Shown: positions 1 through 64,000 of the stretch, piece after piece
Position numbering within the stretch: position 1 is the stretch's first letter
How the letters are laid out: each line of letters starts with the position of its first letter
Assembly (NCBI GenBank): GCA_017409005.1
Contig: JAFQTP010000003.1
Location: 124,001-188,000 of the forward strand
Direction: 5' to 3'
Origin: Clostridia bacterium
GTDB lineage: Bacteria > Bacillota > Clostridia > Christensenellales > UBA1242
DNA: 64,000 nt
Translations under genes and position numbers: made by a program
Notes under the pieces: generated by a model
The model's input: only the letters and a program-made list of their open reading frames with translations
The model's database searches: none
What the model was told of the DNA's origin: nothing

Positions 1-2
1 TG

Positions 3-1625
3 GGCGAAATTGGTAAAAACATGATGGCGGTTGAGTATGGCAACGATATGATTATTATTGACGCTGGTTTAACTTTTCCATCAGACGACATGCCTGGCAT
101 TGATTTAATAATTCCAGACTCAAACTATCTACTTCAAAATAAAGATAAAATTAAGGGTATGATTATAACCCATGGGCACGAGGATCACATTGGTGCTGTT
201 CCTTACGTTTTACAAAACGTTAATGTTCCAATTTATGCAACAAGACTTACTTGTGCATTAATCGAAAACAAATTAAAAGAACACAAAAAAATTAAAGCAA
301 AACTTGTTTCGGTTAAACCAAAAACCGTTATTAAACTTGGCGTGTTCTCAATTGAATTTGTTAAAGTTACTCACTCAATTGGTGGCGCTGTTGGGTTTGC
401 TATTACAACACCTGCTGGTGTTTATTTCCACACAGGCGATTTTAAAGTGGATTACACTCCAATCGATGGCGAGGGTATGGACTTAGCACGACTTAGCGAA
501 ATTAGCAAAAAGGGAGTTTTACTTCTTACTGCCGATTCAACTAATGCTGAACGCCCAGGCTTTAGTATTAGCGAAGCAAAAGTTGGTAAAACCATTGACG
601 CAATTTTCTCACAAAACAAACAAAAACGTATTATTGTTGCAACTTTTGCAAGTAACATTTATCGTGTTCAACAACTACTTAACATTGCCGAAAAATACGG
701 ACGTAAAATTGCTTTTAGTGGCCGAAGCATGATTAACGTTTGCGAAACTGCAAGTAAATTAGGCGATCTAAAATTTAATCGTGAAAATGTTGTTGATATT
801 ACCAGAGTAGATAAATATCCTGATAACGAAATTTGTATTTTATCAACTGGAACACAAGGCGAGGCACGCAGTGCACTAACTCGTATGGCTGAAGGCGATT
901 TTAACAAAATTGAAATTGGTGAAAACGATTTAATTATTCTTTCTAGTTCAACTATTCCTGGCAACGAAAAAGCAATTAACAATGTTATTAACTTGCTTTA
1001 TAAAAAAGGTGCTGAAGTTATTTACGAATCGTTAGCCGAAGTTCACACATCAGGCCATGCTTATCAAGAAGAACTTAAAACATTGCACGCTTTATTAAAA
1101 CCTAAATTCTTTATGCCTGTTCATGGCGAATATAGGCACTTAAAAGCACATGCTAATTTGGCTGAAGCAATGGGTATGCCAAAACAAAACATATTACTTC
1201 CAGACCTTGGCGACCAAATTACCATTACTAAAAACACAATGCAAAAAACAGGAGTTGTTCCTTGTGGTTCACTTCTTATTGATGGTGTTGGTGTTAGTGA
1301 AGTTGGTAGTTCAATTTTACGTGATAGAATGCAACTTAGCGAAGAGGGGGTTTGTGTTGTTGTTATTACCATTAGTATGTTAACTGGTGCGTTAACAAGC
1401 AAACCAGACATTATTTCACGTGGTTTCATTTATAAATCGGATTCTGAGTTTGATGTTATGGAAGAAGCTAAAAATGTTGTTATAAACACAATTAGCCAAA
1501 CCGACTTCAAATCACACGATTGGTCAGAAATTAAAACAAACATTAAAAAGAACTTAACTGGTTTCTTTGCACGTCAAATAAAATGCCGTCCAATGGTTAT
1601 TCCAATTATTTTAGAAACTAAATAA
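3..1625 (+). CDS. rnj: Ribonuclease J (5'-truncated by window edge)
   Basis: Metallo-beta-lactamase/beta-CASP exo- and endoribonuclease for mRNA decay and rRNA maturation in Firmicutes. The frame is open from base 3 (residues GEIGKN precede the first internal ATG at 21) and matches the conserved N-terminal glycine-rich segment of RNase J, so the true start lies upstream of the window. The zinc motif HGHEDH is about 57 codons in, a second histidine motif (VHGEYRH) lies near bases 1120-1140, and the C-terminal domain is present. About 540 codons are visible, close to the family's roughly 555. An intrinsic terminator follows. Confidence 0.95.
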   Translation, partial: GEIGKNMMAVEYGNDMIIIDAGLTFPSDDMPGIDLIIPDSNYLLQNKDKIKGMIITHGHEDHIGAVPYVLQNVNVPIYATRLTCALIENKLKEHKKIKAKLVSVKPKTVIKLGVFSIEFVKVTHSIGGAVGFAITTPAGVYFHTGDFKVDYTPIDGEGMDLARLSEISKKGVLLLTADSTNAERPGFSISEAKVGKTIDAIFSQNKQKRIIVATFASNIYRVQQLLNIAEKYGRKIAFSGRSMINVCETASKLGDLKFNRENVVDITRVDKYPDNEICILSTGTQGEARSALTRMAEGDFNKIEIGENDLIILSSSTIPGNEKAINNVINLLYKKGAEVIYESLAEVHTSGHAYQEELKTLHALLKPKFFMPVHGEYRHLKAHANLAEAMGMPKQNILLPDLGDQITITKNTMQKTGVVPCGSLLIDGVGVSEVGSSILRDRMQLSEEGVCVVVITISMLTGALTSKPDIISRGFIYKSDSEFDVMEEAKNVVINTISQTDFKSHDWSEIKTNIKKNLTGFFARQIKCRPMVIPIILETK

Positions 1626-1633
1626 TAAAAATT

Positions 1634-1670
1634 AAAAAAGGTGTAAGAAAACTTACACTTTTTTGTTTTG
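1634..1670 (+). terminator. Intrinsic terminator after rnj
   Basis: Seven-pair stem GTGTAAG/CTTACAC (1641-1647 and 1652-1658) with an AAAA loop, flanked by A-run and T-run. Confidence 0.85.
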
Positions 1671-1691
1671 TTTTGCTATAATTAACATGTT

Positions 1692-2348
1692 ATGAGTAAT
1701 TTAAAAGAATTAACAAAACTTAATAGTGAAGCCGAAAAAAAATACGAAAGAACACTTAATAACGAAATGAAACAAATTTTAACCTATGCCAGAGCTAATT
1801 TTATTCCGGTGCTTCTAGAGGATACTGCAAAACTTTTGTTTAACACAATTTATAATTTTAAACCAACAACAGTTTTAGAAATTGGCACAGCTATTGGCTA
1901 TTCCGGCACGCTAATTTTAAATGCAACAAATTGTAATTTAACAACAATCGAAAATTTTGAAAGTAACTATAATCTTGCAAAACAACATTTTGCCGAAGCC
2001 AATTTAACTGATAGGGTAGAAATGATTTTTGACGACGCTTTAAATGGGCTACTTGAACTTGAAAAACAAGGCAAAAAATTTGATTTTATTTTTCTAGACG
2101 GACCTAAAGGTCAATATATAAAATATTTGCCAATTTTAAAAAAATTACTTTCTGATGGCGGCATTTTGTTTGCCGATAATGTTCATTTTAAAGGAATGGT
2201 GTTTTGGGAGGGGGTAATTCCACACCGTAAACGCACCATTGTTGTAAATTTACGTAAATTTTTAGCTGAAATTAAGTCTGACCCAAGTTTTTCGGAATAT
2301 TCCGAACTTAAAATTGGCGATGGTGTAATGATTGCAAAACTTAAATAA
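1692..2348 (+). CDS. trmR: tRNA 5-hydroxyuridine methyltransferase (TrmR/YrrM-like O-methyltransferase)
   Basis: SAM-dependent O-methyltransferase of the COMT-like family. Motif I is EIGTAIGYS at residues 63-71, and the acidic metal-site motifs FLDGPK and ADNVHFKG follow. Its pairing with a U32 peptidase-like gene 19 bp downstream copies the B. subtilis yrrM-yrrN/O arrangement, in which TrhP hydroxylates wobble U34 and TrmR methylates the product to 5-methoxyuridine. The function is inferred from that pairing. The ATG at 1692 has no Shine-Dalgarno sequence, and a TATAAT at 1677-1682 ends only 9 bp before it, so the mRNA may be leaderless or nearly so. Confidence 0.85.
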   Translation: MSNLKELTKLNSEAEKKYERTLNNEMKQILTYARANFIPVLLEDTAKLLFNTIYNFKPTTVLEIGTAIGYSGTLILNATNCNLTTIENFESNYNLAKQHFAEANLTDRVEMIFDDALNGLLELEKQGKKFDFIFLDGPKGQYIKYLPILKKLLSDGGILFADNVHFKGMVFWEGVIPHRKRTIVVNLRKFLAEIKSDPSFSEYSELKIGDGVMIAKLK

Positions 2349-2367
2349 CTTAAAAGGAAATTAACTT

Positions 2368-3573
2368 ATGTTAGAACTACTTGCTCCTGCAGGAAACATG
2401 GATAAATTAAAAACTGCATTTTACTATGGTGCCGATGCTTGTTATTTTGCTGGTACAAAATTTGGTCTTAGGGCATATGCGGGCAATTTTACCGATGAAA
2501 ACTTAAAAGAAAGTGTAGAATATGCTCATAAACTAGGTAAAAAAGCTTATGTTACGGTTAATATTATAGCGCATAACGAAGATTTTTTAGATATGGAAAA
2601 CTATATTAAATATCTTTACGAAATTGGCGTAGACGCTGTTATTGTTGCTGATGTTGGCATTATTAGTTTAATTAGAAAAGTTTGCCCAAACCTAGATGTT
2701 CACGTTAGCACGCAAGCCAACATAACTAACAAATATTCTGCTAAATTTTTTACCGATATGGGTGTTAAACGCTTGGTTTTGGCAAGGGAACTTAGCGTTA
2801 AAGAAATTAAGGAAATTCGCGATTATATTCCAGCAGATGTTGAAATTGAAACTTTTGTTCATGGAGCAATGTGTATTTCTTATTCTGGCAGATGCTTGCT
2901 TAGCAACTATTTAACCAATCGCGATTCTAACAAAGGTGCTTGTGTTCAAGCTTGCCGTTGGGAATATACTATTCACGAAAAAAGCCGCGACAACGAAGAA
3001 TATCCTATTTATGAGGATAGCCGTGGAACCTACATTTTAAATAGTAAAGATTTAAACATGTTAAATCATTTGCAAGAACTTATTGATGCTGGTGTTACCA
3101 GTTTTAAAATTGAAGGCCGTATGAAAAGTGTTTACTATGTTGCAACTGTTGTAAATGCTTATAGGCGTGCGTTAAACCAATTAGGTAGTAAAAAATCGGT
3201 TGCACCGCTGTTAGAAGAACTTAACAAAACTAGCCATCGTAACTACACAACAGGCTTTTATTTTGGAAGCAACAATAAGGAATGTTTGTCGTCGTCAACA
3301 CCTGTTCAAACACACGAGTTTATGGCTGTTGTTCTTTCCGAGAACAAAGATGGTCGTGTTTTAATTGAACAACGAAATCGTTTTAAGGTTGGCGATATAT
3401 TAGAAGTTCTAAGCCCAAATGCCACATTTAATAAACTTATTGAAGTAACTCCAATGTTAAACGAAAAGGGCGAAGAAGTTTTAGATGCTTTAGGGGTTCA
3501 ACAAAAATTGTTTTTAAAAACCAAACTAAAACTTATGCCTGGCGATATTTTACGTAAGCAAATAAACAACTAA
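2368..3573 (+). CDS. trhP: U32-family tRNA U34 hydroxylation protein TrhP
   Basis: Peptidase U32-like protein of 401 residues, the size of B. subtilis YrrO/TrhP2. The N-terminal APAGN motif and the FVHGAMC...SYSGRC signature are clear. Cys169, 176, 192 and 196 reproduce the C-x6-C-x15-C-x3-C spacing that binds a 4Fe-4S cluster in U32 relatives such as UbiU/UbiV. Known family members hydroxylate tRNA U34 using prephenate-derived chemistry; that role is inferred here from family and from the adjacent trmR. A GGAAATTAACTT leader precedes the ATG. Many Firmicutes have two U32 genes here (yrrN, yrrO); only the long one is present. Confidence 0.87.
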   Translation: MLELLAPAGNMDKLKTAFYYGADACYFAGTKFGLRAYAGNFTDENLKESVEYAHKLGKKAYVTVNIIAHNEDFLDMENYIKYLYEIGVDAVIVADVGIISLIRKVCPNLDVHVSTQANITNKYSAKFFTDMGVKRLVLARELSVKEIKEIRDYIPADVEIETFVHGAMCISYSGRCLLSNYLTNRDSNKGACVQACRWEYTIHEKSRDNEEYPIYEDSRGTYILNSKDLNMLNHLQELIDAGVTSFKIEGRMKSVYYVATVVNAYRRALNQLGSKKSVAPLLEELNKTSHRNYTTGFYFGSNNKECLSSSTPVQTHEFMAVVLSENKDGRVLIEQRNRFKVGDILEVLSPNATFNKLIEVTPMLNEKGEEVLDALGVQQKLFLKTKLKLMPGDILRKQINN

Positions 3574-3582
3574 CATTGGTGT

Positions 3583-3636
3583 TATGCAAAACTTAAAAAA
3601 CCACCTAAAATTGGTGGTTTTTTGTTTGTTTGCATA
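3583..3636 (+). terminator. Terminator hairpin with an outer TATGCAAA/TTTGCATA stem
   Basis: Inner stem CCACC/GGTGG (3601-3605 and 3613-3617) is followed by a T-run. TATGCAAA at 3583-3590 and TTTGCATA at 3629-3636 flank it as a second inverted pair. Confidence 0.85.
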
Positions 3637-3794
3637 GCAGGCTATAAACATTTTTTTTAATTAAAAAAACTTTGTTTTATTTTAATTATTTTTGTGGTTT
3701 TATTATTGTAACTACTGCCATTTATTTAAAAAAGTTAACTATTGAAATTGGTGTTAGTTTATATTATAATATAATTAATAACTAGGTGGTTAAA

Positions 3795-6560
3795 TTGGCA
3801 AAGTTTTTTAATCAAATAATTAAATATATTCAAAATAAAACTTTCGACATTGTTAAAGCGGTAAACTCTAACAAGTCTTTTTTGTTTGATAATTTAACTA
3901 CTGATTTATCTAATCACATAACAGTTTTGCCAGCAACTTCATATGAAAAGGGTGAATCTGATTATTTTTTACCATTCAGTCAAACACAAAAAAGTTGTGG
4001 CTTAACCGACGCTGTTATTTTAACTGGCACAAGATATTCAACAAAAAATTTAAACAATTATGCTTGTGTTTGGTCTAGTAGTGTTGCACCTAACAAACAA
4101 GTTTATAGTGTCGATTACGATGGCGACATGATTGAATGCAAAACAACAAGCACAGCAAACGCTTTGCGTCCGGCATTAACGTTTTCATCAATTTCCGAAA
4201 TACCACCAACAGCAATTAAAGATTATAAAGATGTTATAAGAATTACTTGTGGTTCATATCCGCAAAGTGCTGTATCACAAAATCTTCAAAACGAACTAGA
4301 CTATATGTTATCTAACATTAACGAGTCTGGCGTGTCGGAACAATTTTATAAAACAGGTCGAAAATTCTCGCTATATTCAAAACTAGATTCTAACGACGAA
4401 ACAACTTACATTAAGCAGTTTGACGAATACTATTTTAATGGCGATAAATATGTTAGGATTGATAGTCAAATTGCACACCTTTATGTTTCACTTTCAAATG
4501 GGCAAATGATAACTCAAAGGTCTGAAGGTGTGTGGTTAAAAGTTGAACCGGTTAGTTATGTTTTAAACCCAACACCAAATTCAAACGGCAAGTTTGTTGC
4601 ACTTTCTGAAAAAGCATTAGTAGGAGGTGTTCCGTTTGACACTTCAACAACATCATATGAAACATCTAATTTAAAAATATTTAACGAACTTCGCTTTTTA
4701 GTTGAGTGCTCAAATAGTCAACTAGCACCCGAACACTACGAATTAAAAGAGGGTTATAAAACAATTTCTAGTGGTGCATTTTCTAGTGTTAAAGGTTTAA
4801 AAAGCATAACACTTCCACACACACTATCTAGCATTCAACCCGATGCATTTGTTGGTTCGGAAATTAACAACATTACTTACGTTACACCAAATGCAAAAAA
4901 AGTTAACTATGTGCTTCCACATGGACACATGCTCGATTCGGTTGGTTGCTATTCAGATGGGCTAATTGTTATGTCGGTGGGCGAGAACAAAACAAACGCA
5001 ACACTATGCTATTTGCGTAAAGATGGAACATTTAACATTTTAAATGGCGTTAATGCAACAAAAGTTTCTAGGCTTGCAACCAATGGCAACTTAAACATTG
5101 TGTTCAACTGGGGAGAAACTCAAAAAACACTTTCTAACACTGCACAGCGAAAAAGTTTGCCAGAAGGCTATTTTATGGAAGCAATTGGAACAAGTCCCGA
5201 ACAAATTAAAAAATATTTTGAAACCGAAAGTACTGGAATTAGTGTGCTTGAAAACAAACCTTGGTTTAAAAATTTATATTATCCCGACCAAGTTCAACTT
5301 ATTAGGTTGTTTGCAACTTTAGGTGGTTTAGAACCAGACCAAACTCAGCAATCCAGAGTTCTTATGTTGTTTGATAATATGCAAAAGCATTTTGGTAACA
5401 AATTTCCAACTTTTATTTCAAAACTAAATTTACCGGCTGGAACAAACCATGTTGTAGATTATGTTATGGAATATAAGCACGATAAAGATAACAAAATTAT
5501 TTATGATAACGGCGTTGCTCAAATTAAAGGTCGTAAACAAGTTTATTACTATAAACAACTTTATAAATTTATTTCACATTGTTATACGAATCCAAATTTT
5601 GAGGAAGTTGCTCACACGGTTTTAACTAAATATCACGATATTTTAAGTTATTATAAACATAAACTAGAACTTTCTAATCCAGACCGCCATGAAAATGTTA
5701 ATCCACAAATTTATGCCGAGTTAAAGGTTACTGGAATAGATGTTAATTTAGTGTTAGACTACATGTTTTCAAGCTGTTATCACACCGAAAACCCAGAACT
5801 TCAAACGGCACTTTCTAAAGTAAAAAAACAATTTAATTTAAACTACGATGTTGTTTCGCGTTACGATAGGTTAATAACCGAAGCCAAGGTTTTAGAAGCT
5901 AAGCAAGAAGCACTTAGCAAAGTAAGCACCGAGCCAGTTAGATTAAAATATTTTATGCCTTACGTAGACGACGACACAGCAAATGCTCCATACACCTATG
6001 TTTGGCCTCCAATTTCTTCAGCAACTGCAATAACTTGTGGTCAGGCACTAGGCAGTTGTTTTAGAGTTAATGGTAAAAACGAATCGGCGTTAATTGGTTT
6101 TGTGCACGATAAGCGCGATAATTTAATGTTAATTTTTAATAGCAACAACCAAGTTTGTGGCTATATGCGTGTTAACTATGATTTAAATAATAAAGGTATT
6201 TTAATTGATACCATCGAACTTAACGACGAACTTTCGTTAAACCGAGCAGAGCATGCTCAAATTTGGCAATGTTGCTATAGGGGGCTTGTAGCTATGGCAG
6301 AAGCTATGAATGCCGATGGCAAGTATGTTGTTGAACGCATTAACTGCAAGCCAGACCCATATAACAAGGTTCTACGTTTTATTCAAGAAAATTATCCTCA
6401 AATTTCCGATATTAGGGCAAAACGACTTGAAGAACGCCACTATTCAACTAAACAAGATATTCCTTATCAAAAATATTTTTCGGTTTATTTACCAACCGAA
6501 GAACAACTTGTAATTTCTTCGCCGGAACTAACAAAAAGTTTACAACTGGAGGGCAAGTAA
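3795..6560 (+). CDS. Large hypothetical protein with DUF6273-like and LRR_5-like segments
   Basis: About 921 residues, function unknown. I chose the TTG at 3795 because AGGTGG lies 5 bp upstream (3784-3789); the in-frame GTG at 3786 has no such site. No signal peptide or membrane span is evident. The N-terminal third holds GSYPQ, WLKVEPV and ALRPALTF signatures like DUF6273 modules of gut Clostridia. A short leucine-rich (LRR_5/BspA-like) stretch with SSGAFSSVKGLKSITLP follows near residue 340. The last 200 residues form a separate, probably globular alpha/beta domain rich in Cys and aromatic residues. It touches the next gene (1 bp gap), so the two are probably co-transcribed. Confidence 0.6.
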   Translation: MAKFFNQIIKYIQNKTFDIVKAVNSNKSFLFDNLTTDLSNHITVLPATSYEKGESDYFLPFSQTQKSCGLTDAVILTGTRYSTKNLNNYACVWSSSVAPNKQVYSVDYDGDMIECKTTSTANALRPALTFSSISEIPPTAIKDYKDVIRITCGSYPQSAVSQNLQNELDYMLSNINESGVSEQFYKTGRKFSLYSKLDSNDETTYIKQFDEYYFNGDKYVRIDSQIAHLYVSLSNGQMITQRSEGVWLKVEPVSYVLNPTPNSNGKFVALSEKALVGGVPFDTSTTSYETSNLKIFNELRFLVECSNSQLAPEHYELKEGYKTISSGAFSSVKGLKSITLPHTLSSIQPDAFVGSEINNITYVTPNAKKVNYVLPHGHMLDSVGCYSDGLIVMSVGENKTNATLCYLRKDGTFNILNGVNATKVSRLATNGNLNIVFNWGETQKTLSNTAQRKSLPEGYFMEAIGTSPEQIKKYFETESTGISVLENKPWFKNLYYPDQVQLIRLFATLGGLEPDQTQQSRVLMLFDNMQKHFGNKFPTFISKLNLPAGTNHVVDYVMEYKHDKDNKIIYDNGVAQIKGRKQVYYYKQLYKFISHCYTNPNFEEVAHTVLTKYHDILSYYKHKLELSNPDRHENVNPQIYAELKVTGIDVNLVLDYMFSSCYHTENPELQTALSKVKKQFNLNYDVVSRYDRLITEAKVLEAKQEALSKVSTEPVRLKYFMPYVDDDTANAPYTYVWPPISSATAITCGQALGSCFRVNGKNESALIGFVHDKRDNLMLIFNSNNQVCGYMRVNYDLNNKGILIDTIELNDELSLNRAEHAQIWQCCYRGLVAMAEAMNADGKYVVERINCKPDPYNKVLRFIQENYPQISDIRAKRLEERHYSTKQDIPYQKYFSVYLPTEEQLVISSPELTKSLQLEGK

Positions 6561-6561
6561 C

Positions 6562-6978
6562 ATGAAAAAGTACCTATATTATTGCAGTGTTCTTGAGTCA
6601 TTGTTAACTCAAAGCTCAACGTTTCAAGAACTTAATTTATTAGATGTTAATCGTGGCGGACAAAATTTTGAAGTTAATCAGGTTTTAGGTGTTTTAAAAA
6701 ATCACGCTGCTGATGGCGGAGCAGTTAAACCTCTTTCAACACAATATGCAGCAGATTTTGAAGGTTTCTTTAAACAAGTTTTAAACTCGGTTATGTGTTT
6801 TTCAAATTTATCCGATTTAGAATTAAAAAAATATAGTGCAAGGTTAAAAGGATTAATAACTTTTAGGGTAGACCCACTTAACTTTTCAAAACAAAAACTA
6901 ATTTTAGAAGTAACAAACACAATTATAAACGCAAAATATAATTTTAATTTGTTTGTTATTTCAGATAATAATGTTTAG
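6562..6978 (+). CDS. Hypothetical protein, partner of the preceding gene
   Basis: 138 residues, not recognised. No signal peptide, membrane span or known motif is visible; the sequence looks soluble with mixed helix and strand. The ATG follows the upstream stop by 1 bp, and GGAGGGCAAG at the end of the upstream gene can serve as its ribosome site, which implies translational coupling. A terminator overlaps its stop codon, so the two genes form a closed two-gene unit just upstream of sigK. Confidence 0.6.
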   Translation: MKKYLYYCSVLESLLTQSSTFQELNLLDVNRGGQNFEVNQVLGVLKNHAADGGAVKPLSTQYAADFEGFFKQVLNSVMCFSNLSDLELKKYSARLKGLITFRVDPLNFSKQKLILEVTNTIINAKYNFNLFVISDNNV

Positions 6979-7001
6979 CATTTTTTGCTAAACATTTTTT
7001 G
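6970..7001 (+). terminator. Intrinsic terminator overlapping a stop codon
   Basis: TGTTTAGCA/TGCTAAACA arms around a T-rich loop, followed by TTTTTT; it separates the upstream pair from sigK. Confidence 0.85.
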
Positions 7002-7081
7002 TTGGACTAGCAAAATTCGACAAATTCCTACATATACATTTTTAAAGTTTTTAAACTTAAATTTTTTTGTAGGGGTTAATA

Positions 7082-7780
7082 ATGATTTTTGAAAGTTACA
7101 TAACGTTTTTACAAAAACTAATGTTTTTTTCGTCATATGTAAAAAACAATTCAAGTTTCGAAAAACCGCTAACCGCTAAAGAAGAAGAAAAATATTTAAT
7201 TGCATATCACCAGCATAACGATGAAGAAGCTTATAAAACTTTAATTGAACACAATTTAAGGCTTGTTGCACACATTGTAAAAAAATTTAATGGAGCCGAT
7301 GAAGCCGACGATTTAATTTCGGTGGGTAGTTTGGGGCTTATTAAAGCCATAAAAACATTTAAACCAAACCACGGAACGCAGTTTTCAACTTATGCAAGTA
7401 AATGCATTGAAAACGAAATTTTAATGCTTTTACGTGTTAACAAAAAGCACAAAAACACAATTTCTATTGAAGAGGCTTTAGGCACCGATAACGAAGATAA
7501 CGAACTGGCAATTATTGATATTATGTTTGAAAGCGATAATGTTGAAGAAATGGTAAACAACTCAGTAATATCTGAAAAACTTGCTTCAAAACTAAAACAA
7601 GTTTTAACTAAACGGGAATATGTTATAATCTGCTTACGTTATGGTTTAAATGGTATGCCGGCATTAACTCAACGTGAAGTTGCACAAAAATTAAAAATAA
7701 GCCGAAGTTATATTTCACGTTTAGAAAAAAAGGCTTTAGAAACCATGCGTAAACATATTTCTAAAAACGAATATTCCTAG
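7082..7780 (+). CDS. sigK: RNA polymerase sporulation sigma factor SigK, with pro-sequence
   Basis: Late mother-cell sigma factor. The core reads as SigK: HNLRLVAHIVKKF (residues 57-69), DLISVGSLGLIKAI, CIENEILM in region 2, and a C-terminal region 4 helix-turn-helix (TQREVAQKLKISRSYISRLEKKAL). Residues 1-18 are a hydrophobic leader ending FFSS just before YVKNN, exactly where pro-sigma-K is cleaved in Bacillus, so SpoIVFB-type processing is likely. The gene is continuous, with no skin-like interruption. GTAGGGG lies upstream of the ATG. TATACATT at 7033-7040 resembles a SigE -10 and TTCGACAAA at 7016-7024 is the complement of a Spo0A box; both are suggestive only. Confidence 0.88.
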   Translation: MIFESYITFLQKLMFFSSYVKNNSSFEKPLTAKEEEKYLIAYHQHNDEEAYKTLIEHNLRLVAHIVKKFNGADEADDLISVGSLGLIKAIKTFKPNHGTQFSTYASKCIENEILMLLRVNKKHKNTISIEEALGTDNEDNELAIIDIMFESDNVEEMVNNSVISEKLASKLKQVLTKREYVIICLRYGLNGMPALTQREVAQKLKISRSYISRLEKKALETMRKHISKNEYS

Positions 7781-7798
7781 TTAATTAACAAAAACGTT

Positions 7799-7828
7799 AA
7801 AACAAACCTAATTGGTTTGTTTTTTTCT
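7799..7828 (+). terminator. Intrinsic terminator after sigK
   Basis: AACAAACC/GGTTTGTT arms with a TAATT loop and a following T-run. Confidence 0.88.
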
Positions 7829-7887
7829 TGTTTTTAAATATAGTTTTATAATTAATATAGTTATATAATTATAACAAACTACTACTA

Positions 7888-7916
7888 TTGACTATTGTGC
7901 TAATTTGTTGTAAAAT
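7888..7916 (+). promoter_or_regulatory. SigA-type promoter for the gene at 7956
   Basis: TTGACT (7888-7893), 17 bp spacer, TAAAAT (7911-7916); the start codon is about 40 bp downstream. Confidence 0.65.
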
Positions 7917-7955
7917 ATATGTGCAAGTTAAGTTAACTTTGTTTGGGAGAGTTTC

Positions 7956-8882
7956 ATGATTTTTTCCGATAACTACGATAAATTTAGAACAGCACAAATA
8001 GCATATAATTCCGAACTTGAAAAAAATCCGGAGCTTATGGACCTAGATTTAGTTACCGATTTTTTTGGTGCTTCGCTTGAATCTTTAAACATAAGGTTTA
8101 AACGTATTTTTGATTATTTAACCACTGTTAACACAAGTTCAAATAAAATCGAAAATTATGCCAGTGTTTCCGATACATCTCTTAAAGGAAATACGCTAAT
8201 TAATGCAATTACAAAAAATGCTGGTGTAGATGCTAGTTTTTTAACATCACAGGCATCAGTCGAAATTTCAACAATTCCCAACTTAAACATTTCATATATA
8301 GTAAATGGTTGTAGTTATAACATTACTTCAAGTAATGGTGTTTTAAGGTTTTCGGCTGTAGAGCAAAATGCAAATGCAGTTTCAACCACCGAAAAAGTTG
8401 CTTATTTAGTAAGTATAAACGAAACTCCTTGCGTTGTTGTCCGTGAAAAAAATACATTTAAAAATTTAGATGGCGAACGTGAAGAATTAACCGATTTTAT
8501 TATAGATTCAAACACTAAAACAATTAAATATATGCGTGGTGTAACTGTTAACACAAGTTTTATTGTTCCATATAGCAAAGTTATAACAACTAGTTCGGTT
8601 GTAAGTGTTAACAACACGCCTTGCTTTATATCACAAATTAATGGCGAAAAAGCAATGGTGCAACCATTAAAGAAAAATCCTATTTTCTTTAAACCAGAAA
8701 AAACTCAAATTTATTTATACGACACCGATTTATGTGTTGATTTAAATAATTCAGTAAGTTTAGACGATGCTAAACAAGTTAGCAAACAATTTGGTAAAAT
8801 TGTGCTAGAAAGTAGTAAAAATGTTGGTTTAACCGATGTTTTTACGCTATCTAATGGGGCAAATAAGGGTGGTAAGTTTTAG
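7956..8882 (+). CDS. Hypothetical protein
   Basis: 308 residues, not recognised. The ATG follows GGGAGAG by 7 bp. The N-terminal third is helical and acidic. The rest is rich in Ser, Thr, Asn and Val with alternating hydrophobic residues, suggesting a beta-rich fold. No signal peptide, membrane segment or catalytic signature is visible. It lies between sigK and rnpB with its own SigA-type promoter, so it is probably a single-gene unit. Nothing in it or around it fixes a function. Confidence 0.55.
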   Translation: MIFSDNYDKFRTAQIAYNSELEKNPELMDLDLVTDFFGASLESLNIRFKRIFDYLTTVNTSSNKIENYASVSDTSLKGNTLINAITKNAGVDASFLTSQASVEISTIPNLNISYIVNGCSYNITSSNGVLRFSAVEQNANAVSTTEKVAYLVSINETPCVVVREKNTFKNLDGEREELTDFIIDSNTKTIKYMRGVTVNTSFIVPYSKVITTSSVVSVNNTPCFISQINGEKAMVQPLKKNPIFFKPEKTQIYLYDTDLCVDLNNSVSLDDAKQVSKQFGKIVLESSKNVGLTDVFTLSNGANKGGKF

Positions 8883-8913
8883 AACTTCCTACAAAATTTA
8901 TTTTGGTGTTGTA

Positions 8914-8942
8914 TTGCAAAACTGATGGTTTTGTAGTATAAT
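8914..8942 (+). promoter_or_regulatory. Promoter of rnpB
   Basis: TTGCAA (8914-8919), exactly 17 bp, then TATAAT (8937-8942). Transcription is predicted to begin near 8949, at the 5' end of the RNase P RNA. Confidence 0.8.
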
Positions 8943-8948
8943 ATATAT

Positions 8949-9293
8949 GGTTAGATATTTATGTGGTCGCATGAATTTTCATGAGGAAAGTCCGAGCACC
9001 GCAGAGCAAGGGTACCAGATAACGTCTGGCTGAGGCGACTCAAGGTAAAGTGCAACAGAAATAAACCGCTTTTAATTAAGTAAGGGTGAAAGGGCGAGGT
9101 AAGAGCTCACCAACTTGTTAGGTAACTAACATTTGCTGTAAACACTACCCGGTGCAAGATAAGAAAAACATTTAAAAGTTGCTCGCTTAGTTTTTCGATA
9201 CATCGCTTGAACACGCTAGTGATACCGTGTCTAGATAGATGACCACTTAATACAGAACTCGGCTTATTTAATGTCTGACTAAATAAACATATA
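8949..9293 (+). ncRNA. rnpB: RNase P RNA, A-type
   Basis: Catalytic RNA of RNase P, which matures tRNA 5' ends. The universal blocks appear in order: GAGGAAAGTCCGAGC (8983-8997), ACAGAAATAAACCGC (about 9055-9069), AAGGGTGAAAGGG followed by GGTAAGAGCTCACC (about 9082-9110), GGTGCAAGATA (about 9152), and AGATAGATGACCAC...ACAGAACTCGGCTTAT near the 3' end. The AGAGCNCACC element and the GGTACCAGATAACGTCTGGC helix belong to the ancestral A-type, not the B-type of Bacillus and Clostridium. Exact ends are approximate; the 5' end is placed from the promoter. Confidence 0.95.
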
Positions 9294-9318
9294 AGATAAT
9301 TATATGTTTATTTTTTTT
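9281..9318 (+). terminator. Terminator of rnpB
   Basis: Thirteen-pair stem of AAATAAACATATA with its complement (9281-9293 and about 9301-9313), followed by a T8 run. Confidence 0.85.
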
Positions 9319-9351
9319 GTTTAAATTTTTGTTAAAGTTAAATAATTTAAC

Positions 9352-10539
9352 ATGAACACATTCTTAAATTTAACTTTAATTTTTTCTATACTTTTATTAT
9401 TAATACTTTTAAAAACAAAACAGCGTAAACACTCAAATAAAATTAACAAAATGTTAAAACAAACAAAACTAGTTTTTAAAAGTAAATTTAAAAACAGATT
9501 TGTGCTAAGCGGTGTAAACCTATATGTTTATGGCAAACTTTTAAAAAATTATAAAATTGCTTATTTTAAATATGGTGTAAAACTAATTAAAAACAAGTTT
9601 GGTGGTAGAGTTGTTATTACAAAAATAGCAAATAAACTTTTGTTTAGTTTTAAAAATGTAAATAATATTATCGTTGCGTTTTGGGGCGAGGCTGCCAAGT
9701 TTAGTGTGCTTTATAAAACAGATAACGTAAAGTTAACCAAAAGAAAATATTATAGCCACATAAAACATACAAAAGTGTTAAATTTAAGTGTTATGCAAAC
9801 GTGCAGTTTTGGCTTTATACTTAGGTTTTTTAATGGTTATCCACAAATTTTGCATAGCACAACTAAAACTAAGCAAACATCTAAACTTTTAAATCAAAAA
9901 ATAGTTAAAACACTAAACACAAATGCTGTTTTAATTAAAAATTATAATCAGTCAATTTCAAACATTTTTAACCTAAAAATAAACTCGTTAATTTATTCAA
10001 AAAATAAAGTTTTAGTTAACAAAACATATTTGCTTGAACATATTGGTGGTTTTATTAAAATTTCTAAACTTGGCACAAATAATTTGTTTAATTTTTTGCC
10101 AATGTTTTCACTTAAAGTTGAAACTAAAAACAAAGTTATTAATAACTTAATTAACAATGTTTTACCAAATAAAATTGTGTCGGAATATTTAAATAATTTT
10201 AATTTTGTTCCATTTTTTAATTTGCTTAATGTTAAACGGCAATTTAAACACTATTACACACATGAAATAACCAATTTATTAAAGCGTAAGCAATATCTTA
10301 ACCTTTACAATTTTTTATTAACACAAGTGCTTGGCATTGGCGTTGGTGTAAACGAATTGTTTTTTTACAAACCTCAGTTTTATTTGGGTAAAAGTTATGT
10401 TTCATATCGAAACATAAAGTTATTAATTAATAACAACATCGATAATTGTAATGTTGTTTATAATGGGGTGGTTTATAACAATGTTCCAGCAATAAAAACA
10501 AATAAAACAAAAGTTTATAACATTGATAAAATTATTTAG
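9352..10539 (+). CDS. Hypothetical single-pass membrane protein, Lys/Asn-rich
   Basis: 395 residues, not recognised. Residues 3-20 form one strongly hydrophobic segment, then a run of Lys/Arg, so the N-terminus is probably an anchor with the rest cytosolic. The remainder is very rich in Lys, Asn, Leu, Phe and Tyr, with little acidic residue content, more biased than neighbouring housekeeping proteins. No known motif is seen. No Shine-Dalgarno sequence precedes the ATG. It lies between rnpB and rarA. It could be a fast-evolving lineage-specific protein, possibly a sporulation or envelope protein, but nothing here proves that. Confidence 0.5.
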   Translation: MNTFLNLTLIFSILLLLILLKTKQRKHSNKINKMLKQTKLVFKSKFKNRFVLSGVNLYVYGKLLKNYKIAYFKYGVKLIKNKFGGRVVITKIANKLLFSFKNVNNIIVAFWGEAAKFSVLYKTDNVKLTKRKYYSHIKHTKVLNLSVMQTCSFGFILRFFNGYPQILHSTTKTKQTSKLLNQKIVKTLNTNAVLIKNYNQSISNIFNLKINSLIYSKNKVLVNKTYLLEHIGGFIKISKLGTNNLFNFLPMFSLKVETKNKVINNLINNVLPNKIVSEYLNNFNFVPFFNLLNVKRQFKHYYTHEITNLLKRKQYLNLYNFLLTQVLGIGVGVNELFFYKPQFYLGKSYVSYRNIKLLINNNIDNCNVVYNGVVYNNVPAIKTNKTKVYNIDKII

Positions 10540-10568
10540 TTGTGCTAAAATTAACTTAAGAGGAAATT

Positions 10569-11855
10569 ATGTACGATTTATTTACAGACAACATGAAACA
10601 ATTTGCTCCTTTAGCCGACCGTATGCGACCTAGTTCGCTTTCTGAGTTTATTGGGCAAGAGCATTTAATTTATAAAAATAGTTTTTTAGTTCGAGCAATA
10701 ACAAGCGGTAGCATTGGTAGTTGCATTTTTTATGGACCTCCAGCAACTGGAAAAACAACCATTGCTAACATAATTGCAAACACCTGTAAAGGTCAGTTTC
10801 GAAAACTTAATGCAGTTAGTTCTGGTGTTGGCGATGCCAAACAAATTATTGAAGAAGCACGCAATGCTTTAAAACTTTATGGTACTCGCACTTTTTTACT
10901 TTTAGACGAATGCCACAGGTGGAACAAGGCTCAGTCTGATTGCGTATTGCAAGCAGTTGAAGAGGGTAGCATAACATTTATTGGTTCAACAACTGAAAAT
11001 CCATATATAAACATGACACGTGCAATTGTTAGCCGTTGCCGAGTTTTCGAGTTTAAACCACTATCTAAGCAAAATATAATAACAGCTTTAAATAGGGCAT
11101 TAACCGATAAAGAACGTGGCTATGGCGAACTTAAAATAGATATGCAACCAGATGCTTTAGAGCATTTGGCATGGGCATGCTCAGGCGATGTTCGAAACGC
11201 TTATAATGCTTTAGAACTTGCGGTTAAAACAACACCTGCAAATGCCGATGGTGTTATTGTTATTGATAAACAAACAGCTGAAGAGTGTATTCAAAAAAAG
11301 GCTATTAGCCTAGATGAAAACACGTTCTACGATGTTTTAAGTGCATTCTGTAAAAGTTTAAGGGGCTCCGATGCCGATGCTGCGCTATATTATTCACAAA
11401 AACTTTTGCTTAGTGGTTGCGACCCTAAAATTATTGCTCGCCGCATGATTGCACATGCTTCCGAAGATGTTGGCATGGCCGATAGCAACGCTCTTTTAAT
11501 TGCTATTAGCGCATTAGAGGCAGTTAAAGAACTTGGCATGCCAGAATGCGAACTTGCTTTGTCTCACGCCATAATTTACATTTGTGAGGCGGAAAAAAGC
11601 AATTCGGTTTATCTTGCCATGAGTGCAGCCAAAGAAGATGCTAAAAACTTTATTGACGCACCAGTGCCTAACAATTTAAAAAATCACCCAGCAGGTTATA
11701 ACGATAAAACAGGCAAATATAAATATCCGCACGATTATGGCGGTTATGTTAAACAAACATATTTGCCAGCTGAACTTAAAGATAGGGTTTACTATAAACC
11801 TCTTAGTAACGGTAAAGAAAAAAATATGATTCGAAAAAAAGAACGCAACAAATAA
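10569..11855 (+). CDS. rarA: Replication-associated recombination protein RarA (MgsA)
   Basis: Clamp-loader-like AAA+ ATPase acting at stalled replication forks. Walker A GPPATGKTT is at residues 56-64, Walker B LLLDECHR at 110-117 and sensor-1 IGSTTENPY near 137. The C-terminal tetramerisation part contains HASEDVGMAD, and the family ending NHPAGYNDKTGKYKYPHDY is present. 428 residues is the expected length. AAGAGGAAATT precedes the ATG. It stands alone, 29 bp after the preceding stop. Confidence 0.95.
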   Translation: MYDLFTDNMKQFAPLADRMRPSSLSEFIGQEHLIYKNSFLVRAITSGSIGSCIFYGPPATGKTTIANIIANTCKGQFRKLNAVSSGVGDAKQIIEEARNALKLYGTRTFLLLDECHRWNKAQSDCVLQAVEEGSITFIGSTTENPYINMTRAIVSRCRVFEFKPLSKQNIITALNRALTDKERGYGELKIDMQPDALEHLAWACSGDVRNAYNALELAVKTTPANADGVIVIDKQTAEECIQKKAISLDENTFYDVLSAFCKSLRGSDADAALYYSQKLLLSGCDPKIIARRMIAHASEDVGMADSNALLIAISALEAVKELGMPECELALSHAIIYICEAEKSNSVYLAMSAAKEDAKNFIDAPVPNNLKNHPAGYNDKTGKYKYPHDYGGYVKQTYLPAELKDRVYYKPLSNGKEKNMIRKKERNK

Positions 11856-11990
11856 TTGTTGTGTTTTTTTAATTAACGTGTGTTATTTTTAACGCACACG
11901 TGTGCGTGTGTTTATTATTTAATATACTTTAGTTTATTTATAAAAAATGGCTTTATTTCAAAGTTTTTTCAAAATTTTTTTAAAAAAGTG
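11856..11990. other. Intergenic stretch between rarA and the attenuator promoter
   Basis: Contains a palindromic ACACGTGTG core with flanking GTGTG/CGCAC near 11890-11912, which could end rarA transcription although no good T-run follows. Otherwise only AT-rich sequence is seen. Confidence 0.4.
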
Positions 11991-12019
11991 TTGACAACCA
12001 CTTTTTAATGGTGTATTTT
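11991..12019 (+). promoter_or_regulatory. Promoter of the leader-peptide/ABC exporter unit
   Basis: Consensus TTGACA (11991-11996), 17 bp, TATTTT (12014-12019). Predicted start near 12026, giving a leader RNA of about 190 nt before the exporter. Confidence 0.75.
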
Positions 12020-12071
12020 AATGGTGTTGTTAAGCAAAAAATGCAAAAAATAAAAAAGGAGGAACATAAGT

Positions 12072-12140
12072 ATGAGCATTTTAAAAGTTAACGCAGTTAC
12101 AAAAAATAATTTAATTTGCCATACGAATGGTTCTTTTTAA
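12072..12140 (+). CDS. 22-residue leader peptide of the ABC exporter
   Basis: Short ORF of 22 codons from an ATG preceded by a strong GGAGG (AAAAAAGGAGGAACATAAGT upstream), ending TAA at 12138-12140. The peptide begins MSILKVNAVTK and ends CHTNGSF; I know no homologue. Its last codons (12120-12132) are one arm of an antiterminator helix with 12182-12193, so how far a ribosome gets decides which RNA hairpin forms. The layout matches leader peptides such as B. subtilis BmrB ahead of bmrCD. The coding status rests on the ribosome site and this geometry. Confidence 0.72.
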   Translation: MSILKVNAVTKNNLICHTNGSF

Positions 12141-12217
12141 AAGTGATATTTTTTATCACTCTAATTTTGTGGAATTTATAAAACCTTCGTATGCTAAAAA
12201 TTTACGGAGGTTTTTTT
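12120..12217 (+). promoter_or_regulatory. Antiterminator/terminator attenuator ahead of the ABC exporter
   Basis: Two alternative structures share the segment AACCTTCGTATG (12182-12193). Antiterminator: it pairs with CATACGAATGGTT (12120-12132), 12 pairs with one bulged T, enclosing a small AGTGATA/TATCACT hairpin (12142-12160). Terminator: AACCTTCGTA (12182-12191) pairs with TACGGAGGTT (12203-12212), one T-G wobble, followed by T7 up to the exporter ATG. The terminator also buries the exporter's GGAGG. A ribosome finishing the leader ORF covers the first arm and favours termination; a ribosome stalled earlier favours read-through. Confidence 0.78.
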
Positions 12218-14020
12218 ATGTTAAAAAATAATAAAAATAAAATAGGTATTTCCAATTATTTAAATCACTACAAATTTGGAATATTCCTATACATTGCTGT
12301 TTATGTTCTTGCAGCAGTTATGAGTATTTTTATAACTTTGTTGTTTGCAAGGGCAATTGAGCTTGTAACTTTAGCCGAATATGTTTCTGCTGTAACCACA
12401 TTTTTAGTGTTACTGGGCTGTTCGGTTGTTCGCAGAATTTGCTGGTACACTAGTGGCATTATCTATCAAAAATATGCAACCAGCATTATGGCTGAGCTTA
12501 ACCTAGACCTTGCAAAACAAGCGTTTAAGTTAAACTCTCAAACCTATTCTAACCACGAAACCGGCACATTTGTGCAACGAATTGTGTCTGATCCAGAAAG
12601 GTTGGTTAATAACATGGCTGACATTGTAGATATGATAACCGAAATTTTATCTTCTCTTGTTATCATTGTTTACATTTCAACATTAAATATTTACATTGGT
12701 TTAGTTATTTTTGCTTTGCTTGCTACTTGCATGATTTTAGAAATGAATCGTGTTAAGGTTTTCCGCAAAAACCGCAGAAAAACACGTAAAGCAAGCGATA
12801 AAATTAATTCTTTAACAACCGAAATTGTTCGTTCAGAAAAAGATATTAAAGCAATTGGTTTAGAAGATAAATTAAGCGAAGTTTCTAAAAAATATTACGA
12901 CGATTATAAACGTGTTAACTATAAAACCGATATGACCGATATGACATTCTGGAGTTCAAGAAACTTTATTATTGAAACTGTTTCAATTTTAATGTTGGTT
13001 TTAGGTGTTGTGTTAGTCGATAAAGCACTTTTAACATTTGCATCGTTTATGATTATTTACTCAAATAATGGCGATTTATATGGCTTAATTTGGCAACTTG
13101 GCAACATTTCTAACAAGTTTTCTGAAATTAAAATTTGTTCCGATCGTATGTTTGCTTTGTTTAACGACCCTGAGTTTGTTTGCGAGCGTTTTGGTGGTAT
13201 AGAACTAGAAAATGTTAAGGGTGAAATTGAGTTTGAAAATGTTTGTTATTCTTATAACGACTACGAAAAACAAGACGACGAAGAGGAAGATTCTAAACCT
13301 AAAAAACACAAAGTTAAAAAACAACGAAAAATTGTTGCAACAAACAAAATTTTTGAAGATTTAAATTTTAAAATTAAGCCAAACACAACAGTAGCGTTTG
13401 TTGGTAAAAGTGGTAGTGGAAAATCTACAATTTTAAATTTAATGAGCAAAATGTATGAGGTAGATGGTGGGCAGGTTTTAATTGATGGCGTAAACATTAA
13501 CGATTTAAGTAAAAATTGTTTACGTAATTCAATTTCGCTTGTAAACCAATTCCCATACATATTTGATATGACCATCAAGGAAAACCTACTTCTTGCAAAA
13601 AAAGATGCAACCGACGAAGAAATTAACAAAGCAATTAAAGACGCTTCGTTCGACGATTTTATTGCAACACTTCCAAAGGGTATTAACACAAAAGTTGGTG
13701 AAAGCGGTGTTAAACTTAGCGGTGGTCAAAAACAACGCTTAGCAATTGCTAGGGCACTTCTTCGAAATTCAAGCATTATTATTTTCGACGAAAGCACATC
13801 TAGCCTTGATAACTTTGCTCAAGAAAACATTAAACGTAGCATCGATAACTTAAAGGGTAAAAGCACCATTGTCATTGTTGCTCACAGGCTTTCAACCATT
13901 AAAAATGTTGATAAAATTTTCTTTTTAGATGAAGGAAAAATTATCGATAACGGAACGTTTGAACAACTATTTGAAACTAACGAAAAATTTAAAAATATGT
14001 TCCTAGCCGAAAATATTTAA
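12218..14020 (+). CDS. ABC exporter, fused permease and ATPase (multidrug type)
   Basis: About 600 residues: an N-terminal six-helix exporter domain (to about residue 310) followed by one ATPase domain with Walker A GKSGSGKST near residue 397, signature LSGGQKQR near 500 and Walker B IIIFDEST. Between the domains is a charged insert rich in Asp/Glu then Lys (nucleotides 13260-13330), unusual for the family. The ATG at 12218 is chosen because GGAGG sits 7 bp upstream; the ATG at 12191 lies inside the attenuator. It probably works as a homodimer, exporting a toxic compound whose effect on ribosomes would relieve the attenuator. The substrate is unknown. Confidence 0.88.
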   Translation: MLKNNKNKIGISNYLNHYKFGIFLYIAVYVLAAVMSIFITLLFARAIELVTLAEYVSAVTTFLVLLGCSVVRRICWYTSGIIYQKYATSIMAELNLDLAKQAFKLNSQTYSNHETGTFVQRIVSDPERLVNNMADIVDMITEILSSLVIIVYISTLNIYIGLVIFALLATCMILEMNRVKVFRKNRRKTRKASDKINSLTTEIVRSEKDIKAIGLEDKLSEVSKKYYDDYKRVNYKTDMTDMTFWSSRNFIIETVSILMLVLGVVLVDKALLTFASFMIIYSNNGDLYGLIWQLGNISNKFSEIKICSDRMFALFNDPEFVCERFGGIELENVKGEIEFENVCYSYNDYEKQDDEEEDSKPKKHKVKKQRKIVATNKIFEDLNFKIKPNTTVAFVGKSGSGKSTILNLMSKMYEVDGGQVLIDGVNINDLSKNCLRNSISLVNQFPYIFDMTIKENLLLAKKDATDEEINKAIKDASFDDFIATLPKGINTKVGESGVKLSGGQKQRLAIARALLRNSSIIIFDESTSSLDNFAQENIKRSIDNLKGKSTIVIVAHRLSTIKNVDKIFFLDEGKIIDNGTFEQLFETNEKFKNMFLAENI

Positions 14021-14104
14021 TAACAAAATTGTTATATAAAACAATTTGGCAAAAAATTTAATTCTTTAGTTTTAAATCCTTATAAAGTATTTATATTATG
14101 CAAA

Positions 14105-14134
14105 AAATAACTCCCAGTTTTGGGAGTTATTTAT
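14105..14134 (-). terminator. Bidirectional terminator between the ABC exporter and the GDPD-like gene
   Basis: ATAACTCCCA/TGGGAGTTAT stem. The minus-strand side carries the better T-run (TATTTTTTGCATA), so it mainly ends the minus-strand gene. Confidence 0.85.
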
Positions 14135-14157
14135 GTTTTAAATTATGTAAGTTTAAA

Positions 14158-14883
14158 TTAAATTTCTGGTGTAAAGCCGTTGCTTATAACATTGTCGCAA
14201 TACTTAACAACATTTAAATAATCATGTTCGTTTGCAATGTCGTATGCAATAATTGGAAGCACGTTATATTTGTTAACGGCTTTGCTTGGTAGGTCGCAAG
14301 CATTATAAACAATAAAATCTGGTTCGGCAATTTTGTTAAATTTAAGTTTGGTTAATTTTTTGGTTTTAATGCTACCATAAAATTTATCGGTAAATTTGCC
14401 ACTTTTAATACCGCGCAACACATCTGGTGCGTTGTTTTTAAACCATTCAACAGTGTATGGGTTAGTAGAAACAATTGCATATTCGCCAGGGTAGTCTTTT
14501 AAAACTTTATAAATGTTGCTTTCAATTTTGCCAACTGAGCCGTCGTTATAAATATTAATTAAAACTGGAACTTTGCCTGCAATGGTTTTAAGTGCATCTT
14601 CAAAACTTAAAACATTATATTTTGTGTTTTTAATTTTAAGTTTTTTAACTTCGTCTAAACTAAGTGTTTGAACATAGCCTGTTCCATCGGTTAATTTGGC
14701 AACGTTTTTATATGAAAAACAAACCAAATTTTCGTCGTCTAAACTTTGCACGCAAATCATAATTGGGGCATTTAATTTAATTGCATTTTCATAGGCTCCA
14801 ACACTATTTTCTGGTTCGGTTTCAGTAACAAAACCAAATCTGGTAATTGTTTTATTAACAAGCCAACTTTCAAATATATCCAT
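14158..14883 (-). CDS. Degenerate glycerophosphodiester phosphodiesterase-like protein
   Basis: 241 residues with the GDPD fold layout: PENS at 24-27, a GTGYV segment at 67-71 followed by LSLDEVKKL, and later barrel strands ending in ISNGFTPEI. The hallmark active site is gone. The catalytic HRG is RFG (residues 15-17), the metal ligands of ELD are replaced (MIC, 42-44), and the HD pair is FS (56-57). It is therefore probably not an active phosphodiesterase and may bind a ligand or partner. It is monocistronic on the minus strand, convergent with the exporter. The frame is intact, which argues for retained function. Confidence 0.72.
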   Translation of the reverse strand: MDIFESWLVNKTITRFGFVTETEPENSVGAYENAIKLNAPIMICVQSLDDENLVCFSYKNVAKLTDGTGYVQTLSLDEVKKLKIKNTKYNVLSFEDALKTIAGKVPVLINIYNDGSVGKIESNIYKVLKDYPGEYAIVSTNPYTVEWFKNNAPDVLRGIKSGKFTDKFYGSIKTKKLTKLKFNKIAEPDFIVYNACDLPSKAVNKYNVLPIIAYDIANEHDYLNVVKYCDNVISNGFTPEI

Positions 14884-15175
14884 TTTTAATCCTTAAAAAT
14901 ATTTCTAATATTTTACATTTTGATATGTAAATTTTAACAAAAATATTATTTTTTTGCAAATTTATTATATCATTTTGCTGGTTTTGTGTCATTTTTAGAG
15001 CAATTTTGAGGCTGTTTATGTCAAAAAGGGTTAATTTGCAACTATATTTATAATTTGTAAATGTGGTTTCCAAAATTAAAATGTTAAACAATAAATTTGT
15101 TTTTTTTCTTATTTTCTATTATACTAAATTAGTTTAAATATAATAATTAACTATAACTTTCACGAGGTATTAACT

Positions 15176-16972
15176 TTGACTAGACAAGATAAAATTCGTA
15201 ACTTTTGTATTGTTGCGCACATCGACCACGGAAAAAGCACTCTTGCCGATAGATTAATTGAACACACTGGCACACTAACTAAACGTGAACTTAGTGAGCA
15301 AGTGCTAGATTCTATGGATATCGAGCGTGAGCGTGGCATTACCATTAAACTTACTCCAACTAAAATGAAGTATGTTTATAATGGCGAGCAGTATGAACTT
15401 AATTTAATAGATACTCCGGGGCACGTTGACTTTACCTACGAAGTTTCGCGTAGTTTGGCTGCGTGTGAGGGCGCAATTTTAATTGTAGATGCAACACAAG
15501 GTGTTGAAGCTCAAACACTTGCAAACGCATATCTTGCAATCGATAATAACCTTGAAATTTTGCCTGTTATTAACAAAATTGATCTTCCAAGTGCCGATAT
15601 TGAAACAGCACGCGAGGAAATTGAAGAAATTATAGGCATCGATTCTAGCATTGCTCCGGCTGTTAGTGCTAAAGATGGCACAAACATTAACCAAGTGCTA
15701 GAACAAATTGTTAAATATGTTCCAGCTCCTAAAGGCAACGAAAATGCAACACTACGTGCTTTAATTTTTGATAGTTATTATGATAACTTTAAAGGGGCAG
15801 TTTGCTTAGTTCGCATTTTCGACGGTCAGGTTAAAGCTGGCGATAGAATTAAATTTTATATTACTGGTAAAGAATATGATGTAACTGAGGTTGGTGTTTT
15901 CGAACCAAAACCTGTTAGTCAAAACGTTTTGCGTGCTGGCGATGTTGGCTACATTTGCGCAAGCATTAAAAATGTTGCCGAAACTAAAGTTGGCGACACA
16001 ATTACAAATGCAACAAATCCAACTTTAAATCCGCTGCCGGGCTATAAAGAGGTTAAACCAGTTGTGTTTAGCGGAATATTTTGTGTTGATGGTGCCGATT
16101 ACGATGCACTTAAAGATGCACTAGAAAAACTTAAACTAAACGATGCATCGCTTGAATACGAACCAGAAGTTAGCCAAGCACTAGGTTTTGGTTTTAGATG
16201 TGGTTTCTTAGGATTACTTCATATGGAAATTATTCAAGAGCGTTTAGAACGTGAGTTTGACCTCGATTTAATTACAACTGCACCATCTGTTTGCTATAAA
16301 GTGCATAAAGTAGATGGCGAAGTTATTAATGTAAGCAATCCTGCCGACCTTCCTAAACCTCAAGAAATTGAATTTATGGAAGAACCAATGACTCGAGTTA
16401 ATATTTTTACACCACCACAATTTGTGGGTAATCTTATGGAACTTGCTCAAGAAAAACGAGGCGAACACAAAGACTTGCAATATCTAGATAAAAATCGTTG
16501 CCAGTTGGTTTACGATATTCCATTAAACGAAATTATTTACGACTTTTTCGATAAGTTAAAATCATGTTCTCGTGGCTATGCTAGCCTCGATTACGAAATT
16601 TTAGGGTATAAGGAAAGCGACCTTGTTAAAGTAGATATTTTGCTTAATGGCGAGGTTTGCGATGCTCTTTCTATGATTGTTCATCGTGAACGTGCTTACT
16701 ATAAAAGCCGTGCAATTGTAGAAAAGTTAAAAGAAGTTATTCCAAGACAACTTTTCGAAATTCCAATTCAGGCTGCAATTGGCAGTAAAGTTATTGCTCG
16801 TGAAACAGTTAAAGCACTTAGAAAAGACGTTCTTGCAAAATGTTATGGCGGCGATATTTCTCGTAAACGTAAACTATTAGAAAAACAAAAGAAAGGTAAA
16901 AAACGTATGCGCAAAATTGGTTCAGTAGAAATTCCTTCTGAAGCATTTATGAGCATTTTAAAAATTGATTAA
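15176..16972 (+). CDS. lepA: Elongation factor 4 (LepA)
   Basis: Ribosome-associated GTPase that remodels stalled elongation complexes. 598 residues. G1 AHIDHGKS is near residue 14, RGITI near 53, DTPGH near 79 and NKID near 132, then domains II and III and the LepA-specific C-terminal domain ([25 protein letters not shown]). It starts at TTG 15176, with CGAGGT about 10 bp upstream; the N-terminus [10 protein letters not shown] aligns with the family start. The stop overlaps the hemW start as TAATG, so the two are co-transcribed. Confidence 0.97.
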
Positions 16973-18102
16973 TGAACTTAGGAATTTATGTTCACATTCC
17001 GTTTTGTGTTTCAAAGTGCCTATATTGTAATTTTTACTCCGAAAATAAGTTAGAGTATATTAACGACTATGTTTTAGCACTTACCAAGGAAATTAAACGT
17101 GAAAGTAAAAAATACACTCAATATTCTATAGACACAATTTTTATTGGTGGCGGAACACCAAGCGTTTTGCCTGCTGGTTGTGTTAGTTTAATTGTTAATG
17201 CAATAAAACAAAACTACAATGTTTTACCTGGTGCCGAAATTACAATTGAGGCCAACCCCAATAGCATAAATTACACTAATAGTGCCGAGTGGTTTTCGGC
17301 TGGTGTAAACAGAGTTTCTGTGGGTGTGCAAACCACAAGTAACAGAGTATTAAAAATTATTGGTCGCACCCACACTTATCAAGATTTTTTTAAAGCAATC
17401 GACGATTTAAAAAGCGTTGGTTTTAAAAATATTAATGCCGATATCATGATTGGTTTGCCAACTCAAAAACAAAACGAACTTAAAGCCACTTTAAGGCAAT
17501 GCTTTGGAATGGGATTAACGCACATAAGTGCTTATACTTTAATTTTAGAAGAAGGCACACCAATGTGTGGGTTGGTGCAACAAAAAAAATTAAAACTTCC
17601 GTCTGAAGAAAAAACTTTAGGCATGTTTAAATATTTACTTAAACATACCGAACTAAACGGATATAATCGCTACGAAGTATCCAATTTTTGTTTGCCAGGC
17701 TTCGAGTGCAAGCATAACCTAAATTGCTGGAATATGGTGCCATATGTTGGTTTTGGCTGTGCTGCACACAGTTTTGTGGAAAATTTTCGTTTTGGAAACA
17801 TTTCTAACATCGAGCGCTATATTAAATTAATTAATCAAGGAAAAAGTGTAAAAGCATTCAACGAAGAACTTACTGTAAATCAATTAATTGAAGAAAGTAT
17901 AATGCTTAATTTGCGAACAACAAAGGGTATTAACTTAAAGGACTTAAAACAAAAATATGGATACGATTTGCTAAAAGAAAAATCTTTAGAGGTTATGGAG
18001 CTTCAAAAACTTGGTCTTATAAAACTTGAAAATGGTTATTTGTTTGCAACAACTGAAGGGTTTTATGTTTTAAATCAAATTATACTGAAATTGGTTGATT
18101 AA
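16972..18102 (+). CDS. hemW: Heme chaperone HemW (radical SAM)
   Basis: 376-residue HemN-like radical SAM protein. The cluster motif PFCVSKCLYCN (Cys12, 16, 19) has the C-x3-C-x2-C spacing. FIGGGTPS, the SVGVQT motif and the C-terminal HemW domain (ESIMLNLRTTKGI) are present. It lacks the extra CRT Cys of true coproporphyrinogen dehydrogenase HemN, so a heme-binding chaperone role is more likely. It overlaps lepA by 1 bp (TAATG), the usual Firmicutes neighbour order ahead of hrcA. Confidence 0.92.
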   Translation: MNLGIYVHIPFCVSKCLYCNFYSENKLEYINDYVLALTKEIKRESKKYTQYSIDTIFIGGGTPSVLPAGCVSLIVNAIKQNYNVLPGAEITIEANPNSINYTNSAEWFSAGVNRVSVGVQTTSNRVLKIIGRTHTYQDFFKAIDDLKSVGFKNINADIMIGLPTQKQNELKATLRQCFGMGLTHISAYTLILEEGTPMCGLVQQKKLKLPSEEKTLGMFKYLLKHTELNGYNRYEVSNFCLPGFECKHNLNCWNMVPYVGFGCAAHSFVENFRFGNISNIERYIKLINQGKSVKAFNEELTVNQLIEESIMLNLRTTKGINLKDLKQKYGYDLLKEKSLEVMELQKLGLIKLENGYLFATTEGFYVLNQIILKLVD

Positions 18103-18147
18103 TATTTATATATAAACTCTATTTAATAATAAATTATCTTAAATAAT

Positions 18148-18172
18148 GCGTAACTTTTGTTACGCTTTTTTA
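18148..18172 (+). terminator. Terminator of lepA-hemW
   Basis: GCGTAAC/GTTACGC stem (18148-18154 and 18159-18165) with a TTTT loop and T6 tail. Confidence 0.9.
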
Positions 18173-18218
18173 TTTACAAAAAATTACAAAATTTTATTTA
18201 ATTTTTGTCATAAAATCG

Positions 18219-18278
18219 TTGACTATGCATAATAATAAGAGTAGAATGTAGTTAGCACTTGAAAGTTGAGAGTGCTAA
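18219..18278 (+). promoter_or_regulatory. Heat-shock promoter with CIRCE operator
   Basis: TTGACT (18219-18224), 17 bp, TAGAAT (18242-18247), followed at once by a CIRCE element: TTAGCACTT (18252-18260), 9-bp spacer, GAGTGCTAA (18270-18278), one mismatch from the perfect inverted repeat. HrcA bound here would block transcription of hrcA-grpE-dnaK-dnaJ. Confidence 0.95.
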
Positions 18279-18314
18279 CACTTAAAATATTATATTGCTA
18301 AATTAAGGATAGTA

Positions 18315-19364
18315 ATGAAAGAAGAGTTTAAAATATCAGAACGCAAACACGAACTTCTTATAAGTGCTGTTGAGGGATACATCGAAAATGCAAGCCCAAT
18401 AACAAGCGAAAAGGTTCAAAAAGCACTTTTTAAAAATTTAAGCAGTGCTACGCTTAGAAACGAACTTAGTGCTTTAGAAGAAATGGGCTTTTTAAAACAA
18501 CTGCACACAAGTTCTGGGCGTATTCCAACAACAAAAGCTTATAGGTATTATGTTAACAACATAATTCAAAATAACGCACTTGATTCAAACGTTATTGACG
18601 AAATTAAAGATAAATTTGTTACAAGGTCGGCATTTTTAAGCGATATGCTAACAAACATTGCAAAAAGTATTAATCAAATAACAAATTTTCCAACCTATGT
18701 TCGAATTAAAAGTTTCAACGATTTAACAGTTCAGGGCATAAACATAATTCCGTTAATTACAGGGCAAGGTTTAATTTTGTTTCAAACCAATGCTGGAATT
18801 ATTAATAACACAATAGAACTTAGCCCCGATGTTACCGAGGAAATTTGTAAAGATGCTTCAAAATATTTAACAACAAACCTATATAACAAAAAAATTACAG
18901 ATATTATTGAAAACATTGACTATTATAACGAAATGTTTAAAAAACAAATTAAGTTTTATCAGGATTTGTTTGTTGCAGTTACAGGCATTTTAAAGCAGTT
19001 TGCCGAGGAGCGTTCTTCAAAACTTATTAGCTCTAACACAACAAAACTATTATCCGAACCAGAATATAAAGATGTTAACGAAGTTAAAAAACTAGTTAAA
19101 CTTATCGAAAACGAAAAAGAAATTAAAGAAATTATTGAAAACATCGACGATAACTCTTCAAATGATGTTGTGTTTACAATAGGCGACGAAAATTTAAACG
19201 AAAAGTATTCCGATTATTCAATAATTAACACAAACTATCACATTGGAAATGGAGTTGTTGCAAGCGTTAGTGTGCTTGGTCCAGAACGAATGAACTATGC
19301 AAAAATTGCTTCTGCATTAAAATATATTTCCGACGAACTTAGTAAATATAATAAGGAGAAATAA
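18315..19364 (+). CDS. hrcA: Heat-inducible transcription repressor HrcA
   Basis: 349 residues. The N-terminal winged helix (RKHELLISAVEGYIE, then SSATLRNELSALEEMGFLKQLHTSSGRIPT) reads the CIRCE site 40 bp upstream; a GAF-like dimerisation domain and the C-terminal helix (ALKYISDELSKY) follow. It is the first gene of the heat-shock operon and autoregulated through CIRCE. AAGGA precedes the ATG. grpE follows with no gap. Confidence 0.96.
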   Translation: MKEEFKISERKHELLISAVEGYIENASPITSEKVQKALFKNLSSATLRNELSALEEMGFLKQLHTSSGRIPTTKAYRYYVNNIIQNNALDSNVIDEIKDKFVTRSAFLSDMLTNIAKSINQITNFPTYVRIKSFNDLTVQGINIIPLITGQGLILFQTNAGIINNTIELSPDVTEEICKDASKYLTTNLYNKKITDIIENIDYYNEMFKKQIKFYQDLFVAVTGILKQFAEERSSKLISSNTTKLLSEPEYKDVNEVKKLVKLIENEKEIKEIIENIDDNSSNDVVFTIGDENLNEKYSDYSIINTNYHIGNGVVASVSVLGPERMNYAKIASALKYISDELSKYNKEK

Positions 19365-19958
19365 ATGGCAAAAAAAGATAATTGCAAAAAACAAGATTTA
19401 GACGACGATAAAAAATGTGGTTGTTCGCCTGATTGTGAGTGCGGTTGCCAAGATGGTGAAGATTGCACATGTAGTCATAATTGCGAATGTGGCGGCGAAT
19501 GCGACGATGATTGCGAATGCGGTTGCCACACCGATTTAAGCGACGAAGCACTTGGTTATTTAGAACTTGCTCAGCGCATTCAAGCCGACTTCGAAAATTA
19601 TAAACGCAGAAATGCTGAAGTTGAAAAGCAAAGTTTTAATAATGGTGTTTATGCCTTTGTTACAAAACTTCTTCCGGTTTTAGATAGTTTTAAACAAGCA
19701 CGTGCAACCATTAAAGACGAAAGCGCACTTGCTGGACTAGAAATTATTCATAATCAATTAATTAAAGCTCTTTCAAGTTTTGGCATTTACAAAATTGAAT
19801 GTGCTGGTCAAAAATTTGACCCAAATTTACACAATGCTGTTTTAACCGATTGCGACGAAACTAAAGAAGACGAAGTTATTTTAGAGGAACTGCAAGAAGG
19901 CTTTAAATCTGATTCTAAAGTTATTAGGCACAGTGTTGTAAAAATTAACAAACTATAG
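19365..19958 (+). CDS. grpE: GrpE nucleotide-exchange factor with Cys-rich N-terminal extension
   Basis: 197 residues. From about residue 60 it is a normal GrpE: long helix with RIQADFENYKRR, then a beta domain with FDPNLHNAV and RHSVVKI. It exchanges nucleotide on DnaK. The first 54 residues are odd: 14 Cys (7, 18, 20, 24, 26, 28, 34, 36, 40, 42, 46, 50, 52, 54), mostly CxC or CxCxC spaced by Asp/Glu/Gly, plus two His. GrpE N-termini are usually acidic and Cys-free. This resembles a metallothionein and may bind metal or sense oxidants. The start is fixed by AAGGAG and the hrcA stop. Confidence 0.95.
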   Translation: MAKKDNCKKQDLDDDKKCGCSPDCECGCQDGEDCTCSHNCECGGECDDDCECGCHTDLSDEALGYLELAQRIQADFENYKRRNAEVEKQSFNNGVYAFVTKLLPVLDSFKQARATIKDESALAGLEIIHNQLIKALSSFGIYKIECAGQKFDPNLHNAVLTDCDETKEDEVILEELQEGFKSDSKVIRHSVVKINKL

Positions 19959-19961
19959 TAG

Positions 19962-19981
19962 TATGCAAACTGCTATGCAAA
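19962..19981 (+). repeat. Tandem TATGCAAA pair between grpE and dnaK
   Basis: TATGCAAA at 19962-19969 and 19974-19981, a 12-bp period. The same arrangement occurs at 54354-54373. No function is known. Confidence 0.5.
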
Positions 19982-20030
19982 ACTAAAAAAACAAACAAAT
20001 ATAAACATTTTTTAAATTTAAGGAGATTAA

Positions 20031-21869
<1,839 letters not shown>

Positions 21870-21941
21870 TAACTACGCTTTTAATTTAAACTTTAAATAA
21901 ACTAACCATCAAACTTAAAGTTTAATTTAAAATAAAATTTG

Positions 21942-21970
21942 TTAGAGGGAAGTAATTTGCTTTCCTCTAA
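21942..21970 (+). other. Stem-loop between dnaK and dnaJ
   Basis: TTAGAGGGAAG/CTTTCCTCTAA (11 pairs, one G-T) with a 7-nt loop and no T-run. More likely an mRNA stability or processing element than a terminator. Confidence 0.55.
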
Positions 21971-22002
21971 TAAACTATTAAAATGGTAAAAGGAAATAAA
22001 TT

Positions 22003-23133
22003 GTGGCACAAAAAAATTATTACGATATTTTAGGTGTTTCAAAAGATGCTAGTGCAGACGAAATTAAAAGTGCATACCGAAGCATGGCTAAAAAATATCA
22101 CCCAGATATTAACAAAGAACCTGGTGCCGCCGAAAAATTTAAGGAAGTTAACGAGGCATACGAGGTTTTAAGCGACCCAACAAAAAAGAGTAATTACGAC
22201 AATTACGGTAGTGCCTCTGGTCCAAACCCTAACGACTTTTTTGGCGGAGCTGGTGGCGGATTTGGCGGTGGTTTTGGCTTTGGTGGCTTAGACGATTTGT
22301 TTAACATGTTTAGTGGCGGATTTGGCGGTGGAAAACGCAATTCAACTGCAGTTAATGGGCAAGATATTGATATTAAATTAAATTTATCGTTCGAAGAAGC
22401 TGTTTTTGGTTGCAGCAAAGAAATTAATGTAAATAAAGTTGAAAGTTGTTCTCACTGCTCAGGTACTGGTGCTAAAAATGGCACAAAGTTTACCACATGT
22501 TCTGAATGTAATGGTGCTGGCACAGTTTCTTATGCTGAAAATACAATTCTAGGTCGTGTTGTTCGAACTGGCGTTTGCAAATCTTGTGGCGGAACCGGTA
22601 AAAAAATTATTGAAAAATGTGAACATTGCAATGGCGACGGATATAACAAACTTAATAAAACTATTTCTGTTAAAGTTCCTGCCGGTATTGACGATGGTCA
22701 AATTTTAACTATGCCAAATGGTGGCAACGCTGGTATTCGTGGTGGCAAAAATGGTGATTTGCATATTTACATTAATGTTAAACAACACAAACTATTCGAG
22801 CGTGATGGAATCGATTTAAATTTAAAAGTTTATGTTCCGTTCTACACACTTTTAGCTGGTGGTGAAGTTGAAGTTCCGTTAACCAAAGGAACAACAACAA
22901 TCAAAATTCCAGAGCTTACACAAAGTAACACCATATTTAAACTTAAAGGTAAAGGTATTAAAGATCTAAATTCTAATAGCTACGGAAACATTAACGTAAC
23001 AATTGTTGGTGAAGCTCCTAAAAGCCTAAATAAGGCAACTAAAAAACTTCTAGAACAATTAAAAGACGAGTTAGATTCCGACGATTTTAGCCGTTACAAA
23101 GGTTACTTAAAAGATTTAGATAAATTAGATTAA
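22003..23133 (+). CDS. dnaJ: Co-chaperone DnaJ (Hsp40)
   Basis: 376 residues starting at GTG, AAAAGGAAATAAATT upstream. J domain (residues 1-67) with the HPD triad in KKYHPDI, a Gly/Phe-rich linker ([12 protein letters not shown]), four CxxCxGxG zinc motifs ([32 protein letters not shown]) and the two C-terminal substrate-binding barrels. It stimulates DnaK ATPase. Last gene of the operon; its stop codon lies inside the terminator stem. Confidence 0.97.
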
Positions 23134-23160
23134 TGCAGTTTGCGTTAATCTTTTTTATTT
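23127..23160 (+). terminator. Terminator of the heat-shock operon
   Basis: AGATTAATGC/GCGTTAATCT stem (23127-23136 and 23142-23151), T-run after; it overlaps the dnaJ stop. Confidence 0.88.
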
Positions 23161-23233
23161 TGTAATTAATTGTTATTTCTTTACCAAAAAGTTTTGTTGT
23201 TATATAATAACTAAAACTAAAGGGGAAAGTTTT

Positions 23234-24019
23234 ATGGAAAAGAAAAATATGTTAATTGGCACAATTATGGCTATTTTATGTGGCTTAGTTGGTTGTGTTG
23301 TGTGGGGCATTTTATATTATTTTGAAATTATTGCTGGACTTGCTTCGTTTTTAATTATTTATCTTGCAGGCATGGCATACAAAAAATTTGGTAAAGTTAA
23401 ATACTTTTCTAAAGTAGATTATTTAATTTTAATTACAATTTCTTTAGTCGAACTTGTAGTAACATTCCTTGTTTGCTATGGTATTTTAATTAAAGGAATT
23501 TATGCCGATGCTGGAATTACAGTAACATTTATGGAAAGTGTTGCTGCATTATTTGAAATGGCTGAACAATATGCCGATATCAAATCTGCATTAACTATGG
23601 ATATTTTGGCAAGTATCTTCTTTTTAATTGCGGGCATTGGTTATTATATTCGTCAAGAAAAGCGTAAAAAACGTGCAGAAGAAGCAAAACAACCAGGTGC
23701 TCCAGTTAATAAAAACGACAATGTAACAATTGTTCCTTACACCGAAGAAAATGCTAATATGCAACAACCTGAGCCTACATATAACGCTGAAAATAATAAT
23801 CAAGCAAATGCTGAACCTAATTTTCAACAAACTGAGCAAATGCCAGAGCAAAACGTTCAACCATCTTTTCAAGCAAGTGTTAAAAATCAAAGTGCTGAGC
23901 AAACTAGTGATAATGGCGTTTCGGTGCGTCCATTCAATCCTGAAACCGATGGGCAACTTTTAAATACCGATGTTCCACAACAATTTAACACAAATCCAAC
24001 CGATAACAATAACGAATAA
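23234..24019 (+). CDS. Hypothetical membrane protein with Gln/Asn-rich tail
   Basis: 261 residues. Hydrophobic segments at about 6-27, 30-50, 63-88 and 122-141 predict four membrane helices. A Lys/Arg cluster (RQEKRKKRAEE) follows the last one, so the C-terminal 100 residues, which are low-complexity and rich in Gln, Asn, Pro and Glu, should be cytosolic. GGGGAAAG precedes the ATG and a terminator follows, so it is a single-gene unit. Family not recognised. Confidence 0.65.
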   Translation: MEKKNMLIGTIMAILCGLVGCVVWGILYYFEIIAGLASFLIIYLAGMAYKKFGKVKYFSKVDYLILITISLVELVVTFLVCYGILIKGIYADAGITVTFMESVAALFEMAEQYADIKSALTMDILASIFFLIAGIGYYIRQEKRKKRAEEAKQPGAPVNKNDNVTIVPYTEENANMQQPEPTYNAENNNQANAEPNFQQTEQMPEQNVQPSFQASVKNQSAEQTSDNGVSVRPFNPETDGQLLNTDVPQQFNTNPTDNNNE

Positions 24020-24044
24020 AGAGAACTAAAAGTTCTCTTTTTTT
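24020..24044 (+). terminator. Intrinsic terminator
   Basis: AGAGAACT/AGTTCTCT stem with an AAA loop and T7 tail. Confidence 0.92.
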
Positions 24045-24094
24045 ATGGCTATATTATTTTAATTAATTTAATTTATGTGTTAAAATATTAAGGT

Positions 24095-24817
24095 ATGAAA
24101 ACATTTTTTGTTGACCATGTAAATTCTAATTTAATAACCCTTTCTGGCGACGAGCATAACCATTTAAAAAATGTTATGAGGCTTCAAGTTGGCGATAATG
24201 TTAAAGTTGTTTGCGGAAACGAATTTAACTATTTTTGCACAATTTCTGAAATTAATAAAAATAGTTCAGTTTTAAAAGTTGATGGCCGCGAGCTTAACCA
24301 AGCAAACCCAAAAGTAAACTTAACTTGTTATATGGCGTTAATTAAAAATGATAATTTAAGTTTGGTTGTTCAAAAACTAACTGAACTTGGTTGTTCAACA
24401 TTTGTTCCGTTTGAAAGTCGATATACCGTTAATAAAGATAAAGGTGCAAAATCCGATAAACTTAGTTTAATTTCAAAACAAAGTTTAAAGCAGTGTGGCA
24501 GAAGCATTCCAATGCAAATTTTGCCAACACAAAAACTAACTAATTTAACCGATATGCTTTCTAAGCACGACCTAATAATTTTTGCTAACGAAACCGAAAA
24601 AAGTTTATCTTTAACCGATGCGTTAAATCAAAATAGTAGTTCTAAAAACATTGCAATAATTGTTGGTTGCGAGGGTGGTTTTGAACAATCGGAAATTGAT
24701 TATTTGGTTAACCAAGGTGCAATTAGTGTTAGTTTAGGCAGTCGTATTTTGCGTGCAGAAACCGCAAGCATAATGCTAAGTGCAATTGTTTTAAATCATT
24801 TTAAGGAGTATGTGTAA
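24095..24817 (+). CDS. rsmE: 16S rRNA m3U1498 methyltransferase RsmE
   Basis: 240 residues, SPOUT family with the C-terminal trefoil knot: GCEGGF near residue 191, then LGSRILRAETA (about 215-225), the SAM-binding RsmE signature. The N-terminal PUA-like domain has DEHNHLKNVMRL. It methylates U1498 in the decoding centre. AAGG lies just before the ATG; TAAAAT at 24078-24083 is the nearest -10-like element. Followed 6 bp later by mtaB, as in B. subtilis. Confidence 0.94.
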   Translation: MKTFFVDHVNSNLITLSGDEHNHLKNVMRLQVGDNVKVVCGNEFNYFCTISEINKNSSVLKVDGRELNQANPKVNLTCYMALIKNDNLSLVVQKLTELGCSTFVPFESRYTVNKDKGAKSDKLSLISKQSLKQCGRSIPMQILPTQKLTNLTDMLSKHDLIIFANETEKSLSLTDALNQNSSSKNIAIIVGCEGGFEQSEIDYLVNQGAISVSLGSRILRAETASIMLSAIVLNHFKEYV

Positions 24818-24823
24818 AATACT

Positions 24824-26107
24824 ATGCAAAATGTTAAAAATCAGCCTAAAAAAGCGTGTTTAGTTAGCCTTGGGTGTAAAGTTAATAAATATGAAATCGA
24901 TTGTATGGCAAACATTTTAAAAAATGCCGGCTGGCAAGTAACACTAAAACATGAGCCTGCCGATTTGTTTGTTGTTAACACATGCGCTGTTACTAACGAA
25001 GGCGAAAAAAAATCTAGGCAATATATTGCAAAACTTTCAAAACTTAATCCTAATGCCAAAATTATTGTTTGCGGTTGTGCTTCCGAAAACAATCCTGAAC
25101 AATTTAAAAAACCAAATGTTATTTCAATTATTGGCAACGAAGGAAAAGAAAATATATTAGATTTAATTAATAACCCTAGGGTTGAACATTTTGAGTTTAC
25201 TAACAGCTTTAATCATAAAACTATTAATCCAATAAAATCACAAACAAGGGCATACATTAAAGTTCAAGATGGTTGCAATAACTTTTGTTCCTATTGTTTA
25301 ATTCCTTACATTCGTGGACGTAGTAGGTCAAGGGAACTTAGTAGTGTGCTTGCCGAGGCTGAAGAACTTGCAAAATTTAATGCTGAACTAGTTGTAACAG
25401 GAATTGACCTATCAAGCTATAAAATTGATGGAAAGTTGGCTTTAGGTGAACTTATTTATTCAATGCGTAATTTACCATGCAGAGTTAGGTTGGGAAGTTT
25501 AGAAGTTAATGTTATAACCGACGATTTTATGCATTTTTTAACTCGAACACCAAACTTTTGTCCGCAATTTCATTTAAGTTTGCAAAGTGGCTCAAATGCA
25601 ACATTGAAGCGCATGAACAGACACTATACAACAACCGAATATTTAAACAAAGTTGAACTTATTAGAAAATACTATCCATACGCAAACATTACAACCGATG
25701 TTATTGTTGGTTTTGTTGGTGAAACCGATGCCGAGTTTGAAGAAACAAAACAAACCTGCAAGCTTGCAAACTTTGGTGCAATGCACATTTTTCCTTATTC
25801 AAAACGTGAGGGCACAATGGCGTGTAAGTTAACCGAAAAAATTCCAAGTGGCGTTATTGTTAAAAATCGAATTAAAGAACTTAACGAAGTTAAAGAACAA
25901 TCTGCCATTAAGTTTTATAAACAATTAGAAGGTTTAACATTTAATATGCTTGTTGAAGAACAAGAAGAAAACTATTTTGTTGGTTTTACTGAAAACTATG
26001 TTAAAGTTTATGTGTCTGAAACTTTAACCGAAAATCAAATTGTAAAGGTAAAACTAATTAAACCATATAAATCTGGCATGCTTGCCGAAGTTATTAAGGA
26101 GGCTTAA
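24824..26107 (+). CDS. mtaB: tRNA t6A37 methylthiotransferase MtaB
   Basis: 427 residues, radical SAM methylthiotransferase making ms2t6A37. The N-terminal UPF0004 domain holds cluster Cys18 (LGCKVN), Cys54 (NTCAVT) and the CGC near 83-85; the radical SAM motif is CNNFCSYC (Cys151, 155, 158); the TRAM domain follows. The CKVNKYE motif favours MtaB over MiaB. The HIT gene starts 2 bp after its stop, with AGGAGG inside the 3' end of mtaB. Confidence 0.95.
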   Translation: MQNVKNQPKKACLVSLGCKVNKYEIDCMANILKNAGWQVTLKHEPADLFVVNTCAVTNEGEKKSRQYIAKLSKLNPNAKIIVCGCASENNPEQFKKPNVISIIGNEGKENILDLINNPRVEHFEFTNSFNHKTINPIKSQTRAYIKVQDGCNNFCSYCLIPYIRGRSRSRELSSVLAEAEELAKFNAELVVTGIDLSSYKIDGKLALGELIYSMRNLPCRVRLGSLEVNVITDDFMHFLTRTPNFCPQFHLSLQSGSNATLKRMNRHYTTTEYLNKVELIRKYYPYANITTDVIVGFVGETDAEFEETKQTCKLANFGAMHIFPYSKREGTMACKLTEKIPSGVIVKNRIKELNEVKEQSAIKFYKQLEGLTFNMLVEEQEENYFVGFTENYVKVYVSETLTENQIVKVKLIKPYKSGMLAEVIKEA

Positions 26108-26108
26108 T

Positions 26109-26516
26109 ATGAGCGATAATTGCATTTTTTGTAAAATTTTAAAAGGTGAAATTCCCAGTGCTAAAATTTATGAGGACGAACTTACATATGCATTTCTAGA
26201 TATTTCTGGCGATTTTTATGGTCATACTTTAGTTATTCCTAAAAAGCATTGTGCAAATGTTTTAGAGTGCGACCCAAGCACTTTGCAAGCAGTTATGGAA
26301 ACTACACAACTAGTTTCAAAGCACTATGTAGACAATTGTGGTTTTACTGGTGTTAATTTGTTTAACAACAGCGGTGTTAGTGCAGAGCAAAGTGTAATGC
26401 ATTTACATTTTCACATTGTACCAAGAAGTGAAAACGATGGTTATCACATCTCACCAATTAATGAGGGTAATAAGGTTGATTTGTCGGAAGTTAAAGCAAA
26501 ATTAGAAGTTAAATAA
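26109..26516 (+). CDS. HIT-family nucleotide-binding protein
   Basis: 135 residues. The histidine triad is HLHFHIV (His98, 100, 102). N-terminal C5-x2-C8 is the zinc pair of Hint-type proteins. Hint-like enzymes hydrolyse nucleoside phosphoramidates and AMP-lysine adducts; the cell substrate is not known. The ATG at 26109 is preferred over the in-frame upstream start (26082) because AGGAGG sits 7 bp before it and the product then begins MSDNCIFCKI like the family. Confidence 0.93.
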   Translation: MSDNCIFCKILKGEIPSAKIYEDELTYAFLDISGDFYGHTLVIPKKHCANVLECDPSTLQAVMETTQLVSKHYVDNCGFTGVNLFNNSGVSAEQSVMHLHFHIVPRSENDGYHISPINEGNKVDLSEVKAKLEVK

Positions 26517-26553
26517 GTTGTTAAATTTTATAGGCAAATTTTCGCTTTTTCTC

Positions 26554-26582
26554 TTGACTTTTGTGTGTTTAATATGTATTAT
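26554..26582 (+). promoter_or_regulatory. Promoter of rpsU
   Basis: TTGACT (26554-26559), 17 bp, TATTAT (26577-26582). Confidence 0.75.
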
Positions 26583-26618
26583 ATTATCAGAATTTTAAAA
26601 TAAGTGGGTGAATTATTA

Positions 26619-26807
26619 ATGTCAACAGTTAGAGTTGGTGAAAACGAAAACGTTGAAAGCGCTATTAAACGTTTTAAACGTAAATGTCAAAAAGATGGTA
26701 TCATTGGCGACCTTCGCAAACACGAAGCTTACGAAAAACCAAGCGTAAAACGCAAAAAGAAAACTAAAGCAGCTATTAAACGTAACAAAAAAAATAGCCG
26801 TGGTTAA
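26619..26807 (+). CDS. rpsU: 30S ribosomal protein S21
   Basis: 62 residues, basic: begins [20 protein letters not shown] and ends with the Lys/Arg-rich tail typical of S21. The ATG at 26619 is the family start; a GTG at 26604 would add five unrelated residues. AGTGGGTGA precedes it. It has its own promoter and terminator although it follows mtaB-HIT as in other Firmicutes. Confidence 0.95.
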
Positions 26808-26817
26808 TTAAAAAAAT

Positions 26818-26852
26818 AAAACAAGGGTAGAATATTCTATCCTTGTTTTTTT
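26818..26852 (+). terminator. Bidirectional terminator between rpsU and the XRE gene
   Basis: ACAAGGGTAGAA paired with TTCTATCCTTGT, T-run on both strands. Confidence 0.88.
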
Positions 26853-26856
26853 GTTG

Positions 26857-27045
26857 TTATTCAATAATTTCTTCATATGAAACTTTAAATAATTTTTTAA
26901 GTGCAATAATTTGGTTTATGTTTGGTTCTGAATAGCCATTTTCCCAGTGGCTAATAGTTTTATAACTAACATTTAATATTTTAGCTAATTCTAATTGAGT
27001 TAAATTCATTTCAATTCGTAATTGTTTTAAATTATCCTTAAACAT
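26857..27045 (-). CDS. Small XRE-family transcriptional regulator
   Basis: 62 residues, almost only a helix-turn-helix: LTQLELAKILNVSYKTISHWENG (residues 15-37) is a textbook Cro/CI-type HTH. GAGGT precedes the ATG on the minus strand. It is divergent from the membrane-anchored protein at 27141, and the shared gap holds two TCTC-N7-GAGA palindromes, one over its own likely -10. It is therefore probably an autorepressor that also represses the neighbour. Confidence 0.9.
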   Translation of the reverse strand: MFKDNLKQLRIEMNLTQLELAKILNVSYKTISHWENGYSEPNINQIIALKKLFKVSYEEIIE

Positions 27046-27066
27046 AATTATACCTCAATTTTATTA

Positions 27067-27081
27067 TCTCAAATTATGAGA
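27067..27081. promoter_or_regulatory. Operator 1 of the XRE regulator
   Basis: TCTC-N7-GAGA palindrome (TCTCAAATTATGAGA). It overlaps a minus-strand CATAAT that lies 18 bp from a TTGAGA, so it could autoregulate the XRE gene. Confidence 0.65.
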
Positions 27082-27089
27082 ATAATATG

Positions 27090-27118
27090 TTGACACTCTC
27101 AAAAATGGAGAGTATTAT
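27090..27118 (+). promoter_or_regulatory. Promoter with embedded operator 2 for the gene at 27141
   Basis: TTGACA (27090-27095), 17 bp, TATTAT (27113-27118). CTCTC-N7-GAGAG (27096-27112) fills exactly the 17-bp spacer. It shares TCTC-N7-GAGA with operator 1, start to start 30 bp apart, near three helical turns. Confidence 0.75.
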
Positions 27119-27140
27119 ATTATTAATATATGGGGTAACT

Positions 27141-27806
27141 ATGAAAAAGTTTAAAAATATTGTTTTACCGATTTTAATTTTTTTAGTTTTGGCATATTCT
27201 TTAACTATTAGTATAATATTTAAAATACACGAAAATAAAGTTGAATCTTTGCAAAACGAATTGGAAGAGGGGTTTAAATTAAACACATATTCAAATGCCG
27301 ATTATTTAATTGACCAAGATAATAAAGTAATCAAATATAAAATTGACAAAACTTACATTGTTAAAAATGATGATTATTCTGCACAAATTGAAAGTTGGCA
27401 TCTTTCTGAGTCTTATGCGATTTTTGATAAGTTTAATAGAAATAATGAACCTATCTATAAAACTGTGAATACGGATAATACTTTTTGTGTTATTAGAATG
27501 AAAGTTACTAGTTTAAGAAGAAAAGAAGTCCCTATTTGCTTGGGTGATTTTGATTTAAAATTAGTGTATGGTTCTAAATATGATAATGATATAATGTTAA
27601 ATTCTCAATTTGAATTGTTGGCTACCAACGAAACTATTTTGTTAGATAGTTATCTGTCATATAATTTTTATGTTATTTTCGAAATTCCAAAAGACGATTA
27701 CACAATTGGTAATAGTCCAAATAAATTTGTCTTAATAAATGATTTGATGTTTGGACATTATGATAAAAAATCTGACTGGAATTTTATATATGAACTTAAA
27801 TTTTAA
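27141..27806 (+). CDS. Membrane-anchored protein under XRE control, DUF4352-like
   Basis: About 221 residues. Residues 4-25 form one membrane span or uncleaved signal anchor; the rest should lie outside the cell. The body (FCVIRMKVTSLRRKEVPICLGDFDLKL..., then LLDSYLSYNFYVIFEIP) has the alternating strand pattern of DUF4352/telokin-like Ig folds; this is a weak fold-level guess. I chose the ATG at 27141, after GGGGT, because an upstream start at 27087 would run through the promoter. Its use of AAT and GAT codons is higher than in the neighbours, which may indicate later acquisition. Confidence 0.65.
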   Translation: MKKFKNIVLPILIFLVLAYSLTISIIFKIHENKVESLQNELEEGFKLNTYSNADYLIDQDNKVIKYKIDKTYIVKNDDYSAQIESWHLSESYAIFDKFNRNNEPIYKTVNTDNTFCVIRMKVTSLRRKEVPICLGDFDLKLVYGSKYDNDIMLNSQFELLATNETILLDSYLSYNFYVIFEIPKDDYTIGNSPNKFVLINDLMFGHYDKKSDWNFIYELKF

Positions 27807-27849
27807 TTCTTGTCGAAATTACACGAATAATCACTTGTTTTGTAATGTA

Positions 27850-27882
27850 AAAAGCAAACATAATTTGTTTGCTTTTTTATTA
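27850..27882 (+). terminator. Intrinsic terminator
   Basis: AAAGCAAACA/TGTTTGCTTT stem (27851-27860 and 27866-27875) and T-run. Confidence 0.9.
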
Positions 27883-27933
27883 TTCTTTTTGTTGTTACAC
27901 TAATAAAAATTTTAACACTACAGGAGTAAATTG

Positions 27934-28320
27934 ATGGGTAGCAATAATTTAAAAAGCATGGCTAGCATTGCTAAAGAAAGGTTAAAACGAGGAGCATATT
28001 CAAATGCAGAACGCATTAAGGCAAAAAACGAAATGAATGTTAATAGTTATTTTGTCAAAAATTTTAATGCTTTACAAAAACTTAATTGCAAAGCCGAATT
28101 TAAAACAATTAGTAACGAAATTGACGAGCAATTTATTAGCAAAGTTTATTCAATTTTAAACAGTTCCGAAGATGTTTATAATCCAATTGGTAGGTTGGTT
28201 GATGGCAACGTTTATGCTAGTCTTAGTGATGTTGAAAAACAATTTTATGTTTTAACTTTGGCTGATAAATATAATAAAATTAAAGAAGAATATTATGCAA
28301 CTTCACAAAAAATTGGTTAA
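27934..28320 (+). CDS. Hypothetical protein upstream of pcrA
   Basis: 128 residues, not recognised. The N-terminus is basic and helical (MASIAKERLKRGAYSNAERIKAKNEM); the rest is a soluble mixed fold. The ATG at 27934 lies 7 bp after AGGAG; the TTG one codon earlier is too close to it. No membrane segment or catalytic motif is visible. A terminator-like hairpin follows just before pcrA, so it is likely its own unit. Confidence 0.55.
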   Translation: MGSNNLKSMASIAKERLKRGAYSNAERIKAKNEMNVNSYFVKNFNALQKLNCKAEFKTISNEIDEQFISKVYSILNSSEDVYNPIGRLVDGNVYASLSDVEKQFYVLTLADKYNKIKEEYYATSQKIG

Positions 28321-28373
28321 GTTTGTTTAAATAAAACAATAATTTAAAACTATGTTTTAAAAGCGTATATAAA

Positions 28374-28402
28374 TTGATTAAAACTCTTAAATTTGCTATA
28401 CT
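28374..28402 (+). promoter_or_regulatory. Promoter of pcrA inside a hairpin loop
   Basis: TTGATT (28374-28379), 17 bp, TATACT (28397-28402). The -10 lies in the loop of the inverted repeat at 28381-28426. Confidence 0.65.
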
Positions 28403-28430
28403 TTTATAGATTAAATTTAGGAGTTTTTTT
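28381..28430 (+). terminator. Terminator hairpin abutting the pcrA start
   Basis: AAACTCTTAAATTT (28381-28394) pairs with AAATTTAGGAGTTT (28413-28426), 14 pairs with one T-G, then T7 directly before the pcrA ATG. The right arm contains the pcrA ribosome site. Transcripts from upstream would terminate or hide the site; those from the loop promoter lack the left arm. Confidence 0.7.
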
Positions 28431-30779
28431 ATGCTAGATTGTTTAAATGAGGAACAACTTAAACCTGCTATCGATACCGACGGAGCTATTCTTGTAACTG
28501 CAGGAGCAGGAAGCGGAAAAACTCGCTTACTTACTGAACGTATTAGTTATTTAATTAAAGATAAAGGTATTAATCCTTATAACATTTTGGCAATCACTTT
28601 CACAAACAAGGCAACTAACGAAATGAAAGAACGTATTATTAAAGCGTGCCCAAATGCTGGCGATCTTTGGATTTCAACATTTCATAGCATGTGTGCTAGA
28701 ATTCTGCGTGAAAACATTGCCAATTTAGATGGTTTTAATAGGTTTTTTACCATTTACGATACGTCCGATAAAGATAAACTTATTAAAAAAATTGTAACAT
28801 CTTTAGGTTTTGATACCGATAAAGTTAAAGATTTTGCTCACGAAATCGACACGGCAAAAAACTTGGGTTTCGACCCTGACGAATATTATAAATTAATCGA
28901 ATATAAATCTGATGCCGAAAATATTAGAAAAGTTTATTTCGAATATCAGGCAGAACTAAAAAACAATAATGCTTTAGATTTTGACGATTTGCTTGTTAAA
29001 ACGCTTGAACTTTTTAAAACTTGCCCAAATGTTTTAAAGCATTATCAAACAAGGTTTAAATATATTCATATCGATGAGTTTCAAGATACAAACCTTGTTC
29101 AATATAAAATTGCAAAATGTTTAGCCGGTGAGCATAAAAACATTTTTGTTGTTGGCGACGAGGACCAATGTATCTATGGTTGGCGTGGCGCTAACATAGA
29201 AAACATTATGAATTTTAGGCAAGACTTTTTAAATGTTAAGTGCTACAAGTTAGAGCGTAACTATCGCAGCACAAAAAACATTTTAAACATTGCAAACAAA
29301 TTAATTAAAAACAACACATCTCGCATTGAAAAAGTTTTATGGACCGAAAATGAAGAGGGTGATAAACCAGTTTATTTTACTGCTTACGACGAAGTTAAAG
29401 AAGCAGAATATGTTGCAGGTTCAATTTATAACTTAATTAATCGAGGTGTTGAACCAAATCAAATTGCAATTTTATTTAGAATGAGTGCACTTAGTAGGTT
29501 AATTGAAGAAAAACTTTTAAGCTATAATTTACCTTATGTTGTTTCAGGAATTTTTAAATTTTTCGAGCGTGCCGAAATTAAAAATGTGCTAGCCTATTTA
29601 AGGCTTACAGTTAACCCTAAAGATAACGAAAGTTTAAAGCGTATAATTAATTTTCCTAAACGTGGCATTGGCAATGCAAGTGTCGATAAAATTGAAGCAC
29701 TTGCAAAAGTTAAGGGCATTAGCATGCTAGATGTTGTGCTTACAGACTATGCCGAACTTCCTAAGGTTTTAAACGATAAATTAGATAGTTTAAGGTTGGT
29801 TTATAACAACTTACCAAATAAGTCAGAAGGTATTTATAATTTTGCCGACGAAGTAGTTAAGTTGGCAAATATAAATAGTGCCTATAATAAACTAGAAGAC
29901 GAAGATGCCGATAGGCTTTTAAACATTTCACAATTAATGCAGTCAATTAAGTCGTTTGAAGCACAAAACCCTAATTGCGAACTTTCCGATTATCTAGAAA
30001 GTATTACGCTTCAAAACAGCATAGAGGAAACCGAGGACGAAAGTAATTCTGTTAGTGTTAGCACAATTCATGCTTCAAAGGGCTTAGAATTTGATTATGT
30101 TTACATTATGGGAGCCGAAGAAGGGTTATTTCCAATTAGTCGTGCGTTAGAATCCGACCAAGAAATTGAAGAAGAACGCAGACTTATGTATGTTGCAATA
30201 ACAAGGGCTAAAAAGCAAGTTTATATAACAAACACAAAGTCTAGGTTCCTATATCACGAACGTAGCTATGCGCTTGCTTCTAGGTTTATTTCCGAAATGG
30301 ATTTGGCACCTAAAAAACCAGACCCTGTTGCGTCTTGGCGTCAAGAAAGTGGCTACAGCATGTCTAATCATGCTGGCAACAGTTATTCAAACTATGGTGG
30401 TTATGGTGGCAACAGTTATAGCAGTCAGGGCAGCTACAGCCAAGGTTACGCAAATCATAGTGGTGGTTACACAAAATATAATAAAAGTACACAAACTTAT
30501 AATTATTCAGACGAAATGAATAATTATGCAAGTAAAACAAGTGAAAAAGTGTCAAATAATTTACAAGATTTAATGGTTAAAAAATTAAATAATCAAAAGT
30601 CTAAATTTGATAGTTACACCGTTGGAACTCAGGTTTTACATCCTAAGTTTGGTGTTGGAACCATTGTTTCGGCAAACTTAACCGGAAATTCGCCAGATGT
30701 TACGGTTAATTTTGGTAAATTTGGAAACAAAACGTTATCGCTTTCAATGGCACCACTACAAATTTTAAAGAAAGCTTAG
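28431..30779 (+). CDS. pcrA: ATP-dependent DNA helicase PcrA (UvrD family)
   Basis: 782 residues, superfamily 1A helicase for repair and replication. Walker A AGAGSGKT (24-31), motif II DEFQDTN, motif III VVGDEDQCIYGWRGA, motif IV NYRSTKNIL, motif V TIHASKGLEFD and motif VI RLMYVAITRAKK are all visible. The RNA-polymerase-binding Tudor-like tail is present (VLHPKFGVGTIV). Between core and tail (about residues 640-715) is an unusual Gly/Tyr/Ser/Asn-rich low-complexity linker. The start is set by TAGGAG before the T7 run. Confidence 0.96.
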   Translation: MLDCLNEEQLKPAIDTDGAILVTAGAGSGKTRLLTERISYLIKDKGINPYNILAITFTNKATNEMKERIIKACPNAGDLWISTFHSMCARILRENIANLDGFNRFFTIYDTSDKDKLIKKIVTSLGFDTDKVKDFAHEIDTAKNLGFDPDEYYKLIEYKSDAENIRKVYFEYQAELKNNNALDFDDLLVKTLELFKTCPNVLKHYQTRFKYIHIDEFQDTNLVQYKIAKCLAGEHKNIFVVGDEDQCIYGWRGANIENIMNFRQDFLNVKCYKLERNYRSTKNILNIANKLIKNNTSRIEKVLWTENEEGDKPVYFTAYDEVKEAEYVAGSIYNLINRGVEPNQIAILFRMSALSRLIEEKLLSYNLPYVVSGIFKFFERAEIKNVLAYLRLTVNPKDNESLKRIINFPKRGIGNASVDKIEALAKVKGISMLDVVLTDYAELPKVLNDKLDSLRLVYNNLPNKSEGIYNFADEVVKLANINSAYNKLEDEDADRLLNISQLMQSIKSFEAQNPNCELSDYLESITLQNSIEETEDESNSVSVSTIHASKGLEFDYVYIMGAEEGLFPISRALESDQEIEEERRLMYVAITRAKKQVYITNTKSRFLYHERSYALASRFISEMDLAPKKPDPVASWRQESGYSMSNHAGNSYSNYGGYGGNSYSSQGSYSQGYANHSGGYTKYNKSTQTYNYSDEMNNYASKTSEKVSNNLQDLMVKKLNNQKSKFDSYTVGTQVLHPKFGVGTIVSANLTGNSPDVTVNFGKFGNKTLSLSMAPLQILKKA

Positions 30780-30910
30780 CATCAATATTAGTTATATAAA
30801 CATAACATGTTTAAATTTAATAAAGTTATTAATAAATAACTATACTTTAGTTATTATATCATAACAAAATATAGATTAAATTACGAATAAATATTCAAAC
30901 GGAGAGGTTT

Positions 30911-32866
30911 ATGGATAAAATTGAAAGAATAAAACAATTAATAACCGAAATTAACAAACATAACTATAACTATTATGTTTTAGATAACCCAACCATTGCC
31001 GACCGTGAATATGATGCAATTTACGACGAACTTGTTAGGCTTGAAAAAGAAACCGGAGTTGTGTTGCCAGACAGCCCAACAAAACAAGTTGGCGATGTTG
31101 TTTTAGAAGGTTTTAAAAAACACACCCATTTACAAAAACTTTATTCGTTAGATAAATGCAACAATTTTTCAGAACTTGAAAGTTGGATTAATGGCGTGAA
31201 CGAAGCATACGGAAACCAACTTTACACCATGGAATATAAATTTGATGGTTTACAAATGACCATCACTTACGAAAATGGTAAATTTGTTTCTGCTGCAACT
31301 AGGGGTAATGGCTATGTTGGCGAAGATGTTACAAATCAAGTTTTAACAATTAAAAGTGTTCCGTTGTTTATTAATTTTAAAGGTAAAGTTGTTGTTCAGG
31401 GTGAAGCTATGATGAAACTTAGTGTTCTTGCCGAATATAATAAAACGGCACTTGAACCACTAAAAAATGCACGTAATGCTGCTGCTGGTGCTATCCGAAA
31501 TTTAGACCCTCGTGTTACTGGTAGCCGTAATTTAAGCATGTTTTTCTATGGTGTTCCTTACATTGAAGGTAAAAAATTTGAAACACATTTAGAACTTGTT
31601 GAATTTTTAAAATCTAACGGATTTCCTGTGTTTGATTATATGGAAGCGAAATCCGATATTGCCAGCATTGAAGCCGAAATTAATAAAATTGACAAAATAA
31701 AACAAAATTTAGATATTTTAATTGATGGTGTTGTAATTAAAGTTAATAATTTTAAAGTTCGTGATAAACTTGGTTACACATCAAAATTTCCTAAGTGGGC
31801 TGTTGCCTATAAGTTTGAAGCGCAAGAACTTACAACAACTTTAAATAATGTTGTTTGGCAGGTTGGCAGAACTGGTAAATTAACTCCTATTGCCGAGGTT
31901 GACCCAATTGAACTTGCTGGTGCAACAGTTAAACGTGCCACTTTAAATAATTTTGGAGATATTTTACGTAAAGATGTAAAAATTAATTCCAAAGTGTTTG
32001 TGCGCCGTAGCAACGAGGTTATTCCAGAAATTTTAGGTGTTGCCGAACATACTGATAATAGTTTTGATATAAAAAAACCAACTAATTGCCCATGTTGTGG
32101 TTCAGAAATTGTTGAAGATGGTGCAAACTTATTTTGTCCAAACTATTTTGGTTGTGCCGAGCAAATTGACGACCGCATTAATCACTATGCAAGTCGTAAT
32201 GCTATGAACATAGAAGGTCTTAGCGGAAAAACCATTGGTTTGCTTCGTGAAAACCTGGGTGTTAAAACTGTTGCCGATTTATATAAAATTAGTGGCTCGC
32301 AACTGCTTGCTTTAGATAAATTTAAAGATAAGAAAAGTCAAAATTTAGTAGAAAGCATTCAAAACAGCAAAAATCCTGAGTTTTATAGGTTTATTTTTGC
32401 ACTTGGAATTAATGGGGTTGGCGAACGTACGGCTAAAGATTTAGCTAAACAATTTGGTTCGCTAGAAAAACTTATGAGTGCAACTGTTTCTGAACTTACC
32501 GAGGTTGACGAAATTGGCTTAATTACCGCCGAAAATATTTATAATTTTTTCCATAACGATACACAAATTAATTTAATTAACGAACTACTTGATTTAGGAA
32601 TTAACATTAATTATCCTGAAAATAATCAAGTTACACATTCCGAATTAACAGGAAAAACCATTGTAATTACTGGCGATTTTGAACATTTTACTCGCACTCA
32701 ATTAACAACCGAACTTGAACGCTATGGTGCAAAAGTAACTTCGTCGGTTAGTAAAAAAACCGATTTGGTTGTGGTTGGAAACAATCCGGGTAGCAAATTT
32801 AACAAAGCTCAAGAACTTGGTGTTAATGTTATGTTTGAAACCGAGTTAAACAAAATTTTGCTTTAA
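30911..32866 (+). CDS. ligA: NAD+-dependent DNA ligase LigA
   Basis: 651 residues. Ia domain with YYVLDNP, catalytic Lys110 in the motif YKFDG, the OB fold, a four-Cys zinc finger (CPCCGSEIVEDGANLFCPNYFGC region), helix-hairpin-helix repeats and a C-terminal BRCT domain (GKTIVITGDF). Seals Okazaki fragments. GGAGAGG precedes the ATG. It follows pcrA as in B. subtilis, with a 131-bp AT-rich gap. Confidence 0.97.
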   Translation: MDKIERIKQLITEINKHNYNYYVLDNPTIADREYDAIYDELVRLEKETGVVLPDSPTKQVGDVVLEGFKKHTHLQKLYSLDKCNNFSELESWINGVNEAYGNQLYTMEYKFDGLQMTITYENGKFVSAATRGNGYVGEDVTNQVLTIKSVPLFINFKGKVVVQGEAMMKLSVLAEYNKTALEPLKNARNAAAGAIRNLDPRVTGSRNLSMFFYGVPYIEGKKFETHLELVEFLKSNGFPVFDYMEAKSDIASIEAEINKIDKIKQNLDILIDGVVIKVNNFKVRDKLGYTSKFPKWAVAYKFEAQELTTTLNNVVWQVGRTGKLTPIAEVDPIELAGATVKRATLNNFGDILRKDVKINSKVFVRRSNEVIPEILGVAEHTDNSFDIKKPTNCPCCGSEIVEDGANLFCPNYFGCAEQIDDRINHYASRNAMNIEGLSGKTIGLLRENLGVKTVADLYKISGSQLLALDKFKDKKSQNLVESIQNSKNPEFYRFIFALGINGVGERTAKDLAKQFGSLEKLMSATVSELTEVDEIGLITAENIYNFFHNDTQINLINELLDLGININYPENNQVTHSELTGKTIVITGDFEHFTRTQLTTELERYGAKVTSSVSKKTDLVVVGNNPGSKFNKAQELGVNVMFETELNKILL

Positions 32867-32885
32867 TTTTTAATTTTAATTTTAA

Positions 32886-32915
32886 CAAGAAGAGTTTTAA
32901 ACTCTTCTTTTTTAT
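32886..32915 (+). terminator. Terminator of ligA
   Basis: AAGAAGAGTTT/AAACTCTTCTT self-complementary arms and T-run. Confidence 0.88.
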
Positions 32916-33029
32916 TTTATTTACTGCAAATTTTAAATAAATTTTTAAAAAAGTGCTTTATTTATGATTGCTTTGCTGTTATACTATAAAGTAGTTAATA
33001 TAATTATATAAATAAAGGAAGCAAAAATT

Positions 33030-33215
33030 ATGTTATTAGAACCACCTATTGATGTACTTATTAAAAAAGTAGGAAATCCATATAAATTGGCAGTTATTGT
33101 TAGTAAACGTGCAAAACTTCTTCAACAAACTTTAACAACCGAAGAAAAAGAGGAAAGTCCTGAAGTTTCTCGTGCAGTAAAAGATGTTTACACAGGTAAA
33201 ATAATTAGCGAATAA
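33030..33215 (+). CDS. rpoZ: RNA polymerase omega subunit
   Basis: 61 residues: the omega core LIKKVGNPYKLAVIVSKRAKLL followed by the conserved AVKDVYTGKI ending. It assists RNA polymerase assembly. AAAGGAAGC precedes the ATG. In Bacillus the order is gmk-rpoZ-coaBC-priA; here gmk and coaBC are absent and priA follows a terminator. Confidence 0.92.
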   Translation: MLLEPPIDVLIKKVGNPYKLAVIVSKRAKLLQQTLTTEEKEESPEVSRAVKDVYTGKIISE

Positions 33216-33258
33216 ATTCTATTGCTTCTATTGCCAGTTGCAATAGAATTTTTTCTAT
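33216..33258 (+). terminator. Terminator of rpoZ with duplicated 5' arm
   Basis: TTCTATTGC occurs twice in tandem (33217-33225 and 33226-33234), and either copy can pair with GCAATAGAA (33240-33248); T-run follows. Confidence 0.82.
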
Positions 33259-33294
33259 TTTAAGTTATTGTTTTGTTTTTAAAGGAAACCCAAA

Positions 33295-35490
33295 TTGTTT
33301 GCAGAAGTTATTGTTGATGTTTCAGCAAATTCACTAGATAAAATATTTGATTATAAATGTCCTGAAAATTGCACAATTTTTTTAGGGCAAAGGGTTTTAT
33401 TGCCTTTTGGCAAACGTACAATTGAGGGCTATGTTTTAAATTTAAAGGAATCAACTAATTTAGATTTATCGCAGGTTAAAGAAATTATTAAACCTTTAGA
33501 CGAACAACCTTTAATTTTGCCAGAAATGTTTACTTTAATTTCCGAGCTTAAAAAAGAATATAACCTAAGAATTATTGATATTTTACATTTAATTGTTCCA
33601 AGCCAAATTAGGTCTGGCAAAGTTAAACAGCAAACAATTAGAAATTGCTTTTTAACCGAATATGCTTTAAGCCATATTTCTGAACTTAAATCTAATTCAA
33701 AAAATCAAATTGCGGCTTGTGCCTATCTTAAAAATAAACCTCAAGAAAGCATTGTTACTTTAAATAAAAATTTTGGTAGTGCAACAATTAATAAGCTAAT
33801 TGAAAAAGGTTTTATTGATTTCGTTACCGAAAATGTAAACAGAACACCATTAACCGAAGTCGAAAACAACATCAACACCGAGTTTAAGCCAACCGAAAAG
33901 CAACAACTTGCCATTCAAAAAATTTTAAGCAAACAAAATTTATTTAACTTGTTATTTGGCGTAACCGGAAGTGGCAAAACCGAAGTTTATATGCAAGTTA
34001 TTAAAGAAGCATTAAAAAACAATCAAACGGCAATAATGTTAGTGCCAGAAATTTCTTTAACACCTAAAACTGTTAAGCAGTTTAGGTCTAGGTTTGGAAA
34101 CTTAGTTGCAGTTTTGCATTCTGGGCTTTCCGATGGTGAGAAGTTTGACGAATGGTTTAGGCTTTATAATGGCGAAGCCAAAATTGCGGTTGGTGCACGT
34201 AGTGCAATTTTTGCACCACTTAAAAACCTTGGCGCAATTATTATTGATGAGGAACACGATAGTTCATATCAATCCGAAAACAATCCACGTTATGAAACTG
34301 TTACAGTTGCAAAATTAAGAGCAAAATATAACAATTGTCCACTAGTTTTAGGCAGTGCAACTCCAACCATTGAAACATTTTATAATGCTCAAAAACAAAG
34401 TTATAACTTAATAACTTTAGACGAACGAATTAACAAACGCCCACTTCCTAAAATGGATATTGTTGATATGTGCCACGAGTTTCGAGAGGGTAACACAAGT
34501 TTGTTTAGCAACCACTTGCTTAACGAAATGAGCAAAGCAGTTAACAATTCCGAGCAAATAATGTTATTTTTAAACAGACGCGGTTATTCAAGTTTTCAAA
34601 TGTGTAGGGAATGCGGCTTTTTGGCAAAGTGTTCCGATTGTGATGTTTCGCTTGTTTATCATAAAGAAGATAATTTGCTTAAATGCCACTATTGCGGCAA
34701 AAAATTTAAGACACTTACAAAATGTCCAAATTGCCAAAAATCTAGCATTAAACTTGGCAACACCGGAACCGAAAAAATTGAGCAAGAACTTTCTGAGTTG
34801 TTTCCAAACACTAAAGTTTTTCGTATGGATAACGACACAACCACAACAAAAAGTTCGCATGCTAAAATTTTAGGCGAATTTGAAAAAACAAAACCAGCTA
34901 TTTTAGTTGGCACTCAAATGATTGCAAAAGGACACGATTTTCCAAGTGTTACACTTGTTGGAATTTTAGATGCTGATTTAAGTTTGTTTTATTCCGATTT
35001 TAAAGCAAACGAAAAAACCTTTCAACTTGTTACTCAGGTTGCGGGTCGCGCTGGTCGTGCTGAAAAAGAGGGAAAAGTTGTTTTACAAACTTTCTTTCCA
35101 AAACATTATGTTTATAATTTTTGTTCTAGTTACGATTATTTAAGGTTCTATAACAAAGAAATTAATTTACGTGAAACTGCTTCGTTTCCTCCGTTTTCTA
35201 AAATTATTAGAATTTTAGTTACTGCCGAGGAAGACGAACCTGCAAAAAATTTAACACACGAGTTGTTTTTAAAATGTAAAGACCTTCGAGTTAACAATAA
35301 ATCAGATTTTTATTTTTTAGAGGCAATGCGTTCGCCTCATGCAAAAATTAAACGCAAATATCGATATCAAGTTCTAATGCGAATTAAAGAAAATAAGCCC
35401 GAACTTGTTAATCAAATTTTTGAAATAGCAAATGTAATAAATAGCAAAGTTAGTGTTTTTGTGGAAGTTAATCCGCAAAACCTAAGTTAA
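33295..35490 (+). CDS. priA: Primosomal protein N' (PriA helicase)
   Basis: 731 residues, superfamily 2 helicase restarting collapsed forks. 3'-binding domain at the N-terminus (MFAEVIVDVSANSLDKIFDYKC), Walker A GVTGSGKT (222-229), DEEH motif, a zinc-binding insert with paired Cys (CRECGF, CSDC, CHYCGK, CPNCQ), then GTQMIAKGHDFP and VAGRAGRAE. It starts at TTG 33295 after AAAGGAAA, and the family N-terminus fits this start. First gene of the def-fmt operon. Confidence 0.96.
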   Translation: MFAEVIVDVSANSLDKIFDYKCPENCTIFLGQRVLLPFGKRTIEGYVLNLKESTNLDLSQVKEIIKPLDEQPLILPEMFTLISELKKEYNLRIIDILHLIVPSQIRSGKVKQQTIRNCFLTEYALSHISELKSNSKNQIAACAYLKNKPQESIVTLNKNFGSATINKLIEKGFIDFVTENVNRTPLTEVENNINTEFKPTEKQQLAIQKILSKQNLFNLLFGVTGSGKTEVYMQVIKEALKNNQTAIMLVPEISLTPKTVKQFRSRFGNLVAVLHSGLSDGEKFDEWFRLYNGEAKIAVGARSAIFAPLKNLGAIIIDEEHDSSYQSENNPRYETVTVAKLRAKYNNCPLVLGSATPTIETFYNAQKQSYNLITLDERINKRPLPKMDIVDMCHEFREGNTSLFSNHLLNEMSKAVNNSEQIMLFLNRRGYSSFQMCRECGFLAKCSDCDVSLVYHKEDNLLKCHYCGKKFKTLTKCPNCQKSSIKLGNTGTEKIEQELSELFPNTKVFRMDNDTTTTKSSHAKILGEFEKTKPAILVGTQMIAKGHDFPSVTLVGILDADLSLFYSDFKANEKTFQLVTQVAGRAGRAEKEGKVVLQTFFPKHYVYNFCSSYDYLRFYNKEINLRETASFPPFSKIIRILVTAEEDEPAKNLTHELFLKCKDLRVNNKSDFYFLEAMRSPHAKIKRKYRYQVLMRIKENKPELVNQIFEIANVINSKVSVFVEVNPQNLS

Positions 35491-35500
35491 GGAGAGTATT

Positions 35501-35965
35501 ATGGCAATTAGAAATATAGTTTATTCCGACGACCCATTAATTAGAAAAAAATCGAAAAAGGTTACTGATTTTTCTGAAAATTTATGGGAACTTTTAGACG
35601 ACATGAAAGACACTATGCGTAAAAATAATGGTTGTGGTTTGGCAGCTGTTCAAGTTGGTGTTTTAAAACAAGCCGTTGTTGTTGAAGTTAACCGCATGTT
35701 TTTGGAACTTATTAATCCAGAAATTCTAGAAGAAATTGGCGAAGCTTGCGAAATCGAGGGTTGTTTAAGTGTTAAAAACATGACCGGATATGTTAAACGT
35801 CCACAACAAATAACTGTTAAAGCTTGCGACCGCTATGGCAACGAATTTGTTATAACTGGCACTGGTTATTTAGCGTGTGCTTTATCACACGAAATTGACC
35901 ACTTAAAAGGCATTTTATACATTGATAAAATGGTTCAAAAACCAGAAAAGAAAGGAAAAAAATAA
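35501..35965 (+). CDS. def: Peptide deformylase
   Basis: 154 residues, removes the N-formyl group from new proteins. Motif 1 GCGLAAVQ (44-51), motif 2 EGCLS and motif 3 HEIDH (zinc ligands Cys and two His) are intact. AAGGAGAG precedes the ATG, 10 bp after priA. fmt begins directly after the stop, coupling formylation and deformylation. Confidence 0.97.
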   Translation: MAIRNIVYSDDPLIRKKSKKVTDFSENLWELLDDMKDTMRKNNGCGLAAVQVGVLKQAVVVEVNRMFLELINPEILEEIGEACEIEGCLSVKNMTGYVKRPQQITVKACDRYGNEFVITGTGYLACALSHEIDHLKGILYIDKMVQKPEKKGKK

Positions 35966-36922
35966 ATGAAAGTAGTATTTTTTGGAACTCCTGATTTTGC
36001 AATTCCAACACTAACTAAACTAATTGAAAGCCATCACGAGGTTGTTGCGGTTGTAACTCAACCCGATAAACCTGTTGGCAGAAACGGAAAAGTTGTTTAT
36101 AGTCCAGTTAAACAACTTGCACTTAAACACAATATTCCAGTTTTACAATATGCAAAAATTAGAAAAGAAGGCGTTACTGAATTAGTTAACCTTAATGCCG
36201 ATGTTTTTGTAACTGCTGCTTATGGTCAAATTTTAAGTAAGGAAATTTTAGATGCAAGCAAATATGGCGTGTTTAATGTGCATGGAAGTTTGCTTCCTAA
36301 ATATAGGGGAGCAGCTCCAATTCAGTGGGCGGTAATTAATGGCGAAAAAACAACCGGCATAACCATTTTAAAAAGCGACGTTGGCATGGACGATGGCGAC
36401 ATTATTTCAAAAACTGAGGTTGAAGTTTTGGAAAATGAAACTGCGGGCGAATTGTTTGATAGGCTTTCGGTTATTGGTGCAAATTGTTTAATTGATGCAC
36501 TTTCTAGTTTGGAAAATGGAACAATTACATATACTCCACAAAACCACGACGAGGCCACTGTTTGTAAAATGCTTAAAAAAGAAATTTCTACTATAGATTT
36601 TTCTAAAACAAACATTGAGGTAAAAAATCTGGTTTTAGGATTAAACCCATGGCCAGTTGCTGAAATTAATTTGTTTGAAGGCCGATTTAAAGTGTATAAA
36701 GCACAGCTTGTGTCCGAACAAAAAATAAATCAACTTAATTTAACTAGTTCATATGTGCCAGGCGAAGTTGTTGTTGCAAGCCCAAAACAAGGTTTAATTA
36801 TTGCTTGCGCAACTGGATTTGTTGAAATTACCGAAATTCAAGCCGAAAATGGCAAGGTTATGAACGCTAAAAGTTTACTTAACGGAAAACAAATTAAAAT
36901 AGGTCAAATAGCAAATGAATAA
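35966..36922 (+). CDS. fmt: Methionyl-tRNA formyltransferase
   Basis: 318 residues. Formyltransferase core with FFGTPDFA at the start, the HGSLLPKYRGAAPIQWA motif (about 109-125) and GITILKSDVGMDDGDI; the C-terminal OB domain is present. Makes fMet-tRNA for initiation. The gene abuts def and overlaps rsmB by 8 bp (ATGAATAA). Confidence 0.97.
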   Translation: MKVVFFGTPDFAIPTLTKLIESHHEVVAVVTQPDKPVGRNGKVVYSPVKQLALKHNIPVLQYAKIRKEGVTELVNLNADVFVTAAYGQILSKEILDASKYGVFNVHGSLLPKYRGAAPIQWAVINGEKTTGITILKSDVGMDDGDIISKTEVEVLENETAGELFDRLSVIGANCLIDALSSLENGTITYTPQNHDEATVCKMLKKEISTIDFSKTNIEVKNLVLGLNPWPVAEINLFEGRFKVYKAQLVSEQKINQLNLTSSYVPGEVVVASPKQGLIIACATGFVEITEIQAENGKVMNAKSLLNGKQIKIGQIANE

Positions 36923-38192
36923 AGAACTTGAACTTTCTTTTAAAATTTTAAATAATGTATATTCAAGTGGTGCTTATGCGTCAATTGAACTAAATAAAAA
37001 CTATTCCGAAAAACTTAATTTTAATCTAGTTACCAAAATTGTTTATGGTGTTATGGATTACGATGTTAAGTTGGGATATTTTATTAGTTTATTCTATTCA
37101 AAAGCGCCAAAAGCACAGGTTAAAACTTTGCTTAAACTTGCAGCTTATGTTGCTATGGAAGTAGATAGCATTCCTAAATATGCCATTGTAAACGAACTGG
37201 TTGAAATTGCTAAACACTCAAAACTTAAACCATACACTTCATTTATTAACGCAGTTTTAAAAAAGATGGTTAATTCTGAGTTTGTTTTACCTGATTCAAA
37301 AAATAAACAACAGTTTTTATCTGTTAAACATTCAAAGCCAATTTGGTTTGTAGATTTACTTTTAAAAACTCTGCCATATGAAGAAGCAATCAGTTATTTA
37401 TCTTGCGAACTTCCAACCGACACACACATTCGAATTAATACATTAAAGTGCGAAATAGATAATTTTATTGCAATTCTAGATAATCGTAACATTGCATATA
37501 AACCATCGTTTTCTGCAGATTCGTTGTTTGTAGACTATTCCGAACTTGTTAGGCATAAAGACTTAGTTGGGTTATATACTCCTCAGGGCATACCTAGCAT
37601 GATTGTTGCAAAAAATGTTGTAGGCACTCAAATTTTAGATGCTTGTTCGGCGCCAGGCGGAAAGGCTGTTTATGCCGCAACTCTAAATGCACAAAGCAGT
37701 GTTATTGCTTGTGATATTCATGCACATCGCATAAAATTAATTAACGATTATAAACAAAATATGGGTGTAAGTAATTTAGAAAGTTTAAAACTAGATGCTT
37801 CTAAATTTAATTCAGAGTTTGAAAATAAATTTGATTGTGTTTTGCTAGATGTTCCTTGCTCTGGCTTAGGAGTGGTTTCTAAAAAACCAGATATGCTAAT
37901 TAAAGACGAACCAAACATTTTAAAAATTGCCGAACTTCAATATAAAATTTTAGAAAATAATGCTAAATATTTACAGGTTGGCGGAACGTTAATTTATAGC
38001 ACATGCACAATAACAAAAGAAGAAAATGAAAATATTTTAAACAAATTTTTAAACGAACACCCAAATTTTAAAATTGCAAATGTTGAAACTTTTGGTGTTC
38101 CGTGCGTAGATACTTGTGGGTTTAAAACCTTCTACCCACACATAAGCAAAACAGAAGGATTTTTTATAGGGAAATTGGTACGATATGAATAA
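36915..38192 (+). CDS. rsmB: 16S rRNA m5C967 methyltransferase RsmB
   Basis: 425 residues. N-terminal NusB-like RNA-binding domain, then a methyltransferase domain with DACSAPGGKAVYAA (motif I), DVPCSGLGV (motif IV, with the release Cys) and STCTITKEENE (motif VI, catalytic Cys). Overlaps fmt and rlmN by 8 bp each, so it is translationally coupled. Confidence 0.95.
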   Translation: MNKELELSFKILNNVYSSGAYASIELNKNYSEKLNFNLVTKIVYGVMDYDVKLGYFISLFYSKAPKAQVKTLLKLAAYVAMEVDSIPKYAIVNELVEIAKHSKLKPYTSFINAVLKKMVNSEFVLPDSKNKQQFLSVKHSKPIWFVDLLLKTLPYEEAISYLSCELPTDTHIRINTLKCEIDNFIAILDNRNIAYKPSFSADSLFVDYSELVRHKDLVGLYTPQGIPSMIVAKNVVGTQILDACSAPGGKAVYAATLNAQSSVIACDIHAHRIKLINDYKQNMGVSNLESLKLDASKFNSEFENKFDCVLLDVPCSGLGVVSKKPDMLIKDEPNILKIAELQYKILENNAKYLQVGGTLIYSTCTITKEENENILNKFLNEHPNFKIANVETFGVPCVDTCGFKTFYPHISKTEGFFIGKLVRYE

Positions 38193-39477
38193 TTTATTAG
38201 ATTATAATTTAACCGAACTTACAACCATTGTTGAAGGGCTTTCAGAACCAAAATTTAGAGCAAAACAGCTTTATAATGCCATTTTAAATGGTAAAAACTT
38301 TAACAATAACACAGTTTTAAATAAATCACTTTTAGAAAAATTAAAACAAAATGGTTATTTAATGCAAGCTGTTAAAATTAACAAAACTTTTAAATCAAAA
38401 GATAAAACCATTAAGTTTTTATATAAACTTTCCGACGAAAACCTTATCGAGGGTGTTTTAATGCAACATAGCTATGGTAAAACACTTTGCATTAGCACTC
38501 AAGTTGGCTGCAAAATGAATTGTTCGTTTTGTGCAAGTGGTTTAAAGTTTATTCGTAACTTAACTGCGGGCGAAATTTTAGGTCAAATTGTTGCTGTTAA
38601 CCAATTTTTAGGTGGAACTGTTTCCGAACGTGAAATTACAAACCTTGTTTTAATGGGCTCTGGTGAACCACTTGATAACTTTGATAATGTTGTTAAATTT
38701 TTAAAACTTGCAACTTCCGACGATGGCTTTAACTTTAGCGTTCGAAACATAACACTTTCAACTTGTGGCATTCCAAGTAAAATTGAAAAATTAGCCGATT
38801 TAGGGTTAAACATTAATCTTGCAATTTCGCTTCATGCACCAAACAACGAAATTCGAAAACAAATTATGCCTGTTGCTAAAAGTTTTTCTATTAATAGCGT
38901 TATTGAGGCAGCTAATCACTATTACACCATAACAAATCGTAAAATCTACATTGAATATACTTTAATTGATGGTGTTAACTCAACTCCGGCTCATGCAAGA
39001 GAACTTGCCGAATTACTTTCTGAACTTAACTGCCGTGTTAACCTAATTAGTTTAAACGAAGTTAAGGAACGTGGTTTAAAAGGTGTTAACGAAAACAAAA
39101 CCAACTTGTTTTTACGTGAACTTCTTAAATGTGGTGTAAGTGCAACAATTAGGCGTAGTTTGGGCGACGATGTAGATGGTGCTTGTGGTCAGCTTCGAAA
39201 CAAAGAACTTAGCGGTGAAAAATCAAAATTTGAGGTTTCAACCGAACAAGTTAAACGTGAAGTTACAAAGGATAAGTCTGTTAAATCTGGTTTGGAAAAA
39301 CGTGCCACTAACACTAAAACTCATCAAGCAAAAAATTCCAGTTCAAGTAAAACAACTAAATTTAATAAAACAACTCGTTCTAACGATAAATTTCAAAAAA
39401 GTTCTAAAATTCAACAAAATAATAAACAATCAAAATTTAAAAAATCTAACAAAGTAGGTAAGGGCAATTACAGGTAA
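38185..39477 (+). CDS. rlmN: Dual-specificity rRNA/tRNA m2A methyltransferase RlmN, with basic tail
   Basis: 430 residues. Radical SAM motif CKMNCSFC (Cys109, 113, 116); the catalytic Cys lies near residue 332 (DVDGACGQL). It methylates A2503 of 23S rRNA and A37 of tRNAs. Normal RlmN ends about residue 345; here about 90 more residues follow, rich in Lys, Ser, Asn, Thr and Gln and probably disordered. The tail overlaps the rsgA start region by 11 bp. The genes prpC and prkC, usual between rlmN and rsgA in Bacillus, are absent. Confidence 0.94.
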   Translation: MNNLLDYNLTELTTIVEGLSEPKFRAKQLYNAILNGKNFNNNTVLNKSLLEKLKQNGYLMQAVKINKTFKSKDKTIKFLYKLSDENLIEGVLMQHSYGKTLCISTQVGCKMNCSFCASGLKFIRNLTAGEILGQIVAVNQFLGGTVSEREITNLVLMGSGEPLDNFDNVVKFLKLATSDDGFNFSVRNITLSTCGIPSKIEKLADLGLNINLAISLHAPNNEIRKQIMPVAKSFSINSVIEAANHYYTITNRKIYIEYTLIDGVNSTPAHARELAELLSELNCRVNLISLNEVKERGLKGVNENKTNLFLRELLKCGVSATIRRSLGDDVDGACGQLRNKELSGEKSKFEVSTEQVKREVTKDKSVKSGLEKRATNTKTHQAKNSSSSKTTKFNKTTRSNDKFQKSSKIQQNNKQSKFKKSNKVGKGNYR

Positions 39478-40333
39478 AATAATTAAAGGCATTGCTAATC
39501 AATTTATTGTTTGGGCAGATGGCAAAAATTTTAATGCAGTTCCGCTTGGAAACCTAAAAAAACAAGGCAGATTGCTTGTGGGCGACAATGTTGAACTTAA
39601 AAAAGACGATTTTAGTAGTAACTATGTTATTACTAAAGTTTTGCCTCGCAAAAATGAAATTGTTAGGCCAAAAGTTACCAATATCGACCAACTTCTAATT
39701 GTTATTTCTGCTGTTCCTAAACCTGATTTGTATTTGGTTGATAAACTAATAGTTAATGCTATTTTAAACAACATTAAGCCAATTTTGGTGCTTAACAAAA
39801 CCGATTTACTTACTCAAACCGAAATTGACGAATATGTTTCTGAATTTTCGCCTGCTGTTGAACAAATTATTTTAACAAGTGCGTTAAACAATAAAAATAT
39901 ATCCGAATTAAAAGAAGTTTTAAAAAATAAAACAAGCGTGTTTGCAGGGCAAAGTGCTGTAGGAAAAAGTAGTTTATTAAATGCTATCGATAGTTCAATA
40001 AATCAAGCAACCAACATTCTTAGTAAAAAAGTTGAACGAGGCAAACACACAACTCGTGAATGCACAATTTTTGTATTAGACGAAAATATTTTAATTGCCG
40101 ACACACCTGGTTTTAGCATGCTTGAACTTAGTTTAAAACATTCCGAACTTGCATCATGCTATCCAGAATTTGCCGATTACACTTGCAAATTTACAAATTG
40201 TTCGCACACCAACGAACAACACTGCGGTGTTAAAAATGCTGTAGAAATTGGCGAGATAAACAAAAATCGTTATTTGCGTTACGTTGAACATTTTAAACAA
40301 TTAAAAACCAAGTGGGATAAACAATATGATTAA
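39467..40333 (+). CDS. rsgA: Ribosome small-subunit GTPase RsgA, AUU start
   Basis: Circularly permuted GTPase maturing the 30S subunit. From ATT at 39467 the frame reads ITGKIIKGIANQFIVW, the family's N-terminal OB-fold start, to give 288 residues. The only upstream in-frame stop is at 39455 and no ATG, GTG or TTG lies between; the first TTG (39572) would delete the first OB strands. AGGTAAGGG lies just before the ATT. Then NKTD, GQSAVGKSSLLN, DTPGF and the zinc finger CKFTNCSHTNEQHC follow. It overlaps rlmN by 11 bp and rpe by 8 bp. Confidence 0.88.
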   Translation: MTGKIIKGIANQFIVWADGKNFNAVPLGNLKKQGRLLVGDNVELKKDDFSSNYVITKVLPRKNEIVRPKVTNIDQLLIVISAVPKPDLYLVDKLIVNAILNNIKPILVLNKTDLLTQTEIDEYVSEFSPAVEQIILTSALNNKNISELKEVLKNKTSVFAGQSAVGKSSLLNAIDSSINQATNILSKKVERGKHTTRECTIFVLDENILIADTPGFSMLELSLKHSELASCYPEFADYTCKFTNCSHTNEQHCGVKNAVEIGEINKNRYLRYVEHFKQLKTKWDKQYD

Positions 40334-40991
40334 AATTGCTCCATCAACAAATCCTGAAAAGGAAGAAAATTTAATAGAATATGTTAAAAGTTTAGAGGCT
40401 GCAGGTGCCGATTATTTGCATTGCGACGTTATGGATGGAAAGTTTGTTGAGGCAACATGCTTATCAAGCCAAAAACTATTGGAAGTAAGCCAAAATAGTT
40501 CAATTTTGCTAGATGTTCATTTAATGGTTGCAAACCCAATTCAAGTGTTTGAAAACTATTTAAAAGCAAAGCCAAGCATTGTAACTGTGCATTACGAAAG
40601 TTTTTCTAATGCTCAAAACTTGGTTTATATGCTTCAAGAAATTAAAAAACGTAAAATAATGGTTGGTTTAAGCATTAAACCACAAACCAAAATTAGAGAT
40701 ATCGAGCCATATTTGCCGCTTGTAGATTTGGTTTTAATTATGAGTGTAGAGCCAGGTAAAAGCGGACAAACATTCATCGATAATTCGCTTAACAAAATTG
40801 CCGAACTTAAAAATGTTTGCGAGGCTAGGGAATATAACATAAAAATAGAAGTTGATGGTGGCATAACACTTAACAATGTTAAGGCGGTTGCCGATGCCGG
40901 CGCAAATATTGTTGTAATGGGTAGTGCGGTTTATAAAGCCGAAAATAAAGCCGAATTTTTACAAAATGTGAGGGCAAAAGTTAATGGCTAA
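40326..40991 (+). CDS. rpe: Ribulose-phosphate 3-epimerase
   Basis: 221 residues, TIM barrel of the pentose phosphate pathway interconverting ribulose-5-P and xylulose-5-P. IAPSTN at the start, HCDVMDGKFV (metal ligands), DVHLMV, MSVEPGKSGQTF and EVDGGI are all present. Coupled to rsgA and the next gene by 8-bp overlaps of the ATGNNTAA form. Confidence 0.96.
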   Translation: MIKIAPSTNPEKEENLIEYVKSLEAAGADYLHCDVMDGKFVEATCLSSQKLLEVSQNSSILLDVHLMVANPIQVFENYLKAKPSIVTVHYESFSNAQNLVYMLQEIKKRKIMVGLSIKPQTKIRDIEPYLPLVDLVLIMSVEPGKSGQTFIDNSLNKIAELKNVCEAREYNIKIEVDGGITLNNVKAVADAGANIVVMGSAVYKAENKAEFLQNVRAKVNG

Positions 40992-41754
40992 AGTTTTTAA
41001 GAAAATAAAAGAATATTTTAGCGAGTGGAATTGGTTTGAACTAACATTTATAATTGTTTTTGAACTAGCTTTTATTGTTTTAGGAATTGTTTTAAAACAG
41101 TCATTCTTTTCGTGTTTATATTCAATAGCAATTTTGCTAGGCGCTTTCTTTTTAGCAAAAGGGAAATGGTATGCATACATTTTTTGTATTTTAGGTATTT
41201 TAAACTATGTTTATTTATCTTTTACCGAAATGTATTATGCCGAAGCTGTTTGGCATCTTTGTTTCACTGTTCCAATGTATGTGGTTAGCATGATTCAGTG
41301 GTTTAAACACCAACAAGGCAAAGAAGTTAAAATTCGTCGCATCACAAAATTAGAAACAATTTTATTCATTTTAGGTGTTATTATTTTGTGCGTTTTAATT
41401 TGGCTTGTTTTAACACTAATTGAAGCACCTCAGGCATTAACAAGTGCGTTAGCGGTTACTTTTTCAGCAATGGCAAATTATTTAGCAATGCGTAGAAGCG
41501 ATTGGTCGTTTGTTGCATATTGCTTCGATGATGTGTTTGTAATAGTTCTTTGGTTAATTCCTGTAATTCAAGGCGAAACAGCCGTGTTTAATGTAATGCT
41601 TACAATGTTTGCATTTTTAATTAACGACACTTATGGCTTAATTAATTGGAGCCGAATTAAGCGTAAGCAGTCAATGCTAGATAGTGAGAAAGCTGAAGTT
41701 TCTAAATCTCAGTTAGAACAACCATCAGAAACACAACAAATAAAAAATGATTAA
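40984..41754 (+). CDS. PnuC-family vitamin transporter
   Basis: 256 residues with about seven membrane helices. A Trp-rich N-terminal helix (WNWFELTFI), the YAEAVWHLCFTVPMYV segment, the FDDVFVIVLWL helix and the NDTYGLINWSRIKRKQ end match PnuC-type facilitators, which carry nicotinamide riboside (PnuC), thiamine (PnuT) or riboflavin (PnuX). In Bacillus this slot after rpe is held by thiN (thiamine pyrophosphokinase), so thiamine is a reasonable guess. The substrate is unproven. No riboswitch is evident. Last gene of the priA operon. Confidence 0.82.
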   Translation: MAKVFKKIKEYFSEWNWFELTFIIVFELAFIVLGIVLKQSFFSCLYSIAILLGAFFLAKGKWYAYIFCILGILNYVYLSFTEMYYAEAVWHLCFTVPMYVVSMIQWFKHQQGKEVKIRRITKLETILFILGVIILCVLIWLVLTLIEAPQALTSALAVTFSAMANYLAMRRSDWSFVAYCFDDVFVIVLWLIPVIQGETAVFNVMLTMFAFLINDTYGLINWSRIKRKQSMLDSEKAEVSKSQLEQPSETQQIKND

Positions 41755-41760
41755 AAAAAT

Positions 41761-41790
41761 AAAGAATATGCCTAAACATATTCTTTTTTT
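41761..41790 (+). terminator. Terminator of the priA-pnuC operon
   Basis: AAAGAATATG/CATATTCTTT stem with CCTAAA loop and T-run. Confidence 0.9.
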
Positions 41791-41847
41791 AACCTAAAAT
41801 ATTAATTATTCATATAATTTATAAAAACCTTTTGGGAGGTAACTTAT

Positions 41848-41925
41848 TTGAAAATTTATTGCATTAAATGTCCAAAATTTTTAAGCCCACTTCTAAAACT
41901 TATCTTTAGAAAAAGTCTATCATAA
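41848..41925 (+). CDS. spoVM: Stage V sporulation protein M (SpoVM)
   Basis: 25-codon ORF starting at TTG, with a strong GGGAGGT 8 bp upstream. The peptide begins MKIYCIKCPKFLS, matching B. subtilis SpoVM (26 residues, MKFYTIKLPKFLG...) at the N-terminal half, including Pro9 and the PKFL core, followed by a hydrophobic and basic amphipathic end. SpoVM marks the convex forespore membrane and anchors SpoIVA to start coat assembly. Its place, after rpe plus one gene and before rpmB-yloU-yloV, is exactly the Bacillus order. Standard minimum-length gene callers would miss it. Confidence 0.88.
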   Translation: MKIYCIKCPKFLSPLLKLIFRKSLS

Positions 41926-41955
41926 TTTAACCTATATTTAAAATAGGGTAAACAA

Positions 41956-41990
41956 TAAAAAAAAGGAGGTTATGCTCCTTATTTTTTAAT
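41956..41990 (-). terminator. Bidirectional terminator between spoVM and rpmB
   Basis: AAGGAG (41963-41968) and CTCCTT (41975-41980) with a six-base loop; T-runs on both strands. Confidence 0.85.
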
Positions 41991-42175
41991 TAGTTACCTT
42001 TTTTTAATGTTTTTAGGCATCTTGTGCAAATGTATTGTTGTTCAGGTTTGCCATCAACTTCAATAGCTTTCTTTTGTAGGTTTGCACTCCATGTGCGTTT
42101 AGTTGCAATATGAGAATGGCTTACTGTGTTGCCTGAAACTTTACCTTTTCCACAAATATAACATACTCTTGGCAT
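41990..42175 (-). CDS. rpmB: 50S ribosomal protein L28
   Basis: 61 residues: begins MPRVCYICGKG, then HSHIATKRTWSANLQKK, and ends with the CTRCLK pair. Two CxxC pairs mark the zinc-binding form of L28. It is minus-strand, between spoVM and yloU, as in Bacillus. TTATTATGCC-type leader with GGAGG (reverse of CCTCC at 42181-42185). Confidence 0.95.
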   Translation of the reverse strand: MPRVCYICGKGKVSGNTVSHSHIATKRTWSANLQKKAIEVDGKPEQQYICTRCLKTLKKGN

Positions 42176-42207
42176 AATAACCTCCGTTCAAATTTAAACT
42201 GCAATGT

Positions 42208-42236
42208 ATTATAACAAATAAAGTTATAATGTGCAA
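42208..42236 (-). promoter_or_regulatory. Promoter of rpmB
   Basis: On the minus strand TTGCAC, 17 bp, TATAAT (complement of 42231-42236 and 42208-42213). Confidence 0.75.
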
Positions 42237-42455
42237 CCATATTTTTTAAAAAAAATTACAATTAACCTCAAATGTCAGTTTTTTTGGCTCGTAAAATAGG
42301 CAAAGTTTACAAAAGTTAATAATTTTGTTTACTTTTTTAACACCTTATTGTAATATATAATAAGTATGTGGAGAGTTGTCCGCATATAATTTTACCTATG
42401 TAATTAATATGATATATATTAGTTATATTTACTAAGTTATTATAAAGGAGAAAAC

Positions 42456-42812
42456 ATGTCAGTTAAAACAAGTAATGCCTATGGTAATATAACCATTTCA
42501 AACGAAGCCATTGCCATTGTAACAGGCTACATTGCTCGCGATTGCTATGGTGTTGTAGATTTGGTTAATCAAAAATTAACTGATAGTTTTTCAGGCTTAT
42601 TTACTAAAAAACAAAAAACTTTAAGTAAAGGTATCAAAATTTTAACGGTTAATAACCGCATTTATGTGGACCTTTATGTTGTGTTAAAGTATGGTGTTTC
42701 TATTGGTGCTGTTGCCGATAGTTTAAAAAAATCAGTAAAATATGGTTTAGAGCAGTTCACAGGAATGATTATCGACTCAGTAAACGTTAACGTTGTTGGC
42801 GTTAGAGTTTAG
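42456..42812 (+). CDS. yloU: Asp23/Gls24-family envelope stress protein (YloU)
   Basis: 118 residues, the Asp23 domain alone: ISNEAIAIVTGYIARDCYGVV, then VDLYVVLKYGVSI and a C-terminal GMIIDSVNVNVVGV strand. Function is poorly defined; members are often membrane-associated. AAAGGAG precedes the ATG. The leader holds an 8-pair hairpin (TATGTGGA/TCCGCATA, 42365-42386). Co-transcribed with yloV, 46 bp downstream. Confidence 0.92.
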   Translation: MSVKTSNAYGNITISNEAIAIVTGYIARDCYGVVDLVNQKLTDSFSGLFTKKQKTLSKGIKILTVNNRIYVDLYVVLKYGVSIGAVADSLKKSVKYGLEQFTGMIIDSVNVNVVGVRV

Positions 42813-42858
42813 TAGTTATTGTTGCTGTGTTTTTTTCGTGTTTTAAAAGGAGTTATTA

Positions 42859-44517
42859 ATGCAAAAGACTATTAGTAGCACTCTGTTTAAGAAAATGGTT
42901 ATTGCAGGTGCTAAAGTTTTAGAAAATAATAAAAAATTTGTAGATTCACTTAATGTTTTCCCAGTTCCAGATGGCGACACTGGCACAAACATGAGTTTAA
43001 CATTTAACAGTGCAGTTAAGGAAATTAACAGCTGTCCCGACAGTTCTTTTTTGGCAGTTTCACAATCGCTAAGTAAAGGTGCATTGCGTGGTGCAAGAGG
43101 AAACTCTGGTGTAATTCTTTCTCAAATTTTAAAAGGTATTGCAACCGAAGTTGGAAAAGTTGAGGGCGAGTTAACAACCAAAATTTTTGCTAAGGCACTT
43201 AACGAAGGTGCAACTGTTGCATATAAAGCCGTAACAGTTCCTAAAGAGGGCACAATTTTAACAGTTATTCGTGTTATTGCCGAAACAGCACTTAAAGCTT
43301 GCAAAAAGGTTAGCGACTTCGAACAATTCTTTGAAATTATTTTAGCCGATGGTGAAGCGATTTTACAACAAACCCCAGAAATGCTTCCAGTTCTTAAAAA
43401 GGCTGGTGTTGTAGATGCTGGTGGACGTGGCTTAATGGTAATTTTTACCGGAATGCAAAAAATGCTTTTAGGCGAAGATATTGATATTAACATCGAAGAA
43501 ACAACTCAATCAACCCAAACCGAAACCGAGTCTTCCGATTCTAACGATTTTATTATTAATCTAGATAATTTAGGCGACATTGAATTTGCTTATTGCACCG
43601 AGTTTATGGTTTCTCACATGAAAAAGAAAACCACCGTTTCCGATATTGATAAACTTCGTGAAAGTTTAATGAATATTGGTGATTCAGTTGTTTGTATTGG
43701 CGATTTAGAGTTGGTTAAAGTTCACGTTCACACAAACGAACCTAACATTGCTTTAGGTTATGCACTTGAACTTGGCGAAATTATTAACATTAAAATTGAA
43801 AACATGGTTGAACAAAACCGCGAACTTAAACGTATGCGCACTCAACAACAAGCAAACCTAAAACAATTTGGTATGGTTGCTGTTGCTCCTGGCGATGGTA
43901 TTGCCGGTGTGTTCCGCGATATTTTAGTAGATGGAATTATTGAGGGTGGACAAACAATGAACCCTAGTGCCGACGACATTGCAAAAGCTTGCGATAAAGT
44001 TCAAGCTAAAGAAATTTTTGTTTTACCAAACAACAAAAACATTATTTTTGCAGCCGAACAAGCAAAAGAACTTACAACTAAAATTATTCACGTTATTCCA
44101 ACAAAATCTGTTCCAGAAGGAGTTTCTGCAGCACTTGCATTCAACCCAGATGCATCAAGCCAAGAAAACGTTGAAAACATGACAAGCAGTAAACAAAACG
44201 TTAAAGCTGCATCAGTAACATATGCTGTTAGAACCACACATATGGATGGTTTCGACCTTAACCAAGGCGATATTATTGGTCTAGACGATTCTAACATTTT
44301 AGCAAAAGGATTGCTTGTTAACGACACAACCATGGATTTAATTGAAAAAGTTAAAACCGACGATGTTGTTAACATTACATTATTCTATGGTAAAGATTTA
44401 AAACAAGAAGAGGCCGAAGCATTACAAGCAAAACTAGAAGAAAAATATCCTGATTGCGATATTACACTTCTATCTGGCGGACAACCTGTTTATTACTATA
44501 TTATTAGTTTAGAATAA
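42859..44517 (+). CDS. yloV: DAK2-domain protein YloV (FakA-like fatty acid kinase)
   Basis: 552 residues. N-terminal DhaL/DAK2 nucleotide-binding domain with NVFPVPDGDTGTNM (Asp cluster for Mg-ATP, about 28-41), GARGNSGVILSQ and VDAGGRG; a central and a C-terminal domain of the FakA family follow. Family members phosphorylate fatty acids held by a DegV/FakB protein for incorporation into phospholipid; no FakB lies in this window. AAAAGGAG precedes the ATG. In Bacillus recG follows downstream; here a terminator and tRNAs do. Confidence 0.9.
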   Translation: MQKTISSTLFKKMVIAGAKVLENNKKFVDSLNVFPVPDGDTGTNMSLTFNSAVKEINSCPDSSFLAVSQSLSKGALRGARGNSGVILSQILKGIATEVGKVEGELTTKIFAKALNEGATVAYKAVTVPKEGTILTVIRVIAETALKACKKVSDFEQFFEIILADGEAILQQTPEMLPVLKKAGVVDAGGRGLMVIFTGMQKMLLGEDIDINIEETTQSTQTETESSDSNDFIINLDNLGDIEFAYCTEFMVSHMKKKTTVSDIDKLRESLMNIGDSVVCIGDLELVKVHVHTNEPNIALGYALELGEIINIKIENMVEQNRELKRMRTQQQANLKQFGMVAVAPGDGIAGVFRDILVDGIIEGGQTMNPSADDIAKACDKVQAKEIFVLPNNKNIIFAAEQAKELTTKIIHVIPTKSVPEGVSAALAFNPDASSQENVENMTSSKQNVKAASVTYAVRTTHMDGFDLNQGDIIGLDDSNILAKGLLVNDTTMDLIEKVKTDDVVNITLFYGKDLKQEEAEALQAKLEEKYPDCDITLLSGGQPVYYYIISLE

Positions 44518-44541
44518 TAAAAACTCCAATTTAAAACACAC

Positions 44542-44572
44542 AAAACCTAGCAGAATTTGCTAGGTTTTTTAA
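44542..44572 (+). terminator. Terminator of yloU-yloV
   Basis: AAAACCTAGCA/TGCTAGGTTTT stem with GAATT loop. Confidence 0.92.
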
Positions 44573-44693
44573 ATTTATATTAAATTTTCATAAAATTATT
44601 GGTAGCAAAAAGCCCTAAATAAAGCATATATTTTAATATATAAAATTTTTTTAAAATATTTCAAAAAAATATTAATTTTTTTAGTAAAAAGTG

Positions 44694-44722
44694 TTGCATT
44701 TTTTTTAATACTTTGGTATATT
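44694..44722 (+). promoter_or_regulatory. Promoter of the tRNA cluster
   Basis: TTGCAT (44694-44699), 17 bp, TATATT (44717-44722). The stretch 44573-44784 otherwise shows only AT-rich sequence. Confidence 0.7.
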
Positions 44723-44784
44723 ATAAGAGCGTTAATCAAAACAAATTGTTTGGCGCAACATCATTGCAAATAATATTTTTATGT

Positions 44785-44860
44785 GGGAGTTTAGCTCAGT
44801 TGGGAGAGCATCTGCCTTACAAGCAGGAGGTCATAGGTTCGAGCCCTATAACTCCCACCA
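44785..44860 (+). tRNA. tRNA-Val (anticodon TAC)
   Basis: Acceptor GGGAGTT/AACTCCC, D arm TAGCTCAGTTGG, anticodon loop CTTACAA, T arm GGTTCGAGCC, encoded CCA. Confidence 0.97.
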
Positions 44861-44881
44861 TTTATTTGTAATGATATTTAT

Positions 44882-44956
44882 GCGGGGGTGGCTCAGCGGT
44901 AGAGCGTCGCCTTGCCAAGGCGAATGTCGCGGGTTCAAATCCCGTCCTCCGCTCCA
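44882..44956 (+). tRNA. tRNA-Gly (anticodon GCC)
   Basis: Acceptor GCGGGGG/CCTCCGC (one G-T), anticodon loop TTGCCAA, T loop GGTTCAAATCC, encoded CCA. Confidence 0.97.
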
Positions 44957-45006
44957 TTAAATTACATAGGATAGCCGATTAGGTTCGTAAGCGTTTAAAG
45001 TTTTAT

Positions 45007-45081
45007 GGCACCGTAGCCAAGCGGTAAGGCCAAGGTCTGCAAAACCTTTATGCTCCAGTTCGAATCTGGACGGTGCCTCCA
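45007..45081 (+). tRNA. tRNA-Cys (anticodon GCA)
   Basis: Acceptor GGCACCG/CGGTGCC, anticodon loop CTGCAAA, T loop AGTTCGAATCT, encoded CCA. Confidence 0.97.
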
Positions 45082-45089
45082 ATAATTAT

Positions 45090-45176
45090 GCCGAAGTGGC
45101 GGAATAGGCAGACGCACAGGACTTAAAATCCTGCGATAGCAATATCGTACCGGTTCAAGTCCGGTCTTCGGCACCA
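45090..45176 (+). tRNA. tRNA-Leu (anticodon TAA)
   Basis: Acceptor GCCGAAG/CTTCGGC, anticodon loop CTTAAAA, long variable arm typical of Leu, T loop GGTTCAAGTCC, encoded CCA. Confidence 0.97.
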
Positions 45177-45180
45177 AAAG

Positions 45181-45210
45181 AGATAGCAGTTTATGCTATC
45201 TTTTTTTATT
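45181..45210 (+). terminator. Terminator of the tRNA cluster
   Basis: AGATAGCA/TGCTATCT stem with GTTTA loop and T7 tail. Confidence 0.92.
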
Positions 45211-45280
45211 TTTTTGCTTATAGCAAACACTTTAGCCAATCTGTTAGTGATATTCACAACCATTTATTTAATTTTTTATT

Positions 45281-45307
45281 TACTACTGTGATATACTAAA
45301 AGTAGTA
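45281..45307. promoter_or_regulatory. Candidate operator over the SDR promoter
   Basis: TACTACT (45281-45287) and AGTAGTA (45301-45307) form a perfect inverted repeat around TATACT (45292-45297), a likely -10. A repressor site is plausible; the regulator is unknown. Confidence 0.45.
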
Positions 45308-45330
45308 ATTCAAAATCTAGGAGGTAAAAT

Positions 45331-46122
45331 ATGGATTTAGGGTTAAAAAACAGAGTTGTAATTGTTACAGGGGCTGCTTCTGGCATTGGCAGAGCAATTG
45401 CTGTGGCATATGCAAACGAGGGTGCTAAACTTGCACTAGCCGATATTAATTTAGATGGTTTAAAATCGCTTAAACAAGAATTAAAACAAGCCGATATTTA
45501 TATCGAAAAAGTTGATATCACAAATGCAGATGCTTGCAAAACATTTGTAAATAATGTTGCTAAAACTTTTGGTAAAATTGATGTTTTAGTAAACAATGCT
45601 GGAACAGCAAAAATGGGTGATATGGAAACATTCCCAGAAGAACTTTTCCGTAGCCACGCCGAACTTATGATGTATGCTCCGGTTCGTTTAACAAACTTAT
45701 GTATTCCGCATTTCAAGAAAAATGGTTGGGGTAGTGTTGTAAACACAGCGTCAATTTTTGGTAAACAACCTGGTGGTTTAATTAGTTACGATACAATTAA
45801 AGCTGCCGATATTATGATTACTAAAGATTATTCTACTTATTGCGCACCATTTAATGTTAACGTTAATGCTGTTTGTCCTGGTCCGGTAGATACTCCTCTT
45901 TGGCATGCCGATGGTCAACTTGGCGACCAACTTGCAGGTGCAACTGGCATGGAAAAAGACGCTGCTATCGATTGGTTTGCAAAAGCAAACATTCCTATGG
46001 GCAGATATGCTAAAGCTGAAGAAATTGCAAGTGCAGTTGTGTTCCTATCAAGCGTTCCTGCACACTACATTACAGGTGTTGCATTAAATGTTGATGGTGG
46101 CATGGTTAAAAGTTTAATTTAA
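45331..46122 (+). CDS. SDR-family oxidoreductase
   Basis: 263 residues, classical short-chain dehydrogenase. Cofactor motif TGAASGIG (13-20), NNAG near 89, catalytic Ser in NTASIF, Tyr-x3-Lys in SYDTIK (about 153-157), and the terminal GVALNVDGG. An Asp after strand 2 (ADINLDG) favours NAD. The substrate cannot be told; such proteins often act on 3-hydroxyacyl, sugar or steroid alcohols. AGGAGG precedes the ATG; single-gene unit. Confidence 0.9.
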   Translation: MDLGLKNRVVIVTGAASGIGRAIAVAYANEGAKLALADINLDGLKSLKQELKQADIYIEKVDITNADACKTFVNNVAKTFGKIDVLVNNAGTAKMGDMETFPEELFRSHAELMMYAPVRLTNLCIPHFKKNGWGSVVNTASIFGKQPGGLISYDTIKAADIMITKDYSTYCAPFNVNVNAVCPGPVDTPLWHADGQLGDQLAGATGMEKDAAIDWFAKANIPMGRYAKAEEIASAVVFLSSVPAHYITGVALNVDGGMVKSLI

Positions 46123-46132
46123 TAAACTTAAC

Positions 46133-46164
46133 AAAAAAGAACGGAATGTTCCGTTCTTTTTTTT
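46133..46164 (+). terminator. Bidirectional terminator between the SDR and Nudix genes
   Basis: AAAAGAACGGAA/TTCCGTTCTTTT with T-runs on both strands. Confidence 0.9.
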
Positions 46165-46169
46165 ATTTG

Positions 46170-46634
46170 TTATTTAATATTCCAAAATTTTTTAGCAGAC
46201 TCTATTTGAGAGCTAAAGGTAATACCTTTGCTCCATTTTATGTGGTTTGCTAAATCGTTTAATTTAACAAATTTACGTTCGCCAATTTCCCATTCTTGTT
46301 TAAAAGGTTTAAGCTCGTTTACTTTGGCTGTGTAGCGTAATTGATAATAAGTTTTGCCATTTTCAACTACTTCAACCGCACCTAAATAGTTAACTTCTTT
46401 AAGTGTTACACAAGCTTCTTCCATAAGTTCACGATTAAGCGTTTCTAAATAGGTTTCATTCAGTTCGGGGTGTCCACCCGGAATTGTCCAAGTTTGGTCG
46501 TTTCTAACAATTAATAGTTCGTTTTTATCGTTAAAAACATATCCACTAACTTGAGTATGTTTTTGGTTTGATAACTCAAACCCTTCGTGCCACAACAATT
46601 TGCAATTTTCTGAAATCTTTTCATAAGTTTCCAT
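46170..46634 (-). CDS. Nudix hydrolase
   Basis: 154 residues. The Nudix box G54-x5-E60-x7-R68-E69-L-x-E72-E73 is complete except that the usual Gly after the EE pair is Cys (EEACVT). WTIPGGHPELNE resembles ADP-ribose/NTP-type Nudix enzymes. The start codon at 46634 is chosen because AAGGAG precedes it; a longer ORF to 46676 has no such site. Monocistronic on the minus strand. The substrate is not predictable. Confidence 0.88.
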   Translation of the reverse strand: METYEKISENCKLLWHEGFELSNQKHTQVSGYVFNDKNELLIVRNDQTWTIPGGHPELNETYLETLNRELMEEACVTLKEVNYLGAVEVVENGKTYYQLRYTAKVNELKPFKQEWEIGERKFVKLNDLANHIKWSKGITFSSQIESAKKFWNIK

Positions 46635-46784
46635 AAATTTCTCCTTATTGTTTAGTTTTGCGTAAAAACAACGCATGGTTGTTATATCACATATTTTTTA
46701 AATTTAAAACCGATTTTGTTAAATAATTATTACAAATTTAATTGCTGTGCTATAATTAATTAATAAAAGTTTAGGGGATATAAT

Positions 46785-47126
46785 ATGAAACTAGATATCA
46801 ATCAAGTTAAAATTTTTGTTACAATTCCAACTAAAAATTTAACAGAAGTTAGGGAGGCAATTTGTCAGACTAACGCAGGAGTAATTGGTAACTACACGCA
46901 TTGCACATATTCCGTTAATGGTGTTGGCACTTTTAAACCAAATAGCAGTGCAAATCCACATATTGGCTCTGCAAACAAACTTGAGTTTGTTGAAGAGGCT
47001 AAACTAGAAATTATTTGTAATGTAGAAGATGTTAAACAACTATTAGTGGTTCTACGTGAGGTTCATCCATATGAAGAACCTGCAATTGATATTGTTCCAT
47101 TAATAAGCGAATCTAATTTCAACTAG
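46785..47126 (+). CDS. Stand-alone NIF3/YqfO PII-like domain protein
   Basis: 113 residues matching the PII/CutA-like insert domain of NIF3-family proteins such as B. subtilis YqfO: VREAICQTNAGVIGNYTHCTYS, GVGTFKPNSSANPHIGS and VLREVHPYEEPAIDI. No NIF3 metal-site halves are present, so it is the domain alone. AGGGGAT precedes the ATG and TATAAT lies at 46751-46756. It is followed 9 bp later by a double GNAT gene, probably in the same transcript. Confidence 0.82.
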   Translation: MKLDINQVKIFVTIPTKNLTEVREAICQTNAGVIGNYTHCTYSVNGVGTFKPNSSANPHIGSANKLEFVEEAKLEIICNVEDVKQLLVVLREVHPYEEPAIDIVPLISESNFN

Positions 47127-47135
47127 GAGCATGGC

Positions 47136-48170
47136 ATGAACTTTCAAATTAATAAACTTGAAACACAAAACTTAATCTTGCGTAAATTAACTATGCAAGA
47201 TTTATCTGATTATATTGAGTTTAGGCAGAACGAACAATTGCATAAATTTTTACCAACAGTTCCAAAATCTAATTCTGAATATCAAACCTCGCTAAAAACT
47301 AGGGTCGAAAACTATAACAATTTAAAAAATCCTACACTTACTTGGGGTATCGAATTAAAATCCGAACATAAACTTGTTGGAAGTGTTACTATTGAAGATG
47401 TGCTTTCAGAACACAAACTTTGTGAAATTGGTTGGGCTGTTAATGTAAACTATCAGGGTAAAGGAATTGCAACCGAGGCTTTAACTGAAATTATTTCTTA
47501 CATATTTTCAAACTCAAAAGTTAATCGTATTCAAGCGTTTATTTGGCAAGGTAATAGCGCAAGTATTAAACTAGCAAAAAAACTAGGTTTTAAACACGAG
47601 GGTACCGACCGTAAGGCGCGCCTTAAAAATGGACAATTTTTAGATGTTTTAAATTTTGGTTTGCTTAGGTCTGAATGGGAAACTAACTTCTCCTATCGAA
47701 TTGCAACTATGCAAGACCTTGAAACCATTTGGGATAAAGATATTAGCCGCAATTTAGGCGATGATAGATGGGCTAGGTGGAAAAAGCAATATATAAACTA
47801 CAACCAAACCGGCATGGCAACAACGTTTGTTGCTGTAAATGGTTTCGAGCCTGTTGGTCAAATAACGGTTCTGTTTTCGCCAGAATGCAGTGCTGTTAAA
47901 AACAGACCATATTTGTGTGATGGTAAAACCATTGCAAACATGAATGCGTTTAGAATTGATAAACAATTTGAGGGACAAGGGCACATTTCTAAGCTAGTTA
48001 AACTTGCCGAGGCTTATGCTAAAGAAAAAGGCTTTAACACCTTAACAATTGGCTGTGAGGCTCAAGAAACCAGAAATTTAGCAATTTATTTGCATTTTGG
48101 CTATACAAAATTTGTTACTAGTTTAACTGAAGATAACGAACTTATTTTATACTACGAAAAACAACTTTAA
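47136..48170 (+). CDS. Tandem GNAT acetyltransferase
   Basis: 344 residues made of two GNAT domains. Residues 1-180 are RimJ/RimL-like (ETQNLILRKLTMQDLSDYIEF, CEIGWAVNVNYQGKGIATEAL, AKKLGFKHEGTDRKA). Residues 185-344 form a second GNAT (IATMQDLETIWDKDI, FEGQGHISKLVKLAEAYAKEKGF). Both acetyl-CoA loops look usable (Q/G-x-G). The substrate is unknown. AGGAGCATGGC precedes the ATG; same likely operon as the NIF3-like gene. Confidence 0.85.
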   Translation: MNFQINKLETQNLILRKLTMQDLSDYIEFRQNEQLHKFLPTVPKSNSEYQTSLKTRVENYNNLKNPTLTWGIELKSEHKLVGSVTIEDVLSEHKLCEIGWAVNVNYQGKGIATEALTEIISYIFSNSKVNRIQAFIWQGNSASIKLAKKLGFKHEGTDRKARLKNGQFLDVLNFGLLRSEWETNFSYRIATMQDLETIWDKDISRNLGDDRWARWKKQYINYNQTGMATTFVAVNGFEPVGQITVLFSPECSAVKNRPYLCDGKTIANMNAFRIDKQFEGQGHISKLVKLAEAYAKEKGFNTLTIGCEAQETRNLAIYLHFGYTKFVTSLTEDNELILYYEKQL

Positions 48171-48186
48171 TTAGGGTGAGGTAATT

Positions 48187-49008
48187 ATGGAAAAACAAGA
48201 ATATATTAATCTGGCAAAAAATCAACTTAAAGGCGATGCTTTTAAATTTGCTGAGGGGGCAATTAACGCATTTTATGAATTATCAGGCAAAACTCTTAAA
48301 AACGATAAATATAAAGTAGGCGATTTTGTAACATTAAAAAAGAACACATATATGCATGGCTTTGGTTATAAACTAGAAATTTTAGATAATATTGCACAAA
48401 ACGGATTGATTAGCCAAGATTACGAAATTGCTCCAGAACCACAAAAAGTTACATATGCAGTTTCACTTTGGCACATAAAACGAAATATTAAACTTAAAGA
48501 ATATATTATAAACTATTCTGGCATGTCGGTTGAATACGATAACGATTTAATTATGGTGCCATATAAACAATTTGATAATTTTATTGAAAAAGTGCGTAAA
48601 GATGGTTATTGGTCGTTAAGAGCGGAAAGTTCTATGGAAACAAGGTTTATGCCAAGTCTTGCCAAAGATTCTAACAAACTTCAACTAGCCCTAATTTTAA
48701 ATGGTCGCGATAAAGAGTGCAAACAACTTAATTATTATAATCTTTTAAATGAAGAAGTGCCGTTAGACACAGTTTTAAATTTTATGAAAATTAAAAACCC
48801 TAAATTTGCTGAAATGTTTAAAAAAAATAGGCAAAATTATGAAGATAAACGAATTGCCTACTTAATGTTTGGTTTGCCAGTTAACACAATAGAGGGTGTT
48901 TTGGTTGGTAGAAAATACGAAAAAAATAAAAAGATTTTAAATCATATTAAACAAGTTTTGCCAAATAGTTACATTTGTAATTTAGATGGTAAAGTTATTG
49001 TTGAGTAA
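48187..49008 (+). CDS. Hypothetical protein, possible ADP-ribosyltransferase-like fold
   Basis: 273 residues, not firmly recognised. The order of LKKNTYMHGFGYKLEILDNIAQNGLIS near residue 50 and GLPVNTIEGVLVGRKYEKN near 230 recalls ART-fold proteins (an entry strand with a following ILDxIxxNGLI helix, and a late IEGVLV strand), but the catalytic residues cannot be assigned. This is a weak guess. AGGGTGAGG precedes the ATG; it sits 16 bp after the GNAT gene and ends at a terminator. Confidence 0.5.
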   Translation: MEKQEYINLAKNQLKGDAFKFAEGAINAFYELSGKTLKNDKYKVGDFVTLKKNTYMHGFGYKLEILDNIAQNGLISQDYEIAPEPQKVTYAVSLWHIKRNIKLKEYIINYSGMSVEYDNDLIMVPYKQFDNFIEKVRKDGYWSLRAESSMETRFMPSLAKDSNKLQLALILNGRDKECKQLNYYNLLNEEVPLDTVLNFMKIKNPKFAEMFKKNRQNYEDKRIAYLMFGLPVNTIEGVLVGRKYEKNKKILNHIKQVLPNSYICNLDGKVIVE

Positions 49009-49049
49009 ACCTAGTTAGTTAAAAGTTAATATAAATTTTCAATACAATA

Positions 49050-49085
49050 AAAATGCAGATAACTGATATTATCTGCATTTTTATT
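49050..49085 (+). terminator. Bidirectional terminator
   Basis: AAATGCAGATAA/TTATCTGCATTT stem (49051-49062 and 49069-49080) with T-runs on both sides. Confidence 0.92.
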
Positions 49086-49092
49086 TTGCTAA

Positions 49093-49332
49093 CTATTTGC
49101 AGCTTTTTGCTCTGCTTGTGCTAGCTTTACTAGTGGACGCTTTCGAACTTGCTCTACCTGTTGAGGCTTTACTAGTTGTTGCCTTACTTGTTGAGTTTTG
49201 GCTTGAAGTTGCTTTTGAGCTTGTGTTTGACATACTTGATTTTGATGTTTCTGTCATTTTGCTTGCTCTTGCTTTACTAGTTGCTTTAGCCCTTGAATTG
49301 GTAGCTTTTCCAGTAGTTTTATTACTTGGCAT
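49093..49332 (-). CDS. Low-complexity basic (Ser/Thr)-Lys-Ala repeat protein
   Basis: 79 residues, dominated by Ser, Thr, Lys, Ala and Arg with almost no hydrophobic residues; short units such as SKAS, SKAT and STSKAST recur. Highly basic and surely disordered. It recalls histone-H1-like or DNA/spore-matrix proteins, but there is no direct homologue I recognise. The minus-strand ATG at 49332 follows GGAGGTGAACGAGAA. The overlapping + strand Leu/Val-rich frame is a mirror artefact. Being in a sporulating organism, a role in spore nucleoid or coat is possible but unproven. Confidence 0.6.
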   Translation of the reverse strand: MPSNKTTGKATNSRAKATSKARASKMTETSKSSMSNTSSKATSSQNSTSKATTSKASTGRASSKASTSKASTSRAKSCK

Positions 49333-49527
49333 TTCTCGTTCACCTCCCATAAATTACAAAGTTTATCACTTTGTACTATTAGTGTTGGCTAAAACTTTAA
49401 CTTAATACGTAAGTTTGCTTGGTAATAATTGGGTTTATAAACCCTGTTTTGTATCATTTTAAAACATATTCGTTGATTTAATTTTGTCTTGTGTGATATT
49501 ATAATAAAGTAATTTAAGGAGGATTTT

Positions 49528-51522
49528 ATGGAAATTACATCAGAAACATTAAAAAGAATGAGCGAACACCGCCCAGCATGGCCAAAACGTGCAGTTGTAA
49601 CATCTGGCATGCCATATGGCAATAAATCACTTCATTGCGGACATATAACACTATTTATTCATTCCGATTTTTTTGCTCGTTTTTTACGTGATAGAATTGG
49701 TAGCGACAACGTTATTTATGTTTCCGGAACCGATTGCTATGGTAGTCCTGCATTAGAAGGTTACCGTAAAGTAGTAGAGAAAAAAGAATTTGAAGGTAGC
49801 ATTTCCGACTACGTTCAAAAATACCATAAAATCCAGCAGCAAATTTTAAATAGTTATAACATTTCTTTAAATCTGTTTGGAGCCTCTGGCTTAGGCGACG
49901 CAAAAGAAATACACCAAACAATGTCTAACGAGGTGTTTAATAGGCTTTTAGAAACTGAAAATTTAAGTCCACTAAAAACACTACAATTTTTCGACGAAGA
50001 AAAACAAACATTTCTAAATGGTCGTCAAGTAATGGGCAAATGTCCGTTTGAGGGTTGTTCTTCCGAACATGCTTATGCCGACGAATGTGATTTAGGACAT
50101 CAATACATGCCTCAAGAGTTAATTAATCCGGTTAGCACTTTATCTGGCAAAACTCCAGTTTTAAAAGAAATTGGCAACTGGTATTTTAACCTTGAAAACT
50201 ATATTGATTTACTTAAAGAGTGGACAAACTATTTAAACACAAAAACTCCAACTCGCAGTTACGTTACAAAAGAAATTAACGAGTTTTTAAAGAAACCAGA
50301 ACTTTATGTAAAAAAAGAGTTTTTAGAAGAATTCAAATCTGTTAAAAATTTACCTGAACACGAACTTATTGTAGATAACAAACCATCGTTTACCGTAATA
50401 TTTAATAAGTTAACCGATAGAGAACAGGCTTGTGAAATTTTAAGCAATGCTGGCATTCGTTATAGAACTGGTAAAACATTAGTTCCTTTCCGTTTAACTG
50501 GCAATATTGAATGGGGAGTTAAAGCTCCAGACACAACCGAACTTAAAGATTTAACTTTTTGGGTTTGGCCAGAAAGTTTATGGGCTCCAATTTCGTTTAC
50601 TAGAACTTACTTAAATAAATTTAACAAACAAAACGAATGGAAAAAGTGGTGGTGCAGTAACGATGCAAAAGTTTACCAATTTATTGGTGAAGATAATATT
50701 TATTTCTATGGGCCAGCTCAAACCGCAATGTGGTTTGCAATGCAAGGTAAAAATCCAAGCATAAATGTTGAAGATGGAAACCTATCAATTCCACAAATTG
50801 TTGCAAATAAACACACATTGTTCTTAAATAAAAAAGCGGGTTCAAGTTCAGCAATTAAACCACCAATGGCCGACGAATTGTTAAAACTTTATAGTGCTGA
50901 ACAACTAAGGTTCCATTTCTTGGGTATGAATGTTGGCAACAACAGCTCTAGCTTTATGCCAAAACCTTTAAATCCTGATGCTAATCCAGCCGAGCAAGAT
51001 CCGGTTGTTAGGGAATATAACTTACTAACCAACGTGTTTAACCGTGTTTTGCGTACTCTTTGCTACACATGGCAAAAAGACTATGATGGCATTATGCCAC
51101 ATGGCACACCTAGCGAAGAAGTTAAAAATGCATGTTTATACAGTGTTTTAAAATATGAAAAAGCTGTTTACGACCACAAATTCCACATGGTTTGCTACGA
51201 ACTAGACACATTAATTCGCAACATTAACAAAACTTTAACTTCATATAATAATTCAATGGCAGGAACTGTTGAAGGTAAACAAATTTTAGTAAACGCACTT
51301 CACATGGCGCGTGTTGCTTTAACCTTGCTTCACCCAATTGCACCAGAAAGTGTTGAAAAAGTGGCTGAATTTCTAAAATTAGACTCTTCAATTTTCAGTT
51401 GGGATAACATTGATAAAACAATTTACGAATTTGTTGAAAATCCTACAAATCATAAACCAAATTTCCTAGAACCTAAAGTAGATTTTTTTGCTCGTCCAAG
51501 CTGGCAATTTGAAAATAATTAA
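49528..51522 (+). CDS. Methionyl-tRNA synthetase paralog with degenerate KMSKS
   Basis: 664 residues, class I synthetase fold close to MetRS. TSGMPYGNKSLHCGHI carries the HIGH motif as HCGH (36-39); VSGTDCYGSPA, a Cys zinc knuckle (CPFEGC...CDLGH), and VWPESLWAPISF follow. The KMSKS loop reads FLNKKAGSSSA (about 432-442), lacking the KMSKS consensus, and the segment before it is longer than in MetRS. It belongs with the known clostridial MetRS paralogs. Charging activity is doubtful; a role in another aminoacyl transfer is possible. AAGGAGG precedes the ATG. Confidence 0.8.
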   Translation: MEITSETLKRMSEHRPAWPKRAVVTSGMPYGNKSLHCGHITLFIHSDFFARFLRDRIGSDNVIYVSGTDCYGSPALEGYRKVVEKKEFEGSISDYVQKYHKIQQQILNSYNISLNLFGASGLGDAKEIHQTMSNEVFNRLLETENLSPLKTLQFFDEEKQTFLNGRQVMGKCPFEGCSSEHAYADECDLGHQYMPQELINPVSTLSGKTPVLKEIGNWYFNLENYIDLLKEWTNYLNTKTPTRSYVTKEINEFLKKPELYVKKEFLEEFKSVKNLPEHELIVDNKPSFTVIFNKLTDREQACEILSNAGIRYRTGKTLVPFRLTGNIEWGVKAPDTTELKDLTFWVWPESLWAPISFTRTYLNKFNKQNEWKKWWCSNDAKVYQFIGEDNIYFYGPAQTAMWFAMQGKNPSINVEDGNLSIPQIVANKHTLFLNKKAGSSSAIKPPMADELLKLYSAEQLRFHFLGMNVGNNSSSFMPKPLNPDANPAEQDPVVREYNLLTNVFNRVLRTLCYTWQKDYDGIMPHGTPSEEVKNACLYSVLKYEKAVYDHKFHMVCYELDTLIRNINKTLTSYNNSMAGTVEGKQILVNALHMARVALTLLHPIAPESVEKVAEFLKLDSSIFSWDNIDKTIYEFVENPTNHKPNFLEPKVDFFARPSWQFENN

Positions 51523-51532
51523 TAAAAAATTT

Positions 51533-51570
51533 AAAAGGCTTATCCTAAGTGTAGGGTGGGCCTTTTTTGT
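51533..51570 (+). terminator. Terminator of the MetRS paralog
   Basis: AAAGGCTTATCCT pairs with AGGGTGGGCCTTT through three T-G wobbles; T-run follows. Confidence 0.82.
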
Positions 51571-51663
51571 TTAATTAATATACGTGTAATTATTTAATAA
51601 CATGTATAAATATACAACTAAAATTAATATTTAAACTATTTGTAATCAAATTAATTATTATGG

Positions 51664-51725
51664 TTGACAATATGAACAACAATTCATATACTAATAATGA
51701 ACACAATATGAACCTAAATTCATAT
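51664..51725 (+). promoter_or_regulatory. Metal-regulated promoter with two SmtB/CzrA-type operators
   Basis: TTGACA (51664-51669), 17 bp, TATACT (51687-51692). Two copies of ATATGAA-N6-TTCATAT lie at 51670-51689 and 51706-51725, 36 bp apart. The first fills the promoter spacer, the second lies between the start site and the ribosome site. This is the 12-2-12 operator type of SmtB, CadC and CzrA. Confidence 0.88.
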
Positions 51726-51742
51726 ACTAAAAGGATGTGTGT

Positions 51743-52051
51743 ATGGAAAAATTTATTATGCCTAATCAAACCGAAATTGAAAAGGTTGGTAACTTATTTA
51801 AAATTATTGGCGATTCAACACGTTTAAAACTAATTTTTTTGCTGCTTGAAAAACCAAAAACTGTTAGCGAACTTTGTCAAACCTCTGGCTGTTCGCAATC
51901 GTTAGTTTCGCATCAACTTAAAATTTTAAAGGATAATTACATTGTTTCTAGTTCAAAACAAGGCAATTTTGTTACCTATTTTTTAATTGACGAACACATA
52001 AGCATTTTATTAAATATTTGTCGAACACACATCAACGAAAAGGAGAATTAA
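51743..52051 (+). CDS. ArsR/SmtB-family zinc-type metal sensor
   Basis: 102 residues, winged helix with GDSTRLKLIFLL and SQSLVSHQLKILKD. The C-terminal helix holds D83-x-H85-x10-H96-x2-E99, the alpha-5 zinc site pattern of SmtB. Cys45 and Cys50 lie in the recognition region, so a second, softer metal site is possible. It should derepress the efflux pump when zinc (or cadmium, cobalt) is high. The ATG at 51743 follows AAGGA by 7 bp. The pump gene starts 1 bp after its stop. Confidence 0.92.
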   Translation: MEKFIMPNQTEIEKVGNLFKIIGDSTRLKLIFLLLEKPKTVSELCQTSGCSQSLVSHQLKILKDNYIVSSSKQGNFVTYFLIDEHISILLNICRTHINEKEN

Positions 52052-52052
52052 A

Positions 52053-54338
52053 ATGAAGGTTAATTTTAAACTAGTTGGTGTAGATTGTGCCGTTTGTGCG
52101 TCTAAACTTGAAAATGCCATAAACAAATTACCTTATATTAAATCAGCTTCACTTAATTTTGTTGATTTAAAACTTTATGTTGAAACTATTCCAGATTATT
52201 CTTCGTCTGAGCAAGAACTTGAAAATAATTTACAGGAATTAACCACAAAAGTTCTTCCTAATGTAATTGTTAAAAGTTTAAGTAAACAAAACTATTTAGA
52301 TAAATTAAAAAGTAAAAGCAAAAACAAAAATTTTGTTAACTCAAATGTTTCTTTAACCACCGTTTCTCATAACCATGTTACCGAACAAGACATTGAAAAG
52401 GCTTTAAAGCAAGAAGAGTTAAACAACCTTCCAAGTTTACAAAGTTTTTCTAAACCCGAAGAGGTTGTTTCAAACGTTAAAAGTACCCACAAAATTAATT
52501 GGTTTAGTTTAAGTTTTATTAAAGTTTACGCATCTTTAATATTATTTATTTTAGGTTTAACATTGCCAGTTGGCTTTTGGTGGAAGTTTAGCATATATTT
52601 AGTTTCATATATCATTGTTGGCTACGATGTTGTGTTTAGTGCAATTAAAAACATTTTTAAAGGAAAGTTTTTAGACGAAAAGTTTTTAATGAGCCTTGCT
52701 TCAATTGCTGCATTTTGCATAAACGAAATGCCCGAGGCAGTTGCTGTAATGTTGCTTTATCAAATTGGAGAATTGTTTCAAAACCATGCTGTTCAAAAAT
52801 CGCGTAGTGCAATTGGCAACATTATTAACTTAAAATCAGAGAGTGCAAACAAAATTGTTAATGGTGAGGTTAGTGTAGTAACGCCTGACGACCTACAATT
52901 AAACGATATAATTTTAATTAAAGTTGGCGAAAAAGTTCCAACCGACGTTGAAATTATTAAAGGGCAAACTAACTTTAACACCAGCATGGTAACTGGCGAA
53001 AGCATGCCAATGTTTGCCGAACCTAGCACAAAAGTTTATTCCGGTTGCATTAATTTAACCGAGGCGGTTTATGCAAAAGTAACTAGTGTTTATGCCGATT
53101 CTACAGTTGCAAAAATTTTAGACCTAGTTGAAAATAACACCGAAAACAAATCAAAAGCAGAAAATTTTATTACAAAATTCGCCAAATATTACACTCCAAT
53201 TGTTGTGTTTATTGCCGTAATTTTATTTGCATTATTTCCACTTTACGGAGGTGGAATTACTGAAGCAATTCATAAATCTGCGGTGTTTCTGGTAATTTCT
53301 TGTCCGTGTGCTTTAGTTATTTCTATTCCGCTAACTTACTATTGCGGTTTGGGTGTAAGTGCTAAAAATGGACTTTTAATTAAAGGTGCAAATGTACTAG
53401 ATAGCATAAACGAACTAAAAGCTGTTTGTTTCGATAAAACCGGAACTATAACATTAGGAAAATTTAAAATAACTGAAATTTATGCCGAAAACAACGAAAA
53501 AGTAATGCTAAAATATTTGGTATATGCCGAAAGCGTTTCTAACCACCCAATTGCAAAATGTATTGTTGCAAATAACAAAATTAATCAAAACCTAATAACT
53601 AGCGCAAAAGAAATTATGGGTAAAGGTGTTGTTGCAACTGTTGAGGGTAATCAAATTATTTGCGGAAATGAAAAGTTGCTTAAAGACTACAAGGTTAAAT
53701 TTAATCCGCAAAATGTTGCCGGAACAATAATTTATGTTGCTAAAAATAAAGAATATTTAGGATATGTTGTTGTTTCAGATGTTATTAAACCAACATCTAA
53801 ACAAGCCATAGCAAATTTAAAAACCTACAACATAAAATCAGTTATGTTAACTGGTGATAATCAAGCAACTGCCGAGTTTGTTGCATTTGAGGTTGGGCTA
53901 AGCGAATTTAAGCACAATTTACTACCACAAAACAAAGTTGCTGAATTTGAAACACTTAAATTACAGCATAAATTTGTTGGATATGTTGGCGATGGAATTA
54001 ACGACTCACCTGTTTTAAATAAGGCACATGTTGGCTATGCTATGGGATTAAATGGCTCCGATAGTGCAATAGAATTTGCCGACGTTGTTGTTATGACCGA
54101 TGACTTAAATTCGGTTGTAGATTCTGTTAAAATTGCAAAAGCAACTCGAAAAATTGCAATTCAAAACATTGTGTTTTGTTTGGTAATAAAACTGGCAATA
54201 ATGGTTTTAGGCGTTTTAAATCTTGCACCAATGTATCTGGCTATTTTTGCCGATGTTGGTGTTAGTATGCTTGCAATTTTAAATGCAATTCGTATTTTCT
54301 TAGTTAAGTTTAATAAAAATAAAAGCAAGGGTAAATAA
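52053..54338 (+). CDS. Zinc/cadmium-type P1B ATPase efflux pump
   Basis: 761 residues. N-terminal HMA domain with C12-x2-C15 (GVDCAVCAS), a linker with VSHNHV, about eight membrane helices, TGE in MVTGESMP, the CPC metal-site motif (SCPCALV, about 416-422), phosphorylation DKTGT, the SNHPIAK HP motif and GDGINDSPVL. CPC with the ZntA/CadA layout indicates Zn/Cd/Pb export rather than Cu. It is co-transcribed with and regulated by the upstream SmtB-like sensor. GGAGAATTAAA precedes the ATG. Confidence 0.93.
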   Translation: MKVNFKLVGVDCAVCASKLENAINKLPYIKSASLNFVDLKLYVETIPDYSSSEQELENNLQELTTKVLPNVIVKSLSKQNYLDKLKSKSKNKNFVNSNVSLTTVSHNHVTEQDIEKALKQEELNNLPSLQSFSKPEEVVSNVKSTHKINWFSLSFIKVYASLILFILGLTLPVGFWWKFSIYLVSYIIVGYDVVFSAIKNIFKGKFLDEKFLMSLASIAAFCINEMPEAVAVMLLYQIGELFQNHAVQKSRSAIGNIINLKSESANKIVNGEVSVVTPDDLQLNDIILIKVGEKVPTDVEIIKGQTNFNTSMVTGESMPMFAEPSTKVYSGCINLTEAVYAKVTSVYADSTVAKILDLVENNTENKSKAENFITKFAKYYTPIVVFIAVILFALFPLYGGGITEAIHKSAVFLVISCPCALVISIPLTYYCGLGVSAKNGLLIKGANVLDSINELKAVCFDKTGTITLGKFKITEIYAENNEKVMLKYLVYAESVSNHPIAKCIVANNKINQNLITSAKEIMGKGVVATVEGNQIICGNEKLLKDYKVKFNPQNVAGTIIYVAKNKEYLGYVVVSDVIKPTSKQAIANLKTYNIKSVMLTGDNQATAEFVAFEVGLSEFKHNLLPQNKVAEFETLKLQHKFVGYVGDGINDSPVLNKAHVGYAMGLNGSDSAIEFADVVVMTDDLNSVVDSVKIAKATRKIAIQNIVFCLVIKLAIMVLGVLNLAPMYLAIFADVGVSMLAILNAIRIFLVKFNKNKSKGK

Positions 54339-54352
54339 TCCTTGCTTTTGTG
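54321..54352 (+). terminator. Terminator of the metal efflux operon
   Basis: AAAAGCAAGG (54321-54330) and CCTTGCTTTT (54340-54349); the stop codon lies in the loop. Confidence 0.88.
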
Positions 54353-54353
54353 T

Positions 54354-54373
54354 TATGCAAACTATTATGCAAA
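54354..54373. repeat. Tandem TATGCAAA pair at a convergent gene end
   Basis: TATGCAAA at 54354-54361 and 54366-54373, the same 12-bp period as at 19962-19981. Confidence 0.5.
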
Positions 54374-54374
54374 A

Positions 54375-54403
54375 AATAAAAACAGCCTTTAATTGGCTGT
54401 TTT
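54375..54403 (-). terminator. Terminator of the alpha/beta hydrolase gene
   Basis: AACAGCC (54381-54387) and GGCTGTT (54395-54401); on the minus strand followed by a T-rich tract and TTTTTTGCATA. Confidence 0.88.
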
Positions 54404-55285
54404 TTATTCCTCAAAAAATTTTACAATGTCAGCATAAACATCTTCTTTAAAAGTTTCATTTAAAATTTCATGTCTGCCATTTTTATAAAGTTTCATTTCG
54501 CATTTAATGTTATTATTATTGTAAACATCGTAAAGTTTTTTTACTAACTTTCCATTATTTCCAACCGGGTCGCATTCGCCAGAAACAATAAAAATTTTTT
54601 GTTCTGGAGTAATCAGTTTTAAGTCTTTATAATTTTTTAAAATGTTTTTAAAAAAACTTTTATAAAAGCAAACCGGAAACATTGTTCCGCAATATGGGTC
54701 TAATTTATATTCTTTAAAAATTGCTTCGTCTTGTGTAAGCCAGTTGTCGTTTGCAAATTTCTTTTCATATCCGTCAAAACTTAAGCGCTCAATTAATTTT
54801 GCTTTAGCGTGGTTTCCTTTAAATAGGGCAGTTAGGTTTGTAACAATGTTTGCAAGCCACATAACCATTGTTTTTGTGTAAGCGCTTCCGCATAAAACAA
54901 TTTTATTGCTTAAATTGCATACTTGAGTGTAGCGCTGTGCAATAAACGAACCATATGAATGACCAATAACATAAACTGGCAAATCAAATCGACTTTTTAA
55001 TTTTTCAGTTAAAATTATTTGGTCCGAAACTGTTTCTTTAAAAATATCGCCGTTTGTGTGTCCTAAAAACTTAACATCGCCACAAGTTTCGCCGTGTCCA
55101 CGTAGGTCAGAAGCAAAAACAATATAACCTTGTTTATTTAAATATCTTGCAAAGTTATCATAGCGTTTTGCATGCTCTTTCATACCATGAATAATTTGCA
55201 CAACAGCCTTAGGTTTGCTAACATCGTCCCAAACGTAGCAGGTTAGGTCTTTGCTTTCAAACCCCTCAATTATTTCTTTTTTCAT
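54404..55285 (-). CDS. Alpha/beta hydrolase, monoacylglycerol lipase/lysophospholipase type
   Basis: 293 residues. Nucleophile elbow GHSYGS (Ser110), oxyanion-loop HGMKEH (33-38), SDLRGHGET, then the acid in SGECDPVG and the catalytic His in NGRHEILNE. This is the serine aminopeptidase S33/PldB-like family, usually acting on monoacylglycerols or lysophospholipids. No signal peptide, so cytosolic. Monocistronic on the minus strand, divergent from ytxC. Confidence 0.9.
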   Translation of the reverse strand: MKKEIIEGFESKDLTCYVWDDVSKPKAVVQIIHGMKEHAKRYDNFARYLNKQGYIVFASDLRGHGETCGDVKFLGHTNGDIFKETVSDQIILTEKLKSRFDLPVYVIGHSYGSFIAQRYTQVCNLSNKIVLCGSAYTKTMVMWLANIVTNLTALFKGNHAKAKLIERLSFDGYEKKFANDNWLTQDEAIFKEYKLDPYCGTMFPVCFYKSFFKNILKNYKDLKLITPEQKIFIVSGECDPVGNNGKLVKKLYDVYNNNNIKCEMKLYKNGRHEILNETFKEDVYADIVKFFEE

Positions 55286-55383
55286 TAATGCACCTTATCT
55301 ATTAATTTTCTAATTCATTTTAACAAAAATTTTAAATAAATAAAACTAAATCTCATATACTACTTTTAACTAAAAGGATTAAT

Positions 55384-56103
55384 ATGTGGGAATTTACAAT
55401 AATAGGTAACGCTAATTTAAATTTATATTTAAAAAATATCGAATTAACATTAAAACAAAAAGCCGATGTTATTTTAGCAGCAAATAAAAACACACTTTCA
55501 ATTGCATGCAGGCCAGAAAATAAACAAAAGGTAATAAAACTTTTAAAACCGCTAATATCAGAAACAATTGTTTTGTTTTATAAAGAGCAGTTTTTTAAAA
55601 ATCATATAAACCTAAACTATTTATCTAACCAATTTAAAACAGCATTTATTAAATGTCTTGTTTTGTTTGATTTTGAGGAAGATTACATTATTGCTTTTAA
55701 TGAGTTGGAACTAATTAACGCTATAAACTTGGACTCTTTTTTTCATTTTAAACTAAAACAATTAAAAAATAAGTGGCAACAACTTTTATATGTTTTAAAT
55801 TCAAATTCAACATTTTTAGAAAGTGAAGCTTTGTTAGACCTGCTTAAATTTTTAATTAGTTCTATAAAGCCAAAGCGTGAAAGTGTTGATGTTTATTTTA
55901 ATGGAACAAAATTTGTGCTATCAGACGAAAATAACAATATTTTAATGTTTAACAATTCCGAAAGCGCAGAGCTTAGCCTAATTAGTGGATTAATTACATT
56001 AGCTCCTAAAACAATAAATTTACATTGCGCAGGGGTGCTTAGTAACAACACTTTTAAAATTATTTATTATGTTTTTAACAAAAAAGTAAATTTATTGGTT
56101 TAA
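55384..56103 (+). CDS. ytxC: YtxC-family putative sporulation protein
   Basis: 239 residues. Weak sequence but the expected length and place: in Bacillus and Clostridia ytxC lies directly upstream of thrS. The N-terminal strand-rich part is followed by a helical block with FLESEALLDLLKFLISSIKP and a C-terminal strand region, as in the YtxC family. The function is unknown; the family occurs in spore formers. AAAAGGATTAAT precedes the ATG and a TATACT lies upstream. The assignment leans on synteny. Confidence 0.68.
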   Translation: MWEFTIIGNANLNLYLKNIELTLKQKADVILAANKNTLSIACRPENKQKVIKLLKPLISETIVLFYKEQFFKNHINLNYLSNQFKTAFIKCLVLFDFEEDYIIAFNELELINAINLDSFFHFKLKQLKNKWQQLLYVLNSNSTFLESEALLDLLKFLISSIKPKRESVDVYFNGTKFVLSDENNNILMFNNSESAELSLISGLITLAPKTINLHCAGVLSNNTFKIIYYVFNKKVNLLV

Positions 56104-56109
56104 AAAGTA

Positions 56110-56139
56110 TTGACTTTGCTTTTAATTTGAACATATAAT
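56110..56139 (+). promoter_or_regulatory. Promoter of thrS
   Basis: TTGACT (56110-56115), 18 bp, TATAAT (56134-56139). Confidence 0.78.
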
Positions 56140-56145
56140 TTAAAC

Positions 56146-56407
56146 GTACAAAAAATTTGTACAGATACAACGTAATTTAAATTTCAGGTTGATAAAAAGA
56201 CAAGTAGAAATTATGTGTTTAAGTACCAGAGAAAGTGCCTTGGCTGGAAGCACCCACTTAAAAGTAATTGTTGAAACCACTTTTTTGACTGAACCTTTTA
56301 TTGTTTTAGGATAAAAACAAATAAAGTGGCAACGCAAGTTGCAATTAAGGTGGAACCACGGATAATATTTATTCGTCCTTTGATTAAATTCAAAGGGCTT
56401 TTTTATT
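56146..56407 (+). promoter_or_regulatory. T-box riboswitch, Thr specifier ACC
   Basis: Leader of thrS. Stem I ends with the specifier ACC (56225-56227) followed by AGAGAAAG; the T-box AAGGTGGAACCACGG is at 56347-56361, whose bulge pairs with the uncharged tRNA end. The competing terminator is GTCCTTTG (56375-56382) with CAAAGGGC (56391-56398) and T6. Uncharged tRNA-Thr would favour read-through into thrS. Confidence 0.94.
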
Positions 56408-56444
56408 TAAATTAAGCCCAAGTCATAAAAAGGAGATTATAAAA

Positions 56445-58181
56445 ATGGAACAAGAAAAATTAGAAAAATTACAAATGTATCGCCATAGCATGGCACACGT
56501 TTTAGCAAAAGCACTAAAACAAATTTGGCCAGAAGTTAAACTAACAATTGGCCCTGCGGTAGATAATGGTTTTTATTACGATATCGATTTAAACCATGCC
56601 ATCACTCCAGAAGATTTTGCTAAAATAGAAGAAAAAATGAACGAAATTATTAAAAATAACGAGGATTTTGTTCGTAAAGAAGTTAGTAAAGCAGAAGCTT
56701 TAAAAATGTTTGAAGGCAACGAATATAAGCTTGAACTTATTAACGAACTACCTGAAAACGAAGTTATAACTGTTTATTACACAGGCGAAAACTTTGTTGA
56801 CCTTTGTCGTGGACCTCACGTAGAAAACACAAAATTCCTTCGCTCATTTGCATTTAAACTTGATAAAGTTAATGGTGCTTATTGGCGTGGCAGCGAAAAG
56901 AACAAAATGCTTCAACGTGTTTATGTTTTAGGGTTCCTAGATAAAAACGATTTAAAAGAATATGTTCACATGATGGAAGAGGCTTTAAAGCGCGACCACC
57001 GCAAACTTGGTAAAGAACTTGGCTTATACTTTATTTCCGATTATGCAAAAGGCATGCCAACTTATATGCCAAAAGGATTAACTCTTAAAAACACTTTAAT
57101 CGATTTTTGGCGTCAAGTTCACAAAAAAGCCGGCTATATCGAAATTGAAACTCCAATGGCAATGAGTAGGGAACTTTGGGAAGTTAGCGGACACTGGGAT
57201 CACTACAAAGCAAATATGTATACATTTAAATGTGAAGATGAAACCTTTGCTGTTAAACCAATGAACTGCCCAGGCGGAATGCTTTACTATCAACAAAACA
57301 TTCATTCATATAAAGAATTTCCACTTCGTGTTGGCGAACTAGGAAAAGTACATCGCCATGAAGCAAGCGGAACATTAAATGGTTTACTACGTGTTCGTTG
57401 CTTTACTCAAGACGATGCTCACATCTTCATGCTACCAAATCAAATTGAAGACGAAATTAAAAATGTTATGCAACTTGTAGACCAAGTTTATTCTACATTT
57501 GGTTTAAAATACACTGTTGAACTTTCAACAATGCCTGAAAGCCATATTGGTGAAGTTTCTGAATGGGAAGTTGCCGAAACAGCACTTTCTAACGCATTAA
57601 AAAATATGGGATTAGATTATAAAATTAATGCCGGCGATGGCGCTTTCTATGGTCCTAAAATTGATATTCACGTAACCGATTGCATTGGCAGAGAGTGGCA
57701 ATGTGGAACAATTCAGTTAGATATGCAACTTCCAAAACGCTTTAACTTAACTTATGTAGATAGTGATGGCGGCTTAAAAGAACCAATCATGATTCACCGT
57801 GTAGTTTATGGTTCAATGGAACGTATGATTGCTGTTTTAATTGAAAACTTTGCAGGCGCATTCCCAACATGGCTTGCACCAGTACAAGTTAAACTTTTAA
57901 ATATTTCTGATGCCCAACTTGACTATGCAAAACAAGTTAAAGAGGAACTTGAAAAATACAATATTCGTGTGGAACTAGACGATCGTAACGAAAAAATTGG
58001 TAAAAAAATTAGGGAAGCACAACTAGAAAAAATTCCTTATATGCTTGTTATTGGCGATAAAGAAATGGCTGAAGGTAAAGTTTCAATTCGCCACCGCAAA
58101 GAGGGCGATAAAGGGGCAATGGAACTACAAGAATTTGTTAACTTTATTAATGCCGAAATTGCAAGTAAAGAAATTAAATAA
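56445..58181 (+). CDS. thrS: Threonyl-tRNA synthetase lacking the TGS domain
   Basis: 578 residues. The editing domain starts at once (MYRHSMAHVLAKALK with the HxxxH metal site), then the class II core with MNCPGG, RVGELGKVHRHEASG (motif 2), TQDDAHIF and the C-terminal anticodon domain (LDDRNEKIGKKIREAQ). The usual N-terminal TGS domain of about 60 residues is missing. An in-frame TAA 9 bp upstream and AAAAAGGAG fix the start, so this is not a mis-called start. Regulated by the T-box. Confidence 0.96.
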   Translation: MEQEKLEKLQMYRHSMAHVLAKALKQIWPEVKLTIGPAVDNGFYYDIDLNHAITPEDFAKIEEKMNEIIKNNEDFVRKEVSKAEALKMFEGNEYKLELINELPENEVITVYYTGENFVDLCRGPHVENTKFLRSFAFKLDKVNGAYWRGSEKNKMLQRVYVLGFLDKNDLKEYVHMMEEALKRDHRKLGKELGLYFISDYAKGMPTYMPKGLTLKNTLIDFWRQVHKKAGYIEIETPMAMSRELWEVSGHWDHYKANMYTFKCEDETFAVKPMNCPGGMLYYQQNIHSYKEFPLRVGELGKVHRHEASGTLNGLLRVRCFTQDDAHIFMLPNQIEDEIKNVMQLVDQVYSTFGLKYTVELSTMPESHIGEVSEWEVAETALSNALKNMGLDYKINAGDGAFYGPKIDIHVTDCIGREWQCGTIQLDMQLPKRFNLTYVDSDGGLKEPIMIHRVVYGSMERMIAVLIENFAGAFPTWLAPVQVKLLNISDAQLDYAKQVKEELEKYNIRVELDDRNEKIGKKIREAQLEKIPYMLVIGDKEMAEGKVSIRHRKEGDKGAMELQEFVNFINAEIASKEIK

Positions 58182-58210
58182 TTATTAACATCTATAAAAA
58201 TTAATAATTA

Positions 58211-58250
58211 AACAAAAAGGTGAGTTTTAGATGCTTGCCTTTTTGTTTAT
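58211..58250 (+). terminator. Terminator of thrS
   Basis: AACAAAAAGG (58211-58220) and CCTTTTTGTT (58238-58247), long loop, T-rich 3' side. Confidence 0.75.
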
Positions 58251-58279
58251 TTGACAAAGATTTGTTAAAGTAATATATT
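58251..58279 (+). promoter_or_regulatory. Promoter of the phosphoesterase gene
   Basis: TTGACA (58251-58256), 17 bp, TATATT (58274-58279). The ATG begins 6 bp after the -10, implying a leaderless mRNA. Confidence 0.7.
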
Positions 58280-58285
58280 TAAATT

Positions 58286-59272
58286 ATGAAAGATAAAAAT
58301 TTAGTTAATCACTTAATAATTTCGGTTGTTTTAACAATTTTTGTTGTTTTAACTTTTGTTTGCTATTGGTTTATGCCTTTAATTGTTTATAAACCCGCCA
58401 AACAATCATCTTTAAATATAAACAAATCTGAAAGCATAATTACCACAAACTCCAATTCAATAAAAATTTTGCAATTAACTGATTTTCATATTAATGGTGC
58501 ATTAGGCATGCCCATTACTTTTTCTATGATTAAAAGATTAATTTATAAAACAAAACCAGATTTATTGTATTTATCAGGTGATCTTTTTAGTAACGGTGCA
58601 AGTAAAAAAGACGTTGATACTTTTTTAAATTTTATTGAAAGTTTTAAACTTCCATGGGCGGCTGTTTTTGGAAATCACGATGACGAAACTCCTTACACAA
58701 TGCTGGAACTAAGCACTAAATTTGAGAATGCGAACTATTCTCTTTTCAAAACAGGTAATTTAACCAATTTATACGGAAACTATTATTACAATATTAATTT
58801 TGAGGATAACAATAGATTTGAGTTTATATTTATGGATTCAAGGTCTCGTGGATTTACTGAAGAAAGCGTTGATTTTTATGAACATGCAGTAAAACACTCA
58901 AAAAATTTAAACAATAACCAACCTTCAAATAATATTTTGTTTTATCACATTCCTCTTGCAGAAGAAATCATTGCTGTTGCCGAATATAAAAACAACCCTA
59001 AAATTGGCGAGGGTAAAATAAACGAGGAAGTTTGTGCTCAAGAAAACCAAGTCGGTTTTTTTAACAAAGTTTTAGAACTCGGTGTAACTAAGGCGATGTT
59101 GTTTGGACATGACCATGTTAACAATGCAAAAATTAAATATAATGACGTTATGTTTTGTTATGGAACAAAAACGGGTTCTTCGTCTTATAACAAAATTTCC
59201 ATTCAAGGTGGAACACTTTACACTTTAAGTTCTAGCGGTGAATTAAGTTACAAAGATGTTTATTTAATTTAA
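58286..59272 (+). CDS. Membrane-anchored calcineurin-like metallophosphoesterase
   Basis: 328 residues. One N-terminal membrane span (about 9-31), then a metallophosphoesterase domain on the outside: LTDFHING, SGDLFSN, FGNHDDE, YHIP and GHDHVN give the five metal-ligand blocks. Related to YkuE/PhoD-like purple-acid-type phosphatases; the natural substrate may be a lipid or nucleotide phosphate. There is no ribosome site, and the -10 is 6 bp before the ATG, so it is probably translated leaderless. Confidence 0.88.
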   Translation: MKDKNLVNHLIISVVLTIFVVLTFVCYWFMPLIVYKPAKQSSLNINKSESIITTNSNSIKILQLTDFHINGALGMPITFSMIKRLIYKTKPDLLYLSGDLFSNGASKKDVDTFLNFIESFKLPWAAVFGNHDDETPYTMLELSTKFENANYSLFKTGNLTNLYGNYYYNINFEDNNRFEFIFMDSRSRGFTEESVDFYEHAVKHSKNLNNNQPSNNILFYHIPLAEEIIAVAEYKNNPKIGEGKINEEVCAQENQVGFFNKVLELGVTKAMLFGHDHVNNAKIKYNDVMFCYGTKTGSSSYNKISIQGGTLYTLSSSGELSYKDVYLI

Positions 59273-59290
59273 TAAATAGCAAAAAAATTA

Positions 59291-59450
59291 TTGACAATGC
59301 GGAAATATTCATATATAATTGCATCGTAAAAAGTAGAGGTACAAACTTCTCACCAGCAAATGAAAGATTTTCGCTTGGTAATAAAAACTAAATTATTGTT
59401 AATTTATTTTTTATGTGAGAAGTGGGTGCAGTTATACCCACTTTTTAATT
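59291..59450 (+). promoter_or_regulatory. infC-rpmI-rplT leader with attenuator (L20-leader type)
   Basis: Promoter TTGACA (59291-59296) with TATAAT (59312-59317), a short 15-bp spacer. The leader can form ACTTCTCAC/GTGAGAAGT (59343-59351 and 59413-59421) or the terminator AAGTGGGT/ACCCACTT (59418-59425 and 59434-59441) with a T-run; the two overlap at 59418-59421. This is where L20 controls its own operon in Firmicutes; binding of L20 is inferred. Confidence 0.78.
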
Positions 59451-59470
59451 TTTATTAGGAGGATACGGCC

Positions 59471-59983
59471 ATTAAAGAGTTATTAATTAATGAGCAAATC
59501 AAAGCAACCGAAGTTAGGTTAAATGGTGAAATGGGGGTTACATACGGAATTGTTTCGTTAGATGAAGCAAAACGTATTGCCGACGAACAAGGTTTAGACT
59601 TAGTTTTAATTTCGCCAATGGCAACACCACCAGTATGCAAGGTTATGGACTATGGCAAATATCGTTTTGATATGATTAAACGCGAAAAAGATGCCAAGAA
59701 AAAACAAAAAGTAGCCGAAGTTAAAGGTATGCAACTTAGCATGAACATTGCCGATAACGATTTAAACTTTAAAGCAAAAAATGTTAAAAAATTCTTAGCA
59801 AATGGTGATAAAGTTAAAGTTGTTCTTCGTATGTTTGGTCGCCAACTACAAAACCCACAAATGGGTATGCCTATCATGGAAAAATTTGCAAGTTTAGTTG
59901 CCGACGAAGGCGAGGTTACTAGCCCAGCAACCATCAACGGCAGACAAATAATTATGGTAATATCACCAAAAAACACAAAGTAA
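59471..59983 (+). CDS. infC: Translation initiation factor IF-3, AUU start
   Basis: 170 residues from ATT at 59471, which follows AGGAGG by 8 bp. Translation gives IKELLINEQIKATEVRL, the normal IF-3 N-terminus; the first ATG (59531) would lose 20 conserved residues. Then GVTYGIVSLDEAKRIADEQGLDLVLISP and the C-terminal domain with VLRMFGRQLQNP. AUU starts let IF-3 repress its own translation, as known in E. coli infC. First gene of infC-rpmI-rplT. Confidence 0.95.
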   Translation: MKELLINEQIKATEVRLNGEMGVTYGIVSLDEAKRIADEQGLDLVLISPMATPPVCKVMDYGKYRFDMIKREKDAKKKQKVAEVKGMQLSMNIADNDLNFKAKNVKKFLANGDKVKVVLRMFGRQLQNPQMGMPIMEKFASLVADEGEVTSPATINGRQIIMVISPKNTK

Positions 59984-60047
59984 TTTAACTTTGTAAACCG
60001 CACATAAGTGCAAAAATAAAAATTTACATATTTAAGGAGAAACTATC

Positions 60048-60242
60048 ATGCCTAAACAAAAAACAAGAAGCACTGCTAAAAAACGTTTCAGTGTTAAACC
60101 AGGTGGAAAAATTAAACGTTCACAACAAAACCGCAGACACATTTTAACTAAAAAAGCTCCTGCACGTAAAATGGCTTTACGTCAACCAGCTTATGTGTCA
60201 AAAGCAGACGAAAAAAATATTAAAGCAATGCTTAATCAATAA
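60048..60242 (+). CDS. rpmI: 50S ribosomal protein L35
   Basis: 64 residues, very basic: begins [16 protein letters not shown], contains [15 protein letters not shown] and ends with the helix [27 protein letters not shown] precedes the ATG; rplT starts 20 bp later. Confidence 0.96.
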
Positions 60243-60262
60243 TTAGCAAAAGGAGAATTACA

Positions 60263-60616
60263 ATGAGAGTTAAAAGAGCAGTTAACGCAAACAAAAATCG
60301 TAAAAAAGTTTTAAAAGCAGCTAAAGGCTATCGTGGCGCACGTGGTTCATTATATCGTGTAGCTAACCAAGCTGTTATGAAAAGTGGTCAATATGCATAC
60401 GTTGGTCGTCGTCTTAAAAAACGTGATTTCCGTAGTTTATGGATTGCTCGTATTAATGCTGGTTGCCGCATTAACGACCTATCTTACAGCAAATTCATGC
60501 ACGGTCTAAAACTTGCAAACATCAACTTAAACCGCAAAGTTTTAGCTGATATTGCACTAAACGATGCACCTGCATTCAAAGCACTTTGCGATCAAGCAAA
60601 AAGCAAATTAGCATAA
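60263..60616 (+). CDS. rplT: 50S ribosomal protein L20
   Basis: 117 residues: [26 protein letters not shown] start, [18 protein letters not shown] core and the C-terminal helical domain that binds 23S rRNA. L20 is also the probable regulator of this operon through the leader. AAAAGGAGAA precedes the ATG. Confidence 0.97.
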
Positions 60617-60636
60617 TTAATTTAACATTTTAAACA

Positions 60637-60672
60637 TTAAAACCTATGTATTTTTATATAGGTTTTAATTTC
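60637..60672 (+). terminator. Terminator of infC-rpmI-rplT
   Basis: AAAACCTAT (60639-60647) and ATAGGTTTT (60658-60666). Confidence 0.8.
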
Positions 60673-60689
60673 ATTAAAAAAGGTTTTTT

Positions 60690-61445
60690 ATGATTAAAGA
60701 AATAACATCTGTTAGTAACCCAACCATAAAATTTACTAATCAACTTAAAAACAAAAAGGAAATTTTACAAAACAACCTATGTTTTGTTGAAAGTGAAAAG
60801 GTTATTTACGATTTAGTTAGTTCTGGTGCAACACTTTCTAGATTGTTTGTTGAACAAAGTAAACTAGAAAAGCATGCAGAGATAATTAAAAAGTTTGAAT
60901 CTAACACATATAAAATAACAAATCAAGTTGCAGCAAAACTTTCCGAAACCATAACAAATGCTGGAATTTTTGCATTGTTTGAACTTCCAAAACAGCAAGA
61001 ATTTAGTTTTAACAATCGGTTTTTAGTAATTGATAATCTGCAAGATCCTTCAAACCTTGGGGCAATAATTAGAAGCGCCCTTGCATTTGGGTTTAAAAAC
61101 ATTGTTTCAATAAACTCAGTTTTTCCATACACGCCAAAAGTAATTAGGTCTAGCATGGGATATGTGTTTAACATTAATTTTATAAACCTTACAATTGAAC
61201 AACTAAAAAATTTAAAACAAACCCACAACTTTAAACTTGTTTCGGCAAATTTAAATGGTGTTAAACCAGAAGATGTAAGTTTAAACGAAAACTTTGGGTT
61301 AATTATTGGAAACGAGGGTAATGGGGTAAGTAAGCCACTTCAACAGCTTAGCGATATCACACTAACCATTCCAATGCAAAATAACGTAGAAAGTTTAAAT
61401 GCTTCAGTTTCTGCAAGCATTTTAATGTATAATCTAGCAAAATAA
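60690..61445 (+). CDS. SpoU/TrmH-family RNA 2'-O-methyltransferase (YsgA-like)
   Basis: 251 residues. N-terminal SpoU-sub-binding part (ITSVSNPTIKFTNQLKNKK), then the knotted SPOUT domain with LQDPSNLGAIIRSALAFG, IIGNEGNGVS and PMQNNVESLNASVSASILMYNL. It resembles RlmB/TsnR and B. subtilis YsgA, which also lies downstream of rplT. The exact rRNA target is not predictable. AAAAAAGG precedes the ATG. Confidence 0.88.
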   Translation: MIKEITSVSNPTIKFTNQLKNKKEILQNNLCFVESEKVIYDLVSSGATLSRLFVEQSKLEKHAEIIKKFESNTYKITNQVAAKLSETITNAGIFALFELPKQQEFSFNNRFLVIDNLQDPSNLGAIIRSALAFGFKNIVSINSVFPYTPKVIRSSMGYVFNINFINLTIEQLKNLKQTHNFKLVSANLNGVKPEDVSLNENFGLIIGNEGNGVSKPLQQLSDITLTIPMQNNVESLNASVSASILMYNLAK

Positions 61446-61461
61446 AATAAAGGAGAAATAT

Positions 61462-62205
61462 ATGTCAGGACATAATAAGTTTAGCAAAATTAAAAATATT
61501 AAGGCTAAAAACGATGCAGCAACTGGTAAAGTTTTCACAAAAATTGGCCGTGAAATTGCTGTTGCAGTTAAAGAGGGAGGCCCAGACCCAAACTCAAATG
61601 CAAAGTTAAAAAACCTAATTGCTAAAGCACGTGCTAACAACATGCCTAACGATAACATTAATCGTTCAATTAAACGTGCAAGTGGCGAACTTGGTTCTGT
61701 TAACTACGAACCAATTACTTACGAGGGTTATGGTCCTGCAGGTTCAGCATTAATTGTTGAGGCTTTAACCGACAATAAAAACCGCACAGCAAGCGATGTT
61801 AGACACTTGTTCGACAAATTTGGCGGAAGTTTAGGCTCAACAAACTGCGTATCTTACTTATTTAGCAGAAAAGGAATTATTGTTGTTCCACGCGGTGCTG
61901 GTTTAACCGACGACGATATTATGATGCACGCATTAGAAGCTGGTGCCGACGATGCTGTTGCATATGATACATACACCGAAGTTATTACATCACCAGAAAA
62001 TTTTGACGCTGTTAAAGACTATTTCGAATCAAACAACATTCCAACCGATGGCGCTGAATTAGATTTAATTCCAGCTAGTTATTTAACTTTACCAGAAGAC
62101 AAAATTGGTAGCTTTTTAAAACTTGTTGATGCTTTAGAAGATAACGACGATGTTCAAGAAGTTTACCACAATGTTGAACTTCCAGAAGAAGACGACGAAG
62201 AATAA
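61462..62205 (+). CDS. yebC: YebC/PmpR-family translational/transcriptional regulator
   Basis: 247 residues, DUF28 family. MSGHNKFSKIKNIKAKNDAATGKVFTKIGREI start, RANNMPNDNINRSIKRASGE, YEGYGPAGSALIVEALTDNKNRT and an acidic C-terminus. Family members have been described as DNA-binding regulators and as helpers in translating proline-rich proteins (TACO1-like). AAAGGAG precedes the ATG, 16 bp after the methyltransferase. Confidence 0.94.
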   Translation: MSGHNKFSKIKNIKAKNDAATGKVFTKIGREIAVAVKEGGPDPNSNAKLKNLIAKARANNMPNDNINRSIKRASGELGSVNYEPITYEGYGPAGSALIVEALTDNKNRTASDVRHLFDKFGGSLGSTNCVSYLFSRKGIIVVPRGAGLTDDDIMMHALEAGADDAVAYDTYTEVITSPENFDAVKDYFESNNIPTDGAELDLIPASYLTLPEDKIGSFLKLVDALEDNDDVQEVYHNVELPEEDDEE

Positions 62206-62224
62206 ATAATTCTAAAACAAATAA

Positions 62225-62252
62225 TAAACGCTTAAAACTTTAAGCGTTTTTT
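62225..62252 (+). terminator. Terminator of the methyltransferase-yebC unit
   Basis: AAACGCTTAAA (62226-62236) and TTTAAGCGTTT (62239-62249), T7 tail. Confidence 0.92.
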
Positions 62253-62313
62253 TATTTAAAAACAAAGCTAAAAATATATTTATCAAACTAATGTTCTATA
62301 AACACGTTTTTGT

Positions 62314-62342
62314 TTGACAAAATAATTGTTTTAAAGTAAACT
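62314..62342 (+). promoter_or_regulatory. Promoter of ruvC
   Basis: TTGACA (62314-62319), 17 bp, TAAACT (62337-62342). Confidence 0.7.
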
Positions 62343-62358
62343 TACAATGTAATTTATA

Positions 62359-62384
62359 AAAATGGGGTTATAAAGCCCATTTTT
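62359..62384 (+). terminator. Terminator-like hairpin in the ruvC leader
   Basis: AAAATGGG (62359-62366) and CCCATTTT (62376-62383) with a T-run, between the promoter and ruvC. Possibly an attenuator; no competing structure was found. Confidence 0.6.
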
Positions 62385-62416
62385 AATGTTTGCAAAGTAC
62401 TATTTTAAGGTGAAAC

Positions 62417-62917
62417 ATGATAATTTTAGGAATTGACCCAGGCTATGCAATTGTTGGCTTTGGAGTTATTGAAAAAACAAAAAACTCAACACGTGTAATC
62501 GACTATGGTGTAATTGAAACCGACAAAAGTTTAAAAATGAGCATAAGGCTTAACAAAATTTACGATGGCATTGAATATTTGATTGACAAATATAAACCCG
62601 ATAGTTTTGCCATTGAAGAATTGTTTTTTCACACAAATCAAAAAACAGTTATTAATGTTGCAATGGCAAGGGGAGTAATTTTGCTTGCTGCAACAAAAAA
62701 AATGGGCGAAAATAAACTTTATGAGTATACACCGCTTCAAATTAAGCAAGCCCTAACAGGCAATGGCAGAGCAGAAAAACAACAAGTTCAATATATGGTT
62801 AAAGCAATTTTAAACCTTACAAAAACACCTAAACCTGACGACGCTGCCGATGCTTTAGCAGTTGCTCTTTGCCACAGCCAAACAAATCTAATTTTATCTA
62901 ACACCGATATTAAGTAG
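62417..62917 (+). CDS. ruvC: Holliday junction resolvase RuvC
   Basis: 166 residues. Catalytic acids lie in LGIDPG (Asp6), AIEELFF (Glu) and DDAADALAVALCH (Asp pair). Cuts Holliday junctions brought by RuvAB. AAGGTGAAAC precedes the ATG. yebC-ruvC-ruvA-ruvB is a common bacterial order. Confidence 0.96.
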   Translation: MIILGIDPGYAIVGFGVIEKTKNSTRVIDYGVIETDKSLKMSIRLNKIYDGIEYLIDKYKPDSFAIEELFFHTNQKTVINVAMARGVILLAATKKMGENKLYEYTPLQIKQALTGNGRAEKQQVQYMVKAILNLTKTPKPDDAADALAVALCHSQTNLILSNTDIK

Positions 62918-63025
62918 AAATTTGCTTTTTGTTTTACTAAATTTAAGATATAATAACTTTGTTATTAATATATTTTAACATGGTTATAATTTTATAACTT
63001 TTAAAAATATTAGAGGATTTTAATT

Positions 63026-63619
63026 ATGTACGCATTTATTAGTGGAATAATCGACGATAAAACCGAAAATAGTGTAGTAATTGAAAGTAATGGTGTTGGC
63101 TACGAAATTTTTGTATCAACCAACACAGTAAGTTCACTTCCTTCTGTTGGCGAGTTTGCAAAAGTATACACATATTTAGCTGTTAGGGAAGATGCTTTTT
63201 TACTATATGGTTTTTTAAATAAAGAAGAAAAAAATGTTTTTCTAGAACTTATAACGGTTTCAGGTGTTGGTCCTAAAATGGCTCTAGTAATTTTAAGTTC
63301 ACTTCGTGTTTCCGATTTAATTTCTTGCATTGCTTCTGGCGATGTTAAAACTCTTTCACAAGCAAAAGGTGTTGGCAAAAAAACGGCCGAGCGCATTGTG
63401 CTTGAACTTAAAGGTAAAATTGGTGATTTATCGCAAGTTGCAATTTCAGATTTTGCCATGTTTTCTGGAGTTAGCACCACAGCGTGCGACGAAGCTACAG
63501 AGCTTCTTGTTAACATGGGGCTTAGCAAGTTTGATGCACTTAAACTTGTTAAAAAGGTTGCACAAGATGGCGATAGCACCGAAACAATAATTCAAAAAGC
63601 ATTAAAAAACATGAATTAG
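63026..63619 (+). CDS. ruvA: Holliday junction branch-migration protein RuvA
   Basis: 197 residues. N-terminal OB fold ([31 protein letters not shown]), two helix-hairpin-helix motifs ([13 protein letters not shown] and [19 protein letters not shown]) and the C-terminal RuvB-binding helix bundle. AGAGGATTTTAATT precedes the ATG; ruvB starts 7 bp after its stop. Confidence 0.97.
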
Positions 63620-63626
63620 AGGTTGT

Positions 63627-64000
63627 ATGGACGACGAAAGATTTATAACCAGCACTCGTAGTTTAGAAGACGAAGATGTAGAAAACACACTCCGCCCAAC
63701 ATCTATGGACGACTATGTTGGTCAAGACAAAGTTAAAAACAGCTTAAATATTTACATTCAAGCAGCAAAAAAACGTGGCGAGGCCCTAGACCATGTTCTT
63801 TTATATGGTCCACCGGGGCTAGGTAAAACAACTTTAAGCCACATTATTGCAAACGAACTTGGCTCTAGTTTAAAAATAACTAGTGGTCCAGCAATTGAAA
63901 AGGTTGCCGACCTTGCTAGCATTTTAACAAATTTAAACAAAAACGATGTTTTGTTTATCGACGAAATTCATAGGCTTAGCCGTTCAGTTGAAGAAGTTTT
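63627..64000 (+). CDS. ruvB: Holliday junction helicase RuvB (3'-truncated by window edge)
   Basis: First 124 codons visible. [10 protein letters not shown] start, [17 protein letters not shown], Walker [12 protein letters not shown] (near residue 61), the ITSGPAIEK loop and Walker [19 protein letters not shown] precedes the ATG at 63627. AAA+ motor of RuvAB, co-transcribed with ruvA. Confidence 0.97.

Follow-up and report, generated by a model that had tools for sequence, protein, structure and literature searches.

In Bacillus subtilis, the vmlR leader combines an anti-antiterminator, an antiterminator and a terminator, and a ribosome arrested on the upstream ORF (uORF) breaks the first of these hairpins (Takada et al. 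2022, PMC9226507). The same text states that vmlR is induced by drugs that stall initiation, that lincosamides and pleuromutilins stall the ribosome near the uORF start, that sequence variants of the uORF are functional, and that the downstream Shine-Dalgarno (SD) sequence is partly masked too (PMC9226507). For bmrB-bmrCD of the same bacterium, a block of leader translation is described as lowering expression and abolishing induction (Reilman et al. 2014, PMC4191407). The tlrB (yxjB) leader, also from B. subtilis, requires an RYR-type arrest motif in the case of tylosin (available text of PMC6851288), and in the toiL-topAI system of Escherichia coli tetracycline and retapamulin stall at the toiL start (available text of PMC12121999). 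Finally, one of the ABC-leaders of Naville and Gautheret 2010 precedes a multidrug export operon in lactobacilli (PMC2965389, accessible part).

The 64,000-nt stretch of Clostridia bacterium DNA that was analyzed here (hereafter, the window) contains, directly before the gene of an ABC exporter, a leader which, by its predicted architecture, is a ribosome-mediated transcription attenuator of the bmrB/vmlR type. It has a leader ORF with an SD sequence and, judging from sequence and fold, an intrinsic terminator placed after the leader stop codon and before the exporter; folding adds an antiterminator (B:C) with a shared arm and, with an assumed ribosome footprint, a helix (A:B) that a ribosome would disrupt (the arms are defined below). 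With vmlR it shares the anti-antiterminator logic and a start-proximal stall, the latter being a prediction here. In the available account of vmlR, however, the ORF has three codons, as against 22 in the window and 15–36 in the family, the SD is said to be unpaired and to precede the hairpin, whereas here SD and AUG together would form the anti-antiterminator arm, and the target is a cytosolic ABC-F protein and not a membrane exporter (ABC_membrane). With bmrB the leader has in common a leader ORF, a predicted anti-antiterminator, antiterminator and terminator, and an ABC exporter downstream (PMC4191407). In the accessible description of bmrB, the three structures fall within nt 60–162 of a 53-codon ORF, so that the terminator lies inside the ORF (PMC4191407), and the ribosome site of that ORF is not an arm, unlike the leader ribosome site here; bmrCD is a two-gene exporter, whereas here there is one gene, and the terminator follows the leader stop and is shared with the exporter SD.

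The tlrB system resembles the present one in its leader peptide, its terminator and an SD-sequestering hairpin that would also inhibit leader translation, so that timing matters there; in the available text an overlapping antiterminator is not identified, and the target is an rRNA methylase (PMC6851288). What would set the present leader apart from vmlR and bmrB is that the leader SD acts as the anti-antiterminator arm and the exporter SD as the terminator arm, with tlrB coming near on the first of these points. In ermC and ermK, leader translation hides the downstream SD (ermC) or forms the terminator (ermK), and a stall switches the state (PMC5418344, available part); ermC acts on translation, and the targets of both are rRNA methylases. 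The toiL uORF is comparable in sensing several ribosome drugs, some of them via start-codon stalling; in toiL-topAI, as far as the accessible text describes it, an SD is freed, with Rho-dependent termination behind it and without a chain that ends in an intrinsic terminator (PMC12121999). The ABC-leaders of Naville and Gautheret are likewise predicted terminator/antiterminator structures before ABC transporters; they come from other taxa, and a leader ORF is not described for them in the available text, which sets them apart by description alone (PMC2965389).

Layout of the locus and predicted helices

The source genome comprises 1.21 Mb in 8 contigs. The features of the region, in window coordinates and with the basis of each assignment in brackets, are the following:

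10569–11855: RarA/MgsA-type ATPase gene, the 5' neighbor of the leader region (Pfam)
11991–12019, + strand: predicted promoter TTGACA-17 nt-TATTTT (consensus scan, 10/12 bases)
12057–12078, + strand: arm A, leader SD and start codon (folds; arm-swap tests)
12058–12062, + strand: leader SD GGAGG, inside arm A (sequence)
12072 (ATG) to 12138–12140 (TAA), + strand: leader ORF of 22 codons plus TAA, MSILKVNAVTKNNLICHTNGSF (sequence)
12120–12132, + strand: arm B, the final leader codons, partner of A or C (folds; arm-swap tests)
12142–12160, + strand: small spacer hairpin between B and C (fold)
12182–12193, + strand: arm C, antiterminator with B, terminator with D (folds; covariation)
12203–12214, + strand: arm D with the exporter SD, pairing with 12180–12191 (fold, covariation)
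12206–12210, + strand: exporter SD GGAGG, within arm D (sequence)
12211–12217, + strand: T7 tract, predicted terminator tail and SD-to-ATG spacer (sequence)
12218–14020, + strand: ABC exporter of 600 aa, ATG at 12218, a single gene (sequence, Pfam)
14158–14883, strand opposite to the exporter: gene 3' of the exporter

The promoter, the 22-codon leader ORF with its SD, the arms B, C and D, the T7 tract and the hidden GGAGG all lie in the sequence where a preliminary description had placed them; of its helix set, B:C and C:D stand, and arm A, the second partner of B, had been overlooked. The A:B pairs join 12057–12065 with 12130–12138, and 12070–12074 plus 12076–12078 with 12117–12124; the B:C helix contains a single bulge, T 12128, and the C:D terminator helix starts at 12180. 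An exporter start at 12191, which would give a longer ORF, was rejected: that ATG belongs to arm C and lacks an SD sequence, which 12218 has. The exporter is a half transporter with an ABC_membrane and an ABC_tran domain (Pfam); none of the 25 NCBIfam matches listed for it was above cut-off, and its sequence relatives in the PDB are broad exporters of the P-glycoprotein/MsbA/Sav1866 type. Elsewhere in the window, a class A RNase P RNA (8951–9282) and a cluster of four tRNA genes (44785–45173) were noted.

The fold of the whole leader beats 200/200 dinucleotide shuffles (z -3.81), as does that of its C:D part (200/200, z -4.77), and a search with a degenerate C:D signature gave one match in the window and none in 100 shuffles. 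The minimum-energy fold consists of A:B and C:D, so that, of the two helices proposed earlier, C:D appears and B:C is replaced by A:B. A duplex search in relatives found A:B, B:C and C:D in 29 loci (L058 and L072 were left out, the leader not being found in the available DNA), with energies of -14.6 to -23.8 kcal/mol for A:B, -10.1 to -27.5 kcal/mol for B:C and -10.4 to -23.1 kcal/mol for C:D, the values of -27.5 and -23.1 including long or loop-rich pairings. Hence, three mutually exclusive helices are predicted, as a chain that spans the distance from the leader ribosome site to the exporter ribosome site. Across 47 leaders, A:B pairs the leader AUG in 94% and the SD positions -12 to -6 in 87–100%. 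The spacer hairpin, by comparison with dinucleotide shuffles (p 0.05 or less), stands out in just 7 of 27 loci, which rules it out as a general feature between B and C.

Recurrence and conservation among relatives

The exporter was compared across 148 related genomes and 30 loci were taken, one of which (L026) was dropped as it has no upstream DNA. Among the 29 exporter-relative loci with readable upstream DNA, the element is present in 17 and absent in 12, including L005 of the same genus. A history of 5 changes on the exporter tree accounts for where the element occurs, compared with 9.6 for shuffled labels, and none of 500 shuffles was as low. A covariance model spanning arm B to the exporter ATG, from alignment A2 (25 of 29 loci; L017, L084, L023 and L080 omitted), gave 54 matches in 53 of the 309 genomes of the family. 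Relatives of the exporter, with a lowest identity of 46%, follow 48 of these matches; the next gene was read for 50 matches, the other four (L018, L019, L021, L023) having been read already, and the 48 include L120, counted via its tandem second copy, and L132, for which a contig cut left 33 residues to judge by. The remaining six (L130, L133, L135, L139, L140, L141) are weak, with E values of 6.7e-4 to 0.009, and do not precede an exporter. Since the filters lose weak matches (L013, L017 and L024 were missed), the counts from the model are lower bounds.

When 396 genomes were drawn evenly from the order, family members among them, eight matched the model, namely, six with known exporter leaders, all in this family, and two in which the match is not before an exporter, G080 and G471 (the latter from another family, L142); no exporter leader was found outside the family in this draw. 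A scan of 84,980 species with the C:D pattern returned 58 stretches, 25 of which precede an exporter relative (L042 being counted through its contig mate L121) and 33 of which lie in other contexts. In its own genome, a 351-nt DNA query matched at its own place alone, without a second copy; a loose pattern gave three one-mismatch places there, not exceeding the backward control, and this pattern misses the element itself. At 11980–12260 Rfam returned nothing at the gathering cut-off, the best sub-threshold hits being His_leader (20.6 bits, cut-off 49) and FtrA (20.8 bits, cut-off 134), and no published description of the element was found in the literature searched, from which subscription papers mostly fell outside. 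The element is, then, an RNA family that has no Rfam match and a known architecture, that of the vmlR/bmrB kind of attenuator. Leader-controlled exporters are known from a few cultured Firmicutes; the family considered here belongs to the Clostridia, has small genomes, is mostly uncultured and includes some records from animal guts, and the covariance model offers a means of finding such leaders.

Three side observations came from these searches. Two copies of the element, L120 and L123, stand in tandem before one exporter (G170:C3:60946-61156). In three genomes (L130, L135 and L140), the gene of a 158-aa protein beginning MKKSQIRCIVGN follows a similarly shaped hairpin that contains its SD and lies before a T tract, perhaps a separate attenuator. 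In the pattern scan, five loci of Lachnospiraceae type (L038, L039, L063, L065, L079) carry a near-identical hairpin, CTTCGTATGATT..TCATACGGAGGTTTTCTTTT, with neither leader nor exporter, which resembles a recurring terminator.

Relatives and the window together provide 48 distinct leader ORFs of 15–36 codons at the same place, 42 of them preceded by a TTGAC(N) box and a -10 element (at least 4/6) spaced by 16–18 nt. The encoded peptides diverge widely among these 48. In 38 leaders the core of arm B is read in the main frame, as H(T/A)NG and variants, and here arm B lies 40 to 61 nt from the ATG, at distances that differ by multiples of three, as expected for a translated ORF. The other ten have the core in other frames; clean cases are L023, L088, L108 and L116 (one frame) and L019 and L022 (the third frame), whereas in L013 and L024 the core falls on the stop codon and L131 and L137 were placed by an ad hoc pattern. 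The RNA arm thus outlives changes of the peptide, and the leader peptide, as far as these sequences tell, is not a conserved sensor, given that the leaders differ and that the reading frame across arm B is not constant. The conservation of the arms in relatives supports the terminator, the antiterminator, the hidden exporter SD and the role of the leader as sensor that had been proposed for this locus. As a separate feature, which is absent from the window's copy, leaders of relatives such as L032, L056, L078, L080 and L088 have GTCGA close to where the transcript probably begins, and in several of them a hairpin comes next whose arms vary by species with the pairing kept (AAAGTTG/CAACTTT, AAAGCTG/CAGCTTT, AGGTTG/CAACCT).

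Covariation by columns was counted in alignment A1, which holds 27 of 29 loci (L017 and L084 omitted). In the C:D columns, 7 of 12 pairs changed on both sides and 92.9% of cells are paired, with 0/500 shuffles matching on all five measures; the two-sided change owes much to few lineages (L013/L024 being one). The B:C columns are not significant: 89.2% of cells are paired, a value reached by 79/500 shuffles, and three pairs changed on both sides, a number equalled by 233/500; in this alignment the B:C arms of L013/L024, L018 and L022 are shifted out of register. For A:B, the spacing from SD to ATG varies, so that the pairs cannot be counted by columns, and arm swapping was used instead, on 28 loci (L017 omitted), with fixed windows for the arms and 20000 permutations that treat loci as independent. 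Cognate arms pair better than swapped ones in all three helices, the mean energies being -18.27 vs -14.44 kcal/mol for A:B, -18.06 vs -15.03 kcal/mol for B:C and -14.75 vs -13.43 kcal/mol for C:D, with 0/20000 permutations as good in each case; fitted windows gave the same outcome, C:D then showing 1/20000. The control pairings A:C, B:D and A:D had no swap effect (15402, 10658 and 3669 of 20000). The own partner exceeded the median foreign partner in 21/28 loci for A:B, in 19/28 for B:C and in just 12/28 for C:D, as arms C and D are nearly invariant. Extended to 47 leaders, the A:B swap gave -18.16 vs -14.65 kcal/mol (0/20000), and arm B scored -8.27 against the 28 nt preceding A and -3.98 against codons 3–11. 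The covariation anticipated for both helices was, accordingly, found by columns for C:D; for B:C it emerged from arm swapping and not from columns.

Ribosome position and the predicted switch

The effect of a ribosome was modeled with an assumed footprint of 31 unpaired nt centered on the first P-site base (15 nt in each direction) in 28 loci (without L017). In this model, A:B and C:D each score at least 0.5 without a ribosome in 27/28 loci (the exception being L010), A:B does not exceed 0.34 in any of the 28 when the P-site is on codon 3, and C:D scores at least 0.5 with a ribosome at the stop codon in 26/28 (it fails in L010 and L041). In transcripts ending just after C, a ribosome on codons 1–2 brings B:C to about 0.5 or more in 28/28 loci; this holds in the window's copy for codons 1–7 and again for codon 12, and L013, L022 and L024 favor B:C with the ribosome on codons 1–2 alone. 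In the full-length RNA of the window's copy, with the ribosome on codon 3, B:C scores 0.00 and C:D 0.82, and at equilibrium B:C reaches 0.4 under an early stall in just 8/28 loci. Since C:D wins in the complete RNA despite the early stall, the decision must fall during transcription; the ON state would depend on B:C forming before C:D and lasting. In 9/28 loci, B:C is favored in the RNA that stops after C even when no ribosome is present, so that full silence in the absence of translation is not general in the model. The preliminary description had a ribosome at the stop codon switching the exporter off, which the model bears out, and any stall switching it on, which has to be narrowed to ribosomes near the leader start; with the leader SD bound to the 3' end of the leader, the prediction for a full-length leader that no ribosome translates is OFF and not ON.

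We consider it likely that the element is a ribosome-controlled transcription attenuator and that expression of the exporter requires ribosomes to be detained early in the leader ORF. Without a ribosome, A:B and C:D would form, and transcription would end in the T tract, leaving the two ribosome sites covered. A ribosome reading to the leader stop would cover B, letting C:D re-form, and the exporter would again be OFF. A ribosome held on about codons 1–7 would instead cover A and leave B free; free B would then take C before D is transcribed, the terminator would fail, and the exporter SD would be open. As no amino-acid code is common to the first codons, the holding signal would be a translation inhibitor or another block of early translation, most plausibly an inhibitor of initiation or of the formation of the first peptide bonds, and the exporter would remove this inhibitor or a related toxic compound.

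There is about an even chance, in our estimate, that the leader works as a relay in which the leader SD is the anti-antiterminator arm and the exporter SD the terminator arm, with two switch arms between them. In that case, only a stuck ribosome that is initiating or has just started would lift arm A, the RNA would read many kinds of early translation arrest and not one drug or peptide, the leader would shut itself off once the RNA is complete, and the RNA family, conserved within a single family of the Clostridia, would have drifted in sequence and frame while its chain of three helices was kept. Dozens of natural variants have retained the helices despite changes in the peptide and even in the frame, which makes the sensing rule testable: if only the position of the ribosome matters, frame-shifted and diverged leaders should answer the same start-stalling inhibitors.

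Output and sensing: the alternatives

As to the output, the attenuation could be mainly translational, as in ermC, with readthrough occurring regardless and the same helices hiding or opening the exporter SD. This would fit the position of the exporter SD within arm D, in the window and in most loci, as well as the short or broken T tracts of L018 and L022 (TTTT and TTCTTT). Most loci, however, have a T tract of at least 6 after D, and in several loci the SD is not available for masking by the hairpin: the L017 hairpin runs out into T8, its exporter having another SD further downstream, in L042 the hairpin is not directly followed by the exporter start, which is out of reach, and GGAGG is missing from arm D of L131 and L137, so that termination, and not SD masking, has been kept in these four. 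In the full-length folds of most loci, moreover, an early stall does not open C:D, and we regard a mainly translational mechanism as unlikely. The element probably acts through both termination and SD masking, in proportions that vary by lineage, termination being the more widespread.

As to the sensing, the leader might be a nascent-peptide arrest sensor for one drug class, like the ermC and ermD leaders. Arrest in ermC depends on the nascent peptide, and the C-terminal H(T/A)NG recurs in many of the leaders studied here; this motif, however, is arm B read in the common frame, and other frames keep the arm. Furthermore, R/K-x-R/K, an arrest motif of ermC/ermD-type leaders, occurs within the first 9 residues in 0/47 leaders, and a stall at the C-terminal end of the leader would cover B, for which the prediction is OFF. 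Peptide arrest thus appears improbable. A leader of the trp/his type, which senses an amino acid through charged tRNA, would share the form of the element, i.e., a short leader ORF, a terminator and an antiterminator, and would agree with the weak Rfam similarity to His_leader mentioned above. Against it, there is no run of a single residue, codons 2–7 have no common amino acid across 47 leaders, the early codons mixing K, I, N, T, L and V, the peptides differ among relatives, and the target is an exporter and not a biosynthesis gene, which makes amino-acid sensing quite improbable. A plain terminator next to a well-placed SD, with the leader ORF and the extra pairings incidental, would account for C:D being the most conserved part, but it is disfavored as very improbable by the preference of A:B and B:C for their own partners, by the three null control pairings and by the maintenance of the leader ORF in 48 distinct copies.
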